Shown one piece after another: positions 1 through 64,000 of a stretch of DNA of 64,000 bases. A model generated the notes under the pieces. It ran no database searches, was not told the origin of the DNA, and saw only the letters and a list, made by a program, of their open reading frames with translations. Origin of the DNA: Bacillus niameyensis (GTDB lineage Bacteria > Bacillota > Bacilli > Bacillales > Bacillaceae_C); NCBI RefSeq assembly GCF_001375535.1, contig NZ_LN831197.1:4366660-4430659 (forward strand). The letters run 5' to 3'. Each line of letters begins with the position of its first letter. The first letter of the stretch is position 1. A program made the translations under genes and the position numbers.

Positions 1-44
1 AGCCCTATTACAATAGCTGTTTGAATAGGTATAGCTTGTCTCAT
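1..44 (-). CDS. 5' end of an unidentified gene
   Basis: Only the first 14 codons are in the window (MRQAIPIQTAIVIG), running off the left edge. The ATG at 44-42 is preceded on the minus strand by a clear AGGAGG site and a good promoter at 76-104. The stretch is hydrophobic and could begin a membrane segment, but it is too short to assign a family. Confidence 0.6.
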   Translation of the reverse strand, partial: MRQAIPIQTAIVIG

Positions 45-75
45 CTTAAAAACCTCCTAAGAAATGGAATAACTG

Positions 76-104
76 CTTATAGGTTTAATACCCTTTTCCA
101 TCAA
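76..104 (-). promoter_or_regulatory. sigma-A-type promoter for the leftmost gene
   Basis: On the minus strand TTGATG (104-99) and TATAAG (81-76) are separated by exactly 17 nt, close to the vegetative consensus, and lie just upstream of the AGGAGG site of the partial gene. Confidence 0.6.
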
Positions 105-246
105 AATCAAACATTTTTTTACAATGTTCTGTGCGGATAAAAATTTTCTCCTAGATAAAGGATTACCGTCATGAAACACGAAATATTATATAAATGCTTG
201 TTTATTAAAGGATAATGGTCTTTAGAAAAGTTGGAGGTGCAGTAAA

Positions 247-1086
247 GTGAATTTTGTAGTGAATAAGGAATGGCTTGTTGAAAATTTAAATAATAAGGAT
301 GTCAAGATAGTAGATTGTCGTTTTGCATTGGGAGATCCAGAGGAAGGGGAAAGACTTTATCGGGAAAATCATATTCCAGGAGCTTTCTATTTTGATTTAG
401 AAAAACATTTATCTGCTCCAGTTTCAGAGCATGGTGGCAGGCATCCGCTTCCGAAGATTGAACGATTTATACTTGAAATTGTAAAAGCAGGGATTGACAA
501 TACGAAAACGGTAATAGCCTATGACGGTGGAGAAGGTCAGTTCGCATCTCGCTTTTGGTGGTTATTAGCATATCTAGGTCATGAAAAGGTTTATGTATTA
601 AATGAAGGCTTTAGAGGGTGGATAAAAGCCGATTATCCGGTAACAGAGGAAATACCAAAAGGGGAATCAGCTTCGTTCCATGTCCATCTCCAAAAAGAAA
701 TGCTGGCCACTTATGAAGAGGTAAAAGAGATTGTTGATTCCGCGAAGAAATCCCCTGTATTAATTGATTCAAGAGATGAAGCCCGTTACCTAGGAGAATT
801 TGAACCGATTGATAGAGTGGCTGGACATATTCCAGGTGCCATCAATAAATGTTGGTCTGATGGATTGGAGGAAGATTCATTTAAAAATAGTGAGGAACAG
901 AAGCTAAGGTTTGCGGGGCTTCGTCAAGATGAACCGATTATCGTATACTGTGGATCAGGTGTAACAGCGACTCCTAACTATATTGCTTTAAAAATGGCAG
1001 GTTATGAGCAAGTAAAACTATACGCCGGAAGTTATAGTGATTGGGTCTCATATGAAGAAAATCCTGTTGCTAAAGGAAAAGAATAA
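247..1086 (+). CDS. sulfurtransferase, tandem rhodanese domains
   Basis: A 279-aa protein with two rhodanese domains, the length and layout of thiosulfate/3-mercaptopyruvate sulfurtransferases, which move sulfane sulfur to cyanide or thiol acceptors in the cytoplasm. The N-terminal domain (about 1-135) is inactive: an Asp sits where the Cys would be (AYDGGEGQ). The C-terminal domain carries the loop YCGSGVTA with catalytic Cys235. The CGSGVT loop is more typical of mercaptopyruvate enzymes than the thiosulfate CRKGVT loop, but substrate cannot be settled from it. The GTG start at 247 follows GGAGGTG at about 231-237. It appears to be monocistronic. Confidence 0.9.
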   Translation: MNFVVNKEWLVENLNNKDVKIVDCRFALGDPEEGERLYRENHIPGAFYFDLEKHLSAPVSEHGGRHPLPKIERFILEIVKAGIDNTKTVIAYDGGEGQFASRFWWLLAYLGHEKVYVLNEGFRGWIKADYPVTEEIPKGESASFHVHLQKEMLATYEEVKEIVDSAKKSPVLIDSRDEARYLGEFEPIDRVAGHIPGAINKCWSDGLEEDSFKNSEEQKLRFAGLRQDEPIIVYCGSGVTATPNYIALKMAGYEQVKLYAGSYSDWVSYEENPVAKGKE

Positions 1087-1159
1087 GTACGACTTGCATA
1101 AAATAGAGAGGGTGCCATAGATTTTTCAGGAATTCCGGCCATAGGAGGAAAAGGAACCG

Positions 1160-1660
1160 ATGAAAATAAAAATATGGAGCTTGGCAGCACTTATTGTCGT
1201 GTTGATTGGAGCGGCTATATGGTGGATCATGGCTGCACAAGAAAAGGCAGAACCTCCGTTAGACAGAACGGAAGAACTAGAAAAAGCTCGGATAAACGAA
1301 TTTTTCTCTGAACTTGATCGTATATATGGATTTTTATCTACGACAGAAGATGGATCACTTCAGCTGTTTCTAAAAATCGATGAAGCTCTTCGTGAAGGGG
1401 AATTGACAGGTTCTTTGCTTGTAATGGCTGACACTGGTGATGAAAGCAAACCTTACGAAGAAAGGACCTATGATATAGTCGGGATAACGGATGGGAAGAT
1501 GGTAGAAATTTTCACTAATGATGAAGGAAAGCAAGTGAAAATGATTGGGAATTTTCATGGAGATGCAACCGAATTCGACGTTTCGTTTTGGCAGACTGAC
1601 GAAAAATTGATATTTCGTGCGGTGACGGAGGAAGAATACGTAGAGAAGATAGGACGCTAA
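1160..1660 (+). CDS. hypothetical membrane-anchored protein
   Basis: A 166-aa protein with one N-terminal hydrophobic segment (about residues 5-25) after a short positive stretch, then a charged soluble part rich in Glu and Asp. This fits an N-terminally anchored extracytoplasmic protein; there is no lipobox. AGGAGG lies about 13 nt before the ATG. I do not recognise a family. It is 73 nt downstream of the sulfurtransferase and could be co-transcribed with it, but no functional link is visible. Confidence 0.7.
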   Translation: MKIKIWSLAALIVVLIGAAIWWIMAAQEKAEPPLDRTEELEKARINEFFSELDRIYGFLSTTEDGSLQLFLKIDEALREGELTGSLLVMADTGDESKPYEERTYDIVGITDGKMVEIFTNDEGKQVKMIGNFHGDATEFDVSFWQTDEKLIFRAVTEEEYVEKIGR

Positions 1661-1675
1661 TACATTTACGTTATA

Positions 1676-1750
1676 GTTGATTCTTGTAGAAGGCTCGCGC
1701 TTCCGAGAGCGATACGGGGAGCTACCTCGGCGCCTTCTGCTTCAATCAAC
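1676..1750. repeat. 75-nt extragenic palindromic element
   Basis: The ends GTTGATT and AATCAAC are inverted, and inside them AGAAGGC pairs with GCCTTCT, giving a long imperfect hairpin between two convergent genes. The ends and the G/C-rich middle resemble the GTTGATT...AATCAAC intergenic elements found in many Bacillus-like genomes; this copy is short and may be a deletion derivative. It could serve as a terminator for either flanking gene, but has no clear T-tract. Confidence 0.6.
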
Positions 1751-1789
1751 GTTTTTAATATGAAGGTCAATTTAAAGAGTTTTTAGGTA

Positions 1790-2182
1790 TTAATTGGACA
1801 AGCCTTTGCATTCAATTATTTCGTTGGGATTTAATCTTGTGCTTTTGAATTTGATAGCTCGAAACTCCATACTTAATTCATTACTAAGAGTGATGGTTAC
1901 TAAATTAAATGGAGGACTGTGAGCACCTTCAAATGTTGTTAGCTGTACTGTGATATTATAATGGTAGTTATGTTCTAGCCTTTTTACTTGAAGAATTTTA
2001 GCGCAATAATACTGCGTCGATTTGCCAAATTGTTTTTCAAGTTCTTTATCGATGGATGGAAAAAGTAAAACAAGGATCACATCATCCCGCAATTGTACAT
2101 CATTTTTTGTTACAGTTTCGGCTTGGGCAGGAAAATAAGAGAAATAAATTAAAATGGTAAATATTAAAAGGCTTTTTTTCAT
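1790..2182 (-). CDS. DUF3888-type secreted protein
   Basis: A 130-aa protein with a classical signal peptide (MKKSLLIFTILIYFSYFPAQA, cleavage expected after AQA). The mature part carries the pattern I associate with DUF3888: LLFPSIDKELEKQFG, a YYC segment, and TTFEGAHSPPFNLVTIT. The two Cys residues of the mature protein could form a disulfide outside the cell. Function is unknown for the family. It is monocistronic and convergent with the gene to its left. Confidence 0.75.
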   Translation of the reverse strand: MKKSLLIFTILIYFSYFPAQAETVTKNDVQLRDDVILVLLFPSIDKELEKQFGKSTQYYCAKILQVKRLEHNYHYNITVQLTTFEGAHSPPFNLVTITLSNELSMEFRAIKFKSTRLNPNEIIECKGLSN

Positions 2183-2519
2183 AAAAATCCTCCTTCAATG
2201 TCGCTCTTATTAGCAACTAAGATAATTAAGCAAAAGAAATGTATACTCTCCTTTATTCTGTCCCATTTTCAAATTCAAAGCATTTTTTCGTTACTTATAT
2301 TCAATCCCCTTCCTTATTCAAGGCTCCTAGATAGATGCAAATAATCCGATTAATCCAGTTCATTAGAGAAATCTAAACACTATCTTTTATTTTAAAAGAT
2401 GAGTGGGAAATCTTCTCAAACTATTTAAATTAAAAAACGATAGTAATAATGATGTATAATGATAGAGTTGTATAATGAATGATTAAACTGTTGAAGATAG
2501 CTAAGGAGTTGACGTTCAA
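2183..2519. other. 337-nt divergent intergenic region
   Basis: Separates the DUF3888 gene from the DUF4317 gene. Two TATAAT hexamers at 2455-2460 and 2471-2476 are the best -10 candidates for the rightward gene, though neither has a convincing -35 box at 17 nt. No RNA structure or open frame stands out. Confidence 0.4.
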
Positions 2520-3692
2520 ATGAACAAGAAAGACATTGCAAATATTCGTAAACAATTCAAATTAGATAATGAATTATTAAAAGTAAAAGATATATTTAAT
2601 GTTTATATAAGGCAAGATAGCAGCGAAATTTATCATGAAGAAAGCCACCCATTTCTTATGTTGGATCGTGAGCAGCAAGAGTTATTTATGAAAAATTTTA
2701 AAAAAGTACTTTCCGGAAATGTGGATGAAAAGTTATTTGAAGTGAAATTTCAAAGTGAAGCTGAAGATCATACACAGGTTATTTTATATGAAGCTCTTGA
2801 AAAAGATGACGTTGAAGACTGGAAAGAGCAAATGCTTTTAATCGTTGAAAAGATGTTTAAGGATGTTCAATATGAAAAGGACATGGTCGTCACTTTTATT
2901 CGCGGTGAATATTTTAAGCCAACGAAAAAGAAAAATGAGGAAGCTGAGGTTAGTGATTTGGATGAGGTCTATGATCATCCGTTTATTCTTTGCAGTATTA
3001 ACCCGACGGTGCAACCGAAGAAAGCGCTCGTGTTCGATTTTATTGAGAAAGAATTTAAATCCAGTGTTTCAGTTGACTCGGTGATCAATTTGTCTTCACC
3101 TTTTGCCGGCTTTATGTTCCCTTGTTTTACCGAAAACTATGCGGATGTGAATCATATCCTTTATTCATCCGGGAAAGTGAATCAACCTAACTACCATTTT
3201 ATCGAAACTGTGCTGAACGGTGAAGACATTATGACCGCTCAGGACGATAAAGCAGTTTTTGAGGAAATTGTGAAAGAGGTCGTTGGTGAGGTTGTAGATA
3301 CAGAGACACTCACTAACGTCTATGAAGAAATTAACCGGATGATGGATGAAGAGGAAGAAGAAGAAGTTCCGATGTTAGATTATAAAGATGTGCAACGTGT
3401 TTTAAAGGTGAGCGGTGTTGAGAATGTGGACACAGATCAAGTGGAGATGGCTTTCCAAAAGGTAATCGATGATGAAAAATATGAATTAAAAGCGAGCAGT
3501 ATTGTCCCGAAATTTTCATCTAAATCGATAAAGATCGAAACAAAGGTCGCCAATATCGCGATTAGCCCGCAAGATTTAAAATATGTGAAACAAGTAAATT
3601 ATAATGGAAAACGCTGTGTGTTAATAGAAGTAGATGAAGACACGGTGATTGAAGGATTTAAGATCGTACCAGAAACAGCGTTGAGTTATTGA
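2520..3692 (+). CDS. DUF4317 family protein
   Basis: A 390-aa soluble acidic protein without signal peptide or membrane segment. The start MNKKDIANIRKQFK and the following region to about residue 230 match my recollection of DUF4317, a Firmicutes family of unknown function. A run of acidic residues (about 277-283) separates this from the C-terminal part. AAGGAG precedes the ATG by about 12 nt. It is followed after 17 nt by a small lipoprotein gene, so the two may share a transcript. Confidence 0.75.
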   Translation: MNKKDIANIRKQFKLDNELLKVKDIFNVYIRQDSSEIYHEESHPFLMLDREQQELFMKNFKKVLSGNVDEKLFEVKFQSEAEDHTQVILYEALEKDDVEDWKEQMLLIVEKMFKDVQYEKDMVVTFIRGEYFKPTKKKNEEAEVSDLDEVYDHPFILCSINPTVQPKKALVFDFIEKEFKSSVSVDSVINLSSPFAGFMFPCFTENYADVNHILYSSGKVNQPNYHFIETVLNGEDIMTAQDDKAVFEEIVKEVVGEVVDTETLTNVYEEINRMMDEEEEEEVPMLDYKDVQRVLKVSGVENVDTDQVEMAFQKVIDDEKYELKASSIVPKFSSKSIKIETKVANIAISPQDLKYVKQVNYNGKRCVLIEVDEDTVIEGFKIVPETALSY

Positions 3693-3709
3693 CGGAGGAA
3701 TGATGTTAG

Positions 3710-4042
3710 ATGCCAAGAATATTTAAGGTATTAACAATTATTGCCTTGTTCACCATTGCTGGATGTTCAAATTCAATAGACCAAAATGAAGATGAAAACA
3801 ATGACATCAAAACGGAAAATTTTAGTTTTATAGGAACAATTAAGGAAATTAGCGGTAATAGGGCAATTGTTTCTGCTACAATTTTTGAGAACAATCCGGA
3901 AGGTGACGTGTTTGTTGATCTTTCTGTAAATAATAAACAGAGCTTTAAAGTCGGGGACAAGGTAAAAGTAGGGTTTGATGGCACCGTTAGAGAATCGAAT
4001 CCTGCGCAAATTAATACTCTATCTGTAGAATTGGTTGATTGA
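3710..4042 (+). CDS. small lipoprotein, DUF3221-like
   Basis: A 110-aa lipoprotein: hydrophobic leader followed by lipobox IAGC, so Cys19 would be lipidated. The mature part (FIGTIKEISGNRAIVSA ... FKVGDKVKVGFDGTVRES) looks like an OB-like beta domain of the DUF3221/YobA type seen in Bacillus lipoproteins. Role unknown. It starts 17 nt after the DUF4317 gene; GGAGG lies 5' of the ATG. Confidence 0.7.
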   Translation: MPRIFKVLTIIALFTIAGCSNSIDQNEDENNDIKTENFSFIGTIKEISGNRAIVSATIFENNPEGDVFVDLSVNNKQSFKVGDKVKVGFDGTVRESNPAQINTLSVELVD

Positions 4043-4140
4043 TTATGCAGTAGCCGTTTTGAATATTATTAGGATCAATCCCCATGTATGATACACAGGG
4101 GCTTGATTCTAGTTTGTATGGGGAAAGGAGAGAGGAATCA

Positions 4141-4887
4141 ATGGATTTAGGTAATCCCATAGCGGAAGGAAATACTGCGGAAATTTATCTTTACGATCAA
4201 AAAATATATAAAGTTTTTAAAGATTATTTGCCAGATGATGAATCTGTAAATGAAGCAAAGAAACAAAAAATTGCCTATTCATATGGACTTCGTGTACCTA
4301 AGGTCTTTGAGGTTACTAAGATAAATGGAAAACAAGTTATTATTATGGAATATATAAAGGGAGAGACATTAGGTGGTTTATTACTTAAAGATAGAGATCG
4401 AGCAGAACATTACTTAAGCCTTTCTATCGATATGCAACTTGAAATTCACAATATTATTCCAGACTCAATCGAACCAATGTATAATAAATTATATCGTCAA
4501 ATTAATTCAGTAAATATTTTAGAGGGAAGGCTGAAAACTGCTTTATTAAAGAAAATGGAATCGTTTACATTTGAAAACAGGCTCTGTCATGGTGACTTTC
4601 ATTTATTTAATTTGATTCAGACGGATAGCGAAATGGTGGTTATAGATTGGGTTGACTCAAATATGGGAGATGTTCGTGCCGACGTATATCGGACTTATCT
4701 ATTATACTCCCAATTTTCATCTGAAATAGCGGATCTGTATTTGCGACTGTATAGTGAAAAAAGTGGGATTCTAATTTCTGAAATTTTACAATGGGCACCT
4801 ATTATTGCTGCTACAAGATTATCTAAAAATGTCTCACCAGAGAATTCGGAACAACTTATTAAGATTATTGAACATTATTGCTCATGA
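4141..4887 (+). CDS. aminoglycoside phosphotransferase-fold kinase
   Basis: A 248-aa small-molecule kinase of the APH/choline kinase fold. Visible motifs: a glycine-poor nucleotide loop (AEGNTAEIY), a likely ATP-binding Lys in KIYKVFKD, the catalytic loop HGDFHLFN (150-157), and a metal-binding Asp in VVIDWVDS (Asp169). The ATG at 4141 is chosen over an upstream in-frame ATG at 4084 because AAAGGAG lies about 9 nt before it and the family begins there. The substrate cannot be told; homologues phosphorylate antibiotics, sugars, choline or unknown metabolites. No resistance context is present. Confidence 0.8.
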   Translation: MDLGNPIAEGNTAEIYLYDQKIYKVFKDYLPDDESVNEAKKQKIAYSYGLRVPKVFEVTKINGKQVIIMEYIKGETLGGLLLKDRDRAEHYLSLSIDMQLEIHNIIPDSIEPMYNKLYRQINSVNILEGRLKTALLKKMESFTFENRLCHGDFHLFNLIQTDSEMVVIDWVDSNMGDVRADVYRTYLLYSQFSSEIADLYLRLYSEKSGILISEILQWAPIIAATRLSKNVSPENSEQLIKIIEHYCS

Positions 4888-5009
4888 TTAATGGCTAGAT
4901 TGAAATAGGCCACTACCGATCGTCCAAAACGAATTGTACTTGGGGCGGGGAAATAAAAATTTTGGGGACAGGGAAATAAAAGGAAGTAAAAGCCAGAAAG
5001 GTAGAGAAT

Positions 5010-5201
5010 TTGATGATATTTGCATTTATTAGTATTTATGCTACACCTATTTTAGCTATCATTTTTTGTCTTAATCTCGTAGAAGTAATAAAGAAAGTCA
5101 AAGAGGAGCAGCCTACTGCTAAAAATACATTTTGGCTGACAACTTCTTTTATGTTGATCGTATGGAGTATCGCTGTTACAGTAACTTTGGTAGCGGGATA
5201 A
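5010..5201 (+). CDS. small two-helix membrane protein
   Basis: A 63-aa protein of two hydrophobic segments (about 3-25 and 41-62) joined by a charged loop (KKVKEEQPTAKN). An AAAGGTAG site precedes tandem ATG codons at 5010 and 5013. No family recognised. The upstream gap holds two imperfect copies of GGGGAAATAAAA-like sequence (around 4944-4981). Confidence 0.5.
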   Translation: MMIFAFISIYATPILAIIFCLNLVEVIKKVKEEQPTAKNTFWLTTSFMLIVWSIAVTVTLVAG

Positions 5202-5345
5202 TTCTGCATATCATGTTAAGGATTCGTTAATTTTAGGAGATTAACGTTTATTTTTAATTTGGTTATTCCGATGGCAAACGAGAGATGTGTAAATGACTTG
5301 GGGAAGTTAATTATTATTTAAAATACGGAGTGAGAGGGGAGTAGG

Positions 5346-5585
5346 ATGATGAGGTATTACAAGGCCGTGACGTACGATGTTTGTGAACATAATAATCTAT
5401 ATGAAAATATGAATGAATATCCGTTAGAATTATCGATTGATATTGATAAGCAAGTGAGGGAATTTGCAAAGAATGATATTGCTCCTGTAATTAAAGTGTT
5501 TGAGTCAGACACTAGTGACTTTAAGGAATTTAGATTGTATAAAGAATATAAATTTAAAGAATATGAGTGTAATTGTAATCGTTAA
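5346..5585 (+). CDS. hypothetical small protein
   Basis: A 79-aa acidic protein without membrane segments, ending in a Cys pair (ECNCNR). A GAGGGGAG site lies shortly before tandem ATG codons at 5346/5349, supporting translation. No family recognised; it stands alone. Confidence 0.45.
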   Translation: MMRYYKAVTYDVCEHNNLYENMNEYPLELSIDIDKQVREFAKNDIAPVIKVFESDTSDFKEFRLYKEYKFKEYECNCNR

Positions 5586-5715
5586 ATTTGTTTACACGAA
5601 CGGCAATGGAGAAGGATAAAGAACGGATCTTTTTCCGTCGCAACCTTAGAAAAGAAAACAACGATCATTCGGCTATACTTAAAGTTTTTATATAGAAGGA
5701 GTTTGTTTAAAATTT

Positions 5716-5761
5716 AAAAATGTTAGTTTCAAAGATTGTTGTCTCTAAGTCTAACATTTTT
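5716..5761 (+). terminator. possible terminator hairpin
   Basis: AAAAATGTTAG at 5716-5726 pairs with CTAACATTTTT at 5751-5761 across a 24-nt loop. The stem is A/T-rich and the loop large, so termination is uncertain. Nothing else is seen between 5586 and 5856. Confidence 0.35.
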
Positions 5762-5856
5762 TATTATAATAGATTTTTCAATGTGAGTTACGCCTGGTCT
5801 GAAGATACTCCTTCTAGAGATAACTTCATTGTTCAGCCTATGCCACGTAAGCAAAC

Positions 5857-6291
5857 TTAGCTGTTTATCTTCTTGCCTGTTAACATTTCGAATACAAATT
5901 TTGATAACTCCTCAGATAAAGTTCCGTAGTTTGACTGCCCCTCAATTATGAGATCTAATCTTTTAAATTCTTCATTTACCCAAACATCATGTTTATAGGA
6001 ATTCCAAGTAAAACTATAATCTGGAGGACGTATATCTACTTTAACATTCTCTTCCCATTCAGCATTTCCCAAGGCCTCTATAAGTTTTTGCACCTCAATG
6101 AGATCAGCTATTTCCTTTGTTTTTTCGAAATCTCCGTTGTTGTTTCTTTGCTTTACCTTTATCGGGTTACCGTCCCACTTACTATTATAAACCTCGTATT
6201 TGGTTGAAACTGTTTTATTTTCGTTTGCATCCTGACTACACCCATATAACGAAAGACCAATTGCAATCAATAAAATAATCAGTTTTTTCAC
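5857..6291 (-). CDS. hypothetical lipoprotein
   Basis: A 144-aa lipoprotein: leader MKKLIILLIAIGLSLYGC with lipidation at Cys18. The mature domain contains VQKLIEALGNAEWEENV and a Tyr/Trp-rich strand region, reminiscent of small Bacillus lipoprotein domains of the YhfM kind, but this is weak. No neighbours suggest a role; it is transcribed convergently to the gene at 5346 and divergently from the PadR operon. Confidence 0.6.
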   Translation of the reverse strand: MKKLIILLIAIGLSLYGCSQDANENKTVSTKYEVYNSKWDGNPIKVKQRNNNGDFEKTKEIADLIEVQKLIEALGNAEWEENVKVDIRPPDYSFTWNSYKHDVWVNEEFKRLDLIIEGQSNYGTLSEELSKFVFEMLTGKKINS

Positions 6292-6405
6292 ATTATCACT
6301 TCTATAGAATAGACGTAATCACTGATCAAATGTTGCGTTTTAGGCTTAGTTGGTAGTGAACCGGAAGAAATTCTTAAACTCTGCTTTTGTTACGATTGAT
6401 ATTCC

Positions 6406-6433
6406 TCGATATATCGAATATAATTATCGATAT
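6406..6433 (+). promoter_or_regulatory. palindromic operator upstream of padR
   Basis: TCGATATATCGA at 6406-6417 is a perfect 12-bp palindrome. It overlaps a second inverted repeat, TATCGA (6412-6417) and TCGATA (6427-6432) with 9 nt between. It lies just upstream of the GGGGGAAG ribosome site of padR, as expected for an autoregulated PadR operon. Confidence 0.55.
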
Positions 6434-6450
6434 AGTTAAGGGGGAAGAAA

Positions 6451-6915
6451 ATGAAAAAGCGAAGAGGGTTTGTTCAGATTGCCATTTTGCATTTGCTGAA
6501 GGAAGAAGCAATGCATGGTTATCAAATTATGAAGGAGTTGGAAGAGCGCTCTAGTGGTGCTTATTCTGCTAGTGCGGGTACGGTTTATCCAGCTCTTCAG
6601 GAATTATTAGACCAGCATTTAATTGAACTTGATGCCGAGTCCGATAAAAAAATTTACGTCCTTAGTGATAAAGGAAAGAAGCGAGTAGAAGAAGCTGCAG
6701 CACACTTCGAGGTTGAATTCTGGGTGGAATGGAAAGAACGGATGGTTTGGAGAAACTCCAAGCACGCGATCCAACTAAAGGAAGCCGTTGATCGTTGGGA
6801 AAAGGAATGGAGAAAATCGGTAAAGAAGGCACGTGGAAATCCGAAAAAGATACAAGAATTAATTACGATGATGGAAGAAATGACCGATCGTTTAAAAAAG
6901 GACAGTAACAGTTAA
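6451..6915 (+). CDS. PadR family transcriptional regulator
   Basis: A 154-aa winged-helix repressor. Residues 4-75 carry the PadR signature (HLLKEEAMHGYQIMKELEE, then SAGTVYPALQELLDQHLIE) and the C-terminal part is a basic dimerisation helix. It begins the operon padR-ABC-ABC, with only 11 nt to the first transporter gene. PadR proteins in this position usually repress the adjacent multidrug exporter until a toxic ligand binds. The palindromes just upstream are the likely operator. Confidence 0.9.
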   Translation: MKKRRGFVQIAILHLLKEEAMHGYQIMKELEERSSGAYSASAGTVYPALQELLDQHLIELDAESDKKIYVLSDKGKKRVEEAAAHFEVEFWVEWKERMVWRNSKHAIQLKEAVDRWEKEWRKSVKKARGNPKKIQELITMMEEMTDRLKKDSNS

Positions 6916-6926
6916 GGGGAAATGTT

Positions 6927-8663
6927 ATGGGTGCTATAAGGAAGTTATTACAATATATAAAGCCATATACACTTTTTGCGCTATTGGGACCGCTTTTTAT
7001 GTGTGTGGAAGTTGTCATGGATCTTTTACAACCAACGTTTATGCAGAAAATCATTGATGTCGGGATTGCCAATCAGGATAACGGTTATGTCGTAAAGCTT
7101 GGACTTATTATGTTATTTAGTGCGTTTGTAGGATTAATCGGAGGAGCAGGAAGTTCAGTATATGCTGCAAAAGCAGCTGTTCATTTTGCGACAGATATTC
7201 GCCGAGATGTATTTAAGAAAACCGAAAAGTTTTCAAATCAAAATATCGATTCTTTCGGGACGGGAAAGTTAATTACGATATTGACAAATGATATTTCAAC
7301 TTTGCAACAGTCGATTATTATGACCTTGCGCATTTTTGTGAGGGGGCCTTTGCTGTTTATTGGATCTGTCGTGATCGTCTGGTTCACGGCACGTGAGCTC
7401 TTTCCAATATTGCTTGTCACGATTCCTATTTTGATTGCTTTTATTTATTTCTTTTCCGTAAAGTCTGGGCAGCTTTTTGCAAAAGTGCAGAAGGCAATGG
7501 ACAAAGTGAATACGAAACTACAGGAAATGTTGGCGGGTATTCGGGTCATTAAAGCTTTTGATCGCGGTGAATATGAAAAAGGCCATTTTAAAACTGTCAA
7601 TGATTTGCTTACTAAACGAAACATGAGTGCAGAACAGCTTATTTTAACGTTAATGCCCATTATGATGTTCGTAGTTAATATGGGGATTATTGCAGGGCTT
7701 TGGTTAGGTGTGATCAAGATTAACGAAGAGATTATTCAAGTTGGGGTCATTCTAGCGTTCATCAATTACTTAAATATAATGATGAACGGATTAATGAGCA
7801 GTAGTCATGTATTAATGCAAATTGCTCGTTCATTTCCTTCGGCTGATCGGATCATGAAAGTGCTAGACACAGAGATTGATATTACCGAAAGTGAGCACGC
7901 GATTGCAGAGCAGCCGCTCCGTGGTGATGTAGAGTTTAGGGATGTTCATTTTAGCTATAGTAAAAATGGAGAGTATGTACTTAAAAATCTTAACTTTACC
8001 GCCAAGGCTGGTGAGACGGTTGGAATAATTGGATCAACTGGTAGTGGGAAATCAACCCTCGTTAAGCTGATTCCTCGCCTGTATGATCCGGACTTGGGAG
8101 AAATTCTCATTGATGGAGTAAACATAAAGGATCTGCCACTTGAAAAGCTCCGGTCAGCAATTGGATTTGTTCCACAAAAAGCGACGCTATTTTCTGGGAC
8201 GATCAAGGAGAATCTTCGCTTTGGAAAAGAAGAAGCGACAGAGCAAGACATGGATGTGGCGGCACAATCAGCGGCTGCTAGCGAATTTATTGATCGCTTC
8301 GATGGAAAGTATGAACATACACTCATGCAGGGAGCGACCAATTTATCAGGTGGACAAAAACAACGGTTATCGATGGCCCGTGCTTTTATTCGTGAACCGC
8401 AGATATTAGTTCTCGATGATTCAACTTCTGCGATCGATGCATTATCAGAGGTAGCTGTACAAAAAGCATTGGGAAAAGATTTTTCAAGTACGAATGTGTT
8501 CATTATATCTTCAAAAATCTCTTCCATTATTAATGCAGATCAAATTCTAGTTATGAAAGATGGAATGATTGAAGCGAGCGGTACACATGAGGAATTATTG
8601 ATGAAGAGCGAAGTATATCGGAATATTTATCATGCTCAAAGTGGAATGGAGGTTAGCATATGA
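6927..8663 (+). CDS. ABC exporter half, degenerate ATP site
   Basis: A 578-aa fused membrane-ATPase half transporter. Six helices fill about 1-320. The ATPase domain has Walker A GSTGSGKST (about 369), signature LSGGQ, and Walker B VLDDST (about 494), where Asp replaces the catalytic Glu. The switch histidine is missing (IISSKISS). This is the catalytically degenerate partner of a heterodimeric multidrug exporter of the LmrC/BmrC/TM287 type. Its last four bases (ATGA) overlap the start of its partner, indicating translational coupling. Resembles B. subtilis YfiB in size and pairing. Confidence 0.9.
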   Translation: MGAIRKLLQYIKPYTLFALLGPLFMCVEVVMDLLQPTFMQKIIDVGIANQDNGYVVKLGLIMLFSAFVGLIGGAGSSVYAAKAAVHFATDIRRDVFKKTEKFSNQNIDSFGTGKLITILTNDISTLQQSIIMTLRIFVRGPLLFIGSVVIVWFTARELFPILLVTIPILIAFIYFFSVKSGQLFAKVQKAMDKVNTKLQEMLAGIRVIKAFDRGEYEKGHFKTVNDLLTKRNMSAEQLILTLMPIMMFVVNMGIIAGLWLGVIKINEEIIQVGVILAFINYLNIMMNGLMSSSHVLMQIARSFPSADRIMKVLDTEIDITESEHAIAEQPLRGDVEFRDVHFSYSKNGEYVLKNLNFTAKAGETVGIIGSTGSGKSTLVKLIPRLYDPDLGEILIDGVNIKDLPLEKLRSAIGFVPQKATLFSGTIKENLRFGKEEATEQDMDVAAQSAAASEFIDRFDGKYEHTLMQGATNLSGGQKQRLSMARAFIREPQILVLDDSTSAIDALSEVAVQKALGKDFSSTNVFIISSKISSIINADQILVMKDGMIEASGTHEELLMKSEVYRNIYHAQSGMEVSI

Positions 8664-10498
8664 GTAAATCCACTTCACAATCAACCCCAAGCGTGATGGG
8701 ACGTGCACGTGGTCCAAGAGGATTTAGTGGACCGGTTGTTAAGGCAAAGGACGCTAAAGGAACAATCAAGCGAATTTGGCGTTATATGGAGAAGCAAAAG
8801 GCGGCTTTAATCGCATCGATCGTATTTGTCATTGTGACGACTTTGCTCGGGCTTTTAGTTCCGTATATGCTTGGAATTATTGTGGATGATTATATCATTC
8901 CAAAGGATATTAGCGGGACTTTACGGTTATTAGGAGTACTTGCAGCTATTTATTTAGCAACAACTATTTTTACATGGTTGCAAAATTTTATGATGGTTCG
9001 GGTGTCCTTGCAAACGATTCGGAAATTACGCCAGGATTTATTTGATAAATTTCAAACATTATCGTTGCGATTTTTTGATAAGCGTTCTTCTGGTGATCTG
9101 ATGAGCCGGGTAACAAACGATATCGATAGTTTAAATAATGCGCTTAGCCAAAGCGTAATCCAAATATTCTCCTCCGTTTTAATGGTTACTGGAGTGGGGA
9201 TTGCGATGTTTACAATGAATTGGCTGCTTGCGATTGTGACATTACTTGTTATTCCATTAATGATTTTTACTACGAAAAAATTGATTAAGTATAGTAGTAG
9301 TTTTTTTATAAAAAGACAAAAGGATTTAGGGGAACTAAATGGCTTTATTGAAGAGTCTATTTCGGGGAATGAAGTCATTACGCTTTTTGGGAAGGAAGAA
9401 AAAATCGATCGGCAATTCTCGGAAGTTAATGAAAGACTTCGTCACTCCGCGATGTCAGCTGATACAGTTTCGGGATTTCTTGGACCTGTGAATAACTTTA
9501 TTAACAACTTGGGGCTTGGCTGCGTTATTGCGGTTGGAGCTGTCATGACGGTGAATGAGATGGCGACTGTTGGGATCATTGCTGCATTTGTAACATACTC
9601 TCGGCAATTTTTCAGACCAATCAACCAGCTTTCTAATCTATTGAATACATTCCAATCGGCGATCGCTGGGGCGGAGCGAGTTTTTGAAGTGATGGATGAA
9701 ACTCCAGATTTAGTAGATAAAGAAGATGCAATTGTTATAGAATCTCTTAAAGGGGATGTTGAATTCTCACATGTTCACTTTAGTTATGACGAAGGAAAAA
9801 CGATCTTGAAAGACATCGATTTTCAAGTGAAGGCTGGAGAAAAAATTGCACTTGTTGGTCCAACTGGTTCCGGAAAAACAACGATTATTAATTTATTGAT
9901 GAGATTTTATGATGTGACAGGTGGAGAGTTGAAAGTGGATGGACGCGATGTCCGAGATTATCAACTAAGCGGATTGCGGAAAAAAATTGGTGTCGTTTTG
10001 CAAGATACTTTTTTGTTCTCAGGAACAATTTTGGAAAATATTCGTTATGGTCGCCTAGAAGCAACTGATGAAGAAGTAGTGGCTGCAGCCAAAATGGCAT
10101 CAGCCCACAGTTACATTAAACATTTACCGGAAGGGTATCATACGCAGATTACTTCTGGCGGATCGAATTTAAGCCAGGGGCAACGCCAATTACTAGCAAT
10201 CGCAAGGGCGATTTTAGCTGATTCAGATATTTTAATATTAGATGAAGCGACATCAAGTATTGATACGAATACGGAAATTGAAATTCAAAAGGGGATTAAC
10301 CGATTAACGGAAGGACGAACGAGTTTCGTTATTGCTCACCGTTTGAAAACGATTGAAAATGCCGATCGGATTCTCGTCATTCATCACGGAGAAATTTTAG
10401 AGTCTGGTACACATCAAGAACTTTTACAAAGAAAAGGATTTTATTATAGTATGTATGAAAGCCAATTTAACATTAGCGGGGAAGCAGTAAGCTCGTGA
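8660..10498 (+). CDS. ABC exporter half, catalytic partner
   Basis: A 612-aa membrane-ATPase half transporter with an N-terminal Gly/Arg-rich extension (about 1-30). Walker A GPTGSGKTT (about 401), Walker B LILDEATSS with the catalytic Glu (about 528), and H-loop IAHRLKTI are all intact, but the signature is LSQGQ. The canonical site is built from this Walker A/B and the partner's LSGGQ; the LSQGQ signature completes the degenerate site, as in characterised heterodimeric exporters. Likely drug or lipid efflux at the membrane, controlled by the PadR protein. Confidence 0.9.
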   Translation: MSKSTSQSTPSVMGRARGPRGFSGPVVKAKDAKGTIKRIWRYMEKQKAALIASIVFVIVTTLLGLLVPYMLGIIVDDYIIPKDISGTLRLLGVLAAIYLATTIFTWLQNFMMVRVSLQTIRKLRQDLFDKFQTLSLRFFDKRSSGDLMSRVTNDIDSLNNALSQSVIQIFSSVLMVTGVGIAMFTMNWLLAIVTLLVIPLMIFTTKKLIKYSSSFFIKRQKDLGELNGFIEESISGNEVITLFGKEEKIDRQFSEVNERLRHSAMSADTVSGFLGPVNNFINNLGLGCVIAVGAVMTVNEMATVGIIAAFVTYSRQFFRPINQLSNLLNTFQSAIAGAERVFEVMDETPDLVDKEDAIVIESLKGDVEFSHVHFSYDEGKTILKDIDFQVKAGEKIALVGPTGSGKTTIINLLMRFYDVTGGELKVDGRDVRDYQLSGLRKKIGVVLQDTFLFSGTILENIRYGRLEATDEEVVAAAKMASAHSYIKHLPEGYHTQITSGGSNLSQGQRQLLAIARAILADSDILILDEATSSIDTNTEIEIQKGINRLTEGRTSFVIAHRLKTIENADRILVIHHGEILESGTHQELLQRKGFYYSMYESQFNISGEAVSS

Positions 10499-10526
10499 AT
10501 GTATCTGTTATGATAGGAGTTTTTTT

Positions 10527-11012
10527 ATGCTGAAATATACACTATGCTTTATCAGGAAGGGTAACCAACTGCTGCTCCTGAACAGGAAGAAAAATCCGAA
10601 TATGGGCTTGTGGAATGGCGTTGGCGGGAAAATAGAGCGGAATGAAACGCCTATTGAAGGAATTTTGCGGGAAACACTGGAGGAAACTGGCATTTCGCTT
10701 TCTAAAGTGGATCATGCTGGAGATGTCATTTGGGAAAGTAGTAGCGGCAACTCAGGTATGTATGTTTTTATTGCTGACTTGCCAGTTGATGTTGCTGTGC
10801 AGACACCGATCCAGACAGATGAAGGGATTCTCGATTGGAAAGAGATTGATTGGGTATTAGATCCCCAAAATAAAGGGGTGGTAGATAATATTCACATCTA
10901 TTTGCCAAATATATTAGAGGGTCAATTTGGATATGAATACAAATTTATTTATGAAGATTGGGATATGAAGGAATATAAAGTAACGAAATCCATAGAAGCT
11001 CTTACACTTTAG
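10527..11012 (+). CDS. Nudix hydrolase, MutT-like
   Basis: A 161-aa Nudix protein. Residues 34-56 match the Nudix box GX5EX7REXXEEXGX exactly (GGKIERNE ... RETLEETGI), giving the Mg-binding Glu set. N-terminal strand and length resemble 8-oxo-dGTP diphosphatases, so nucleotide-pool cleaning is the first guess; the substrate is not fixed by sequence. TAGGAG lies 7 nt before the ATG. It is 28 nt after the exporter operon and may be read through from it. Confidence 0.85.
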   Translation: MLKYTLCFIRKGNQLLLLNRKKNPNMGLWNGVGGKIERNETPIEGILRETLEETGISLSKVDHAGDVIWESSSGNSGMYVFIADLPVDVAVQTPIQTDEGILDWKEIDWVLDPQNKGVVDNIHIYLPNILEGQFGYEYKFIYEDWDMKEYKVTKSIEALTL

Positions 11013-11051
11013 TGAAGTTGCTTCAATTGTTAACGGTTTAAGGTGATGAGC

Positions 11052-11331
11052 AAAGCTGATCGCCAGTGTCAGAGACAATTTTCCGCAAAAGAGGCTCTTT
11101 ATGTCTCTGATAGGTTTTATCGAAGACAAAATGTCTAAAACGAGCTCGAAAATGTCTCTGATCGACTGAATCAGAGACATTTTTTCGCAAAAGAGGCTCT
11201 TTATGTCTCTGATAGGTCCTATCGAAGACAAAATGTCTAAATCGAGTATGAAAATGTCTCTGATCGCCAGTGTCAGAGACAATTTTTCCGAAAAGGGGCT
11301 CTTTTTGTCCTTGAAAATACGAATCCGGTTT
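11052..11331. repeat. tandem array of dyads at 51-bp spacing (array 1)
   Basis: Dyads of 25 nt (consensus GTCTCTGAT-N7-ATCAGAGAC) start at 11052, 11103, 11154, 11205, 11256 and, degenerate, 11307: exactly 51 bp each time. Two dyad variants alternate, so the visible sequence period is 102 nt. The dyad at 11154 has perfect 9-bp arms, extended to 11 by flanking AT/AT. The 26-nt linkers of alternate units are unlike each other. The array fills the gap between two convergent genes. Open frames of 123-148 codons on the minus strand here are repeat translations, not genes. Confidence 0.9.
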
Positions 11332-11398
11332 GGTTCTGTCTTTGACACTAAAACGATCATCGCTACGCATGAACGGTGACTGAAGGAGATGAAAAGTA

Positions 11399-11450
11399 AG
11401 CCCGATCACCGAAGGCGTATACCTTCGACTGATCGGGCTGCTCTTTTTTT
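11399..11450 (+). terminator. intrinsic terminator
   Basis: AGCCCGATCA (11399-11408) pairs with TGATCGGGCT (11430-11439), with an inner CGAAGG/CCTTCG stem, followed by a seven-T run (11444-11450) that overlaps the stop of the opposing gene. It faces rightward and could end transcription through array 1. Confidence 0.8.
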
Positions 11451-12132
11451 ACGCTGTAAAGTTTCCATCGTAGCTTAACATGATTGCTGATTCCACGCCA
11501 GTCAGACTGGAGATCGTATTTATAAAGTTCATCTCATTATGTTTTACTCGAACTTCGTATGTGACCTCATGGTTATGACCAGGCATAACAGATTTCGATT
11601 TAATGGAGTGTTTTTCGGTATGCTCTGCAATAACATGTTCTAGTGAATGTTCGATTTCCGTTTCTTGATAGCGAATGACTAATAAATAAGGATTCTCTAC
11701 TTTTATTCGGTTGATAAATAGGATCAATACAATTCCGATTAGTATAGATCCTAAGATTGCTAATGGGATAAAGCCAGCTCCACATAAAATACCGGCGACG
11801 ATGGACCAAAATATATAGACGATATCCATCGGATCTTTAATAGGTGTCCGAAAACGCACGATCGATAAAGCACCGACCATCCCGAGTGATAAGAGGATGT
11901 TAGAGGAGATTCCCATAATAATTAATGCGGTCGCCATCGTCATAATGATGAGTGCGATATTAAAGGTGTGAGAATAAATAACACCTGAAAAAGTTTTTTT
12001 GTAAACCCAATAGATTGATAGACCAATTAAAAATGCGATTACTAGCCCAAGCAGGGAATCGATGATGGAAAAACTCGATGTTTTTTCTAAAAAACTGGAT
12101 TTGAATATATCGTTAAAAGTTATATTATCCAT
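11449..12132 (-). CDS. DUF4956 membrane protein
   Basis: A 227-aa protein with four hydrophobic segments in the first 140 residues and a soluble C-terminal domain. The core GMVGALSIVRFRTPIKDPMD is the conserved loop of DUF4956. Genes of this family commonly sit beside VTC-domain proteins, as here (40 nt downstream of the VTC gene, same strand), and are suggested to form the membrane part of a polyphosphate-type polymerase or related system; the exact role is unproven. Expression is probably driven from the direct-repeat promoter upstream of the VTC gene. Confidence 0.85.
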   Translation of the reverse strand: MDNITFNDIFKSSFLEKTSSFSIIDSLLGLVIAFLIGLSIYWVYKKTFSGVIYSHTFNIALIIMTMATALIIMGISSNILLSLGMVGALSIVRFRTPIKDPMDIVYIFWSIVAGILCGAGFIPLAILGSILIGIVLILFINRIKVENPYLLVIRYQETEIEHSLEHVIAEHTEKHSIKSKSVMPGHNHEVTYEVRVKHNEMNFINTISSLTGVESAIMLSYDGNFTA

Positions 12133-12172
12133 AATTAAACCTCCAATTATATTTTTCTTTTAATAAAGTTGC

Positions 12173-12871
12173 TCAGCCGTACATTCGGCTTATTTGATAT
12201 TTGGAATAAGTCCCTTTTAGTCGGTTGCCAATCTGTAACATTTGTTTAATAACATCCGGCAAGTATTGATCATATTTAACTTCAAGGACGACAATATCAG
12301 GATTCGTTTCTACCATAGGTAATTGCGAATTAAGTACATCATTATTTCGAAAGCTTGTTTTAATAGAGCTGTCGAATGTGACTCTGACATTTCCATGTGG
12401 ATAAATGTAAACCTCTCTTTCATAATCCACAACCGTAATCGGCTTTAATTGGAATAGGTTCATTTGAACATACAAATCTTGCAAAAGTGTCCGGGAGTCG
12501 TGCTCCATCCAAGCAATATCACCGTGTCGGATTCGTTCATATTCCGGAGCGGACAGTTGGCATTTTTGTTTATAGGTAAGATTATTTCGCTTGCTTTTCT
12601 TTTCTAAATAGAGAAAAGCCGTATTATAGTTGTAGAGTCTCACCCGAAATTTATCACGTTCAAAATGCCCTTCTTTTTTCTGGGTTAACACCTTATTCTC
12701 GAAGTTATCAAAATAAACGCTGCGAATCAGGTATGTCCCGTTGTGATTGGCATTTGGATCCGTCTGCATGTAATGCTTTAGTCGATTTCTCAGAAGAAAG
12801 CAATCCATCTTTGTCATTTCATGCTTCAGTTCTGTCCGACCTTGAATCCCATTTAAGCACATCGTCTTCAT
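12173..12871 (-). CDS. VTC-domain protein (polyphosphate polymerase-like)
   Basis: A 232-aa soluble VTC domain. Visible conserved basic and acidic positions of the tunnel fold: RTELKHE, YLIRSVYFD, FRVRLYNYN, LYLEKKSKRNN, VTFDSS, and VLEVKYD. In yeast Vtc4 this fold makes polyphosphate from ATP inside a tunnel; bacterial versions next to DUF4956 are usually annotated by homology only. The ATG at 12871 is preferred to an upstream one at 12925 because AAAGGAG lies 8 nt before it and the family starts there. First gene of a two-gene operon. Confidence 0.85.
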   Translation of the reverse strand: MKTMCLNGIQGRTELKHEMTKMDCFLLRNRLKHYMQTDPNANHNGTYLIRSVYFDNFENKVLTQKKEGHFERDKFRVRLYNYNTAFLYLEKKSKRNNLTYKQKCQLSAPEYERIRHGDIAWMEHDSRTLLQDLYVQMNLFQLKPITVVDYEREVYIYPHGNVRVTFDSSIKTSFRNNDVLNSQLPMVETNPDIVVLEVKYDQYLPDVIKQMLQIGNRLKGTYSKYQISRMYG

Positions 12872-12911
12872 ATTGAATTTCTCCTTTGCTTCAATTTCCT
12901 CCGTGCTTCCT

Positions 12912-12943
12912 ATTATTGAGGACAAACCTTAAACAAACCTTAA
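12912..12943 (-). promoter_or_regulatory. promoter with direct-repeat operator (VTC operon)
   Basis: On the minus strand two TTAAGGTT repeats (12943-12936 and 12932-12925) lie 11 bp apart, then 7 nt, then AATAAT (12917-12912) as the -10. The same arrangement, with identical 7-nt gap, precedes the gene at 15979. Direct repeats at one helical turn overlapping the -35 are typical of OmpR/PhoB-class activators; the sequence is like PmrA boxes. The adjacent two-component system is the likely regulator. Confidence 0.7.
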
Positions 12944-13153
12944 CGTTCCATAAAAAATAAAAAGGGCCTCGTTTAAAGAGAATGAGTTCGGATGATGGGG
13001 AGAAAACTAGGGAAATCTGTGTTAAAATGATTTGCAATATTCTAAGGAATCGAGAGCAATTTTTATTCAACAAAAGGGCAATTTAATTGAATAAAGCTTT
13101 AGTAAACGAGGTAGAATTACAACAGATAATAAATCTAAAAAGGATGACTTAGT

Positions 13154-13579
13154 ATGAATACAGAAATAACAACGAAATTTAAAATTAATAAACCAGCTCA
13201 TGAGGTGTTTGAAGCCATTGTAGACCCTGTAAAAATCGGGAACTTTTGGTTCTCATCGAGTTCTAAAAGATGGGAAAAAGGCGAGACGATTACATTGAGA
13301 TATGATGAGTACAATGCTGAAGGGGATATTAATATACAAGAGGTCGTGAACAATGAGAAAATTATGTTCTCTTGGGGAGAAACGGTCGTTACAATTACCC
13401 TAAAAGAGGATGATACCAGTACAATTATTGAAGTAAATGAATCAGGTTTTACAGAAAATGATCCTGAGATTGTAGCTAAAATGATGGGTCAAAAAGAAGG
13501 CTGGGTATATATGTTAAGTTGCTTAAAGGCATATTTAGAAAATGAGGTTAATACCTTAAGAGCATCATTAATTCATTAA
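13154..13579 (+). CDS. SRPBCC/AHSA1-like protein
   Basis: A 141-aa single START-like helix-grip domain: the opening KFKINKPAHEVFEAIVDPVKIGNFWFSS, central strands and a C-terminal helix (GWVYMLSCLKAYLENE) fit the AHSA1/YndB-type family, which binds hydrophobic ligands in a cavity. Cytoplasmic, ligand unknown. AAAAGGATG precedes the ATG. It is a lone gene between the VTC operon and the two-component system on the opposite strand and need not belong to that cluster. Confidence 0.8.
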   Translation: MNTEITTKFKINKPAHEVFEAIVDPVKIGNFWFSSSSKRWEKGETITLRYDEYNAEGDINIQEVVNNEKIMFSWGETVVTITLKEDDTSTIIEVNESGFTENDPEIVAKMMGQKEGWVYMLSCLKAYLENEVNTLRASLIH

Positions 13580-13730
13580 AAAATGAGGTATTAGTTGATA
13601 AGGTCCAAATTATTTTGAGGCTATTTTTACGTAAACATGACTTAATATAATAGGATTCACTTTAAGAAACTTTTGAAGTGATCTTCCAGAATCAGGCGCG
13701 ATTGCGGAGTAAACAATTCGCAAACTGTAA

Positions 13731-13757
13731 AAAAACGCTCATCTTCTGAGCGTTTTT
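13731..13757. terminator. bidirectional terminator
   Basis: AAAAACGCTCA (13731-13741) pairs with TGAGCGTTTTT (13747-13757) around a 5-nt loop, flanked by A and T runs on both sides, so it can stop the SRPBCC gene and the opposing kinase operon. Confidence 0.8.
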
Positions 13758-13759
13758 CT

Positions 13760-13792
13760 CCGTCGTTTAAGATCCTGTTTTTAAAACGACGG
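13760..13792 (-). terminator. hairpin just after the kinase gene
   Basis: CCGTCGTTT and AAAACGACGG form a 9-bp stem with a T-rich loop directly after the stop of the histidine kinase; together with the next hairpin it makes a double stop for the operon. Confidence 0.5.
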
Positions 13793-13794
13793 TA

Positions 13795-15075
13795 TCATTT
13801 CGGCAATTTCACTTGAAAGGTTGTTCCTTTCTGTTGTCCTCTTATTACTGCGATTGTTCCACCGTGTTTTGCAACGATCCATTGTGCAATCGAAAGACCT
13901 AATCCGCTTCCGCCAGTCTCCCGCGAACGTGCTTTATCTTCTCGATAAAAGCGATCGAAAATATGTTTCTCGTTTTCAGGTTTGATCCCAATCCCCGTAT
14001 CACTAATTTCGATATAAATCTTTGCATCTTCATTATATGTTTTTACGCCAATACTATCGCCTTCAGCTGTATACTTTAATGCATTATCAAGCAAAATGAC
14101 GAAGAGTTGATGAAGGCGGTCTTCATCTGCTTCAAGCTGTTCATGGCAGTTTAGATTCAACCAAAATTGCTTATCTTGTGATTCGGCAATTTCAATGTAA
14201 GGTGTACATATATTTTTAATAAAAGAATCAATCGGGATTGATGATTTAATAAGTTCTGTTTCCGCTGAATCTGCTCTCGCTAAAGTTAATAAGTCAGATG
14301 TCAATTTGGATAGTCTTCTAGTTTCCGATAAGCTAAGGGCGATATGCTCAAACTTGTCCATAATTTTTTCTGCTGGTGTCGTTAGCAATAGTTCTAGCTT
14401 ATTTTGGATAATCGTTAAAGGTGTTCGCAGTTCATGTGATGCGTTTTCGACAAACTCCGCTTGCTTGTTCCAAGAGCGGATAATCGGGGTCATCATTCTT
14501 TTTGACAACAAATAGCTTGCGGTTATGGAAAGCAAAATAAATATAATCGAACAAATTAAGAGCAGCTTTTCAAAGTTATCGACGAATGTATATTCTGCGT
14601 CAATGCTAATAAGGACCTGTGTATAAGCTCCTTCTTCATTATTAGGATCTTGAAAAAGCAAGTAGCGAAAATGATAAACATCATCAATCGTTGTTGTTGT
14701 AATCACATCTAACGGAGCTTCATCTAATTGATAATCTTGAAAATAACTTTCATATAACAAGGAACCAATTTCCTTTTCATTCATAATTTCCCCAGCTTTA
14801 TTCCATTTTAAAACGGTAATACGGGGGTTGGGATTCGGTCTTTGCCGACCATCTAGAGGCGGTGGTGTTCGATTTTTATCAAATGGTTGCTCTATTAACA
14901 TGTCCTTAAATGCTAATAATTCGTGATCTGATTTGGAAAATAGCGTTCTCTGTACTTGGTGGAAGATGATGATATCGAAAATAGTAAAGATTAGCGTAAA
15001 GGCAATTAAGTTTAAAATCATAAATTTTAATTGTTCTTTACGGAAAATTTTGTTTTTAATCATTGCCTTCACCAT
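13795..15075 (-). CDS. sensor histidine kinase
   Basis: A 426-aa membrane kinase. TM1 (about 18-38) and TM2 (about 168-190) enclose a 130-residue extracytoplasmic sensor part with a Pro-rich patch. The H-box ENASHELRTPLT places the phosphorylated His at 214; N-box DNALKY, G1 DTGIGI, F-box and G2 GGSGLGLSIA follow. It autophosphorylates and passes phosphate to the regulator encoded just upstream, which it overlaps by 20 nt from the ATG at 15075 (an alternative ATG at 15063 would give an 8-nt overlap). Neighbours suggest it controls the VTC/DUF4956 pair and the lipoprotein at 15979. Confidence 0.9.
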   Translation of the reverse strand: MVKAMIKNKIFRKEQLKFMILNLIAFTLIFTIFDIIIFHQVQRTLFSKSDHELLAFKDMLIEQPFDKNRTPPPLDGRQRPNPNPRITVLKWNKAGEIMNEKEIGSLLYESYFQDYQLDEAPLDVITTTTIDDVYHFRYLLFQDPNNEEGAYTQVLISIDAEYTFVDNFEKLLLICSIIFILLSITASYLLSKRMMTPIIRSWNKQAEFVENASHELRTPLTIIQNKLELLLTTPAEKIMDKFEHIALSLSETRRLSKLTSDLLTLARADSAETELIKSSIPIDSFIKNICTPYIEIAESQDKQFWLNLNCHEQLEADEDRLHQLFVILLDNALKYTAEGDSIGVKTYNEDAKIYIEISDTGIGIKPENEKHIFDRFYREDKARSRETGGSGLGLSIAQWIVAKHGGTIAVIRGQQKGTTFQVKLPK

Positions 15076-15742
15076 TTTCCGTCAGCATATACCCTAATCC
15101 CCGAAATGTTTTAATGTATTGATCATATCCATATTTTTTTAAAGTTTTCCGTAATTTACTAGCATACACTTCAACAACAGTCGTGGACGTATCTGATTCA
15201 AAGCCCCAAATTCGGTCAAAAATCTGCTCTTTCGTTAAAATCGTATTTTTATTATGAATGAAATATTCAAGAAGCTCGAATAATTTTCCATTCAGCGGAA
15301 GGAGTTCATCCTCAAATGAGGCTGTTTTATTTTTTACATTAAGTTTCAATTGCTTGAAAGAGAGCGTATTTTCTTCCAATGTTCCTCCTGCTCTGCGAAT
15401 GATTGCCTCTAGTCGTAACAGCAATTCCTCTCTATGAAATGGTTTAACGAGATAGTCATCAGCTCCTACTTTAAATCCATGGATTTTGTCATCAATCCCA
15501 TCCTTCGCTGATAGGATGAGCACTGGTGTTGTAATGTTTTTCACTCTTAAATTTTTTAAAACTTCATAGCCATCCATGTATGGCATCATAATATCTAAAA
15601 TAATAATATCGAATATATTTTGTTCGGCTAAAAATAATCCATCTTCCCCATTAAAGGCTTGTTCCGTTTCGAACAGGCCTTCCGTTGTTTCGCGGATTGT
15701 TTCAGACAGAAATTGATCATCTTCAATGATTAGCAGCTTCAT
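15056..15742 (-). CDS. OmpR-family response regulator
   Basis: A 228-aa regulator: receiver domain with acidic pocket EDD (7-9), phospho-acceptor Asp50 (ILDIMMPYMDG) and Lys100 (LVKPF), then an OmpR-type winged helix (about 130-225). The ATG at 15742 is chosen because the receiver begins there and AAGGTGAGG lies upstream; the open frame extends 35 codons further without a ribosome site. Its kinase gene follows and overlaps. Regulators of this class bind head-to-tail direct repeats about 11 bp apart, exactly what is found at 15898-15917 and 12925-12943. Confidence 0.9.
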   Translation of the reverse strand: MKLLIIEDDQFLSETIRETTEGLFETEQAFNGEDGLFLAEQNIFDIIILDIMMPYMDGYEVLKNLRVKNITTPVLILSAKDGIDDKIHGFKVGADDYLVKPFHREELLLRLEAIIRRAGGTLEENTLSFKQLKLNVKNKTASFEDELLPLNGKLFELLEYFIHNKNTILTKEQIFDRIWGFESDTSTTVVEVYASKLRKTLKKYGYDQYIKTFRGLGYMLTENGEGND

Positions 15743-15897
15743 TATAACCCTCACCTTACATGCTCTTAAATTATGTATCGATCTTACAGGATAGCGGAAA
15801 GAAAATGCAAGAAAGACTTTTCTAGTTAATTTTAAAAGGTAGTTCAATCAGTCTGGTAAAAAGACTTAAGCGAATTTCTTCGTAATGGAACACACAC

Positions 15898-15930
15898 TTT
15901 AAGGTTCTTTTAAGGTTGAGAGAAGATAAT
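15898..15930 (+). promoter_or_regulatory. promoter with direct-repeat operator (lipoprotein gene)
   Basis: TTTAAGGTT at 15898-15906 and again at 15909-15917 (11-bp period), then 7 nt, then GATAAT at 15925-15930 as the -10. There is no good -35 hexamer, as expected of an activator-dependent promoter. Matches the VTC-operon promoter in repeat, period and distance to the -10. Confidence 0.7.
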
Positions 15931-15978
15931 AGTTTCAAGTTCAAGGAAGGTCATCTTGAAAAGAAAGGATGAATATGT

Positions 15979-18306
15979 GTGAAATCTTCTTATTTTAAAT
16001 TAGCAGTATTTACGCTATCTGCCATGCTTTTAACAGCTTGTAATCCTAATACTGAAATAGAGAATAATTCAGCAGAAGAAAGTAAAGCTGCAGCTATGAC
16101 AATGGAGGATATGGATGAGGCGATTAGTGATATGGTCACTTATCAGAATGCTGACGAGTATAGCAATTGGAAAAATGAAAATCCAGTCTATATTGAGTTA
16201 AAAGGGAATGAAGCGATCTTTGATGATTCCCAAGCCTTGCTTCATTCTGAAGGAAATCTGACTATTAAAACGTCTGGTGTTTATGTTTTAAGCGGCGAGT
16301 GGGAAAATGGCCAAATTATTGTAGATGCGGAAGATAAAGGGACCGTAAAACTAGTTTTAAATGGAGTAGATATAAGCAGTGATAATAATGCTCCAATTTT
16401 TATTAAAAATGCGGAAAATACAATTATCTCTTTGCCTGAAGGAACAGAAAATACGATTACGGATGGAACGGATTATCAATTAGACGAAGCATCAGAAGGT
16501 GAGCCAGATGCGGCGCTATTTAGTAAAGATGATTTAACGATCAACGGGGAAGGTAAGCTAATCGTTAACGGAAATTATAATAATGGGATAAAGAGTAAGG
16601 ATAATTTGAAAATCACTGGTGGGAATATTGAAGTGACTGCCGTTGATGATGGGATTATCGGTCGGGATGTAGTTGCTGTCAAAGCTGGAAATATAAAGGT
16701 GAATGCCGGTGGAGATGGAATTAAATCAACGAATGACGAAAAAGAAAACAAAGGCGGTATCGTACTTCAAGGTGGGACATACAATATTGTCGCGGGTAGC
16801 GACGGAATGCAAGCTGCCACATCTGTCTACATTACCGATGGTTCCTATAACATTGTTTCTGGTGGAGGAAGTCCAGATAAAATTGAAGCTGAAGAACAAA
16901 GGCCTGATCCTTGGGGAGATTCTACAGAAGCGGCTACAGAGGAAGAAGATTCACCAAGTACGAAAGGGATCAAAGCCGAGAAGGTTCTAGCGGTAAGCGG
17001 CGGTACTTTTACAATTGATGCAATGGATGATGCCATTCATAGTAATGATCAAGTCGCTATTATCGACGGGGAGTTCGAAATTTCCACAGGTGATGATGGT
17101 GTCCATGCGGATTCTTCTCTCATTCTTGCTGGCGGAAAAATAAATATTACGAAAAGTTATGAAGGTGTCGAGAGTGCGCAGATTACGATTCTCGATGGTG
17201 AGATCCATATTACTTCCAGTGACGATGGAGTGAATGTGGGCGGTGGAAATGATGGCTCTGGTTTCGGAATGCCAAATGGTGGAGGTGGAATGCCGCCAAG
17301 AATGGAAGGGAATAGAGGCACAAATGGAAATGGCGAGGCTCCTCCGAATATAGATGCAGGTGAAGACGGAATGTCAACAGGTGAACAAGATAAGCCGGTA
17401 GCAAAAGACGGGGGAATGCCATCACAGAGCAGGCAAGACACGCAAGCAAACGAAGAAGGAAAAACAGCTACTAGTGATAGCACTAGCGGGGAAGTAGCAA
17501 GGGAGAATGGAAAACAGAGCACTGGGGAAGAAACTGAGGAAACGAAAGAGAGTGATGGAGGACTCATAATTCAAGGCGGTTATATCACGATCGATACGAA
17601 TGGTGATGGATTAGATTCAAACGGATCGATCACAATGACTGGTGGTACGGTGATCGTTAACGGTCCAACAAATAATGGCAATGGTTCGCTTGACTATGAT
17701 GAAAGCTTTGAAATTAGCGGAGGCACCTTAATTACTGCTGGGAGCTCTGGTATGGCAATGGCACCGTCAGAACAATCTACACAGAAGTCGATTTTAATGA
17801 CGTTCCCTGAAACAAAAAAAGCAGGTACGATTGTTCATCTTACAGGCCAGGCCGGGAATACGATCGCAACCTTTGTTCCTAGTAAAGACTATCAATCAGT
17901 TTTGATCAGCTCAGCCGAATTGAAACAGGGTGAAACGTACACTCTTTATTCTGGGGGCACAGCAACAGGGGAGAAACAAGATGGTTTATTTTTAGATGGG
18001 GAATATGAAGAAGGTACGAAAGTAGTCGACTTTACTATTTCAGAATCTGTAACGTGGCTGGATGAATCAGGTGTCACAACAGGTGGAAACTCGGGCCCTG
18101 GTGGAGGTTTTCCTAATGGAGGAGGAATGGGAGAGCAGCCACAAGGACAAGGACCTGGCGGGATGTTTAACGACCTTGATGAAGAAACTAATGAGAAGGT
18201 CCAGACGATAATGGAACAAGTACAGAACGGAACGATTACACAAGAAGAAGCTTCAGAAAAATTAGCTGAACTAGGTATTGAAGTACCGGGGCAAAGAAGA
18301 CAATAA
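15979..18306 (+). CDS. carbohydrate-binding-type lipoprotein (DUF4353-like)
   Basis: A 775-aa lipoprotein (lipobox LTAC, Cys21). Two blocks of short beta-helix-like repeats (about 60-420 and 530-590) recur as ITGGNIEVTAVDDGI, GGTFTIDAMDDAIHSND and similar, alternating G-G-T/I-I with D-D-G/A turns; this is the pattern of the cadherin-like/carbohydrate-binding DUF4353 family. Between them is a 110-residue insert rich in Gly, Met, Pro, Glu and Thr; a second Gly/Pro-rich stretch is near 695-725. GTG start with AAAGGATG upstream. Families of this kind often lie beside VTC/DUF4956 genes and a two-component system. Ligand unknown. Confidence 0.8.
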   Translation: MKSSYFKLAVFTLSAMLLTACNPNTEIENNSAEESKAAAMTMEDMDEAISDMVTYQNADEYSNWKNENPVYIELKGNEAIFDDSQALLHSEGNLTIKTSGVYVLSGEWENGQIIVDAEDKGTVKLVLNGVDISSDNNAPIFIKNAENTIISLPEGTENTITDGTDYQLDEASEGEPDAALFSKDDLTINGEGKLIVNGNYNNGIKSKDNLKITGGNIEVTAVDDGIIGRDVVAVKAGNIKVNAGGDGIKSTNDEKENKGGIVLQGGTYNIVAGSDGMQAATSVYITDGSYNIVSGGGSPDKIEAEEQRPDPWGDSTEAATEEEDSPSTKGIKAEKVLAVSGGTFTIDAMDDAIHSNDQVAIIDGEFEISTGDDGVHADSSLILAGGKINITKSYEGVESAQITILDGEIHITSSDDGVNVGGGNDGSGFGMPNGGGGMPPRMEGNRGTNGNGEAPPNIDAGEDGMSTGEQDKPVAKDGGMPSQSRQDTQANEEGKTATSDSTSGEVARENGKQSTGEETEETKESDGGLIIQGGYITIDTNGDGLDSNGSITMTGGTVIVNGPTNNGNGSLDYDESFEISGGTLITAGSSGMAMAPSEQSTQKSILMTFPETKKAGTIVHLTGQAGNTIATFVPSKDYQSVLISSAELKQGETYTLYSGGTATGEKQDGLFLDGEYEEGTKVVDFTISESVTWLDESGVTTGGNSGPGGGFPNGGGMGEQPQGQGPGGMFNDLDEETNEKVQTIMEQVQNGTITQEEASEKLAELGIEVPGQRRQ

Positions 18307-18319
18307 AGGGTTAACAAAG

Positions 18320-18351
18320 GGCGATACCAGATGAATAGGTATCGCCTTTTT
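18320..18351 (+). terminator. intrinsic terminator
   Basis: GGCGATACC (18320-18328) and GGTATCGCC (18338-18346) form a perfect 9-bp stem with a 9-nt loop, followed by TTTTT. Confidence 0.9.
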
Positions 18352-18384
18352 CTAAAATTGGTTTCCTAGAATCAATACAGCGTT

Positions 18385-19344
18385 TTAACTACTGCAGCCA
18401 CCGCCGCAACTGGAACAACTCGATCCTCCAGAGTCGCCGCCAGAATCACTGGAACTGCTACATGAAAATCCTGAACAGGTAGATCCTCCGCTGCTAGCAG
18501 ACGTCTTATAATATTCATTAGGAATTACATCATTCATCTGATCTTGAAATGTATTAGAACCCTGATCATGTAGTGAGTAAAAGACGGCTGCACCTGCGGC
18601 TAAATAAAATAATTGTGATTCAGGTGTTGATGAAGGTATTGGATTCGGTTCACTGTTTTCCTTCATCATTTGTTCGGATGATAATATTTCATTTTTTAAT
18701 TTCTGAATCAATTCCTTCTTAAGAGGAAGCTCCTCTTCATTATTCCGAAAATACTTCTGTAACAGTTCTGCATCTGTTAAGTTTCGAAAATCACCCATTA
18801 TATCAGGATCAATTGGATTTTTCAGAAATCCCTTCCAAATGATTCTACTATTAGGAGTAGATTTAAATAAGCTTAAATACACCCAGTCGAAAAAGCCTCT
18901 TTCACCTGGAATCGGGGTTACTTCCATATTTGGCGTATGATGCAATACCTCTCCATAAAAATTTTGGGAGAACTTGTCATAGTCTCTCGTAAACATAAGC
19001 ATCTCATGCCAAATTTCATCTACAGTGGGACTGAACATTGGCACTGATTTCAACAAACGATTCATAATAAAGTATCGTTTTAATTCAAAGAAGACCCATT
19101 CAAACTCATAATCTTTTACCTTTGGATGTTCTTGCATAAAGCGGCTTTTTACATCAGAAGCATAGAAACCTGGCAAAGCTTTATCCAAATCTTGGACGGT
19201 AAGTTTTAAACCTTCCATCTGTATGCCAAGATTGTCTGGAATAGGCAGTTCTTCAATACGTAACTTAGAACGTCTTCTTGACGCAATCATTTGAATAGCG
19301 ACAGCTGAAATAATAATGATAATAGCTATAATGAAGATTTCCAT
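18385..19344 (-). CDS. membrane-anchored protein with Cys/Ser/Gly tail
   Basis: A 319-aa protein with an N-terminal hydrophobic helix (about 2-22) and a basic stop (RRRSK). The middle part contains VDEIWHEMLMFTRDYDKF and LHHTP, resembling the His-containing motif of the glycine-rich-domain (DUF1399-like) family. The last 40 residues are almost only Ser, Gly and Cys, with five Cys. Such tails occur in poorly studied bacterial membrane proteins. A second hydrophobic patch lies near 245-255. It is monocistronic; function unknown. Confidence 0.6.
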   Translation of the reverse strand: MEIFIIAIIIIISAVAIQMIASRRRSKLRIEELPIPDNLGIQMEGLKLTVQDLDKALPGFYASDVKSRFMQEHPKVKDYEFEWVFFELKRYFIMNRLLKSVPMFSPTVDEIWHEMLMFTRDYDKFSQNFYGEVLHHTPNMEVTPIPGERGFFDWVYLSLFKSTPNSRIIWKGFLKNPIDPDIMGDFRNLTDAELLQKYFRNNEEELPLKKELIQKLKNEILSSEQMMKENSEPNPIPSSTPESQLFYLAAGAAVFYSLHDQGSNTFQDQMNDVIPNEYYKTSASSGGSTCSGFSCSSSSDSGGDSGGSSCSSCGGGCSS

Positions 19345-19484
19345 GGCTTTCCCTCCCTATTATATAAGCTATACGTTTACTATTAGGAAATGTTTCAAAA
19401 TCCTGGCATATTTAATTCTAGCTCTCTGAACGGCAAGTAAAATACCGTAAATGAAATGTTGGGGAAAAGTGTAGCCCGGGAATG

Positions 19485-19520
19485 TTACAAAATTGTAAGG
19501 ATGGAAGGTAAATTGTAAGG
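19485..19520 (+). promoter_or_regulatory. inverted-repeat operator of the Bce-type module
   Basis: TTACA-N4-TGTAA at 19485-19498 is a perfect 5-bp dyad, and the right half recurs as AATTGTAAGGAT at 19491 and 19511. It lies about 90-100 nt before the ATPase gene. This resembles the spaced dyad reported for Bce-type response regulators. A TATAGT at 19552 may be the -10. Confidence 0.55.
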
Positions 19521-19588
19521 ATAAGTTATGGTTAGACCCTTTAGGATCTTTTATAGTAAGAGATATAAAGGAAAACGAGGGATAATAA

Positions 19589-20365
19589 ATGGAAAAGGAT
19601 ATCGTTTTAGAAGCGAGCAATTTAAAAAAGACTTTTGGTTCCAAAGGGAATTTTCACACAGCATTGAATGACATTGAGCTGCAAGTTAATAAAGGTGAGT
19701 TTGTTGGGATAATGGGCCCATCAGGGGCAGGGAAATCAACGTTGTTAAATGTATTATCAACAATCGATGTCCCGACTTCGGGAGAAATCATGATTAATTG
19801 GAAAAATATCCTCCAATTGACAGAAGAAGAATTAGCTGATTTTAGAAGAGAAAAACTGGGGTTTATTTTTCAGGATTATAATTTAATAGAAACATTAACT
19901 GTAAAAGAAAATATAATTTTACCGCTTTCTTTATCGAATGCTTCCTATTTCGATATTGAAGAGAAACTGAGGAATGTAACGGAAACACTTGGGATCGAAA
20001 GTATTTTAAATTCCTATCCTGCCAATATTTCAGGAGGTCAGCAGCAAAGAACAGCTGTCGCAAGAGCAATAATTACGAATCCTAGTTTAATTTTCGCTGA
20101 TGAACCGACGGGAGCTTTAGATTCCAAATCTGCCTTTATATTACTCCAAACGTTGGAGCAATTAAATAAATCGCAAGAGGCAACAATCTTAATGGTTACA
20201 CATGATGCCTACGCAGCAAGCTTTGCTAATCGTGTCTTATTTATTAAGGATGGATCTATTTTTACTGAAATAAGAAAAGGAGAGCGAACTCGGAAACAAT
20301 TTTTTGGGCAAATTATTGATATCCTCGCAACAATTGGGGGAGGTGGGCATCATGACATTATTTGA
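19589..20365 (+). CDS. Bce-type ABC transporter ATPase
   Basis: A 258-aa ATP-binding subunit of the MacB/LolD/BceA class: Walker A GPSGAGKST (43-51), Q-loop FQDYNL, signature ISGGQQQR, Walker B LIFADEPTGALD, and H-loop THD. It pairs with the large permease encoded next, with which it overlaps by 14 nt. Bce-type transporters detect and remove cell-wall-active peptide antibiotics such as bacitracin from their lipid targets and signal to a partner kinase. The GAGGGATAATAA region upstream serves as the ribosome site. Confidence 0.9.
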   Translation: MEKDIVLEASNLKKTFGSKGNFHTALNDIELQVNKGEFVGIMGPSGAGKSTLLNVLSTIDVPTSGEIMINWKNILQLTEEELADFRREKLGFIFQDYNLIETLTVKENIILPLSLSNASYFDIEEKLRNVTETLGIESILNSYPANISGGQQQRTAVARAIITNPSLIFADEPTGALDSKSAFILLQTLEQLNKSQEATILMVTHDAYAASFANRVLFIKDGSIFTEIRKGERTRKQFFGQIIDILATIGGGGHHDII

Positions 20366-22271
20366 TTTAGCTAAAAAGAATTTAAAGAAGAACACGAAAC
20401 AATATTTACTTTATTTTTATCCGATGGTCCTTAGTGTCGTAATTTATTTTACTTTTGTGTCGCTTCAGTATAACAGGCAGATTATTGAATCGGCTACTGT
20501 TCTTGGAAAAGTGGAACCCGCTTTTTTGGCAGCATCTGTCATGCTATTAATCTTTTCAGCGATTTTTATTTGGTATTCAAATTCCTTTTTTACAAGAAAG
20601 CGAAAGAAGGAAGTGGCTTTATATTCACTATTCGGAATGAGAAAGAAACAAGTTGCAAAATTACTTTTCTATGAAAATCTAATTACTGGCTTTGTTGCTC
20701 TTCTTGTTGGAATTGTGATTGGAGCCCTCTTGTCGAAACTGTTTACGATGTTATTAATAAAATTAATGGGTTTTTCATTGAATGCTCATTTTGAACTATC
20801 TGTGGAAGCCGTTTTTCAAACGTTTATCGTGTTTGCTGGGATCATCGGGTTAACGTCTGCCCATAATTACTTGATGATTTATCGCTATACGTTAATTGAT
20901 TTGTTAAAAGCAGACAAACAAGGTGATAAACAGCGGAGAGGGTCAAAGGTTGCCGCACTATTATCACTTCTCTTTCTTGGGGCTGGCTATTACGTTTTGT
21001 TGTTACCTGTTGATGCAGGGATTTATAAGGAAATGGGGTTCACTGCAGTCCTTATATCATTGCTGCTCATTTTAATTGGAACATTTTTATTTATCCATTC
21101 TGCTTTTATTACTCTACTGGAATGGATTGGAAAAATGGGGAGAATTTATTTTAAAGGGACAAACTTAATTAGTGTTTCCCATCTGCGCTTTCGGATGAAA
21201 GGGAATGTCCTTATTCTTTCTGTGATTGCATCCTTAACGACTCTTACTCTGTTCGTTCTAGGGGCTATTTTCGGATTTCAACAAAACATTAATGATGAAC
21301 TGTCTAAAACTTATCCTTTAAGCATAATGTATACTTCTCAAAGTGAAGAAAGCGATGCCCGAATTGAAAAATTGATCAAAGAGAGCGGGGATCACCCAAT
21401 AGTGTTTGCTGAACAACTAGAGTATTTGGAGTTGGAGGGAGATTTATCCGCTTCAGGAAGATGGTTTGATCATATGCCTTTAATGCTAATTTCTGAAGAG
21501 GACTACAAGCGTTTGGCTGGAAAAATGGGATTAAATCCGATATCAAGTATTGGGCAAGATGGAGCTATTGTTTTTAATGATGGGGATTTGAATAGAAATT
21601 ACGACCCGTATACGGGAAAAGACGTTTTGTTATATGATCAAGGCAAGGTGAAAATTGAGGCATATGAAAAAGATCGACTGCTGAATTTGGATTATTCTAC
21701 ATTCCAATTGGTCATTGCCAACGAAAAATATGAGCAGTTGAAAGAACATGCTGAAATGAGAACAATGCAAATATATAAACTAAAAAATGAAAAAAAGATG
21801 GAAACACTAACCGCCGCAATTGAAAAAGAATTTTATGATAATATCCATGATGAATTTTTCCAGTTCTCTTCCTTCTATCAGGAATATCAAAAAGGGATTC
21901 AGACATACGGATTATTAATTTTCATTGGTGCCTTTTTGGGGATCGTTTTCATCCTGGCTACTGGCAGTATGTTGTACTACAAACAGCTGACAGAGGCAAC
22001 GGCTGATCAAGGACGTTATAAGATTTTAAGAAAAATTGGCATGGGCCGAAAACAAATGAAGGGAGCGATTGCCAAACAATTATTGCCGGTTTTTTTACTC
22101 CCTCTCATCATTGCGATTCCGAATAGTTCAGTCATTATGACAGCCCTTGCTAGATTTACTCATATGAATATGTTTCTGCCGTTTTTAACTATGATTGGTA
22201 TTTATATCGTTATCTATTTTGGATACTACGTAATCACATATAAGAAATATGATTCAATTGTGAATCATTAA
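20352..22271 (+). CDS. Bce-type ABC transporter permease
   Basis: A 639-aa FtsX-like permease. Helices are visible near 15-35, 55-75, 105-130, 150-170, 200-220, 230-250, 285-305 and, after the large extracellular loop of about 200 residues (310-520), three more at the C-terminus: the ten-helix BceB plan. The loop is the sensor and peptide-binding region in this family. The ATG at 20352 is preferred to 20304 because GGGAGGTGG sits 6 nt before it. It ends at a terminator shared with the kinase gene on the other strand. Confidence 0.9.
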   Translation: MTLFDLAKKNLKKNTKQYLLYFYPMVLSVVIYFTFVSLQYNRQIIESATVLGKVEPAFLAASVMLLIFSAIFIWYSNSFFTRKRKKEVALYSLFGMRKKQVAKLLFYENLITGFVALLVGIVIGALLSKLFTMLLIKLMGFSLNAHFELSVEAVFQTFIVFAGIIGLTSAHNYLMIYRYTLIDLLKADKQGDKQRRGSKVAALLSLLFLGAGYYVLLLPVDAGIYKEMGFTAVLISLLLILIGTFLFIHSAFITLLEWIGKMGRIYFKGTNLISVSHLRFRMKGNVLILSVIASLTTLTLFVLGAIFGFQQNINDELSKTYPLSIMYTSQSEESDARIEKLIKESGDHPIVFAEQLEYLELEGDLSASGRWFDHMPLMLISEEDYKRLAGKMGLNPISSIGQDGAIVFNDGDLNRNYDPYTGKDVLLYDQGKVKIEAYEKDRLLNLDYSTFQLVIANEKYEQLKEHAEMRTMQIYKLKNEKKMETLTAAIEKEFYDNIHDEFFQFSSFYQEYQKGIQTYGLLIFIGAFLGIVFILATGSMLYYKQLTEATADQGRYKILRKIGMGRKQMKGAIAKQLLPVFLLPLIIAIPNSSVIMTALARFTHMNMFLPFLTMIGIYIVIYFGYYVITYKKYDSIVNH

Positions 22272-22272
22272 G

Positions 22273-22303
22273 AAAGGACGTGGTCATCAGATCACGTCCT
22301 TTT
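22273..22303. terminator. terminator between permease and kinase
   Basis: AAAGGACGTG (22273-22282) pairs perfectly with CACGTCCTTT (22293-22302). The kinase stop codon (22292-22294) lies inside the right arm, so one hairpin serves both convergent genes. Confidence 0.8.
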
Positions 22304-23314
22304 GTAAGAGAATGGATTTAATTCCTCTCTAAAATGATCAACGGTTTTGGAAAAAGTAATGGAGGATTCTGTATAGGTTCCTTCCAACGAATGAATTTCC
22401 AACTGGTGTCCTAATTTACCGGCAATTGTTTTAGCAAGGTATAAGCCCATTCCAGTGGAAGCAGAAAATTGCCTTCCGTTTATTCCAGTGAAGCCTTTCT
22501 CGAAAACCCTTGGCAAATCTTCAGTGGAAATTCCAATTCCATTATCATGGATAATGATTTTTCTTTTATTTGTATCAATCTGGATGACAATTTCCCCATT
22601 GGGAGGAGTGTATTTTAATGAGTTTGATAGAATCTGATTTATGATAAATAGCAGTCCCTTTTTGTCAGTGAGGACTTCTAATGGGCTAAGGTTTAATTGT
22701 ACCTTGATTTTTTTTGATATGAATAATTTGCGATTTCCCTTTATGACTTCCTTAATGATGGATTCAGCATCCAACTCTTGAATAAAATAATCCTTACTAA
22801 AATCACTGGCTCGCGTGTAGTAAAGGGCTTGGTCAACTAAATGCTCAATTTTATCCATTTCCTCTTCTAAACTGTCCAGACTGGACTCGGATTCAAAGAT
22901 CATTTTACTAACAGAAATTGGGGTTTTGATCTCATGAACCCACGTAGTCATGTATTCATGCCATTCCTTTTCTTTACTTTTCAAACGGCCAATATCGTAT
23001 TCAAATTGCAGTTTTTGTGATTGCAATAAGTGTATGATCTTTTTTTCTTCAAAGTTGTGTGAGTTTGAGGGTTGCAAAATAATTCCAGCTTCTATTTGTT
23101 GCATTATTTCATGGAAAAAAGCTTTTTTTCTATGATAATCCAAAATCAAGTAGATGAAAAAAGGGCAGCTTATTATTACTAATAAATAGAGAAGGTTGCT
23201 AATATGTATCTGTAATTTTGGATCTAGTAATATGATTAAAGAAGTAAGTATCATGAATATAAAAAAAGTGAAGATCAAAAATCGTTGCTCAAAAAGATAT
23301 TGTTTCCATTTCAT
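22292..23314 (-). CDS. BceS-like intramembrane-sensing histidine kinase
   Basis: A 340-aa kinase with two helices (about 12-30 and 39-58) joined by only a few extracellular residues, so it cannot sense ligand directly; kinases of this type take their signal from the partner permease. H-box TTWVHEIKTP gives His127; N-box NQILSNSLKYT, G1 DNGIGI and G2 GMGLYLAK are present. Its ATG overlaps the regulator stop (ATGA). It faces the transporter genes convergently, so the module is two operons rather than one. Confidence 0.9.
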   Translation of the reverse strand: MKWKQYLFEQRFLIFTFFIFMILTSLIILLDPKLQIHISNLLYLLVIISCPFFIYLILDYHRKKAFFHEIMQQIEAGIILQPSNSHNFEEKKIIHLLQSQKLQFEYDIGRLKSKEKEWHEYMTTWVHEIKTPISVSKMIFESESSLDSLEEEMDKIEHLVDQALYYTRASDFSKDYFIQELDAESIIKEVIKGNRKLFISKKIKVQLNLSPLEVLTDKKGLLFIINQILSNSLKYTPPNGEIVIQIDTNKRKIIIHDNGIGISTEDLPRVFEKGFTGINGRQFSASTGMGLYLAKTIAGKLGHQLEIHSLEGTYTESSITFSKTVDHFREELNPFSYKRT

Positions 23315-23985
23315 TGTAATAGATATCCTTGTCTTTTTTTCGTAATGATGGCGTCTGCTTTGCCAATCTCTTTAAGCTTTCTTCGAAGACGAGTCATATT
23401 GACGGTAAGTGTATTGTCATCAATAAATTGTTCATCTTCCCATAATGCCCGCATGATTTCATCTCGAGAAATGATCTGTCCAGATTTTTTCATTAGAAGG
23501 TATAAAATTTGAAATTCATTTCTTGAAAGGGAAACCTCTTTCTCAAGGAAGGACACAAAGGAATTTTGCAAATTAAGAGTAAGTTCTCCCACTGTAAGTA
23601 TGTCATTTTCTTTATTTTGAATGAAACTGGATCGTCGTAGAACAGCGTTTATTTTGGCGACTAACACTTCAAGTGAAAATGGTTTTTGAATATAATCGTC
23701 TGCCCCCATATTCATCGCCATCACTATATCCATACTTTGCGAACGTGATGATATGATTATGACCGGTACATCTGAAATCTGGCGAAGCTTGCTGCACCAA
23801 TAAAAACCATCCCTTCCAGGTAAATTAATATCTAAAAGGATGAGATGTGGGCTTTCTTTTAACATTTGCTCGACAATTTTCTCGAAATTCTCTACAATAA
23901 CAGGTTGGAAATTCCATTTAGCTAAATACTGCCCGATCAATGTTCTGATTTTATTGTCATCTTCAATAATTAAAATTTTGTACAT
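23311..23985 (-). CDS. BceR-like response regulator
   Basis: A 224-aa OmpR-family regulator: EDD at 8-10, phospho-acceptor Asp52 (LLDINLPGRDG), Lys in IQKPF, and a winged helix after about residue 125. The ATG at 23985 has AAGGGTGAT upstream; the GTG nine bases earlier touches that site and is less likely. A TATACT about 20 nt upstream is a possible -10. Expected to activate the transporter pair through the dyad at 19485. Confidence 0.9.
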   Translation of the reverse strand: MYKILIIEDDNKIRTLIGQYLAKWNFQPVIVENFEKIVEQMLKESPHLILLDINLPGRDGFYWCSKLRQISDVPVIIISSRSQSMDIVMAMNMGADDYIQKPFSLEVLVAKINAVLRRSSFIQNKENDILTVGELTLNLQNSFVSFLEKEVSLSRNEFQILYLLMKKSGQIISRDEIMRALWEDEQFIDDNTLTVNMTRLRRKLKEIGKADAIITKKRQGYLLQ

Positions 23986-24128
23986 GATTATCACCCTTTT
24001 TAGTATAGCAAATACGGGGGATAGAATGGGGAAAGTCGTAAGAATCGCTACTTAAACTACTTTAGTAATTGATCAATAATAAGCATTTCTTTTTGTATTT
24101 TCAATGTACTTAAGGATACATAAATTAT

Positions 24129-24407
24129 GTCTTTGATCATCGCTCTCGGAGACAAAATCCCGAAATTTATTGTAAAAAAGTCTCTGAGGGAGGTGATCAG
24201 AGACAAAAGACGGGAGAAAAAGTAAAATATGTCTTTGATCGTTGCTCTCGGAGACAAAATCCCGAAATTTATTGTAAAAAAGTCTCTGAGGGAGATGATC
24301 AGAGACAAAAGACGGGAGAAAAAGTAAAATATGTCTTTGATCGTTGCTCTCGGAGACAAAATTCTGAAAATTTCCAAGAAGGGGTCTTTGACTAATCAGT
24401 CAGAGAC
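24129..24407. repeat. tandem array of dyads at 51-bp spacing (array 2)
   Basis: Dyads of 24-25 nt begin at 24129, 24180, 24231, 24282, 24333 and 24384: exactly 51 bp each. Two forms alternate, one like GTCTTTGATC...GGAGAC and one with arms GTCTCTGA/TCAGAGAC, so the sequence repeats every 102 nt. The dyad sequence is the same family as array 1 but the 26-nt linkers are different. It lies between the end of the NERD gene and the start of the Bce regulator. The 106-codon minus-strand frame here is repeat translation. Confidence 0.9.
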
Positions 24408-24416
24408 GGAAATTTT

Positions 24417-25325
24417 TTATTTAAAATAGGTCCATCTATTTAAGTAGATTTGTTTGAAGTTTTTCTGCAAAATACGGGATATTCTCTTTTTTGAGGAGAC
24501 TATTTTACACCAGTCGTGTATCAGCCCTGTTGTCATTTTTTCATTAGGAAATAGGAGTTGAAATTCATTGGCGCTTCGTATGACTGCTTCAGTAACGCTT
24601 TCCTTAGTATGACAGTTTTGACAGATACAGGCACTTCCTGAAATGGATACCAAAAAGGAATGACAGTTTTTACAAACTATTCCCTTACGCAAAGAATGAT
24701 AATTATAGGATGGTAATTTTGAAAAACGAGAATCATCCATATGCAAAGACACAAGTTTTTCAGCCAATAGTTTATGTTGCCTTGTTAGTTTAGACTGTGT
24801 TGCATCAACCTTTTGCAAAGTGCGGTGAACTTGTCCAGGGAAGATCAATGGTAAGTCCATAGGTGCCTGATATAACGTGAATTCGGGGTTTATAAAAACA
24901 ACGGAATCAACGATGGGGAGTTTATGGCCAAGTAGGTGAAGTAATCGGTTTAATAGTGAGTTGTTTTTTCTTAATTGATTCAGCGGGTTATTAATTTCGA
25001 TTTTATTCATTGTGTACATTTTATCTGATTCGTAATAATAGTCCCCGGAATTGTTCTTTACTTCGAAAGGGTAAATGATTTCAGAGGTAATGATCAATGT
25101 ATCAATTTGAAATGTTGAATTGTTCACTTCCAGGAGCAGATCATTCAATATAATGCAATCACATTCCAATTTTTCTGTCATAGAATCAAACATGATTTCG
25201 CCTTCGTATCCTTTTAGTAAGTTGAGGTAATAGCGTTTATCTTCTTCGGATAAAGACATGCGTGTGTTTAAAAATTTTAGAGCTTTTAAAGTTGTAGATT
25301 CAGTGCGGGGCTTGCCAATGATCAA
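24417..25325 (-). CDS. NERD-domain protein with zinc ribbon
   Basis: A 302-aa protein. Residues about 30-150 form a NERD (nuclease-related) domain: GYEGEIMFD, CDCIILNDLLLEVNN, FQIDTLIIT and PFEVKN, the last giving the restriction-endonuclease-like E-x-K. After about residue 210 there are two Cys pairs, CKNC and CQNC, a probable zinc ribbon. Nuclease activity is inferred only. The TTG at 25325 is preferred to the GTG at 25337: AAAGGTGG stands 8 nt before the TTG, and homologues begin with a similar MII-KPR. No conserved partner is adjacent. Confidence 0.8.
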   Translation of the reverse strand: MIIGKPRTESTTLKALKFLNTRMSLSEEDKRYYLNLLKGYEGEIMFDSMTEKLECDCIILNDLLLEVNNSTFQIDTLIITSEIIYPFEVKNNSGDYYYESDKMYTMNKIEINNPLNQLRKNNSLLNRLLHLLGHKLPIVDSVVFINPEFTLYQAPMDLPLIFPGQVHRTLQKVDATQSKLTRQHKLLAEKLVSLHMDDSRFSKLPSYNYHSLRKGIVCKNCHSFLVSISGSACICQNCHTKESVTEAVIRSANEFQLLFPNEKMTTGLIHDWCKIVSSKKRISRILQKNFKQIYLNRWTYFK

Positions 25326-25376
25326 GGGATGAACCACCTTTCTTTTGGATTTATTGATAAGGGAGATTTATATTGA

Positions 25377-25577
25377 TTATAACATAATTTTCCAAACACC
25401 TTGATAATAATTAACAGGTTCGATCCCAATATACAGTCGTCTTCTCACATGATCTCTTTTCTCATGATTTAGGCTTTCTTTGATTGCCTTTATGTTAGAC
25501 ATAATCGATTGAATTTCTTCTACTTGTTTTTTTCGACCTAGCGCCATTATCCTAATTTCATCAAAAATATCCGCCAT
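25377..25577 (-). CDS. doubtful small protein
   Basis: An open frame giving MADIFDEIRIMALGRKKQ and ending YYQGVWKIML (66 aa from this ATG). The codons are reasonable, but the ATG lies inside the PTS terminator hairpin and no ribosome site is seen; a start at the internal ATG (MALGRKKQ) is also possible. Could be a gene remnant. Confidence 0.3.
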   Translation of the reverse strand: MADIFDEIRIMALGRKKQVEEIQSIMSNIKAIKESLNHEKRDHVRRRLYIGIEPVNYYQGVWKIML

Positions 25578-25590
25578 AATCAGGCGGACA
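25563..25590 (-). terminator. terminator of the PTS gene
   Basis: On the minus strand TGTCCGCC (25590-25583) pairs with GGCGGATA (25575-25568), loop TGATTAT, followed by TTTTT (25567-25563). T run on the plus side too, so bidirectional. Confidence 0.8.
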
Positions 25591-25604
25591 TTTTTCAATT
25601 TCAG

Positions 25605-27494
25605 TTATTCAATTGAAATAATACCTTCGCTTCCTTGCTCCACTTTTCCTTCTTTCCGCAAGTTAAGCTTAGTTAAATTTGTAAAGACGATTGGTGTTAC
25701 TGTAGATGGTGCTGATTGTTTAATGAAATCTAAGTCAAAGGTGAGAATTTCTTGTCCCTTTGTAACCGGGTCACCTTCTTTTACGTGGGCCGTAAAGCCT
25801 TTTCCTTCTAGGTTTACGGTATCCATCCCAACATGAATTAGAATTTCATAACCTTGCTTAGCACGAATTCCAATTGCATGTTTTGTTGGGAAGACGCTGA
25901 TAATTTCTCCATCAACAGGAGAGACAACTGTTCCATCTTCTGGAACAATCGCAAAACCGTCACCCATCATTTTTTGCGAAAATACTTGGTCTGGTACTTC
26001 TGTTATCGGAATGACTTCTCCGGTAATGGGCATAACGAAGTCTTTCGATGTTAACGGAAGCAGACCGTTTGTACCTGTTCCAGCTTCATCGGTATCGACA
26101 GGTTCAGCAACAGGCGCTGCACTCATATCGATTCTCTTCATGGCATCGGCAACAAATTCAACATCTGTCCCAACGACAATTTGTAAATTCTTTTTATTCA
26201 GTTTCATGATGCCTTTCGCACCATGTCGTTTAAGAGCATCGTCTTTTACTTGATCCATGTCATTCACATTTAAGCGGAGGCGAGTTGTACAATTATCAAT
26301 CGCCGTAATATTGTCGCGGCCGCCAATGTCATTGATGAAATGATAAGCCATTTGATCATATTTATTTCCAGTCGGTGCAACAGTAGCCTCATCTTCTTCT
26401 GTAATTTCCTCATCTTCACGACCAGGGGTTTTCAGGTTAAATGCTTTAATTAAGAAGTAAAACACTACGAAGTAGACTGCTGCGTAAATCAGACCGATAA
26501 GTAGTAAAAGTAATGGTTTTTCGGCAATGGTAAAGTTGATTAAATAATCAATTCCTCCAGCTGAGAACGTAAAACCATCTTTAATACCAAGACTCGTCGT
26601 TAACCACATGGAAACCCCTGTTAAAACAGCGTGAACACCATATAAAAGTGGTGCAATATACATGAACGCAAATTCAATTGGTTCGGTAATACCTGTAATA
26701 AAGGAAGTTAACGCAAGACTGATAAACATCCCAAAAACGGCTTTACGACGCTCTGGTTTTGCTGCTGCAATAATCGCAAAAGCTGCCGCTGGTAAACCAA
26801 ACATCATAACTGGGAAGAAACCTGTCATATATGTTCCAGCTGTTGGGTCTCCCGCAAAGAATCGGGCAATATCACCCGTTTTTCCTCCATATTCTCCAAA
26901 CTGGAACCAGAAAAGATTGTTTAGTACGTGGTGCAGTCCAAGTGGAATGAGCAAGCGGTTGAAGAATCCAAATAAACCTGCTCCCACTGCGCCAAGACCG
27001 ATGATCCAGTTACCTAATGCATCAATTGCATTTTGAATTGGTGGCCATCCATATCCAGCTAAAAATGCTAAGAAGACCATAACTACCGCAGTGATAATTG
27101 GTACGAACCGCCGTCCTCCAAAAAATCCGAGCCAATCAGGAAGTTTAATGTCATGGAATCGATTATATAAAAGACCTGCGATAATTCCAGTGATAATCCC
27201 ACCAAGCACTCCCATATTAATTGATTCGTTAATGGCTTTTGCACCCTCAGTTAAGATGAGGTAACCAATGGCACCAGCTAGTGCAGCGGCACCATTATTG
27301 TCTTTTGCAAAGCCAATCGCGACCCCGATAGCAAAAATTAGAGCCAAGTTACTGAAAATGGCGTCACCCGAATTTGCAAGAAAGGGAATATCTAATAAAT
27401 CTTCTTGTCCAAAACGCAAAAGCAATCCTGCAGCTGGCAATACAGCAATTGGCAGCATAAGGGCCTTACCAATACGTTGTAAAAAACCTAACAT
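25605..27494 (-). CDS. nagE: PTS N-acetylglucosamine-type EIICBA
   Basis: A 629-aa fused phosphotransferase permease in the order EIIC (1 to about 370), EIIB (about 390-470) and EIIA (about 490-629). The EIIC start [20 protein letters not shown] and the segment [13 protein letters not shown] fit the GlcNAc branch. The EIIB phospho-cysteine lies in NCTTRLRL (about 403) and the EIIA histidine in [10 protein letters not shown] (about 554). It imports and phosphorylates GlcNAc. The ATG at 27494 has AGGAGGAG upstream; an in-frame upstream start has none. No nagAB genes are adjacent; the GH18 chitinase at 55 kb could feed the same sugar, but this is a distant guess. Confidence 0.85.
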
Positions 27495-27947
27495 GAATGA
27501 ATCTCCTCCTATTCTTATAAATAGATTAGGCAAAAATAAAAAGTACCCTACAATAGTTATAAAGTTATTTTGCTGGAATGCATTGAATTTTATTCAAATG
27601 AAAAAGAACCGCTAATTTGGAAAGGGTTAAATAGAGATAATGTGTATTTTTCTACCTTATCTTTATAATATTCCTAGACGACACAATTAAGTACTTGCTA
27701 GAGAGTCACTTGGAAACACAGTTTTTTCTTATTATGGATGTTTGAGTTTGATTTGCGAATAAGGAGTAAAGATATATTCAAGGTTCTATACCACTTAAGT
27801 GTGTTTTTAAAACAGAGTCAAATCTATTAATGATTTCAATTTTGATCAAAATACCTGTCTAGAGCAAAAATTTAGATTTTTTGAGAAGAATCATTTTACA
27901 TTGAGTGCTATTATGTGCTATTTTTATCAAGATAAGAAAGTATAAAA
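27495..27947. other. divergent intergenic region, no gene seen
   Basis: An A/T-rich spacer between the PTS gene and the zinc-ribbon ABC operon. I find no open frame with a ribosome site, no GlcNAc-type operator and no clear RNA fold. Promoters for both sides must lie here; the best one is noted at 27941-27970. Confidence 0.4.
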
Positions 27948-27970
27948 TTTGCTGATCTAGATCTAGCAAA
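27941..27970 (+). promoter_or_regulatory. palindromic operator downstream of a -10 box
   Basis: TTTGCT (27948-27953) and AGCAAA (27965-27970) are inverted arms around GATCTAGATC, itself a palindrome, making a nearly perfect 23-bp dyad. It directly follows TATAAA (27941-27946), so a bound repressor would block the start of the ABC/DUF1854 operon. No regulator gene is adjacent. Confidence 0.5.
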
Positions 27971-28009
27971 GACGGAAAAGATGTAAAGTACAGGAGTTCC
28001 GTTATTCTT

Positions 28010-30334
28010 ATGAAAATGATAGAAAATGGAGTGAGGTTTCCGAAGTATATGAAAAAGCTGACAGAAGAACTGAAGACCTTATTTTTGAATAAGGGTGTAT
28101 TGGTAGAAGACATCATGGATTGGATCGTTTGTGACCGTGCGATGAGCGGTGGATTTGTTGATACATACTTAGTTCTTACGAAAGATACGCTCTATCGAAT
28201 TTCTAACGACCATGAAAAGAAGCAAAAAACATTCAAAGGATTTCGTGTGAATGAAAAGGCAAAGAAGAAAACTAATTTAATAGAAGAAAAGCATTTTGAA
28301 GTAAGCAGTTTTTTGATCGAAGAGATTGAAAGTGTTTACACCGTAAATTTAATTGCTTCAGGGATGATCGTCATAAAAGCTCCAGAGGAAAGAGGGCTTG
28401 CAGCTTTTACAAATGGCTTTATGGAGGATGCTTCTCGCTTTATAAGAACCTTTGAGAAGCTGAAAAACAATGAGACGATTGAAAAACATGTAGAGGATGA
28501 TACAAGTACAAATACATGTCCAAAGTGTGGGATGATTTACCCTGAAAAGGGACGTCAAGTATGTCCGCGATGTCTTAAGAAGGGTGCCATATTTACAAGA
28601 TTGCTAAGTTTTACAGCAAATCATAAGCTATCAATTTTCCTCATAATTTTATTTATGCTATTGAATTCGGCAACGGGACTTGTTATTCCTTATTTCCAAG
28701 GTACTGTATTATTCGACCAAGCACTAGGTGGGACGGGAACTTTCGCTGGAAAGATTGCGTTAGTCATTGCAATTATTATTGTTTTTCGAACTTTATCTCT
28801 TGTTTTCGGAATCTTATTTGGTGTCATCAACGCCCGCATGGCAGCAGATATTGTTTTTGATTTAAAAGCGAGTATATTTACCTCGATGCAGCGACTTTCT
28901 TTATCTTTTTTTCAAAAAAGGCAGACAGGACAATTGATGACAAGAGTTAATGATGATGCAAATGAATTACAGGCCTTTTTTGTAGATGGTATTCCTTATT
29001 TTATCGTCAATTCGATGAATATTATTGGAGTTACAACCGTACTACTCATTATGGATTGGAAATTAACGCTCATATGTTTGATACCGCTACCATTTGTTGT
29101 TCTATTAGTAAGGTGGGTTTTTCCTAAATTATGGAGAATGGGCTGGAGAAGGCATAGAAGAATGAGCAGCATGAACTCGATAATAAGTGATACTGTACGC
29201 AGTGCAAGAATTGTTAAAGCTTTTGGAAAAGAGCAAGTTGAGATCGATCGATTTCAAGGAGCTAATGAATCTTACTCTGAGGCAGAACAAAGGTTTAATA
29301 AGATGGGAAGCACCATTTTTCCAATTATTAATATGGTCACTCAAATTGGAGGAGTGTTGATTTGGGCCTTTGGTGGCTGGAGAGTCATTGGGGGAGAAAT
29401 GACATTCGGGGAAATTATGACTTTCATTACGTACATTTTCATGTTATTTGGGCCGATCCAATTCATGAATAATATTGCTAACTGGTGGTCTTCTTGTATG
29501 TCAGCGGCACAGCGGATTTTTGAAGTTCAAGATGCCGTCCCGGAAGTAATCGAAAAAGAAGATGCCCTCCATTTGGAGCAGCTCGAAGGACATATCCAGA
29601 TTTCAAATGTTCACTTTAGTTATGAGCCGAATAATCCAATTTTGAAGGATGTATCATTAATTGCGAAACCAGGGCAGATGATAGGGGTTGTAGGGCCTTC
29701 TGGAGCGGGGAAATCAACACTAGTCAACTTAATATCACGGCTTTATGAGGTCAATGAAGGGGAAATCAAGCTTGATGATATTAATGTTAAAGATTTAACA
29801 TCAGACACGTTACGAAAAAATATTGGAATTGTATCACAGGAAGTATACGTGTTTATAGGAACCATCGCCGAAAATATTGCTTACGCCAACCCAGATTGTA
29901 CTTTTGAAGATATTATTCATGCGGCGAAAATCGCGAATGCGCACGATTTTATTGAAAATCTTCCAGACGGCTATGATACGGTTGTTGGAACAGGTGGATA
30001 TAGTCTTTCGGGAGGCGAAAAACAGCGGATATCGATTGCGAGAGCCATTTTGCATGATCCAAAAATATTAATCTTGGATGAAGCGACAGCGTCCCTTGAT
30101 ACAGAAACAGAATTGCAAATTCAAGAAGCTTTAGAGTCGCTTGCTGAAGGAAGAACAACCATTGCGATTGCTCACAGGCTATCGACTTTGCGAAATGCTG
30201 ACTATTTATATGTGATGGAACGGGGGAAGGTTGAGGAAGCTGGCACGCATGAGGAACTTATGGTTAAAGATGGAATATACGCCGGGATGGTTAAAAAACA
30301 TGAAGAAGCTTTAAAAATGAAAGAGGCGATTTAA
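28010..30334 (+). CDS. ABC exporter with N-terminal zinc ribbon (first)
   Basis: A 774-aa half transporter with an unusual front end: residues 1 to about 155 form a soluble domain with a PH-like strand pattern (VDTYLVLTKDTLYRIS, then IEEIESVYTVN), followed by a zinc ribbon CPKC...CPRC (about 169-186), six helices (about 200-480) and an ATPase domain. Walker A GPSGAGKST, signature LSGGEKQR, Walker B LILDEATASLD and IAHRLSTL are all canonical. ATG at 28010 has CAGGAG 13 nt upstream. It is immediately followed by a DUF1854 gene and then a second exporter of the same plan. Substrate unknown. Confidence 0.85.
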   Translation: MKMIENGVRFPKYMKKLTEELKTLFLNKGVLVEDIMDWIVCDRAMSGGFVDTYLVLTKDTLYRISNDHEKKQKTFKGFRVNEKAKKKTNLIEEKHFEVSSFLIEEIESVYTVNLIASGMIVIKAPEERGLAAFTNGFMEDASRFIRTFEKLKNNETIEKHVEDDTSTNTCPKCGMIYPEKGRQVCPRCLKKGAIFTRLLSFTANHKLSIFLIILFMLLNSATGLVIPYFQGTVLFDQALGGTGTFAGKIALVIAIIIVFRTLSLVFGILFGVINARMAADIVFDLKASIFTSMQRLSLSFFQKRQTGQLMTRVNDDANELQAFFVDGIPYFIVNSMNIIGVTTVLLIMDWKLTLICLIPLPFVVLLVRWVFPKLWRMGWRRHRRMSSMNSIISDTVRSARIVKAFGKEQVEIDRFQGANESYSEAEQRFNKMGSTIFPIINMVTQIGGVLIWAFGGWRVIGGEMTFGEIMTFITYIFMLFGPIQFMNNIANWWSSCMSAAQRIFEVQDAVPEVIEKEDALHLEQLEGHIQISNVHFSYEPNNPILKDVSLIAKPGQMIGVVGPSGAGKSTLVNLISRLYEVNEGEIKLDDINVKDLTSDTLRKNIGIVSQEVYVFIGTIAENIAYANPDCTFEDIIHAAKIANAHDFIENLPDGYDTVVGTGGYSLSGGEKQRISIARAILHDPKILILDEATASLDTETELQIQEALESLAEGRTTIAIAHRLSTLRNADYLYVMERGKVEEAGTHEELMVKDGIYAGMVKKHEEALKMKEAI

Positions 30335-30892
30335 ATGTCGAAGTTGGAACTTGGGCACGGTCGACATGAACGGGCAGGAAATAAAACAGACTTGTCTGAT
30401 GCAGTGAGTATGAATTATTTAACGATGGATAATGCGATGTTTGTGGAAACCGAAGGACAAATGCTTTCGGTCCACGTTAATGGAGAAATGCACCCTGCTG
30501 TTTTTTTACATTGCTCATTCCCGCATATGGATAAAAGGGTCTTTGTATCTGTCCGAACGGGTGAGAATAAAGAAATTGGCATCATCAAAAACTTGGATGA
30601 ATTTCCGAGTGAGACTGTAAGTTTGCTAGAGAAACATATTAATTTGCGATATTTCGCTCCAAAAATTACCAGGGTTAATAAAATTAGTGAGGAATTTGGC
30701 TATTCTTATTGGGATACGGAGACAACTTCGGGAAGCTGCTATTTTACAGTACGCTCTGGCAGAGGGAACATTACTGCTGTTACAGCTAAAAAGGTATTGA
30801 TCACCGACGTAGATGGAAACCGTTTTATCATCGAAGATTTAGGTGACTTAACAGACAAAGAATACCGAATGGTAGAAATGTGCATGGCGTAA
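30335..30892 (+). CDS. DUF1854 family protein
   Basis: A 185-aa soluble protein matching DUF1854: LTMDNAMFVETEGQMLSVHV, EIGIIKNLDEFP, FGYSYWDTET and VLITDVDGNRFIIEDLGDL. It starts on the base after the exporter stop (TAA-ATG), showing tight coupling. In other bacteria DUF1854 genes accompany ABC exporters, including a version linked to cyanophycin metabolism; no cyanophycin gene is seen here. Likely an accessory subunit, role unknown. The hairpin repeat cluster begins at its stop codon. Confidence 0.8.
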   Translation: MSKLELGHGRHERAGNKTDLSDAVSMNYLTMDNAMFVETEGQMLSVHVNGEMHPAVFLHCSFPHMDKRVFVSVRTGENKEIGIIKNLDEFPSETVSLLEKHINLRYFAPKITRVNKISEEFGYSYWDTETTSGSCYFTVRSGRGNITAVTAKKVLITDVDGNRFIIEDLGDLTDKEYRMVEMCMA

Positions 30893-31476
30893 AGAAAAGC
30901 GGAAGGCGTTTGACAGGGGCGACAAGCAAATGTTCTGAGGCAAAAAAGCCTGGTTTTTGGCTTTTCTTGCCTCAGGTTATTTGATCTCGAGCCCCTAACG
31001 CCTGCAGCTAGACAAAGAAAAGCGGAAGCGCCTGTCCAGCGACGTACAAACTTTTTAACAAAGGATGAACGGCTAAAGACGCGCCGTCCTGGCGCAACGC
31101 CGTTCTGACCAACATCCTGTTGGCCTGAGATAAAGGAAAATAAAAAGCGGAAGGCGGCCGATTAGGGACGACAGGCAAATGTTCTTTCCACTAAGAAGGC
31201 GTTTTGTGCCTTCGGTGGAAAGGTTATTTGACCCCGAGTCCCTGCCGCCTGCAGCTAGATTACACGGTGAGTCCACCAGGACGAACCGATGTTGACTTAT
31301 CGTAGGAAGAACGTGAAAGTTTGCTAGTCGCTAGGCGCGGGAGCTAGACAAAGAAAAGCGGAAGGCGTTTGCTAGGGGCGACAAGCAAATGTTCTGAGGC
31401 AAAAAAGCCTGGTTTTTGGCTTTTCTTGCCTCAGGTTATTTGATCTCGAGCCCCTAACGCAAAGAAAAGCGGAAGA
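30893..31476. repeat. nested cluster of AAAGCGGAAG...AGCTAGAC hairpin elements
   Basis: Four or more copies of a Bacillus-type intergenic hairpin family fill the gap inside the ABC/DUF1854 operon. Copy A (30893-31014) and copy D (about 31351-31460) are near identical over about 110 nt, each with long inverted arms (GGGGC...GCCCC and AAATGTTCTGAGGC...GCCTCAGGTTATTT). Copy B is split: its left half (31016 to about 31135) and right half (about 31261-31350) pair (AGCGAC/GTCGCT) but flank copy C (about 31144-31260), which looks inserted. A truncated end (31461-31476) follows. Confidence 0.8.
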
Positions 31477-31527
31477 TTCATTGGACCTTTATTTAAAACT
31501 TTCTCATTACAAAAAAGGAAGGCTGCT

Positions 31528-33735
31528 ATGAATTTAAATTATAAACTCTCAGAACAAGATCGGTCAGCTGTTCAAGAAGTGATTGGGGAAACGATTCGTT
31601 ACTGTGTACCTGCTGATTTATCTCTTACTGGGCGAAGAACTAAAGGATATTTTGTAATTGGTCAGGATAAGTGGGCCTATGTTGAAGCGGGAGAAGTAAA
31701 AGAAAGCTGCCTTATATCAGAAGGACATGATTATAAAGTGGTACCACTTGTAGGTAACGCTATTCTGGAAACAACGGATGAACTTGGAAAAAGAATCATT
31801 GTTAGAATTTCCATGGAACATATAGCTCGGTTTACCTACATTGCTCAAATATTGAACTATATCGCTACAAATAGTGAAATTAGGATCTACAATGACGAGG
31901 AAGAACTCGTTTGTTCTAATTGTGGGGAAAAATTAATTCGTGGCACGAGAGTATGTGCAAAGTGTATGAATAAAGCGGCGGTTTTAAAAAGGTTATTTGG
32001 AATATCCAAGTCCCATTGGCCCATGCTTGCCTTAGGATTATTCATTCTCTTGGTGACTTCTGCTGTTGCCTTATTAGGCCCATATTTTCAAAAATTGCTT
32101 GTCAACTCATCGCTACAGCCACCTGAAGGACAGGATCCAAGCATTCCCATGTTTTTTCTTGCGATCGGGGGAATCCTGTTTTCTCTAGTTGCTGGAGAGC
32201 TTTTAAATGTTTCGAAGGGACGGGTAATGGCTACTGTCAGTTCCACGATTGCAGCGGACTTGCGTAAACTTGTCTATGAAAAAATCCAAAACCTTTCGCT
32301 AGGCTTTTTAACATCACAAAGAGCAGGCGATTTAATGAATCGGGTTACATCTGACACAAATCGGATTCGTCGTTTGATTCAGGAAGTTTTCACAACGGCT
32401 GTTTATCAAGTCATTATGTTAATCGCTATTACTGTTTTGCTGCTAATGACAGACTGGCGTTTAGCCTTAATTGTCCTGTTGCCTGCACCATTTGTAGCTT
32501 ATTTGCAATTTATGACTTGGCGTGTAATTGTAAGGAGACTCTTCCGTAAACAATGGAGAATTTTTGATAAAGCGAATTCTTATCTTCATGATGTACTGAG
32601 CGGAATAAGAGTAGTCAAAACCTTTGGTAAAGAACAAAGGGAAATCAAGCGGTTTAGAGAGTATAACACTGAATATGCAGCAGCGTCTTATAGATCAGAA
32701 AAAGTATATAGTGTTCTCACCCCAGTCTCCACATATTTACTACAGATTACGACTTACTTTGTACTATTAGTTGGATGTAATATGATCCTAAATGGAAACT
32801 TAACACTCGGAGAACTCGTCCAATTCACAGGATATGCAAGTATGGTTTTTGGACCACTTGCATGGCTTATGAATATGCCGAGATGGGTTGCCGATGCAGC
32901 TATTGCGATTGATCGAATTTTTTCTGTCATAGATGAGGATCCAGAAATTTTTGATAAAGAAACATCCATTTCACACTCCATTCATGGTCATATCCAATTT
33001 AAAGAGGTGATTTTTGGATATAAATCTTATGAGCCTGTGTTGAAAAAAATCAACATTGAAATCCAGCCAGGAGAAATGATCGGACTTGTCGGACATTCTG
33101 GAGCGGGAAAATCGACGCTTATCAACTTAGTTTCCAGATTCTACGATATCAATGAAGGACAAATTTTGATTGATGGAGTGGATATTCGAGCAATCCGGCA
33201 AGAAGAATTACGTTCGCAAATTGGAGTCGTTTTACAAGAGACGATGCTGTTCCGAGGATCAATTATGGAGAATATCCGTTATTCCAAACCGGATGCGACG
33301 ATGGAAGAAGTCATTCAGGCTGCAAGGGTTGCTAATGCCCATGAATTTATTATTAATTTACCAGATGGCTATGATACGAGATTGGAAGAAAACGGGAATA
33401 ATTTATCGGGGGGAGAGCGTCAGCGATTGACGATTGCGCGAGCGGTTCTTCATAATCCACGTATTTTAATTTTAGATGAAGCGACAGCATCCCTTGATAT
33501 CGACACAGAAACTGCCATTCAGGAAGCTTTGCAAAGAGTGACGAAAAATCGTACAACGATTGCGATTGCACACAGGCTTTCCACGCTCCGCAATGCAGAC
33601 CGGCTCCTCGTTCTTGATAAAGGTGAGGTTGCTGAAGTGGGAACTCATAAAGAGCTCATGGAAAAACAAGGTATTTATTACGGATTGATTATGGCTCAGC
33701 GGAATATGACGAAGACTAAGGTAAAAGCGGGCTAA
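31528..33735 (+). CDS. ABC exporter with N-terminal zinc ribbon (second)
   Basis: A 735-aa half transporter with the same plan as the gene at 28010: soluble N-terminal domain (1 to about 125), zinc ribbon CSNC...CAKC (about 129-146), six helices, and an ATPase with Walker A GHSGAGKST, signature LSGGERQR, Walker B LILDEATASLD and IAHRLSTL. Both partners therefore keep complete ATP sites, unlike the exporter at 7-10 kb. AAAGGAAGG precedes the ATG. Likely forms a heterodimer with the first exporter; the 635-nt repeat-filled gap between them is later insertion, I infer. Confidence 0.85.
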   Translation: MNLNYKLSEQDRSAVQEVIGETIRYCVPADLSLTGRRTKGYFVIGQDKWAYVEAGEVKESCLISEGHDYKVVPLVGNAILETTDELGKRIIVRISMEHIARFTYIAQILNYIATNSEIRIYNDEEELVCSNCGEKLIRGTRVCAKCMNKAAVLKRLFGISKSHWPMLALGLFILLVTSAVALLGPYFQKLLVNSSLQPPEGQDPSIPMFFLAIGGILFSLVAGELLNVSKGRVMATVSSTIAADLRKLVYEKIQNLSLGFLTSQRAGDLMNRVTSDTNRIRRLIQEVFTTAVYQVIMLIAITVLLLMTDWRLALIVLLPAPFVAYLQFMTWRVIVRRLFRKQWRIFDKANSYLHDVLSGIRVVKTFGKEQREIKRFREYNTEYAAASYRSEKVYSVLTPVSTYLLQITTYFVLLVGCNMILNGNLTLGELVQFTGYASMVFGPLAWLMNMPRWVADAAIAIDRIFSVIDEDPEIFDKETSISHSIHGHIQFKEVIFGYKSYEPVLKKINIEIQPGEMIGLVGHSGAGKSTLINLVSRFYDINEGQILIDGVDIRAIRQEELRSQIGVVLQETMLFRGSIMENIRYSKPDATMEEVIQAARVANAHEFIINLPDGYDTRLEENGNNLSGGERQRLTIARAVLHNPRILILDEATASLDIDTETAIQEALQRVTKNRTTIAIAHRLSTLRNADRLLVLDKGEVAEVGTHKELMEKQGIYYGLIMAQRNMTKTKVKAG

Positions 33736-33744
33736 TCTCTTTAG

Positions 33745-33796
33745 AGTCAGTTCTTTGGTGTAGAACATACATCAACGGACTGGCTTTTATTTTTTA
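33745..33796 (+). terminator. terminator of the ABC/DUF1854 operon
   Basis: AGTCAGTTCTTTGGTGT and ACATCAACGGACTGGCT form a 17-bp stem with a few wobble or mismatched pairs, followed by TTTTATTTTTT. Confidence 0.75.
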
Positions 33797-33906
33797 ATGA
33801 ACGATTTCCAATGAGATTACGACCTAAAAGTGAACGATACTAAAGCCACCTTTCTTATTGATAAAAATATTAGATGACTAGAGTATACTATATTTTCGAA
33901 ATACAA

Positions 33907-33937
33907 GGAAAAACCAGATTCCATATCTGGTTTTTCC
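33907..33937. terminator. bidirectional terminator
   Basis: GGAAAAACCAGAT pairs with ATCTGGTTTTTCC around a short loop, with A and T runs on either side; it abuts the stop of the MFS gene. Confidence 0.8.
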
Positions 33938-35178
33938 TATGATACGATAGCTTTTTCTTCCAAAGAGGAAACAGATATCAATTTATTTTCTCCAGCTTCT
34001 CTACCTGTCATAAAAATAAGGGCCGAGACTATAAGCAATGTGAAAAGCGGTATTGTCCATCCTGCTGTTAAATCGTGCAAGCCGCCAAATAGAATTGGTC
34101 CAGCGGCAGCTAATAAATAACCAAATGATTGAGCCATTCCTGACATTTCAGCTGCTTGTTCACCATCCGCAGTACGTAAACTAAAAAACATCATAGCCAA
34201 GCTAAAAGCACTTCCCCCTGCAATGCCAATTAGAATTACAGATACGGGCATCAGTGGCTTACTTCCAAATATTAATATAGTAATTCCTGCGAAAAATAGA
34301 ATAGCTGATAAGCTAGCTAACAATTTTTGGTTTTTCATTTTTTCCGCAATTACTGGAATGATGAAGGTGATCGGAATAAGAGCAGATTGCATAAGAAATA
34401 GCATCCAGCCAGCGGCGCTAGAACTATATCCATGAGAATGTAAAATTTCTGGTAACCAAGTAATCAGTGTATAAAAAATGAAGGATTGTAATCCCATAAA
34501 AATCGTAATATTCCATGCTAGCGGTGAGCGCCAAATACTGTTCTGCTTTTTCTTAACTTCCTTAACCTTCATAACTGAGTGACTTGCCTTGCGCAATTGA
34601 GGGAGCCAAACTAAAAGTGCAATAATCGCAAAGATTGCCCAAAACGCAAGGGAACCTTTCCAGCCTACTCCTTTTACGTTTGAGATCGGTACGCTTAATC
34701 CTGATCCGAATGCACCGAACAGATTCATGAAGACAGCATAAATACCAGTCATGACACCGATTCTTTGCGGAAAATTTATTTTAATAAATCCTGGTAATAA
34801 TACATTTCCAATGGCGATCGCTAGCCCAATAATTAGGGTCCCAGCAAAAAGCGATGTAGTACCGAAAAGGGAGCGTATCACGAGTCCTAAAGTTAAAAGT
34901 AGCATCGAAAGAAAAATTGATTTTTCCATTCCTAAACGATATGCAATTTTAGGAGCAAAAGGAGAGAGAAGTGCAAAGGCGAGCAAAGGTAAAGTCGTTA
35001 TACTTCCAGCAACGGCATGACTTAAACCGAGATCATCACGAATAAATAATATGAGTGATCCTACTGATGTTAACGGAGCTCTTAAGTTTGCTCCTATTAA
35101 AACGATTCCTATGACTAATAACCAATTTATGCGAAGGGTCGATGTGCTGCTATCTATTGTTGATGGGACCTTTCTCAA
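33937..35178 (-). CDS. MFS transporter, CynX/NimT type
   Basis: A 413-aa carrier with twelve predicted helices. The first helix region GANLRAPLTSVGSLI and the loop IAIGNVLLPGFIKINFP are typical of the CynX/NimT branch (cyanate or 2-nitroimidazole transport by name; substrates of most members are unknown). TTG start at 35178 with GGAGG 7 nt upstream. Monocistronic, divergent from the solute-binding protein gene. Confidence 0.8.
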   Translation of the reverse strand: MRKVPSTIDSSTSTLRINWLLVIGIVLIGANLRAPLTSVGSLILFIRDDLGLSHAVAGSITTLPLLAFALLSPFAPKIAYRLGMEKSIFLSMLLLTLGLVIRSLFGTTSLFAGTLIIGLAIAIGNVLLPGFIKINFPQRIGVMTGIYAVFMNLFGAFGSGLSVPISNVKGVGWKGSLAFWAIFAIIALLVWLPQLRKASHSVMKVKEVKKKQNSIWRSPLAWNITIFMGLQSFIFYTLITWLPEILHSHGYSSSAAGWMLFLMQSALIPITFIIPVIAEKMKNQKLLASLSAILFFAGITILIFGSKPLMPVSVILIGIAGGSAFSLAMMFFSLRTADGEQAAEMSGMAQSFGYLLAAAGPILFGGLHDLTAGWTIPLFTLLIVSALIFMTGREAGENKLISVSSLEEKAIVS

Positions 35179-35593
35179 ATAATTACCTCCATATATAAAG
35201 AATTACGACAGTTTGCATAGTATCATTGTTTCGTTGGTATGTAAATTGATTAAAAATTCCTATAGTAAACTTATAAACGTTGATCACCAGAAATTTTAAA
35301 ATGGAAGTTTATAATTGTTAGAAAATGGATGTGGGGGAGTTATAAGAGTAAAAATATTATGGTCCAGCTACGCTGCTCATTTGTACGTCTTGTTCCAATG
35401 AGTAACCACCTGAGATATATATTTTTTAAAACTCCAATGATCATACTAAATTCCAATCCGCTCAACTCAAAATCACTTCTTTTCGGAAATAATTTTCATA
35501 TAATTTGAGTATCCCCTTTAAAAGGGAATAGAGAACTACGTACTTATATCATTTCATTTTTGCTGTTTCATTACCATACAAGGAGGTTGTCGC
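35179..35593. other. divergent intergenic region with promoter/operator
   Basis: Contains TATAAT at 35499-35504 and, 9 nt later, CCCTTT-A-AAAGGG (35514-35526), a perfect short dyad placed where a repressor would cover the start of the importer operon. No other gene or RNA is seen in the 415 nt. Confidence 0.45.
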
Positions 35594-37156
35594 GTGAAAA
35601 AAACATATCTAACACTGTTTGTCTTTGTGCTGGGCATCATTATGATTGTTGGCTGTTCAAAATCATCTGGTGGGAAGGAACCTAGTGGAAAAGAGATTGA
35701 TGATGGAACGGAAAAGTTAACTATTTCTATGGCCATACCTGTTCAGCAAGGTGGAGGATGGGAAGATAAGGAGCACCCAACAATTAAATATATTGAAGAG
35801 AAATTCAATGTTGAATTAGACATCCGTTGGGTCCCTGGAGGTAATGACTACAAAAACACGTTAAATAGTTTAGCAGCTTCAAAGGATTTACCTGACATCT
35901 ATATGATTAATGAGCCAGTTCAGTTTAGGAAATGGCAGCTAAGTGGTGCCTTTGTTGATTTAAAACCTTATTTAGAGGAATTTCCAGGTTTAGCAAACGA
36001 ATTTCCAGAAGATGCAATGGAGATTTTTAATGAACCAGGGAAAATTTATGGACTTCCAAAATACACAATGAAATATAGTAATGCATTATGGGTGCGTAAA
36101 GATTGGTTAGATAAATTAGGCATTCCAATTCCAAGTCCGGAAGAATTTACGATTGATACGTTTTATGAGATTTCAAAAGCCTTTGTAGAGGGAGATCCTG
36201 ATGGAAATGGAAAAGATGATACCGTTGGATTTACGAATGAATTTGGAACATCAACTGGATTAGGGAAAAGTCGAAATGCTTTCCTTCAAGCTGCTTATGG
36301 CATCGCTTATGAGTGGAAGGAACAGGATGGCAAATTAGTTAAGATGGAGGAACAAAATGAAGAGTGGAAAGGACTTTTAACCTTTTTAAGTAAAGCTTAT
36401 GCGGAAGGTGTATTTGATGCCAATTTCGCAACGAATGTTGGAAGTGACATCGAAGCGTTAGTGGAGGGAAATAAAATAGGTTGGGAGATTGCTAGCCCAG
36501 GATCCATTAAACAGAGAGAAGAAGCGTTGAAACAAATCGAACCAAATGCAGAATTTGTGATGATTCCTTATCCGCCAAAAGGGCCTAAAGGTGAATCAGG
36601 TTTGTTGGTAACAGTACAAGGGCGTGGAAAAGTTGTATTGGATGCAAATATGGATGAGGAGAAAATATACCGTATTTTAGAATGGTTAGAATGGTGGATT
36701 TCCGAGGAAGGTACCGTTGTGATGAAAGATGGTCCTGAAGGGGAAATCTGGGAGAAAAAAGATGGGGAAATTGTTTTGACGGAAAAAGGGAAGACATATG
36801 AGGAACAAATTAATCTATTAAATAACTGGTTATTCCGTTCTTCTGACGATAATTTCAATATTCATGGCTGGACTCCAGAAGAAGAACAGTATGATGATGA
36901 ATTCCAGAAAGCAGTGGATCAATATCCTTCTGAATGGAGAGATGCAGGGGATCCGTATACGATCGATTCGCCGACTTTCCAAGAACGATCCAAAGACCTC
37001 GCCGCTGACTTCAACGAAGGGATCGCTAATATTATTGCTGGAAGAAAACCAGTTGACTATATTGACGAAGTGATTGAACGTTGGAAGTCAGAAGGCGGAG
37101 ATAAAATCATCGAAGAAGTGAATAAATCCTATCAAAAACAAAAAAACATGGAATAA
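35594..37156 (+). CDS. LplA-like solute-binding lipoprotein
   Basis: A 520-aa extracellular solute-binding protein (lipobox IVGC, Cys21) of the large LplA/YtcQ-type class. The mature part begins with TISMAIPVQQGGGWED and contains PDIYMINEP and a DGNGKDD calcium-like loop typical of this class. It delivers ligand, probably an oligosaccharide or glycoside, to the two permeases encoded next. GTG start with a full AAGGAGG. No ATPase gene is adjacent; such importers usually borrow a shared MsmX-like ATPase. Confidence 0.85.
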   Translation: MKKTYLTLFVFVLGIIMIVGCSKSSGGKEPSGKEIDDGTEKLTISMAIPVQQGGGWEDKEHPTIKYIEEKFNVELDIRWVPGGNDYKNTLNSLAASKDLPDIYMINEPVQFRKWQLSGAFVDLKPYLEEFPGLANEFPEDAMEIFNEPGKIYGLPKYTMKYSNALWVRKDWLDKLGIPIPSPEEFTIDTFYEISKAFVEGDPDGNGKDDTVGFTNEFGTSTGLGKSRNAFLQAAYGIAYEWKEQDGKLVKMEEQNEEWKGLLTFLSKAYAEGVFDANFATNVGSDIEALVEGNKIGWEIASPGSIKQREEALKQIEPNAEFVMIPYPPKGPKGESGLLVTVQGRGKVVLDANMDEEKIYRILEWLEWWISEEGTVVMKDGPEGEIWEKKDGEIVLTEKGKTYEEQINLLNNWLFRSSDDNFNIHGWTPEEEQYDDEFQKAVDQYPSEWRDAGDPYTIDSPTFQERSKDLAADFNEGIANIIAGRKPVDYIDEVIERWKSEGGDKIIEEVNKSYQKQKNME

Positions 37157-37218
37157 ATGGAGGGGCATCTTGCCCTTCCTATTAAGAAATATAAGAAGCA
37201 AGGATGTGAATCTAGCGA

Positions 37219-38187
37219 ATGAGCATGAGAACAACCAATAAATTCCCTTTAGCGGAAGGGACTGTACAGACACAGTTACGTCCCCAAAAAAATGGATTCA
37301 ATCTTAAACGCACTTGGCCAATTTACATGATGATTTTACCTGGCTTTTTATTTTTTATCATTTTCAAATATGTCCCGATGGCGGGAATTGTCATTGCCTT
37401 TCAAAACTACGATCCTTTTCAGGGCTTTTGGGGGAGTAGTTGGGTTGGATTGGATCACTTTGAAAGGCTTTTTACTACACGGAATTTTTGGCCATTATTA
37501 GCGAATACGATGATTTTAAGTGGTCTTGATATCATATTCTTTTTCCCTATGCCGATTATTTTGGCAATTTTATTGAATGAAGTAAGACTAAAATGGTTTA
37601 AGGTTATTTCCCAGACAATTTTTTATGCTCCACACTTTTTATCTTGGGTTGTGATCGTGGCCATTACGGTTGTACTGTTTGCAACACGGGATGGCGGAAT
37701 CAATATGCTTTTGAAGGATTTAGGATTTAATACGATCGAGCCGTTGACAACCCCTGGTGGATTCCGCATTACTTGGATATTGCAAAATATATGGCAAGGT
37801 ACGGGGTGGGGTGCCATTATTTTCTTGGCTGCGATTGCCGGGGTTGATCCTAACTTGTATGAAGCAGCTTCGATTGATGGAGCTGGGCGGTTGCGGCAAA
37901 TTTGGCATATTACTTTGCCCGCTATTCGCGGTGTCATTATTGTTTTGTTTATTTTACGATTAGGCTCGTTTATGGATATTGGCTTTGAACACGTTTTATT
38001 ATTACAAAATCCGTTGAATATGGGGACTTCTGATATTTTTGACACGTATATTTATAGAACAGGGATTTTAATGGGGAATTTCAGTTATACGACAGCAGTG
38101 GGGATATTTAAAGGTGTTGTTGGTCTGATCTTAGTTGTCGGAGCAAATAAGGTGGTTAAAAAACTCGGGGAGGAGGGAATATTTTAA
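37219..38187 (+). CDS. LplB-like ABC importer permease
   Basis: A 322-aa permease with six helices and the cytoplasmic ATPase-docking loop EAASIDGAGRLRQIWHITLP. N-terminal tail of about 35 residues precedes helix 1 (TWPIYMMILPGFLFF). Belongs to the LplB class that pairs with LplC. Its stop and the next ATG overlap by one base (TAATG). Confidence 0.9.
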   Translation: MSMRTTNKFPLAEGTVQTQLRPQKNGFNLKRTWPIYMMILPGFLFFIIFKYVPMAGIVIAFQNYDPFQGFWGSSWVGLDHFERLFTTRNFWPLLANTMILSGLDIIFFFPMPIILAILLNEVRLKWFKVISQTIFYAPHFLSWVVIVAITVVLFATRDGGINMLLKDLGFNTIEPLTTPGGFRITWILQNIWQGTGWGAIIFLAAIAGVDPNLYEAASIDGAGRLRQIWHITLPAIRGVIIVLFILRLGSFMDIGFEHVLLLQNPLNMGTSDIFDTYIYRTGILMGNFSYTTAVGIFKGVVGLILVVGANKVVKKLGEEGIF

Positions 38188-39059
38188 TGGCAAAACACAA
38201 TCCACAAGGAAAAAATCTTTTCTTAGAAACGATTGTTTATGGCCTATTAATTATCGGTGTCATTGTGATTATACTCCCAATTCTTTATGTAGTAATGACT
38301 TCCTTTGCAACGGAAAAGGAATATTTAACCCGAGGCTTCTTTATTATTCCCCATGAATTTACACTAGAGGGGTACTCCTATTTATTAAAAAATGGTTCGT
38401 TCATAAAAGCTTTTAAAAATGCTGTAGAAATTACAGTTATTGGTACATTTATCAATATTGTCATTACGACTTTAATGGCTTACGGATTATCGAAAAAATA
38501 CATTAAAGGCCGCTCATTTCTAAATTTTATCGTTGTGTTTACTTTGATTTTTTCAGGCGGAATGATTCCAACTTATTTAGTTGTTGATAGTTTAGGCTTG
38601 ATGAATACATTTGGAGCGCTCTGGTTTTCAACAGCGATCGCACCTTTTAATTTAATCGTGATGCGCAGTTTTTTTACGAGACTTCCCGATGAATTATTTG
38701 ATTCCGCCCGGATTGATGGAGCAGGTGAATGGCGCATTCTTTTCTCTATCGTGCTTCCATTATCTAAGGCAGCGATTGCAACCTTTACGTTGTTTTATAT
38801 GGTCTACAACTGGAATACGTATTTTCATGCTATTTTATATTTACATGACAACAATAAATGGCCATTACAAGTGTTCCTAAAGTTGATGCTTGTTGAAGGA
38901 GATGCCGATTTTGGACAACAAGAAATCCAAGGTGTCAATTTTACGCATTCAGCAAGAATGGCAGCAATTTTGATCACCGCACTACCGTTATTATGCGTCT
39001 ATCCGTTTTTTCAAAAACATTTTAACAAAGGTATGCTGTTAGGATCGATTAAGGATTAG
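38187..39059 (+). CDS. LplC/YtcP-like ABC importer permease
   Basis: A 290-aa permease with six helices and the docking loop DSARIDGAGEWRILFSIVLP. Helix 3-4 region FSGGMIPTYLVV is typical of the LplC class. Third gene of the binding protein-permease-permease operon, closed by the terminator at 39075. Confidence 0.9.
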   Translation: MAKHNPQGKNLFLETIVYGLLIIGVIVIILPILYVVMTSFATEKEYLTRGFFIIPHEFTLEGYSYLLKNGSFIKAFKNAVEITVIGTFINIVITTLMAYGLSKKYIKGRSFLNFIVVFTLIFSGGMIPTYLVVDSLGLMNTFGALWFSTAIAPFNLIVMRSFFTRLPDELFDSARIDGAGEWRILFSIVLPLSKAAIATFTLFYMVYNWNTYFHAILYLHDNNKWPLQVFLKLMLVEGDADFGQQEIQGVNFTHSARMAAILITALPLLCVYPFFQKHFNKGMLLGSIKD

Positions 39060-39074
39060 CTCTTTTAAAAAAAT

Positions 39075-39110
39075 AAGCGTCAGCCTAAACACATACAAAG
39101 GTTGACGCTT
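39075..39110 (+). terminator. terminator of the Lpl-type operon
   Basis: AAGCGTCA-G-CCT and AGG-T-TGACGCTT form a stem with one mismatch, followed by CTTCTATTT; the T-run is weak. Confidence 0.6.
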
Positions 39111-39214
39111 CTTCTATTTGTAAAATCCCTTCGATGTATTTAAGTTTCCTCCAGCAGGATTCTTATACTTAATTATCGAATATTTATTAAATTAGGAAAT
39201 TAAAGGAGACTATT

Positions 39215-40018
39215 ATGTTAACGAATTCAAAAGAGTTTTTGACTAAACAGTATAATGATTCATCCAAATTAGATATTCGCATAGCACTCCATGAGTTGTA
39301 TAGTACCAATGAGGCAGATTGGCATGAGTGGGTTTTTGATCATATTAAATTTGAAAAACAAAGCACGATTATAGAATTTGGGTGCGGTTCCGGGGCTTTA
39401 TGGGCTAAAAATAAAAGCAGGATTAATAGTAAATGGGAAATTATCTTAACTGATTTATCTGAAGGAATGCTTGAAAAGGCTAAAAAGAGTATTGGGGAAC
39501 TTCCAAACATTACGTATCAGGTAAAGGATGTTCAATCAATCGATTTAGCGGATTCCTATTGTGATATTACCATAGCTAACCATATGCTTTATCACGTTCC
39601 CAATATTACTGCAGCTTTATCGGAAATTAAACGAATATTAAAATCTAGTGGAACATTCTATACAGCGACAAATAGTTCAAGCCATATGAAAGAGATTTAT
39701 GAATTTATTGCAGAGTTTGATGCATCACTTCCATTTTCTAAACCGTTAAATTCAAAGCATTTTGGTCTGGAAAATGGGGAACAACAACTCAGGAATTTCT
39801 TTCAGCAAGTACGCTTGTTACGTTTTGAAGGTAATTTAAAGGTTACGAATGTTCACGACTTGGCGGATTATATATTTACGATAGGAACCGAACTTAAAGC
39901 AGCAATGATTAGAAAGGGAAGTTATAACAATTTTATTGACTTCCTAGAAGCTAAGAAAAATAATCAAGGATATATACATATTACAAAAGACACGGGAATT
40001 TTTATTTGCTCTAATTAA
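39215..40018 (+). CDS. class I SAM-dependent methyltransferase
   Basis: A 267-aa Rossmann-fold methyltransferase. Motif I is IIEFGCGSGALW (about 50-61), followed by an acidic residue after strand 2 (ILTDLSEGML) and NHMLYHVPN as the post-II/III region typical of the Methyltransf_11 type. Substrate unknown. AAAGGAGAC precedes the ATG. Monocistronic, ending in a strong terminator. Confidence 0.85.
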   Translation: MLTNSKEFLTKQYNDSSKLDIRIALHELYSTNEADWHEWVFDHIKFEKQSTIIEFGCGSGALWAKNKSRINSKWEIILTDLSEGMLEKAKKSIGELPNITYQVKDVQSIDLADSYCDITIANHMLYHVPNITAALSEIKRILKSSGTFYTATNSSSHMKEIYEFIAEFDASLPFSKPLNSKHFGLENGEQQLRNFFQQVRLLRFEGNLKVTNVHDLADYIFTIGTELKAAMIRKGSYNNFIDFLEAKKNNQGYIHITKDTGIFICSN

Positions 40019-40061
40019 GTGCCATCACTATTTTAAAAAAGGGAATCATCAAAAGTCTAAG

Positions 40062-40105
40062 ATACCAGGTTTCTGCTTAAATAAGAAACCTGGTATTGTT
40101 CTTTT
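40062..40105 (+). terminator. intrinsic terminator
   Basis: ATACCAGGTTTCT and AGAAACCTGGTAT form a perfect 13-bp stem, followed by TGTTCTTTT. Confidence 0.9.
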
Positions 40106-40204
40106 ATAATTTTCACTTATCCTTGTCTCCATTTAGATAGGGAAGAATGAAGGAAATACAAGGAGACATACTAATACTATCTATTTCCAGGAGGAGGTTT
40201 TAGT

Positions 40205-41872
40205 ATGAGTAAAGATAAGAATACAATATCAATCTTTGCTTTAGGCGGCTTGAATGAAATCGGGAAAAATATGTATGCCATCCAATATGGTGAGGATATC
40301 GTCATAATTGATTGTGGAAATAAGTTTCCAGATGAAAGTTTATTAGGGATTGATCTTATTATCCCTGATATTGCTTACTTAGTTGACAATAAGGAGAAAG
40401 TAAAGGCGTTAATTGTTACTCATGGGCATGAGGATCATATTGGAGGAATACCATTTTTCTTAAAACAATTGAACGTTCCTGTTTATGCAACACGCTTTAC
40501 ACTAGGGTTGATTGAATTGAAATTAAGAGAACATAAAATATTAAGGGAAAGCCAATTGATTGAAATTAAACCAAGTTCGAAAGTGAAAATCGGACAAATG
40601 GATATTAGCTTTTTTAAAGTATTTCATAGTATTCCTGATTGTTTAGGAATAGTGTTTCACACGCCAGAGGGAAACATTGTACATACTGGGGATTTTAAGT
40701 TTGATTTAACTCCTGCAACGAATGAGCATTCCGATATTCATCGAATGGCGGAAATTGGAAGAGAGGGAGTCTTGCTTTTATTGTCGGAAAGTACGAATGC
40801 TGAACGTCCAGGTTTTACTCCATCAGAAAAGATGGTCGGCGAACATTTGGAACAAGCTTTTATGAAAGCGGAAGGGAAGGTGTTTGTTACGACGTTTGCT
40901 TCCAATGTAAGTCGAGTTCAGCAAGTCGTCCATGCAGCCCATAAAACGAATCGAAAGTTGGCATTGCTTGGCCGAACGATGGTGAATGTCGTAAAACTTG
41001 CCATCGATCAAGGATATTTAACTGTACCAGACGGAATGCTGATTGAACCACGTCAAATTCATGGAATGGCTCCAGAAAGTGTGGCAATTCTTTGCACCGG
41101 TAGTCAAGGAGAACCGCTTGCCGCGCTCGCTCGACTTTCGACCGGAGATTTCCGCGATGTCGATGTTTATTCTGGAGACACGGTGATCTTTGCAGCAGGA
41201 CCAATACCTGGGAATGAACGAGGAATTACAGCAATTGTTGATAATTTATTTGAGCTCGGAGCGAATGTCATTTATGGATCTGGAAGCACTTCAGGGATGC
41301 ACGTTTCCGGCCACGGTTATCAAGAAGATTTAAAATTAATGTTAACTTTAATGAAACCCAAATATTTTATACCGATTCATGGGGAATACAGAATGCTCCA
41401 CCATCATCGTTCATTAGCTGAATCCGTTGGTGTAGAACGAGGAAATACGTTTATTTTGAAAAATGGTGATGTTGTTGATATTGAAAATTCTATACCTAGC
41501 CAATATCGATCAATTCCGGTTGGAAGTACATATGTAGATGGCGGCGAAGTCGGCGACCTGGAATATGTGTTGCGTGACCGGAAGCAACTTTCTGAAGATG
41601 GCATGGTGATGATTATTATGACATTAGATAAAACTGATGGAGAACTTCAGGCTAATCCAGAAATCATTTCTCGTGGCTTTACAGATGGGGATTTCTCAAA
41701 GTTCCGCAAAGAAGTAAATAGAATTATTTTGGAAACTATTGAAGAACTACAAGAAGAAAATAGAATTAAACGTAATGTCGTGAAAAAACAAATCAAGAGA
41801 AACATTAGACAATTTGTCTATTCGTATACAAAAAAAGAGCCGATGATTGTTCCGATATTGATTGAAGTTTAA
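40205..41872 (+). CDS. ribonuclease J family protein
   Basis: A 555-aa beta-lactamase/beta-CASP RNase of the RNase J length. The metal-binding motif THGHEDH (72-78) is intact, as are HTGDFKFD and the C-terminal MPIHGEYRM-type motif (here IPIHGEYRM), so it should be active in 5'-3' exo/endo RNA decay. Differences from both RnjA and RnjB of B. subtilis (for example SESTNAERPGFT and the SGSTSGMHVSGHG stretch) suggest a diverged member or third paralogue rather than the essential RnjA. GGAGGAGG stands upstream of the ATG. Stand-alone gene. Confidence 0.85.
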   Translation: MSKDKNTISIFALGGLNEIGKNMYAIQYGEDIVIIDCGNKFPDESLLGIDLIIPDIAYLVDNKEKVKALIVTHGHEDHIGGIPFFLKQLNVPVYATRFTLGLIELKLREHKILRESQLIEIKPSSKVKIGQMDISFFKVFHSIPDCLGIVFHTPEGNIVHTGDFKFDLTPATNEHSDIHRMAEIGREGVLLLLSESTNAERPGFTPSEKMVGEHLEQAFMKAEGKVFVTTFASNVSRVQQVVHAAHKTNRKLALLGRTMVNVVKLAIDQGYLTVPDGMLIEPRQIHGMAPESVAILCTGSQGEPLAALARLSTGDFRDVDVYSGDTVIFAAGPIPGNERGITAIVDNLFELGANVIYGSGSTSGMHVSGHGYQEDLKLMLTLMKPKYFIPIHGEYRMLHHHRSLAESVGVERGNTFILKNGDVVDIENSIPSQYRSIPVGSTYVDGGEVGDLEYVLRDRKQLSEDGMVMIIMTLDKTDGELQANPEIISRGFTDGDFSKFRKEVNRIILETIEELQEENRIKRNVVKKQIKRNIRQFVYSYTKKEPMIVPILIEV

Positions 41873-41927
41873 CTAGAATCTTCAATATTTTGGAACCCTT
41901 CCAAAGCTCTGTGTATGACTAATTTTT

Positions 41928-41985
41928 AGAGGAGTTCATGATCCGACTATTGGGATCCTTAGATCATGGATTCCTCCTCTTTTAA
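41928..41985 (+). terminator. terminator of the RNase J gene
   Basis: AGAGGAGTTCATGATC pairs imperfectly with GATCATGGATTCCTCCTCT, followed by TTT; an 18-nt loop. Confidence 0.65.
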
Positions 41986-42023
41986 TATCCACATTTGCAT
42001 TTCAATCGGTAGAAATTTTGTGA

Positions 42024-42491
42024 TTACTTAATTGTATCCATTAACTCAACATGAATATTTTCCGTGTTGTTCCAAATGTAATATTTTTCTAAATGCCACT
42101 TGTTTTTTAACCTTATATAATTGTTCTCTTCAATCCATTTGTGTAATTCATTATAAGAAGCTCTAATTTTTTGATTAGAACCTATATGTTTTATGACAGC
42201 GTATTTTTGAGGTGGGATCGTCAGTTTCGCCATATCTCTCGGAATATTTTCGTAATCCTTAACTTCAACACAAACCCAATAGCCATCTTCATCAGCTGTT
42301 TCATTTTCTACAATGAATGCACCGTATTGCTGTGAAGGATTTTTAACTTGTTCAATTTCATTGATGCGTTCATTTAAACGTAACGATGCTTGAGAAATTT
42401 TATCTGCATATTGGTCATCTGAGCATAATACTCGAAAACCTACTAATTTTAACTCATTAAGTTCCTTAATAGTTATAGTCGTTTCTGGCAT
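42024..42491 (-). CDS. GyrI-like effector-binding protein
   Basis: A 155-aa stand-alone effector-binding domain of the GyrI/BmrR C-terminal kind: IKELNELKLVGFRV at the start, then YGAFIVEN, GYWVCVEV, LTIPPQKYAVIKHIGS and a C-terminal strand. No DNA-binding domain. ATG at 42491 has GGGAG 8 nt upstream; a GTG nine bases before is less well placed. May sequester small molecules. The 230 nt to the next gene hold two small hairpins (ATGCCA/TGGCAT at 42544-42562; AACGACC/GGTCGTT at 42570-42609) of unknown meaning. Confidence 0.7.
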   Translation of the reverse strand: MPETTITIKELNELKLVGFRVLCSDDQYADKISQASLRLNERINEIEQVKNPSQQYGAFIVENETADEDGYWVCVEVKDYENIPRDMAKLTIPPQKYAVIKHIGSNQKIRASYNELHKWIEENNYIRLKNKWHLEKYYIWNNTENIHVELMDTIK

Positions 42492-42723
42492 ATCGTTCAC
42501 TCCCGATTAATGTTTCTCCATTTGCTTACGAAGCTTATCCTTTATGCCATTGTTACTGGCATTAAAATTAACGACCAGGGATACGAACGCGCTTCTTGCA
42601 ACGGTCGTTTGAAACACTCTCAGTCAATAATCATTTCATTCTGTTTTGTTCAATTTTTGATTTGAATTTTCCGCAGCTTTGTATTTTCATAACTATTGCT
42701 TGAGAATAATGCGAACGAATTAT

Positions 42724-43929
42724 TTATTCTTTTGATAACATCATCTTTCTTACACTTTCTAAACTATCTTCTCCAATTCTATTTTTGATAGGGGCAAATT
42801 CTTTTTCTCTCTGTACTTGTAGGACTGACATGCTCTCAGCGTATGGAAAAATGTCAAAATAAAACTGTTCTAATTTGTAGCCATTTGGACTCACAGGCTT
42901 AATTGTACAGCCATTTTGATCGATTGTTTGTATGACTTTATGAGCTAAGTGAAAAGGGAGAGAAACATCTTTCGTTTTTTCAAGGAAAGATACTCGAAAC
43001 AGATGTATTCCTATGTTTGCATTCACGAGGCTAGCCTTACTTTTTTCGTCATGCAACTCAGAATACTCAATGACAGCTGGATGCCCGTCAGATAAACAAA
43101 GTACACCAACTTTTTCATTTGGGTTCCTCTTTTTTACTGATTTACTGGATATATCTGAGCCGCTTTCATCTGCAAAACCAATAAACAATGGGTCTGCAAC
43201 TTGAACGAGGGCATTATCAATATTATTAAAAAAGAGCCATTCAATGCCTCTTTCTTGCAAATCCTTTAAGACCCCACTTTTTTCCATGGAATCAAATACG
43301 CCTCCGTTTCCATTAGGGGCTAAAGAAATGGTCGATTTACTTTCTAGAATAATTTTCCCGTTTGCGTTTATTGTCGGGATGAGTCCTTGTTGAAAGAAAC
43401 GTATTTGATTTGGGTCACAGTTGAAAAAATGGTTACTTTTAAAAAACTCCTTAGTTTCACGATCATTAAAAGGACTAGTCATAATGTACCAAGGGATTTT
43501 GGATCCTATTATTTCTTCCACATGCTGGAGACGTTTAGCTTGTAATGCAAATAGTGAAGATTGGGGAGAACCGTCTATACTAACAGAGCCTTTAGGTCCA
43601 TCGTGTCCCAATCTGCTACCTTGTCCACCTGCAAGTAGGACGACAGCCACTTTATTTTCTTTTAAAAGTTTTAAACCTTTTTCTGCATATATTTCTTTTG
43701 TTAATTTTGGTAAATCTTCGACTGATTCAAAACCGATCGATGTAAGTTCTCTTTTTCTGCTAGTAGAAGATAAATGATGAAAAGCTTTTTCTATTTCAGC
43801 AAAATTAATAGAATTAATTTGCTTAATTAATGCATCTTGCTCGTTTTCTTCTAATTCTTCATAAAAGCTAAGGAGATGCTCTTGACCATATTGTTTTAAT
43901 TTTTCTTCCGTCAATTTATAGTTATCCAT
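42724..43929 (-). CDS. UDPGP-type nucleotidyltransferase
   Basis: A 401-aa UDP-sugar pyrophosphorylase of the eukaryote-like UDPGP family (UDP-HexNAc/UDP-glucose pyrophosphorylase type). The nucleotide loop LAGGQGSRLGHDGPKG (99-114), the sugar-side segment NGNGGVFDSM and FFNNIDNALVQVADP, and KLEQFYFDIFPYAES are typical. It would make a UDP-sugar from UTP and a sugar 1-phosphate. This family is separate from the GtaB enzymes used for cell-wall UDP-glucose. Monocistronic. Confidence 0.85.
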   Translation of the reverse strand: MDNYKLTEEKLKQYGQEHLLSFYEELEENEQDALIKQINSINFAEIEKAFHHLSSTSRKRELTSIGFESVEDLPKLTKEIYAEKGLKLLKENKVAVVLLAGGQGSRLGHDGPKGSVSIDGSPQSSLFALQAKRLQHVEEIIGSKIPWYIMTSPFNDRETKEFFKSNHFFNCDPNQIRFFQQGLIPTINANGKIILESKSTISLAPNGNGGVFDSMEKSGVLKDLQERGIEWLFFNNIDNALVQVADPLFIGFADESGSDISSKSVKKRNPNEKVGVLCLSDGHPAVIEYSELHDEKSKASLVNANIGIHLFRVSFLEKTKDVSLPFHLAHKVIQTIDQNGCTIKPVSPNGYKLEQFYFDIFPYAESMSVLQVQREKEFAPIKNRIGEDSLESVRKMMLSKE

Positions 43930-44065
43930 TCAGTTTTTGACCTCGCATTAATTGATTTTTCTGGACCGCAAACACTCATTAATCCACATCTCTACTAACA
44001 ATATGATTCGTGATGATCCTCCATAATCCCTTTTATAAAAATACTGACGTATCGTAAAAATTAAA

Positions 44066-44092
44066 ATCGGACTGTCCATTTGACAGTCCGAT
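44066..44092 (-). terminator. terminator of the solute-binding protein gene
   Basis: ATCGGACTGTC and GACAGTCCGAT form a perfect 11-bp stem with a 5-nt loop; on the minus strand it is followed by TTTAATTTTT. Confidence 0.9.
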
Positions 44093-44125
44093 ACCGCTTT
44101 CACCGACATATAAGATTATGATCGC

Positions 44126-45481
44126 TTAGTTGTTGCCGCTAGCGTTTTTAATCTCGATCTCTGCTTTTTCCGCAACTTCTCTTATATGTTGGTTCACATC
44201 TTTATTAGAGTTAATGAACTCATTAATTTCAAACTTAACGTATTGATTGTATTTACTAATTTTCTCTGGAGGAGTTCCAGAAGGGATTTCAAAAATGGCT
44301 TGGATATTTTTACCTTCATACACGTCTAATTCTGAACCGAATTGCCCTTTGATTGAATCATCAGCAAGGATCGTCATTTCTTGTCCAGCATTTGTAATTA
44401 ATTCTTGAATATCTTGAGAAGTATATTCAGCTAATACTTTAAAAGCAGCATCTTTATTCTCGCTATATTTGTTAATAACCCAGTGATAGTAACTTTTTGC
44501 TGGTTCTGTTACATCTGACTGATCAGACCAAACAGGTGCCGGCAAAAAGTCTATGGATTCTGCCTTTTCAGGAGTTCCAACGCCCCATCTCATGAATTGT
44601 GGGGAATAAAGAGTCATCGCTACCGTACCATTCAAAAAGTCACCTAGTGCACCACCTGAATCTTCAGGAGGCAAGTTTCCGGGAATTTTATAAATATTTT
44701 CAACAAGATTAAGATATTGTTGAACAGCAGGTTCATTAGCAATTGTCACTTCACCTGTATCAGGATCTGTCAAATTGATTCCACGTTGATCAAGCGGGAA
44801 ATTACCGGCATCACGAATATCCAAGCCGCGATAAGTAATCCCATCTCTTTCACCAGTTAGACTTTTAGCTAGTTCAATTGTTTCATCCCACGTCATTTTA
44901 CCGTTAGGATACTCAATACCGAATTTATCAAAGATATCCTTATTGTAATAGAGGACAGTGGCGTCGTTAGAGTTAGGGAAACTTACTAAACGTCCTTCTT
45001 TATCCATGCTCCTAATCGTATCAAGGAGAGCAGGATTCAGCTTATCCAAATCAAAATTATGCTTGGTAGCGTATTCATCCAATGGTTCAAGAAATTCCTG
45101 AACATAATCATCCATGAGCTCATTAGATCCTAAAATCATAATATCTGGGATGATGTTATTGGCACTCAAATCTTCAATTTTTTCGCGAATTCCTTCAGTT
45201 GATCCCGTGTCATTATTAATTAGCTCAATTGTGACATCTGACAGCTTTTCATCGATCGGGACAATTCTATCGTTGAAAAGTTCATCTCCCCAAGGAAATA
45301 AAAATTTGAGGGCAACTGGCTCCGTTTCTTCATTAGAAGTACCTTCATTTTCATTTTCAGCATTTTTATTTGTATCATTGTTATCGGCTTTGTTCGTACT
45401 AGACTTATCGTTCGAACAAGCACCCAAAAGTGTTATTGCTAAAACTAGTAGTAAAACTGCAAGTTTTCTTGCCACTTTCAT
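44126..45481 (-). CDS. orphan sugar-type solute-binding lipoprotein
   Basis: A 451-aa type-1 extracellular solute-binding protein. Lipobox LGAC gives Cys22, followed by a Lys/Asn/Glu-rich linker of about 30 residues. PDIMILGSNELMDDYV, VLYYNKDIFDKFGIEYP and TWDETIELAKSL are the usual class motifs. No permease or ATPase gene is adjacent, so the rest of the importer must be elsewhere. A cre-like site overlies its promoter region, suggesting control by CcpA. Confidence 0.85.
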   Translation of the reverse strand: MKVARKLAVLLLVLAITLLGACSNDKSSTNKADNNDTNKNAENENEGTSNEETEPVALKFLFPWGDELFNDRIVPIDEKLSDVTIELINNDTGSTEGIREKIEDLSANNIIPDIMILGSNELMDDYVQEFLEPLDEYATKHNFDLDKLNPALLDTIRSMDKEGRLVSFPNSNDATVLYYNKDIFDKFGIEYPNGKMTWDETIELAKSLTGERDGITYRGLDIRDAGNFPLDQRGINLTDPDTGEVTIANEPAVQQYLNLVENIYKIPGNLPPEDSGGALGDFLNGTVAMTLYSPQFMRWGVGTPEKAESIDFLPAPVWSDQSDVTEPAKSYYHWVINKYSENKDAAFKVLAEYTSQDIQELITNAGQEMTILADDSIKGQFGSELDVYEGKNIQAIFEIPSGTPPEKISKYNQYVKFEINEFINSNKDVNQHIREVAEKAEIEIKNASGNN

Positions 45482-45547
45482 TCCTAAACCTCCTAAGATA
45501 GTATGATAAAAGATGGTGATTCCCAGATTGAAATAACCTGGATATTG

Positions 45548-45570
45548 TGAAAGCGGTTACCTCTATTGTA
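45548..45570 (-). promoter_or_regulatory. cre-like site next to a -10 box
   Basis: TGAAAGCGGTTACC at 45548-45561 fits the CcpA operator pattern TGNAARCGNWWWCA except the last base. On the minus strand TACAAT (45570-45565) lies just upstream and is a possible -10 box, so CcpA binding would repress the solute-binding protein gene in the presence of glucose. Confidence 0.6.
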
Positions 45571-45822
45571 AACTACCAAGTGTGAAGATGATGTGAATTT
45601 TGTCAAATCTTGTAAAAAATAGTCGGATCTCGTATGATTCAAAGTTTGTTTTCATTAAGAGGCAAAATAAAGTTTTGAAAAATACTAGGAGAGTTTATAT
45701 CATACGTAAATGTTTACCATTATTGGGATAAAGGTTAAAGAAAGGAAAATTGAAGAACTTTATAGGAGATTGACTATCAGAATGTGCTTGTCTAAAAATA
45801 GGAGAGGACGGATTTGACTTAG

Positions 45823-45855
45823 TACTATTTCAAAATATGAAATAGTATTTTTTTT
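45823..45855 (+). terminator. hairpin with T-run upstream of the hydrolase
   Basis: TACTATTTCA (45823-45832) and TGAAATAGTA (45838-45847) form a perfect 10-bp stem with loop AAATA, followed by eight T. No rightward gene precedes it, so it may be an attenuator of the hydrolase gene or an operator rather than a plain terminator. Confidence 0.55.
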
Positions 45856-45930
45856 GCTAGAGTGCCTATGTTAGAATCATATAAGTATTTCATTTAGAGG
45901 CATACGAATTGCAGAAACAGGGGGATTTGG

Positions 45931-46887
45931 ATGAAGAAAAAACTGCTCATTGTATCTAGCAGTGTCGTTTTTGTATTACTAGTTGGGTTAATCATTGCTG
46001 GCAATTATTTTTATGGACAAGGTGTTAAGCGAGGAACAGAAATTGAACTTCATCGGGAAGCTGTTGCGGTCAATGCAGAAGCGAGTGCGGAGGACCAACA
46101 GCTTTTGGCTGAAGCGAAAGCATGGTATAACGAACAAACTCCTGAACAATTAGAATTGAAATCATATGATAATTTAAAGTTGCAGGCAAAGTTTATTAAA
46201 AATGAGGAAGAAACAGGCAAGGCAGTTGTTTTAGCGCACGGATTCCGAAATACCGGCGATGATATGGGGAAATTGGCCCGTTTTTATTATAATCAAGGTT
46301 TTGATATATTATTGCCGGATGCCCGCGGTCATGGAGATAGTGAAGGAGATTATATCGGTTATGGGTGGCATGAGCGTCTCGATTATGTCGATTGGATTCA
46401 GATGTTAATCGATAAATATGGAGCAACAGAGATTATTTTACATGGAAATTCTATGGGAGCTGCGACAGTTCTGATGACTAGCGGAGAAAAACTTCCAGCT
46501 GAGGTGAAAGCGATTATAGCGGATAGTGGCTATAGTTCCGTAAAAGCAGAATTGCAACATCAGCTGAAGAATATTTATCATCTTCCGTCTTTTCCGTTAT
46601 TAAATGTCACAAGTGTCATTACCAAAATAAGAGCGGGGTACACGTTTGAGGAAGCCTCTGCAATCGAGCAGGTAAAGAAAAATACTCTTCCACTTTTGAT
46701 CATTCATGGTGATGCTGATGATCTTGTACCAACGAAAATGGGATACGATCTTTTCGATGCAGCTAGTGGAGAGAAGGAATTATGGATCGTTCCAGGTGCA
46801 GGTCATACGAAAGCCTATGATAATCATACAGAGGCGTATGAAAATCGGATAAAGGAATTTATTGATGGGGTTCTAGCTGCTAAATAA
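45931..46887 (+). CDS. membrane-anchored alpha/beta hydrolase
   Basis: A 318-aa hydrolase with one N-terminal helix (about 4-25), so anchored and probably facing outside. The nucleophile elbow is GNSMGA (Ser174), the acid in HGDADDLVP and the base His292 in GAGHTK; the oxyanion region is AHGFRNTG. Similar in size and layout to Bacillus YqkD-like esterases. Substrate unknown. GGGGGA lies before the ATG. Confidence 0.85.
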   Translation: MKKKLLIVSSSVVFVLLVGLIIAGNYFYGQGVKRGTEIELHREAVAVNAEASAEDQQLLAEAKAWYNEQTPEQLELKSYDNLKLQAKFIKNEEETGKAVVLAHGFRNTGDDMGKLARFYYNQGFDILLPDARGHGDSEGDYIGYGWHERLDYVDWIQMLIDKYGATEIILHGNSMGAATVLMTSGEKLPAEVKAIIADSGYSSVKAELQHQLKNIYHLPSFPLLNVTSVITKIRAGYTFEEASAIEQVKKNTLPLLIIHGDADDLVPTKMGYDLFDAASGEKELWIVPGAGHTKAYDNHTEAYENRIKEFIDGVLAAK

Positions 46888-46901
46888 ATTTTAATAAAAT
46901 C

Positions 46902-46940
46902 TAGGGAAACCATTGTACTTAAAGGTTTCCCTATCTTTAT
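46902..46940. terminator. terminator between convergent genes
   Basis: TAGGGAAACC (46902-46911) and GGTTTCCCTA (46924-46933) form a perfect 10-bp stem followed by TCTTTATT. Confidence 0.8.
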
Positions 46941-46956
46941 TAATAGAGAAACTTAG

Positions 46957-47355
46957 TTAGAATTCTGTAGAATTTATCACTTCTGAACCAAACGCTAAAC
47001 ATTCATGACAGATGGAAACACCTGGTCCTAAAGCTAACTTTCCGACTTCGCTTTTACTTCTATGGCAAAAAGAACATGCATCGACGTGTTGTGTGTTATT
47101 ATTTGGAATTGATGTTTTTTCAATGGATTCGTACAATTGATCAATTACTTTGGGCTCGATATAATCGAAGTCGCCCTTTAATTTTACTACAATCGTTGTA
47201 TAAGCGACTGCCATGCCTTCGTAAAATCGTTGCCTTTCCAAGTGATCACTACTTTTAGATTTTTCTTCACATAGCGAGCTTAGTTTTTCTAGCTCCAAGA
47301 TAATATCCTCGATTTTTGCTCCCCGAAAGGTTTTTTTGCGAAAATCTTGATCCAT
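46957..47355 (-). CDS. stand-alone ClpX-type zinc-finger protein
   Basis: A 132-aa protein. Its C-terminal 40 residues are a ClpX zinc-binding domain (CSFCHRSKSEVGKLALGPG, then CHEC), without the AAA ATPase that normally follows. The N-terminal 85 residues are helical and unassigned. In ClpX this zinc domain mediates dimerisation and adaptor or substrate binding, so an adaptor-like role is possible. ATG at 47355 is chosen for the AAGGAGG site 9 nt upstream; that site lies inside the longer frame. Confidence 0.75.
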   Translation of the reverse strand: MDQDFRKKTFRGAKIEDIILELEKLSSLCEEKSKSSDHLERQRFYEGMAVAYTTIVVKLKGDFDYIEPKVIDQLYESIEKTSIPNNNTQHVDACSFCHRSKSEVGKLALGPGVSICHECLAFGSEVINSTEF

Positions 47356-47485
47356 AATTTTAACCTCCTTCTTCATATGTAAACAATTGTATACATGTTT
47401 AGTAATACATATTCTTCACCTGATAAAATGATCCTGCTAATTTATTTGTTTTTTAGGACCAAAGCGGATGCCGAAATACGTAATA

Positions 47486-47527
47486 AAGAACCAATTCACT
47501 CTTTCTTTATGCAGTGAATTGGTTCTT
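47486..47527. terminator. bidirectional hairpin after the DUF3298 gene
   Basis: AAGAACCAATTCACT and AGTGAATTGGTTCTT form a perfect 15-bp stem with a 12-nt loop; the flanking T-runs are weak. Confidence 0.7.
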
Positions 47528-47542
47528 ATTTTGCTGATTCCA

Positions 47543-48163
47543 TTAGTTATTTTCGGCCATACGACCAAGAGGGCCGTCTTCAGCGATAATATCTTGTAAA
47601 TCATATACAGATATTGGGAACATTGGAAAACCAAAAGCGTATGGAGTAATTTCATAAAGTTGGAAATAAATAACGAGAGCCTTATCAGCAATATAAAAGT
47701 CTTGGTTAGGCGCAATACTTTTGAAGTCATCCAGTAGTTGAATATCCCGCTGTTTGATTTGAGCGCGAATAATGTTGGAAAGTCTTTGGACATAAGCACT
47801 TCCAGGTTTAAATAAATCTTTTAGTTTGCAACGTTTCCCCTTTTTTAGGTCAAATGTTAATGACTTTATATAAGTCATGCCATGTGCTGCCTGATGATGA
47901 ATCGTATAATTAGAGAGTGATAAACTTAGGACTTCTCGCTGATTATTTTTTATCTCATAGTACCCAATCATTTCATCTACAGCGGTCTCCATATCACTAA
48001 CTTGTTGGTTAATTAATTTTTGTGTTTGATTCACTATTGCTCGGTTTATGGCAGTTTCCAGTCTTTGATTTTGCATTCTCTTCACTTGGGGATAAAAAAC
48101 AGTTTGTTTCGGTCCACTACTTACTCTTGCTGTTCTTGTACGAACAGGGAAAGATATAGACAT
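47543..48163 (-). CDS. DUF3298-type protein (RsiV-like fold)
   Basis: A 206-aa protein. The C-terminal segment FYIADKALVIYFQLYEITPYAFGFPMFPISVYDL fits DUF3298, and the LSLSNYTIHHQAAHGMTYIKSLTFDLKKGK region fits DUF4163, the pair found in the lysozyme-sensing anti-sigma factor RsiV. Unlike RsiV there is no transmembrane helix, anti-sigma part or neighbouring sigma gene, and no signal peptide. The role is unknown, possibly spore- or wall-associated. Confidence 0.75.
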   Translation of the reverse strand: MSISFPVRTRTARVSSGPKQTVFYPQVKRMQNQRLETAINRAIVNQTQKLINQQVSDMETAVDEMIGYYEIKNNQREVLSLSLSNYTIHHQAAHGMTYIKSLTFDLKKGKRCKLKDLFKPGSAYVQRLSNIIRAQIKQRDIQLLDDFKSIAPNQDFYIADKALVIYFQLYEITPYAFGFPMFPISVYDLQDIIAEDGPLGRMAENN

Positions 48164-48356
48164 AGAACATCCATCCTCTAGCTTTTTACCTCATTGTATT
48201 CGGAAGCGAGGAAGACGTGTTTAAAGTTGCCTGAGGATATCTGATACTAGTGTAGTGAGTCATATCAGAATAACGATCAGCTATCAAAACTTCTTCATAT
48301 TATTTCCTCCAGTCAGAGTGACATATAATCAATGGTCTTATCGAAAACTAGAAAAG

Positions 48357-49226
48357 CTAATTGGGCTCAACATGAACATGGACATCATAGACATTATGTT
48401 TTTTCTTTAAAACATTTTCAACATTTGTAGCAATGCTATGGGCGTCTCGAATGTCTAATGTTGAATTCACTAGGATAATGACGTCAACGACAGCGTTATT
48501 TCCGTAATTCCTCGCCTTAATTTCTTTGACACTTATGACACCTTCTGTATGCTGAATGGTTTTTTTAAATGACTCCATCTGTTTTTCATCAAAACCGTCT
48601 GTTAAATAATGGGAAGCATCCCGAAAAATATCCCAAGCGGCTTTACAAATGATTAGACCGACAATGACCGCAGTTAACGAATCAAGCCAAGGCAACTTAA
48701 ATTGTGAACCGATGATTCCAATAACAGCCCCGATACTGACTAAAGCATCTGAAAGATTATCCTTTGCCGCCGCCATGATGGATTGGCTATTAATTTCCAT
48801 TGCTAAACGCTTATTGTAACGGTAAACAAAATACATGATTATTGCACTAAATCCTCCAACCCATGCAGATATTAAGTCAGGGGATTCATGATTCCCAGTA
48901 AAAAAGGAAGAAATAGCATGAAAGACGACCTGAATCCCAACTGTCATCATAATAAATGAAGCGACCATGGATGCAACTGTTTCAGATTTCCAATGACCGT
49001 ATGGATGGTCTTCATCAGCTGGCTTCTGTGATAGCCTTAAACCGATCAGAACGGCAACTGACGCAACAATATCAGTTGCATTGTTGAAACCGTCAGCCTT
49101 TAAAGCAGTTGAATGTGCGATATAGCCGACAGTAATTTTTAATGCGGATAGGCAGATATATGCAATGATGCTTATTATGGCTCCGCGCTCTCCTCTTTTT
49201 AGCTCATTATATTTATTTTGTTCCAT
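48357..49226 (-). CDS. cation diffusion facilitator exporter
   Basis: A 289-aa six-helix CDF transporter with a C-terminal cytoplasmic domain (about 205-289). The metal motif in helix 2 (ADGFNNATDI) and DEDHPYGHWKSE fit the Mn-type MneS/MneP branch of Bacillus more than Zn exporters; metal choice remains a guess. The ATG at 49226 is taken as start; a GTG four codons upstream is also possible. Proton-driven efflux across the cell membrane. Monocistronic. Confidence 0.85.
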   Translation of the reverse strand: MEQNKYNELKRGERGAIISIIAYICLSALKITVGYIAHSTALKADGFNNATDIVASVAVLIGLRLSQKPADEDHPYGHWKSETVASMVASFIMMTVGIQVVFHAISSFFTGNHESPDLISAWVGGFSAIIMYFVYRYNKRLAMEINSQSIMAAAKDNLSDALVSIGAVIGIIGSQFKLPWLDSLTAVIVGLIICKAAWDIFRDASHYLTDGFDEKQMESFKKTIQHTEGVISVKEIKARNYGNNAVVDVIILVNSTLDIRDAHSIATNVENVLKKKHNVYDVHVHVEPN

Positions 49227-49681
49227 TGCTTCACCCACTTCTCAGTCCATCTTATTAATAGTAACAAGTGGTATTTGGATTAGTCTACAGCAATGATGTT
49301 GAGGTAATGATCGATTTTATGAGGAGGCTAACAGAGTTTCGTTAGGTAAAAATAAGAATGAACAAAGTGCTTAGGTTTTAGAAGGGATGTTTACGATTAA
49401 AATAAGAAGATGTTTTTTAAAAACTAGGAAGATATTCTGTTTCTGTAAGGAAGCACACTATATGACAATTACAGATGGGAAAATTGAACAAAAATTAGCG
49501 CCTGATCGCAGTCCTTTGCTTCAGGCGACTCTAAATACAAAATTACGATACGAGCGGTAAAGGGAAGTAGCGTTGTTTTTCTTTGGGGATAAGTAGACAA
49601 AATAAGGATTCATTCTGAGAATGATGGATTATCTCATGAGTAGAAGTGCCTGTTCCACAATATAATGCTTTTAAGGATGGT
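49227..49681. other. intergenic region with a doubtful 32-codon frame
   Basis: The only coding hint is 49462-49560 on the plus strand (MTITDGKIEQKL..., 32 aa) with TAAGGAAG 10 nt before its ATG. Inside it CGCCTGA/TCAGGCG (49500-49528) forms a hairpin. Nothing else is recognised. Confidence 0.25.
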
Positions 49682-49723
49682 GCTAGGTTCCAATAAAATT
49701 TTGAGTTTGTTTTGGAACCTAGC
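49682..49723. terminator. terminator after the alcohol dehydrogenase gene
   Basis: GCTAGGTTCCAA (49682-49693) and TTGGAACCTAGC (49712-49723) form a perfect 12-bp stem; T-rich sequence follows on the plus side. Confidence 0.7.
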
Positions 49724-49750
49724 TTCTTTATCGACGTTGAATTTCCAAGA

Positions 49751-50893
49751 CTAAACTATTTCTTTAAACATCTCCATTGTCTGCTCTTTAGTTGGCATAA
49801 ATGGATTTCCAGGTGCACATGCATCTTTTAAAGAATTATCTGCTAGTAACTCTAAATCTGGGTTTTCAACACCTAATTCTTTGAGAGATTTAGGGATACC
49901 CACTTCTTCAGATAAAGCGATAATTTCATCAATGACAAATTGAGCTACTTCTTCATCTGTTGCTTTATCGATTTTATAGTCTAGCTTTTCAGCAATTAAA
50001 CGGAACTTTTCAGGTGCATGTTTCGTATTTTCACGCTCCACAACTGGAAGAAGCATTGCATTACACACTCCATGTGGTAAATTATAAATTCCCCCGAGTT
50101 GGTGAGCCATTGCATGAACAAACCCAAGTCCTGCATTGGAGAAGGCCATACCCGCTAGAAAACAGGCATAAGTTAGTTGTTCGCGAGCTTCAATATCCTC
50201 TCCATTTTCAACCGCACTTGGCAAGTAGTCGAAGATTATTCTAACAGCTTCCAATGCTGTTGCATCTGTAATCGTGTTGGCACCAGGAGTAACAATGGCT
50301 TCAATAGCGTGTGTTAATGCATCCATTCCTGTTGCAGCTGTTAAATCCCGTGGCTTCGAGATCATGATTTCAGGGTCACTTACAGATAGAAGGGCCAAGC
50401 TATTTTTATCTACACATACCATTTTGACCCCGCGATCTTCATCCGTAATGACGTAATTGATCGTCAATTCGGCCGAAGTACCTGCTGTTGTATTAACAGC
50501 GATCGTTGGGAATCCAAGATTCTGTGATTTATGGACGCCTTCGTAATCACGAACATTTCCACCATTTGTTGCCAAAATGCTAATTGCACTAGCACAGTCT
50601 TGAGGCGACCCACCTCCAACTGATAAGATAAAGTCACATGATTCTTTTTGCAATAGTTGCAACCCTTTATTCACTTGTTCAGTTGTAGGGTTTGGTTCAA
50701 CTTCATCGTATATAATATACTGAACATCAATTTGATCGAGCTCATTCGTAATTCTTTTTACGATACCACTATCGCTCAGAAACTTGTCTGTAACGACTAG
50801 AGCCTTTTTAAAATCAAAATTTTTAATTTCTTCCCCTAAATCATTTAGACAACCGCGACCTAATAGATTTTTACTAGGCAAATAATACATCAT
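49751..50893 (-). CDS. iron-containing alcohol dehydrogenase
   Basis: A 380-aa group III alcohol dehydrogenase. NAD-binding region VGGGSPQDCASAI, the metal motif DALTHAIEA and the signature NAGLGFVHAMAHQLGGIYNLPHG with its metal-binding histidines are complete. It resembles the NAD-dependent methanol/alcohol dehydrogenases of Bacillus (the B. methanolicus Mdh group), but substrate is uncertain. AGGAGGC stands 8 nt before tandem ATG codons. Monocistronic. Confidence 0.9.
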   Translation of the reverse strand: MMYYLPSKNLLGRGCLNDLGEEIKNFDFKKALVVTDKFLSDSGIVKRITNELDQIDVQYIIYDEVEPNPTTEQVNKGLQLLQKESCDFILSVGGGSPQDCASAISILATNGGNVRDYEGVHKSQNLGFPTIAVNTTAGTSAELTINYVITDEDRGVKMVCVDKNSLALLSVSDPEIMISKPRDLTAATGMDALTHAIEAIVTPGANTITDATALEAVRIIFDYLPSAVENGEDIEAREQLTYACFLAGMAFSNAGLGFVHAMAHQLGGIYNLPHGVCNAMLLPVVERENTKHAPEKFRLIAEKLDYKIDKATDEEVAQFVIDEIIALSEEVGIPKSLKELGVENPDLELLADNSLKDACAPGNPFMPTKEQTMEMFKEIV

Positions 50894-51256
50894 TTTAATG
50901 CCTCCTTAGTTTAGAACTCACAATTTGTGAAAAACTTCACATAAACCTTCAAAATATAGATATTTGTTAACGGAAAACATAAAAAGAGTATGAATAGGAT
51001 CCTAATCCTTCCTTGCAACTCCATTATAGCAAAATACTTTATTAAATGCGAAGAATCTTTTTACGGCAACGAATTGGCAAACTATTTGGGAATAAAGGTA
51101 AGTTTGCTTTGATCAGTAGTCTCGGATAAAAGATAGATTCATTTTAAGAAATAGGCTTTGACGAGTTGTGAATAAACTAATTTATCATACTTGACTAGAC
51201 TGGGGGGGAGGAACAAGTTTATACGATGCTATTCATTTGTTTCAGCGACAAGAAAG
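50894..51256. other. intergenic region, no gene seen
   Basis: About 360 nt upstream of the alcohol dehydrogenase gene. Holds its promoter presumably; I see no operator, RNA structure or small gene that I can support. Confidence 0.4.
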
Positions 51257-51288
51257 CTCCCAGCACGTTATGTTTTACACGCTGGGAG
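51257..51288 (-). terminator. terminator of the CBM9/transglutaminase operon
   Basis: CTCCCAGC and GCTGGGAG form a perfect 8-bp stem around a 16-nt loop; on the minus strand CTTTCTTG follows. Confidence 0.7.
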
Positions 51289-51321
51289 ACATTTTATAAT
51301 CAATAGGATTGCGTTAAGGTC

Positions 51322-53922
51322 TTATTCCTGTGAAATTTGCTTATAAACATCGACGACTTCTCGAGAGATACCTAGTTTATAACCTTCAGAAATGTGGCGG
51401 ATGCGCATCTTTTCATCAAGAACATAAACGATCGGAAATTCGTTGCTGACTTCATTATTTTTCTCAATCGCTAAAAGTGCGTCATAGCTAGTTTTTTCTT
51501 TAAAGAAAGTTAAATTAACCGGGAGATCTCCTGCGGCAAAAAGGGTATGAGCCGCTTCCCATTTTTCTTCACGGATCAAGCAGTTAATACTCACGCCCAA
51601 CGCTTCCCATTCATCCTTCATTTCTCGGAATTCTCTTAATAAATGTTTAGAAGGTTCACGGTCAGGTTCTATCCAGACAAAGGTTGTACCGTTTGAACCT
51701 GTGTAATTTGTAGCTGATCCGCTTTTTCCTGCCAACGATTCAAGCTTAAAATCAAGATTCGCTTGTCCTATTACAGGAATATCTGATTCATTTTTTGGGA
51801 ATTTCAATGGCACTGTTATTTCATGTCCAGCAATCACTTCAAAAAATCGTAGAGAAAGAAGGGCTGTCCCATCTTTTAAACGGTTACTCGTTGTTATACG
51901 ATAATGACCTTCAGGCAGTTCTAACTTTATTGGCTCTATTTCATCAAAGAATAATGTTTGATAAGTCCCATTTGTAAAACGAGCGATCGTAAAATTTCTG
52001 AAATACTCAATCGTTTCGTCTGTTGCATTATTCCAGAAAACCGTGCCGATATCCGGAATTTTTGATGTAGTTGTTTCTACTGTACGTTCGCGAAACTGGA
52101 CGTTTAACCATTTTCCATCTCCATAGAACTGTGGTTGTCGGTCATTCGGGTTAAGTCTTGCAGGAATCCCAATGCCTCTTGCGATCGCCACAAATAAAAT
52201 ATCCCGGGAAAGCGGATCGCCTTTTTTCAATTGAAAGCTTCCTGCAGGAGTTGCAGAGCCTTGGTAATAATTAATGTCTTTTACAACTTCAAATTCACGG
52301 TCCAACATTTCAACTAGAAGGAGCGGATTTGCATGGAATAACTGAATGTTCTCTTCTCCTAATTCTTTCTGGAAATAAGCGCGATATGGTGTGATCATTT
52401 CCGAATCAACCCGTGGTCGTAAAATATACTTTGCGAACATTTCATCATCAAGTTTCGTATGGTCCTTCACTAGCAATGCATATGTTAGATGATCAGTTAG
52501 TGTAGGGCGAAATGTGTCAGTAAGGTCTTTCTCATTTAGCGCTTCAAGTAGTCTTAACGCCCACTCACCAAATTCACTGGAAGTTTCTTGTAAAAAAGCA
52601 GCAATCTCATGACTGTTGCCACGGGCTTTTTTCAAAACTTCCCATACTCTTGAAGCTGGTAATGAACATTCAAGCGCTAATAGTTCGGCATCTTTTTCAT
52701 TTAGAAATGTAGCTTCATAGTTTGCACGAATCGCAGCACCTTGCTTAACTCGTTCGCTATGAAGAGCTTTTTCTTCCTCGGAAATGTCTAAACTCGTATC
52801 ATCCGCTATATCTGGAGGCGGAACCATTTTGAATTCAATTTCTCCATCATTAAGAACTTTTGTTGATAACGGAATTGTAATTTCATCCGTTCCCTTAACT
52901 TCACACTTTGCAAATCCCCATCCAAGTTCCCCAGTAGCAGAGATATAAACATCTCCTAATCCAGCCGTTAATTCTACAGCTCCAAGTTCATCCGTTTCCA
53001 ATGTTAAAATCGGGCGAAGTGCTCCAAAGTTAAATAATTGAAATTGTACTTTAGCTTGAGCCGGATTTCCAGCATGATCTGTAATCCGAACTTTTATCGT
53101 TTTTGTTTCGGCATAAAGACTTGTTAAATTAAGCTCAGAATACCAAGGATGCTTAAGTGTAACTTCTTCAGGCCCTGAATAATTCGCGCTAATCCGTGTA
53201 TGAACAAGCATGGCACGTTTTGCTGGCTTTTCAAACCAACCTTGATTTAATCTTGGTTCAGGTTCACATGCTCCGAAAAAGTACCATTTGCCGTCCGCCC
53301 ATGCTTCCACCCAGGCGTGGTTTGAATCGGAATGCGCCCAAAGAGGTGTATAAACTTGTCTAGCTGGGATACCAACACTTCGAAGAGCAGCAACAGCTAG
53401 GGTTGATTGTTCCCCACATCTACCCAATGTAGTTCTAATTAATGTGAGTGGTGAAACTGTTCGACGGTCGTTTCCAACATATGTCGCTTTTTCATGGCAC
53501 CAATGATTCGTTTCCAAGATTGCGTCTTCCATGGACATATCTTTTATTCTTGGAAAAATTTCTTCAAAAAGAGGCCCTCGAAAATCTTCAATATTCTCGT
53601 TATTCACCCTGTAAGGAAGAATGAAATGTAAAAAAATCGAAGAAGGAACACGATCTCCCCATGGTACAACGCTTTGGATATGTAAGGCATCTCTTACATG
53701 TTTTAAAAATAAGGCGCTGTCATAATCAGCCAAATCATTGAGTGGCATATAAGCATATAAATATTTCAACGCGAGTTCTTCGTCAGCTGTTAATGTTTCG
53801 TCGAAGATGCTAAATAATTCCTTTTCCTTTGCTTGGGCAAGCTGTTTTTTGTATTGGAATTTCTCTTCAACTATGAGTCGCGTCTGTTCATCAAGTGAAA
53901 TAAATCGAGTAGTGTTCATCAT
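51322..53922 (-). CDS. large transglutaminase-fold protein
   Basis: An 866-aa protein without signal peptide. Residues about 125-225 form a transglutaminase core: GRCGEQST gives Cys169 and NHAWVEAW gives His202, but the third residue, normally Asp, is replaced in the segment FFGACEPEP. A beta-sandwich-like region follows (about 260-350). A second core-like stretch (about 560-610, SRDILFVAIARGIGIPARL ... GKWLNVQF) lacks the Cys. The C-terminus (about 740-866) resembles a thioredoxin-like fold. ATG at 53922 lies 4 nt after the upstream stop, with GGGAGGAG inside that gene. Substrate unknown. Confidence 0.75.
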   Translation of the reverse strand: MMNTTRFISLDEQTRLIVEEKFQYKKQLAQAKEKELFSIFDETLTADEELALKYLYAYMPLNDLADYDSALFLKHVRDALHIQSVVPWGDRVPSSIFLHFILPYRVNNENIEDFRGPLFEEIFPRIKDMSMEDAILETNHWCHEKATYVGNDRRTVSPLTLIRTTLGRCGEQSTLAVAALRSVGIPARQVYTPLWAHSDSNHAWVEAWADGKWYFFGACEPEPRLNQGWFEKPAKRAMLVHTRISANYSGPEEVTLKHPWYSELNLTSLYAETKTIKVRITDHAGNPAQAKVQFQLFNFGALRPILTLETDELGAVELTAGLGDVYISATGELGWGFAKCEVKGTDEITIPLSTKVLNDGEIEFKMVPPPDIADDTSLDISEEEKALHSERVKQGAAIRANYEATFLNEKDAELLALECSLPASRVWEVLKKARGNSHEIAAFLQETSSEFGEWALRLLEALNEKDLTDTFRPTLTDHLTYALLVKDHTKLDDEMFAKYILRPRVDSEMITPYRAYFQKELGEENIQLFHANPLLLVEMLDREFEVVKDINYYQGSATPAGSFQLKKGDPLSRDILFVAIARGIGIPARLNPNDRQPQFYGDGKWLNVQFRERTVETTTSKIPDIGTVFWNNATDETIEYFRNFTIARFTNGTYQTLFFDEIEPIKLELPEGHYRITTSNRLKDGTALLSLRFFEVIAGHEITVPLKFPKNESDIPVIGQANLDFKLESLAGKSGSATNYTGSNGTTFVWIEPDREPSKHLLREFREMKDEWEALGVSINCLIREEKWEAAHTLFAAGDLPVNLTFFKEKTSYDALLAIEKNNEVSNEFPIVYVLDEKMRIRHISEGYKLGISREVVDVYKQISQE

Positions 53923-53926
53923 TGGA

Positions 53927-54940
53927 TTACTCCTCCCATACTTTTCCATCTTCTCGAATATAGATTCTCTTTTTTTCATCAGAACTTGGCAGGGAAGCCA
54001 GGAATGTGCGGGATGTTGTTTCAATTATGAATCCATCAGGAAGTTCTTCTTCTATGTCCGCTGTAAAATATTCATGCTCTGAAAAATATTTACTTTCAAA
54101 ATAATAGACTTTTCGAAGTTGCCATTTTTTCACTTCATCTTCTGAGATGGTAGGTAGTTCCTGATCAGGTTTGTCTGTAAAGAAAACATAGCCCCATAAT
54201 TCTGGGTAGTGCATGTTAATAATTCCCTGTGGGGACCATACCCAATTATCTTCAGGATAAGGCCGGCCTGTTGTTGGATTAATTTTCTTTACATACTGAT
54301 TATCTTTCACTTCGACTTGCCATTGAACACGGGAGAAGTTGACGCGCCAAAATTCTCCTGATCTTGGTGGTCGCCCTGCCTTGGCACATTCTTTCAGGAT
54401 TTTCCATGGCATTGCCACTTCAATGCTCCATTTACGATTTTCTTTTTGGTGAGAGGGATCGTTGAGTTTTCCATCAATGTGTACAGCAGTTTTCATGCCG
54501 TTAATGTCCCAGCCATTGATAGGTGGTCCACCATCACGATACGGTTTGACTAATAATAAATCCCAAACAGTGTTTAGGGCATTGATTTCAAACTCATAGT
54601 AGTTATGAGTATCGCCATCAGGATCTATGAAAATTTCAAAATCATTATCGTGGAAAATAACAGAGTCCCTTTCTGTTAATGTTGCCCAAATTTCATCTTC
54701 AATTAACTCTGCACCGAAGTAAAAATACTCATCGTCCCATAGCATTTTTACTCTCGTTTGTTTCGTAGGGAGTGGCTTGGAATCGCCTTCAATATCAACG
54801 AAATCTTCAGTCCATGGTGCTTTTTCCCAAAATGGTTTATCCAATTTCCCATCTAACTGCAGCGGTTCATCCGCTCTTTGGCAAAGATAACGAAGCGGTG
54901 CATAGGTTGAGATGGATGGCACTGGAATCGCATTTTTCAA
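53927..54940 (-). CDS. CBM9-like (DOMON-type) carbohydrate-binding protein
   Basis: A 337-aa protein with a family-9 carbohydrate-binding-like domain: LDGKLDKPFWEKAPWTEDFVD, VKMLWDDEYFYFGAEL, DNDFEIFIDPDGDTHNYYEFEINA and WSIEVAMPW. No signal peptide is seen, so it would be cytoplasmic like its operon partner. The TTG at 54940 is chosen: AAGGAAGTGATC, nearly the full anti-Shine-Dalgarno complement, stands just before it, while a GTG at 54949 falls within that site. It is followed with 4 nt spacing by the transglutaminase-fold gene and faces a GH18 gene. Confidence 0.75.
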   Translation of the reverse strand: MKNAIPVPSISTYAPLRYLCQRADEPLQLDGKLDKPFWEKAPWTEDFVDIEGDSKPLPTKQTRVKMLWDDEYFYFGAELIEDEIWATLTERDSVIFHDNDFEIFIDPDGDTHNYYEFEINALNTVWDLLLVKPYRDGGPPINGWDINGMKTAVHIDGKLNDPSHQKENRKWSIEVAMPWKILKECAKAGRPPRSGEFWRVNFSRVQWQVEVKDNQYVKKINPTTGRPYPEDNWVWSPQGIINMHYPELWGYVFFTDKPDQELPTISEDEVKKWQLRKVYYFESKYFSEHEYFTADIEEELPDGFIIETTSRTFLASLPSSDEKKRIYIREDGKVWEE

Positions 54941-54966
54941 TTTGATCACTTCCTTAAAATAATGTT

Positions 54967-54977
54967 GTAACTGTTAC
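54967..54977. promoter_or_regulatory. short palindrome in the divergent promoter region
   Basis: GTAAC-T-GTTAC is a perfect 11-bp dyad between the CBM9-like gene and the GH18 gene. Could be an operator shared by both; TATAAC near 55049 may be the rightward -10 box. Confidence 0.3.
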
Positions 54978-55097
54978 CGATCACATTACATCATGACGGA
55001 AGTAGAAATAATAAATATAATTTCTATGGAATCCGCTTTCTATATGATATAACATTGTTAGTGTAACTGAAAATAATATGCAAAGAGGGGAAAGCAA

Positions 55098-56129
55098 ATG
55101 GCAAAAAAATATAAAGTAGTAGGGTATGCTGGGGACGGCTCCTTACCTAGTATTACTACGGAAGATGCTTTGAAATTAACTCATTTAAACGTAGCATTTG
55201 GCCATGTGAAAAATGACGAGATTCGAATCGATCATTTGAAAAATTTGGATCATCTAAAAGAATTGAAGAAAGCGAATCCAGAACTTACTATTTTACTATC
55301 TGTGGGCGGTTGGAGTGCTGGGGGGTTCTCGGAAGCAGCTTCTACTCAAGAAGGCAGGAAGCTAATGGCAGATAGCGCTGTTAAAATTCTAAAAGAGCAT
55401 ACTTTGGATGGAATTGATCTTGATTGGGAATATCCTTGCTATGGTGAAGCTGGTATTGGATCTTCGCCAGCTGATAAAGAAAACTTTACATATTTATTAA
55501 AGGAAATAAGAGAGTCATTGGATGCGCTTGAAAAGGAAACGGGAAAATATTATCTCCTCACGATTGCGGCAGGAGCAGACCAGTATTATGTTGATGGGAC
55601 TGAGATGGCAGAAGTTCAAAGGTATTTAGATTACGTGCAGCTCATGACTTACGACATGCGCGGAGGGTTCCAAACGTTGACTGGTCACCATACGAATTTA
55701 TATACACCAACAGGTGATCTTTTCAGAATTAGTGTTCAAAAATCAGTTGAAATATTTATGCAAGCTGGTGTTCCGCGAGAGAAAATCGTGATTGGCGCTG
55801 CGTTCTATTCACGCATGTGGAAGGATGTACCAAATAAAAATAACGGTTTACATCAGATGACGGCAGGTTCTGGAGGATATGGACCGGATTATTCTCAGCT
55901 TGACGCTGAATACATTAACAAGAACGGCTTTACCCGTTTTTGGGATGACGAAGCAAAAGCTCCTTATCTTTTCGATGGCAGTACGTTTATTACGTATGAT
56001 GATGAAGAATCGATCGAACATAAATGTAAATACGTATCTAGTGAGAAACTCGGAGGAATTATGTTCTGGGAATACAAATGTGATGAAACCCACCGTCTTC
56101 TAGATGCGATGGATAAGTCACTAAATTAG
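55098..56129 (+). CDS. glycoside hydrolase family 18 (chitinase-like)
   Basis: A 343-aa single-domain GH18 barrel. SVGGWS (68-73) and the catalytic DGIDLDWE (104-111, acid Glu111), YVQLMTYD and the final MFWEYKCD are the family's barrel motifs. It cleaves beta-1,4-GlcNAc polymers or oligomers. There is no signal peptide or binding module, so it may act on imported chito-oligosaccharides or be released by lysis. AGAGGGGAAAG precedes the ATG. Divergent from the CBM9/transglutaminase operon. Confidence 0.9.
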   Translation: MAKKYKVVGYAGDGSLPSITTEDALKLTHLNVAFGHVKNDEIRIDHLKNLDHLKELKKANPELTILLSVGGWSAGGFSEAASTQEGRKLMADSAVKILKEHTLDGIDLDWEYPCYGEAGIGSSPADKENFTYLLKEIRESLDALEKETGKYYLLTIAAGADQYYVDGTEMAEVQRYLDYVQLMTYDMRGGFQTLTGHHTNLYTPTGDLFRISVQKSVEIFMQAGVPREKIVIGAAFYSRMWKDVPNKNNGLHQMTAGSGGYGPDYSQLDAEYINKNGFTRFWDDEAKAPYLFDGSTFITYDDEESIEHKCKYVSSEKLGGIMFWEYKCDETHRLLDAMDKSLN

Positions 56130-56138
56130 TATTGGGGT

Positions 56139-56185
56139 GCTCTTAGGAAGTTGCGATTTTTAGCGACTTCTTGAGAGCTTTTTTT
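56139..56185 (+). terminator. terminator of the GH18 gene
   Basis: GCTCTTAGGAAGTTGC pairs with GCGACTTCTTGAGAGC with two or three mismatches, followed by TTTTTTT (56179-56185). Confidence 0.85.
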
Positions 56186-56281
56186 GTCTGGTTGGATGAT
56201 ATAATTTTGGGGGAGAGGACACTGGTATAATTCGGATGCGGATTTGTCGTTCTATTATAGAGGAGGACATGGAATAATAGT

Positions 56282-56666
56282 TACGAATTGGATCGAATCG
56301 TGCCCGTTTTGGATGGAAGCACGGTAACAAGGTAACGATTCGGAGTGAATCGTGCCCGTTTTGGATGGAAGCACGGTAACAAGGTAACGATTCGGAGTGA
56401 ATCGTGCCCGTTTTGGATGGAAGCACGGTAACAAGGTAACGATTCGGAGTGAATCGTGCCCGTTTTGGATGGGACCACGGCAACATGGTAACGATCCGGG
56501 TTGAATCGTTCTCGTATCGGATGGGAACACGCCAACACGGTAACGATTGGGATCGAATCGTGCCCGTTCCGGATGGGAACATGGCAACATGGTAACGATT
56601 TGGGTTGAATCGTTACCGTTTCGGATGAGACCACGGAAAAATGGTAACGATTCGGAATCAATCGTT
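56282..56666. repeat. tandem array of dyads at 52-bp spacing (array 3)
   Basis: Eight dyads of 21 nt (AACGATT-N7-AATCGTK) start at 56282, 56334, 56386, 56438, 56490, 56542, 56594 and 56646, always 52 bp apart. Units 2-4 are almost identical; the others differ at many positions yet have no insertion or deletion, and the dyad arms are the best-kept part. It lies between the GH18 terminator and the DUF2829 gene. Minus-strand frames of 140-148 codons here are repeat translations. Confidence 0.9.
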
Positions 56667-56818
56667 CCAGTTGAATCATGTCCATCATTAGTGTCTGGCA
56701 CTTGTTCAACTTCAGCTCCTGAATAAAATGATTCCCTGAAGCCTAGTGATAATCCTAACTTTTGCCTTTCAGCTCAATTCCCTATATGATTTTCTTAGAA
56801 AAAAAGAAGGGATGAACG

Positions 56819-57043
56819 ATGATGACATTTGAAGAAGTTTTACCATTATTAAAAGCTGGAAAAAAAGTGATTCGCGAAGGATGGCCTGGAGCGGAATTAT
56901 ATGTGAAATTAGTTGAGGAATCAACTTTTGATCAAGAAAAATTGAATCCATATTTTTTAATTAATGTTGAAGGGGAAGGCTATACGATGTTTACCCCAAC
57001 AGTTTGTGACTTATTAGCTGAGGATTGGGTAGAGGTTAAATAA
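56819..57043 (+). CDS. DUF2829 / Tad2-like small protein
   Basis: A 74-aa single domain: MTFEEVLPLLKAGKKVIREGWPG at the start and TPTVCDLLAEDWVEV at the end, the pattern of DUF2829. This family includes Tad2, a phage protein that sequesters the signal molecule of the Thoeris defence system. No phage genes are near, so this chromosomal copy may have another role. GAAGGGATG precedes tandem ATG codons at 56819 and 56822. It is 21 nt before the SDR gene. Confidence 0.75.
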   Translation: MMTFEEVLPLLKAGKKVIREGWPGAELYVKLVEESTFDQEKLNPYFLINVEGEGYTMFTPTVCDLLAEDWVEVK

Positions 57044-57064
57044 CGAAAGTGATGGGACAACGAG

Positions 57065-57808
57065 ATGGAATTTGAAGGGAAAACTGTTTTTATAACAGGA
57101 GCTGCCTCTGGAATTGGGCATGCTCAAGCAATTGCCTTTTTGGAAAAGGGTGCGAATGTATTTGCCCTCGATATTAAAAAGCAAGGTTTAGAAATACTCA
57201 CTGAAAAATATAAACATTTTTCTTATAAAGTTGGATCTGTTACAGATCGATCCATTATTGAAGAAGCCGTTCAACAGGCTATAAGTGAATTTGCGTCGAT
57301 CGATATTTTAATCAATACAGCTGGAATATTAGATGGCTACGCGACAACATTGGCAACAGATGAAATGCTATGGGACAAGGTGATGAACACAAATGTCAAA
57401 GGCATGTATCTTGTCACGAATGCTGTGCTCCCTTACATGTTGAAACAAGAGAAAGGGATTATTATTAACATGGCATCAATTGCGGGACTTGTTGCTGGCG
57501 GCGGGGGAGCAGCGTATACAGCTTCTAAACATGCGGTTATTGGTTATACGAAACAACTGACCTTTGATTACAGCAGGCAAGGAATCCGAGCGAACGTACT
57601 TGCACCTGGGGCGATTCAAACGCCAATGAATCAGGCGGATTTCGAAGGGGAAGCAGAAATGGCTAAATGGGTGGCTAATGAAACACCAGCTGGGAGATGG
57701 GCGCAGCCAGATGAGGTGGCAAAAGCGACCCTCTTTTTAGCAAGCGCGGGAGCAAGTTACATACAAGGGGCAGTTCTTCCAATTGATGGCGGATGGATCG
57801 TAAAGTAA
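57065..57808 (+). CDS. SDR family oxidoreductase
   Basis: A 247-aa classical short-chain dehydrogenase: cofactor loop TGAASGIG (11-18), NTAG, catalytic Ser in NMASIAG and Tyr151/Lys155 in YTASK. An acidic residue at the end of strand 2 (FALDIK) suggests NAD(H). Annotated relatives are often called 3-oxoacyl-ACP reductase, but the sequence does not fix the substrate. The ribosome site is weak; it may be coupled to the preceding small gene. Confidence 0.85.
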   Translation: MEFEGKTVFITGAASGIGHAQAIAFLEKGANVFALDIKKQGLEILTEKYKHFSYKVGSVTDRSIIEEAVQQAISEFASIDILINTAGILDGYATTLATDEMLWDKVMNTNVKGMYLVTNAVLPYMLKQEKGIIINMASIAGLVAGGGGAAYTASKHAVIGYTKQLTFDYSRQGIRANVLAPGAIQTPMNQADFEGEAEMAKWVANETPAGRWAQPDEVAKATLFLASAGASYIQGAVLPIDGGWIVK

Positions 57809-57837
57809 ATTGGCTATATACAAAATTAGATAATCTG

Positions 57838-57846
57838 TGATACAAT
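57838..57846 (+). promoter_or_regulatory. extended -10 promoter of queT
   Basis: TG-A-TACAAT fits an extended -10 element and lies 7 nt before the first stem of the queT leader; no good -35 box is seen. Confidence 0.5.
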
Positions 57847-57852
57847 TTGCAG

Positions 57853-57940
57853 GCAAGTATTTTAACTTGCACTACGGCACTTCTTCTTCTTTGGCCGTGG
57901 TTATTACTAAAATAGCAAATTTGCTATTTTACAAAGGAGA
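57853..57940 (+). ncRNA. preQ1-II-type riboswitch
   Basis: The queT leader has the layout of the class II preQ1 riboswitch: an optional stem GCAAGT/ACTTGC (57853-57870); stem CTACGGC/GCCGTGG (57872-57878 with 57894-57900) whose loop ends in CTTCTTT; a linker with ATTAC; a hairpin AAAATAGCAAA/TTTGCTATTTT (57909-57930); then ACAAAGGAGA. The loop CTTCTTT can pair with AAAGGAG, forming the pseudoknot that hides the ribosome site when preQ1 binds. The downstream gene is a queuosine-precursor transporter, as expected. Confidence 0.75.
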
Positions 57941-57945
57941 TTCAT

Positions 57946-58455
57946 ATGAGTAGAACAACATTAGAGACAAGCTCCCGGATTAAGAGTCAGGAGCTGGTCA
58001 AAGCTGCATTAGTTACGGCATTATATGTAGTCGTAACCTTTCTATTATCTGTTATTAGTTTCGGTCCACTTCAATTGCGTTTAGCAGAAATGTTTAACTA
58101 TTTAGCTCTCTATCATAAACGATATGTTTTTGCCGTCACTTTAGGAGTCGTGATTGCCAACTTCATGTCGCCAACATGGATACTGGATGTTCCCATTGGA
58201 GCAACAGCTACATTTCTCGCATTAATTCTTTGTCGCGCTCTGACGAAAAGAATTAAAAACGACATTTTAAAAATCACCATAACCGCAATTGTTTTTGCGA
58301 TTTCCATGTTTTCAATTGCGTTTCAATTTCATGTTTTATTAAATTTTCCATTCTTCTACACATGGTTCACAATGGCTGTAGGTGAGCTCTTTTCGATGAC
58401 AGTCGGGGGAATCATTATTCATTTTGTAAGTAAAAAATTTGATTTAACGAAGTAA
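57946..58455 (+). CDS. queT: QueT-type queuosine precursor transporter
   Basis: A 169-aa membrane protein with about five helices. LISFGPLQLRLAEMFNYLA-like region (SVISFGPLQLRLAEMF), NFMSPTWILDVPIGATATF and GELFSMTVGG are the QueT (formerly DUF988) pattern. It is the substrate-binding S component of an ECF-type importer for a queuosine precursor such as preQ1; energy subunits are elsewhere. Translation is probably controlled by the riboswitch in its leader. Confidence 0.85.
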   Translation: MSRTTLETSSRIKSQELVKAALVTALYVVVTFLLSVISFGPLQLRLAEMFNYLALYHKRYVFAVTLGVVIANFMSPTWILDVPIGATATFLALILCRALTKRIKNDILKITITAIVFAISMFSIAFQFHVLLNFPFFYTWFTMAVGELFSMTVGGIIIHFVSKKFDLTK

Positions 58456-58483
58456 GAGACGGCAGTGATCGTCTCTTTTTTTT
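58454..58483 (+). terminator. terminator of queT
   Basis: AAGAGACG (58454-58461) and CGTCTCTT (58470-58477) form a perfect stem with T-run to 58483. It overlaps the queT stop codon. Confidence 0.85.
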
Positions 58484-58565
58484 GAGGAATTTCTTCTGAA
58501 TTTTAAAAAACACCTTGCTTCCTTAATTTGGATTTGGTATAATTTTAAAAATATTTAAATGCAAC

Positions 58566-58837
58566 GAAGAGGAATAGTAGGATTTTTGAAGCGATCAGAG
58601 AGCTGTTGGATGGTGTGAAACAGCCGTGGATCAATCTGAACTCACCTTGAAGCAGCCCACTGAAATGTGAAAAGTAGGTGGGGACGGAACCTAACCGTTA
58701 TAGTAGGGGGATATAAGGTTTTTTAAAACCTATGTCTACCTGAGTGCATACATTTTTTGTATGAATTAGAGTGGTACCGCGATCGATGACAAAGTCTTTC
58801 GTCTCTATATAGTTTATAGAGGCGAAGGGCTTTTTTT
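58566..58837 (+). ncRNA. leucine T-box leader
   Basis: A T-box regulatory leader. The AGAG/GGTG...GAAACAG stem I motifs lie at 58597-58623, the specifier CTC (leucine) at 58641-58643 after TGAA, the T-box AGAGTGGTACCGCG at 58768-58781, and the terminator (AGTCTTTCGTCTC...GGCGAAGGGCT then T7) at 58793-58837. Uncharged tRNA-Leu would pair with CTC and with the T-box, form the antiterminator and allow leuA transcription. The Leu specifier matches the gene. Confidence 0.92.
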
Positions 58838-58872
58838 GTTTTTTAGAAAAAGAGAAGAGGGCGGGGATTGAA

Positions 58873-60534
58873 TTGAAAAACGTTGATAAGTATGCAAGAG
58901 GTTATTTTATGCCTCCAGAGATGAGCTTGAATTGGGCAAAGAAAGAATATATAACAGAAGCCCCTACTTGGTGTAGTGTGGATCTTCGCGATGGTAACCA
59001 AGCGTTGGTTGTACCGATGAATCTAGAGGAAAAGCTTGAATATTTTCAAATGCTTGTGGAAATTGGGTTTAAGGAAATTGAAGTAGGTTTTCCGGCGGCA
59101 TCTGAAACAGAATACGTATTTTTGCGCAGATTGATTGAAGACAATTTGATACCAGATGATGTAACGATTCAAGTGTTGACTCAATCAAGAGAGCATATTA
59201 TCCAAAAGACTTTTGAATCTTTGCGTGGTGCAAAAAGTGCGGTTGTTCATCTTTATAATTCAACATCGGTTGCTCAGCGTGAACAAGTATTCAGAAAGTC
59301 GAAGGAAGAAATTATTGAAATCGCTGTTTCAGGTGCGAAGTTATTGCAAAAATATGCGGAAGAAACGGAGGGGAATTTCAAGTTTCAATATTCTCCTGAA
59401 AGCTTTACGGGAACGGAAATTAATTTTGCGTTGGACATTTGTAATGCGGTTTTAGATGTTTGGAAGCCGACAGCCGACAATAAAGTGATTATTAATTTGC
59501 CGGCAACTGTAGAGATGTCGATGCCACACGTATACGCTAGTCAAATAGAATACATGAGTAATCACTTGGATTATCGAGAAAATGTGATTTTGTCCCTTCA
59601 TCCCCATAATGATCGAGGAACGGGGGTTGCTGATGCTGAGCTTGGGCTGCTTGCAGGTGGGGAGAGAATCGAGGGAACGCTATTTGGAAATGGTGAAAGA
59701 ACAGGGAATGTTGATGTTGTAACACTTGCCTTGAATATGTTTTCCCATGGTGTGGATCCTAAACTAAACTTTGAAAACATCCTTGAGATTATTGAAGTTT
59801 ATGAACGGATGACGAAAATGAAGATCAATGAGAGACAGCCATATGCAGGGAAGCTTGTATTTGCCGCCTTTTCGGGTTCTCATCAGGATGCAATTGCGAA
59901 AGGGATGAAGTGGCGAGAAGAAAAAGACTGCGAAAAATGGACTGTACCTTATTTGCTTATCGATCCAAAAGATATTGGAAGAGAGTATGAAGGTGATGTC
60001 ATTCGCATTAATAGCCAGTCAGGGAAAGGTGGCATTGGGTATGTTCTTGAACAACAATATGGACTGGACCTGCCCCCGAAAATGCGTGAAAGTTTTGGCT
60101 ATATAGTGAAAGACGAATCTGACAAATTCCAAAAAGAGCTTTTGCCAGATGAAATATATGGAATTTTTATGAAGGAGTATGTGAATGTTTCTACTCCAGT
60201 AGAGTTTCTGCATTACGCGTATACGAAATCCGATGATTATGAAACAAAAGTAACGGTTAACATCAAAGGTGAAGTTGAAGAATTGACAGGTTTCGGTAAC
60301 GGCCGTTTTGATGCGATCAACAATGCCTTACAACAAAAGCTAGGAATTCAATATTCGGATTTAGTTTATAAGGAGCATGCCCAGGAAACCGGCTCAAAAT
60401 CGAATGCCGTATCATATGTCGGAATTACAGCCGCAGATGGTTCTGTGTATTGGGGAAGCGGAATAGATGCGGATATTATGACCTCGTCCGTTAAGGCGCT
60501 TTGTAGTGCGGTGAATAATTTGCTGAAAGGTTAG
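58873..60534 (+). CDS. leuA: 2-isopropylmalate synthase
   Basis: A 553-aa LeuA of the longer yeast-type class, first step of leucine synthesis (2-oxoisovalerate plus acetyl-CoA). Catalytic barrel: CSVDLRDGNQALV at about 35-47, HPHNDRGTG metal-binding His pair, GNGERTGNVD; the regulatory domain follows after about residue 420. TTG start with AGGGCGGGG upstream. Unlike the usual ilv-leu operon it stands alone behind its own T-box. Closed by a terminator at 60538. Confidence 0.92.
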   Translation: MKNVDKYARGYFMPPEMSLNWAKKEYITEAPTWCSVDLRDGNQALVVPMNLEEKLEYFQMLVEIGFKEIEVGFPAASETEYVFLRRLIEDNLIPDDVTIQVLTQSREHIIQKTFESLRGAKSAVVHLYNSTSVAQREQVFRKSKEEIIEIAVSGAKLLQKYAEETEGNFKFQYSPESFTGTEINFALDICNAVLDVWKPTADNKVIINLPATVEMSMPHVYASQIEYMSNHLDYRENVILSLHPHNDRGTGVADAELGLLAGGERIEGTLFGNGERTGNVDVVTLALNMFSHGVDPKLNFENILEIIEVYERMTKMKINERQPYAGKLVFAAFSGSHQDAIAKGMKWREEKDCEKWTVPYLLIDPKDIGREYEGDVIRINSQSGKGGIGYVLEQQYGLDLPPKMRESFGYIVKDESDKFQKELLPDEIYGIFMKEYVNVSTPVEFLHYAYTKSDDYETKVTVNIKGEVEELTGFGNGRFDAINNALQQKLGIQYSDLVYKEHAQETGSKSNAVSYVGITAADGSVYWGSGIDADIMTSSVKALCSAVNNLLKG

Positions 60535-60537
60535 GGA

Positions 60538-60592
60538 AATGCCAGGTTCCAGAACAATGGTAATTGTTTTGTAGCCTGGCATTTTATTTTGT
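60538..60592 (+). terminator. terminator of leuA
   Basis: AATGCCAGG (60538-60546) and CCTGGCATT (60575-60583) form a perfect 9-bp stem, followed by TTATTTTG; the loop holds a smaller ACAAT/ATTGT hairpin. Confidence 0.8.
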
Positions 60593-60647
60593 TATTACAC
60601 TGGAGCTAAGTCGAAGACTAACAGGAAACGTCTTAGGAGATGGTCAC

Positions 60648-63600
60648 TGTAACGATTGGCTCTGAATCGTTCCCGTATTGCGGTGACCGCATATGAAAAG
60701 GTAACGATTGGCTCTGAATCGTTCCCGTATTGCGGTGACCGCATATGAAAAGGTAACGATTGGCCCTGAATCGTTCCCGTATTGCGGTGATCGCATATGA
60801 AAAGGTAACGATTGGCTCTGAATCGTTCCCGTATTGCGGTGATCGCATATGAAAGGTAACGATTGGTCGTGAATCGTTCCCGTATTGCGGTGATCGCATA
60901 TGAAAAGGTAACGATTAGCCCTGAATCGTTCCCGTATTGCGGTGATCGCATATGAAAAGGTAACGATTAGCCCTGAATCGTTCCCGTATTGCGGTGATCG
61001 CATATGAAAGGTAACGATTGGTCGTGAATCGTTCCCGTATTGCGGTGATCGCATATGAAAAGGTAACGATTGGCTCTGAATCGTTCCCGTATTGCGGTGA
61101 TCGCATATGAAAAGGTAACGATTGGCTCTGAATCGTTCCCGTATTGCGGTGATCGCATATGAAAAGGTAACGATTGGCTCTGAATCGTTCCCGTATTGCG
61201 GTGATCGCATATGAAAAGGTAACGATTGGCTCTGAATCGTTCCCGTATTGCGGTGATCGCATATGAAAAGGTAACGATTGGCTCTGAATCGTTCCCGTAT
61301 TGCGGTGATCGCATATGAAAAGGTAACGATTGGCTCTGAATCGTTCCCGTATTGCGGTGATCGCATATGAAAAGGTAACGATTGGCTCTGAATCGTTCCC
61401 GTATTGCGGTGATCGCATATGAAAAGGTAACGATTGGCTCTGAATCGTTCCCGTATTGCGGTGATCGCATATGAAAAGGTAACGATTGGCTCTGAATCGT
61501 TCCCGTATTGCGGTGATCGCATATGAAAAGGTAACGATTGGCTCTGAATCGTTCCCGTATTGCGGTGATCGCATATGAAAAGGTAACGATTGGCTCTGAA
61601 TCGTTCCCGTATTGCGGTGATCGCATATGAAAAGGTAACGATTGGCTCTGAATCGTTCCCGTATTGCGGTGATCGCATATGAAAAGGTAACGATTGGCTC
61701 TGAATCGTTCCCGTATTGCGGTGATCGCATATGAAAAGGTAACGATTGGCTCTGAATCGTTCCCGTATTGCGGTGATCGCATATGAAAAGGTAACGATTG
61801 GCTCTGAATCGTTCCCGTATTGCGGTGATCGCATATGAAAAGGTAACGATTGGCTCTGAATCGTTCCCGTATTGCGGTGATCGCATATGAAAAGGTAACG
61901 ATTGGCTCTGAATCGTTCCCGTATTGCGGTGATCGCATATGAAAAGGTAACGATTGGCTCTGAATCGTTCCCGTATTGCGGTGATCGCATATGAAAAGGT
62001 AACGATTGGCTCTGAATCGTTCCCGTATTGCGGTGATCGCATATGAAAAGGTAACGATTGGCTCTGAATCGTTCCCGTATTGCGGTGATCGCATATGAAA
62101 AGGTAACGATTGGCTCTGAATCGTTCCCGTATTGCGGTGATCGCATATGAAAAGGTAACGATTGGCTCTGAATCGTTCCCGTATTGCGGTGATCGCATAT
62201 GAAAAGGTAACGATTGGCTCTGAATCGTTCCCGTATTGCGGTGATCGCATATGAAAAGGTAACGATTGGCTCTGAATCGTTCCCGTATTGCGGTGATCGC
62301 ATATGAAAAGGTAACGATTGGCTCTGAATCGTTCCCGTATTGCGGTGATCGCATATGAAAAGGTAACGATTGGCTCTGAATCGTTCCCGTATTGCGGTGA
62401 TCGCATATGAAAAGGTAACGATTGGCTCTGAATCGTTCCCGTATTGCGGTGATCGCATATGAAAAGGTAACGATTGGCTCTGAATCGTTCCCGTATTGCG
62501 GTGATCGCATATGAAAAGGTAACGATTGGCTCTGAATCGTTCCCGTATTGCGGTGATCGCATATGAAAAGGTAACGATTGGCTCTGAATCGTTCCCGTAT
62601 TGCGGTGATCGCATATGAAAAGGTAACGATTGGCTCTGAATCGTTCCCGTATTGCGGTGATCGCATATGAAAAGGTAACGATTGGCTCTGAATCGTTCCC
62701 GTATTGCGGTGATCGCATATGAAAAGGTAACGATTGGCTCTGAATCGTTCCCGTATTGCGGTGATCGCATATGAAAAGGTAACGATTGGCTCTGAATCGT
62801 TCCCGTATTGCGGTGATCGCATATGAAAAGGTAACGATTGGCTCTGAATCGTTCCCGTATTGCGGTGATCGCATATGAAAAGGTAACGATTGGCTCTGAA
62901 TCGTTCCCGTATTGCGGTGATCGCATATGAAAAGGTAACGATTGGCTCTGAATCGTTCCCGTATTGCGGTGATCGCATATGAAAAGGTAACGATTGGCTC
63001 TGAATCGTTCCCGTATTGCGGTGATCGCATATGAAAAGGTAACGATTGGCTCTGAATCGTTCCCGTATTGCGGTGATCGCATATGAAAAGGTAACGATTG
63101 GCTCTGAATCGTTCCCGTATTGCGGTGATCGCATATGAAAAGGTAACGATTGGCTCTGAATCGTTCCCGTATTGCGGTGATCGCATATGAAAAGGTAACG
63201 ATTGGCTCTGAATCGTTCCCGTATTGCGGTGATCGCATATGAAAAGGTAACGATTGGCTCTGAATCGTTCCCGTATTGCGGTGATCGCATATGAAAAGGT
63301 AACGATTGGCTCTGAATCGTTCCCGTATTGCGGTGATCGCATATGAAAAGGTAACGATTGGCTCTGAATCGTTCCCGTATTGCGGTGATCGCATATGAAA
63401 AGGTAACGATTGGCTCTGAATCGTTCCCGTATTGCGGTGATCGCATATGAAAAGGTAACGATTGGCTCTGAATCGTTCCCGTATTGCGGTGATCGCATAT
63501 GAAAAGGTAACGATTGGCTCTGAATCGTTCCCGTATTGCGGTGATCGCATATGAAAAGGTAACGATTGGCTCTGAATCGTTCCCGTATTGCGGTGATCGC

Positions 63601-64000
63601 ATATGAAAAGGTAACGATTGGCTCTGAATCGTTCCCGTATTGCGGTGATCGCATATGAAAAGGTAACGATTGGCTCTGAATCGTTCCCGTATTGCGGTGA
63701 TCGCATATGAAAAGGTAACGATTGGCTCTGAATCGTTCCCGTATTGCGGTGATCGCATATGAAAAGGTAACGATTGGCTCTGAATCGTTCCCGTATTGCG
63801 GTGATCGCATATGAAAAGGTAACGATTGGCTCTGAATCGTTCCCGTATTGCGGTGATCGCATATGAAAAGGTAACGATTGGCTCTGAATCGTTCCCGTAT
63901 TGCGGTGATCGCATATGAAAAGGTAACGATTGGCTCTGAATCGTTCCCGTATTGCGGTGATCGCATATGAAAAGGTAACGATTGGCTCTGAATCGTTCCC
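60648..64000. repeat. giant tandem array of dyads at 52-bp spacing (array 4)
   Basis: 65 copies of the dyad AACGATT-N7-AATCGTT start at 60651 and recur to 63977, running off the window. Of 64 intervals 62 are 52 bp and two are 51 bp (before 60858 and 61013). The first eight units vary in the 7-nt centre (GGCTCTG, GGCCCTG, GGTCGTG, AGCCCTG), while unit 9 onward appear identical by eye. The arms never vary. The minus strand of the unit has no stop triplet in any phase, so three open frames of about 1000 codons appear; each reads a 52-residue period and none is a credible gene. Total array size is unknown. Confidence 0.95.

Follow-up and report, generated by a model that had tools for sequence, protein, structure and literature searches.

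A 52-bp dyad satellite of Bacillus niameyensis and a candidate NERD-domain partner protein

What does an array of 78 regularly spaced inverted repeats do in the Bacillus niameyensis chromosome, and is there a protein that reads it? The window, by which is meant the whole 64,000-nucleotide stretch of DNA analysed here, ends inside this array (Table 1). A preliminary description of the window had reported 65 copies of the dyad AACGATT-N7-AATCGTT, an almost constant spacing of 52 bp and a continuation past the window edge, and all three statements are borne out. The first of the 65 dyads starts at 60651 and the last occupies 63977 to 63997; 62 of the 64 spacings are 52 bp and two are 51 bp. The whole array (L061 2309-6336; 77.5 copies by TRF) has 78 dyads, 75 of whose 77 intervals measure 52 bp and the other two 51 bp, and stops about 676 bp outside the window. 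Two further dyads at 56594-56666 bring the window count to 67; they belong to a second AACG array, which the preliminary description had overlooked together with the two TGTCTCTGA-family arrays of Table 1. In 100 shuffles of the window the mean was 0.02 dyads, and none gave 67. The array lies outside genes, between the next gene and its left neighbour, which we take to be leuA (2-isopropylmalate synthase), and it adjoins no unread (N) stretch, unlike two other arrays in the genome. Sixty-nine consecutive units are identical and the diverged units are those near the left edge and the last one; an identical core with diverged edges is what exchange between units typically leaves in a homogenised satellite. 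It is not a CRISPR array, as whole units recur, loops and linkers included, with no differing spacers. The minus strand is open for 1072 codons (ORF 60644-63862), and 11 of 30 array consensus units are stop-free on that strand, a count reached by 6 of 2000 linker shuffles. A coding tandem repeat is nevertheless a very remote prospect, because minus-strand stops are not depleted (43 against 50.6 expected from shuffles, sd 5.4, with 177 of 2000 shuffles as low), 52 is not divisible by three and related arrays are not independent; the stop-codon test leaves the coding reading of the main array unsupported.

Table 1. Features of the window that bear on the dyad arrays
Feature	Position	Strand	Remarks
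Dispersed array of the TGTCTCTGA family, 51/102 bp	11056..11309		Between convergent genes, without NERD neighbour
Array of another dyad, TGTCTCTGA-N9-TCAGAGACA (TGTCTC family), 51/102 bp	24121..24369		TRF
Protein with NERD (PF08378), CxxC zinc ribbon and HTH-like part, 306 aa	24417..25337	-	Profile match
Second AACG array	56295..56672	+	7.3 units; more divergent, with variable loops and linkers around preserved half-sites
leuA	58873..60534	+	Left neighbour of the main array
Intrinsic terminator of leuA	60536..60591	+	Hairpin of -29 kcal/mol and T run, between gene and array
52-bp dyad array, part within the window	60649..64000	+	TRF: period 52, 99% matches

The main array is a member of the published 52-nt tandem repeats of Bacillus (Subirana and Messeguer 2021; PMC8161180), which are reported to be of constant length and free sequence, species-specific and without known function; it falls within the 51-53 bp length and at least four repeats that delimit the class. 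Non-sharing between species is a general property reported in PMC8161180 and not a criterion by which the repeats were selected. Nucleoid proteins and small RNA are discussed there as possibilities; the authors name no protein partner and say that evidence for a Cas-like one is lacking. Among the papers listed by our literature search, none was seen to link 52-nt repeats with a protein, and the matches listed for a query with the half-site letters were unrelated to the question.

The chromosome holds many more such loci. The AACG dyad occurs at no fewer than 15 places in the 4.68-Mb assembly (six contigs), at least 13 of them besides the two window arrays; among the matches listed, which cover 100 of 255 matched places, these comprise three single sites besides twelve arrays, the shortest of 3 and the longest of ~120 units. 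The largest, L071, has ~119 units and is built from a 260-bp higher-order unit (five 52-mers) repeated ~24 times. For two arrays that border unread (N) stretches the size is uncertain, and copy numbers in general depend on the assemblies. Families of the same length coexist in this genome: the AACG and TGTCTC dyads, GAATAG-N7-CTATTC at L129, L262, L265 and L266 (the last with 75 units), and the 119-unit array L267, in which the dyad is only weak. Stretches that were not chosen for arrays gave, by TRF, seven 52-class arrays in 753 kb of this genome, eight in 640 kb of G158, a genome of another family, and none in 200 kb of the same-genus genome G014.

The half-sites also recur well outside the species. 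The form GTAACGATT-N7-AATCGT-KM-CCGT is found in Cytobacillus massiliigabonensis, Neobacillus niacini F8, Bacillus sp. OV166 and a Bacillus MAG, in 32.7, ~3, 2.2 and 1.9 copies of 52 bp, respectively. Among 397 genomes of the order, GTAACGA-N9-AATCGT-NN-CCG occurs in four, namely the genome studied here, G158 (130 matches), G008 of the same genus (one exact match) and G279, which belongs to a third family (one match); in those four genomes the reversed control pattern had 0 matches. Within the genus, the strict AACG pattern is confined to the genome studied here among 16 genomes, and a DNA search adds G008. Conservation in relatives, on which the preliminary description had made its proposal partly depend, stands in part: the dyad is present in at least seven other genomes and in just one of the 15 other genus members searched (G008). 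Viral contigs searched for the exact dyad gave none, and plasmids searched with a 521-bp piece of the array gave no match. Recurrence of the AACG half-sites in other genera, with differing loops and linkers, is new here.

What is kept within the unit is the pair of half-sites. Information content per position, over 30 array consensuses, is 1.92 bits in half-sites against 0.39 in loops and 0.33 in linkers. Units had been picked by their half-sites, so the count was repeated for 18 of the 30 loci with units defined by register alone (17 informative rows), ranking all 52 rotations; the half-site register ranked 1-5 in 11 of the 17 rows, 8-9 in three, and 14, 17 and 22 in the remaining three, where the half-sites do not clearly stand out as better conserved. 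Half-site letters thus appear to be kept in most arrays and between species, and loops and linkers drift. Spacing is equally regular, with 52 bp in 286 of 292 intervals of this genome and in 221 of 235 intervals of G158; the remainder consists of 51- and 53-bp intervals, gaps left by missed units and a small number at 75, 92-94, 112 and 146 bp. No interval of 42 or 62 bp was seen among them, and the few G158 intervals of 92-94 and 146 bp resemble multiples of 52 minus ~10 bp, i.e., about one helical turn. Helical phasing of the dyads is plausible, and a 52-class period is common to unrelated dyads. A neutral satellite, formed by slippage and unequal exchange and tolerated where no promoter is broken, would share the homogeneous core and diverged edges, the 69 identical units and the 260-bp higher-order repeat of L071. 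It would also agree with the placement of 30 arrays, 19 of which sit between co-directional genes, 11 between convergent ones and none between divergent ones; in the genomic background, 49 of 180 gaps here and 18 of 98 in G158 are divergent. We judge this reading improbable, given that half-sites are kept against drifting loops and linkers, in most arrays and between bacterial families, and that the period stays near 52 in unrelated sequences, both here and in PMC8161180.

Dyad geometry was compared across families. The sample comprised 29 families, i.e., 24 published consensuses typed from PMC8161180 and five from this analysis. A dyad beats shuffles (p 0.05) in 20 of the 29, and its core is odd in 19 of those 20, with a length of 5, 7 or 9 in 15 of the 19; among 314 strong shuffled dyads, 146 are odd. 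The G158 AACG consensus, scored separately, gave p 0.27, and of 21 extra TRF rows, which mostly represent families already counted, 10 pass the dyad test, nine of them odd. That dyads of many families are odd-centred is new here. In this genome, units of the AACG and GAATAG families have the frame xGG-NN-6-N7-6-NN-CCG in common and differ in their inner hexamers; L267 conforms to it at a hexamer match of 4/6, the G158 AACG unit keeps it and the G158 CTTCAT family is without it. The architecture tends to persist while the letters change, as would be expected for one protein family of changing specificity.

Could the arrays act as RNA? Transcribed hairpin arrays serving as small RNA, sponge or RNA-level terminator would suit the inverted repeat in every AACG unit and the position of arrays at gene 3' ends, where 13 of 28 gene ends facing an array lack a terminator of their own; B. 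coagulans 52-nt repeats are reported to be transcribed (PMC8161180). The arms tell against it. None of the 11 stem pairs has both sides changed over the 30 array consensuses (shuffle mean 0.8), and three stem positions are unpaired in 25, 17 and 13 of the 30. Dyad arms without covariation, a new observation for these repeats, indicate that the letters are kept and not the hairpin, and an RNA stem is not supported. In addition, 15 of the 28 gene ends do have their own terminator, against four on the control strand, a strong terminator closes leuA ahead of the main array, and an Rfam scan of window positions 55000-64000 matched only a T-box before leuA, leaving the array without a match. Taken together, RNA hairpins are a decidedly improbable explanation.

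Evidence for a protein partner comes from the genes at the array ends. The gene convergent to the main array encodes 329 aa, matches NERD (PF08378) and has its stop ~140 bp from the array, outside the window. The NERD gene within the window likewise faces an array with its 3' end, the TGTCTC array 51 bp away (TRF), and in G158 the gene behind an AACG array also matches NERD. Three further close NERD genes obtained by local searches end at 52-class arrays of TGTCAGAAT in G158, AACG in G008 and TGTCTC in G320. All six genes of this close subfamily detected in the ~2.3 Mb surveyed end at a 52-class array, 26, 51, 83, 119, 140 and 141 bp past the stop, and this six-for-six pairing is new here. They span four genomes and three dyad families: AACG in the genome studied here, G158 and G008, TGTCTC in the genome studied here and G320, and TGTCAGAAT in G158. 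Because NERD neighbours accompany different dyads, they do not represent one cassette copied about. The survey covered 130 loci, some of them overlapping, with 2.26 Mb of non-N sequence, and four 20-kb loci, ~2.3 Mb in all, and two profiles, one of nine NERD proteins and one of the NERD part alone, detected nine NERD genes in it, the next match having E 0.28. Three of the nine are distant relatives, all from this genome and near 20-21-bp repeats; one case is clear (22 bp past the stop) and two are weak, one with just two 20-bp copies inside the ORF end, the other with degenerate units seen by eye and the nearest TRF array 475 bp from the gene.

The association was counted against other genes. 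Using 78 loci not chosen for arrays plus the window, a 20- or 52-class repeat lies at the 3' end of four of five NERD genes and 25 of 1283 other genes (Fisher 1e-6); the limit of -160/+150 bp was set after the ORF-end case was known, and without that gene the NERD count is 3/5. For the 52 class alone the figures are two of five against 12 of 1283 (p 0.001). Six of the 78 loci in both comparisons adjoin two in which NERD genes had been seen beforehand. Array-chosen loci gave a 52-class array at the 3' end of 4/4 NERD genes and 20/498 others (p 4e-6). NERD gene and AACG array are oppositely oriented in all three cases. As far as seen, a NERD gene stands beside at most one array per dyad family per genome. 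A NERD neighbour was present in the stretch read at one of the 15 AACG loci counted here (a minimum) and one of 11 in G158, and at none of two in Cytobacillus, four in N. niacini and one in G279. No NERD gene turned up in another 80 kb of G158 and no NERD relative in plasmids, and a pattern scan of viral contigs that reaches near relatives only detected none either. Most arrays are hence without a NERD neighbour in the stretch read, and nine genes are a small sample, both of which weigh against a NERD binder.

All nine proteins score above the Pfam PF08378 cut-off (52.1-67.5 against 22.1 bits). Identity is ~40-52% among the six close proteins and 23-25% for the three distant ones. NERD is classed as a PD-(D/E)xK endonuclease subtype in PMC12458937, and FQ[IV]D and [ED][VI]K, i.e., the PD-(D/E)xK residues, occur in 6/6 close proteins; L126, one of the distant three, has no acidic residue before xK. 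Four cysteines (C222, C225, C239 and C242, numbered as in the window protein) are invariant in 6/6 close proteins, followed by a C-terminal tail that looks HTH-like as judged from its sequence, with no profile naming an HTH. In a tree of the N-terminal part, AACG and TGTC partners form separate groups across species (support 0.81), and a tree of the C-terminal (HTH) part fails to set the dyad families apart. At residue 287, the sole separating column of the HTH region, the three AACG partners have R and the three TGTC partners S or Q; of 10 ways to divide the proteins 3+3, this one scores highest, with 14 columns and 12 for the runner-up, a weak signal. Both the N-part split and residue 287 are suggestive of a link between protein and dyad family. 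A single-sequence structure model was too poor for use (pLDDT 32), a profile search for solved relatives gave a single unconvincing match (E 0.28, zinc ribbon only), and defence and NCBI family profiles gave matches far below cut-off only, mostly to the NERD part of larger proteins.

Arrays are also oriented with respect to replication. On contig C6, GC skew places the origin at about 3.0 Mb and the terminus at about 0.75 Mb. The imperfect AACG dyad is directional and follows the leading strand at 12 of 14 loci here (including two single sites), 9 of 10 in G158 and 6 of 7 elsewhere, as judged by local GC skew. The total of 27 of 31 arrays or sites, a bias that is new here, has a two-sided binomial p of 3.4e-5 on the assumption of independent loci. 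Arrays with convergent flanks lie on the leading strand in 5 of 7 cases here and in the single G158 case. The bias could come from either transcription or replication, as the data fit both. Among the matches listed, AACG loci are absent from a 1.77-Mb terminus stretch (largest-gap p 0.02), which the TGTCTC family does not share as a free stretch. A nucleoid or segregation protein other than NERD, binding phased dyads in a replication-polar manner with NERD genes as mere frequent neighbours, would account for the strand bias, the nearly constant 52-bp spacing and the terminus gap, and nucleoid proteins are among the options discussed in PMC8161180. We regard this chromosome-organising platform as unlikely, since it leaves the NERD adjacency unexplained, would require several such proteins for the several unrelated dyads of one genome and must face the patchy presence of the AACG pattern in 4 of 397 genomes of the order. 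It is the main rival all the same, and is compatible with NERD binding.

The preliminary description had proposed a platform for a dimeric DNA-binding protein. The kept half-sites, the lack of compensatory changes and the adjacent HTH-like NERD candidate fit that proposal; the roles it had suggested as examples, namely nucleoid organisation, chromosome positioning, a transcription roadblock or a titration sink, would be candidates only. We consider it fairly likely that the NERD protein is the cognate binder of the dyads, because of array adjacency, the constrained half-sites, the split of the protein tree and the PD-(D/E)xK residues. The main array would then be the DNA half of a two-part genetic system among the 52-nt satellites of Bacillaceae, and the protein half would be a protein of ~305-330 aa with a NERD domain, a four-cysteine zinc ribbon and an HTH-like C-terminus. 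A NERD homodimer would bind each dyad, with dimers recurring every five helical turns, and the NERD domain may act on the bound DNA; arrays without a neighbouring NERD gene would be served in trans. Binding with occasional cutting or nicking during replication could let arrays grow and shrink by recombination and could seed more arrays of the same dyad behind other genes, giving a nuclease with its own satellite. This role of the protein in array growth and seeding is put forward tentatively and is rather doubtful. Opinion is evenly balanced on a wider proposition, in which the 52-nt and 20-21-nt orphan classes of Bacilli would be the DNA halves of NERD systems of subfamily I and II, with every protein reading a dyad of its own, length set by the subfamily and sequence by the DNA-binding tail. 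If arrays and NERD proteins are partners, the fixed repeat length would be explained by the protein and the free sequence by changing specificity. Two puzzles would thereby be joined, namely bacterial satellites of fixed length and free sequence, and bacterial NERD proteins, which are nearly unstudied and whose role was unstudied before SmdA according to PMC9040797. Such a partnership would also be a bacterial counterpart of eukaryotic satellites with a dedicated protein. The wider proposition, if true, would define a new kind of element that couples a nuclease to a satellite, is oriented with replication and can seed arrays chromosome-wide.

Several known systems can be compared. The CIRCE operator of HrcA is a 9-N9-9 odd-centred dyad that occurs as single sites at promoters; its geometry equals that of TGTCTCTGA-N9-TCAGAGACA, but the letters differ and CIRCE is not in arrays. 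REP/BIME elements are palindromic units at gene 3' ends, with one protein gene (RAYT) and many dispersed copies. That system works alike and differs from the one described here in protein class, and the arrays here are 52-bp tandem arrays. Spread of REP/BIME-like elements by a Y1 (RAYT) transposase would match the imperfect palindromes at gene 3' ends, the strand bias and the pairing of one gene with many dispersed copies. It is hardly credible here, because Y1_Tnp (PF01797) occurs in 10 of 13 tested genomes regardless of arrays, was not found in the C. massiliigabonensis assembly (G034) that bears a 32-unit array, and the main-array unit contains neither GTAG nor CGTC, the REP tags given in the abstract of PMC3733652; with Y1_Tnp independent of arrays and not found in the searched G034 assembly, the RAYT link is rejected. 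NERD proteins (PF08378) have the same domain as the proteins found here, but the latter are fused to a zinc ribbon and an HTH-like tail and are encoded beside satellites. The closest relatives of the arrays are the repeats of PMC8161180, which likewise have a 51-53 bp period, several one-length families per genome and short signals with their reverse within units, and which include 20-21-nt repeats as a second class. The arrays described here are longer, with 78, 75 and, in two cases, ~119 units, where those singled out for B. cellulosilyticus have 25 and 37, and whereas PMC8161180 reports no conservation between species, the half-sites described here cross genera, occurring in Cytobacillus, Neobacillus, Bacillus sp. 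OV166 and G158.

Among the matches listed, no locus of the AACG dyad (AACGATT-N7-AATCGTT) lies between 97 kb and 1866 kb of the B. niameyensis contig C6, a 1.77-Mb stretch that spans the terminus (p 0.02 for the longest gap, on those matches), and dyads of the TGTCTC family are present inside it. In the window, the minus strand of the AACG array carries an open frame of 1072 codons (60644-63862), most probably a side effect of a repeat unit that lacks stop codons.

In G158, a genome of another family, one of two related AACG arrays runs against the leading strand, and the arrangement of the pair suggests an inversion or a copy in reverse orientation. The same genome holds a CTTCAT-ATGAAG family, and no NERD gene, the candidate array partner, was seen near its arrays.

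Repeat arrays and leader, by locus (L-numbers) or window position
Feature	Genome	Position	Remarks
AACG array	G158	L188 17924-19021	Opposite orientation to L189, ~5 kb between
AACG array	G158	L189 3851-5244
CTTCAT-ATGAAG 52-bp arrays	G158	L221, L223, L270, L188 7072-7759
T-box leader (RF00230)	B. niameyensis	window 58555-58809	Ahead of leuA; Rfam match, 133 bits
52-bp array, letters other than AACG	B. niameyensis	L267 3405-9571	118.6 units (TRF)
52-bp array, letters other than AACG	B. niameyensis	L266 14397-18290	74.9 units (TRF)
Satellite of different kind, 363-bp unit	B. niameyensis	L123 1-4892, C6 near 2.808 Mb	13.5 copies, 99% alike
20-21-bp repeats	B. niameyensis	L122 138-286, 4456-4597
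20-21-bp repeats	B. niameyensis	L126 5922-6166
20-21-bp repeats	B. niameyensis	L254, L255, L263

The L267 and L266 arrays are very large and additional to the AACG arrays of B. niameyensis, and the unit of the L123 satellite contains a diverged 156-bp repeat. A dyad, though a small one (ATAC-GAGA-GTAT), turns up again in the L122 units; such 20-21-bp repeats, the second of the two published classes (PMC8161180), are common in this genome as well.
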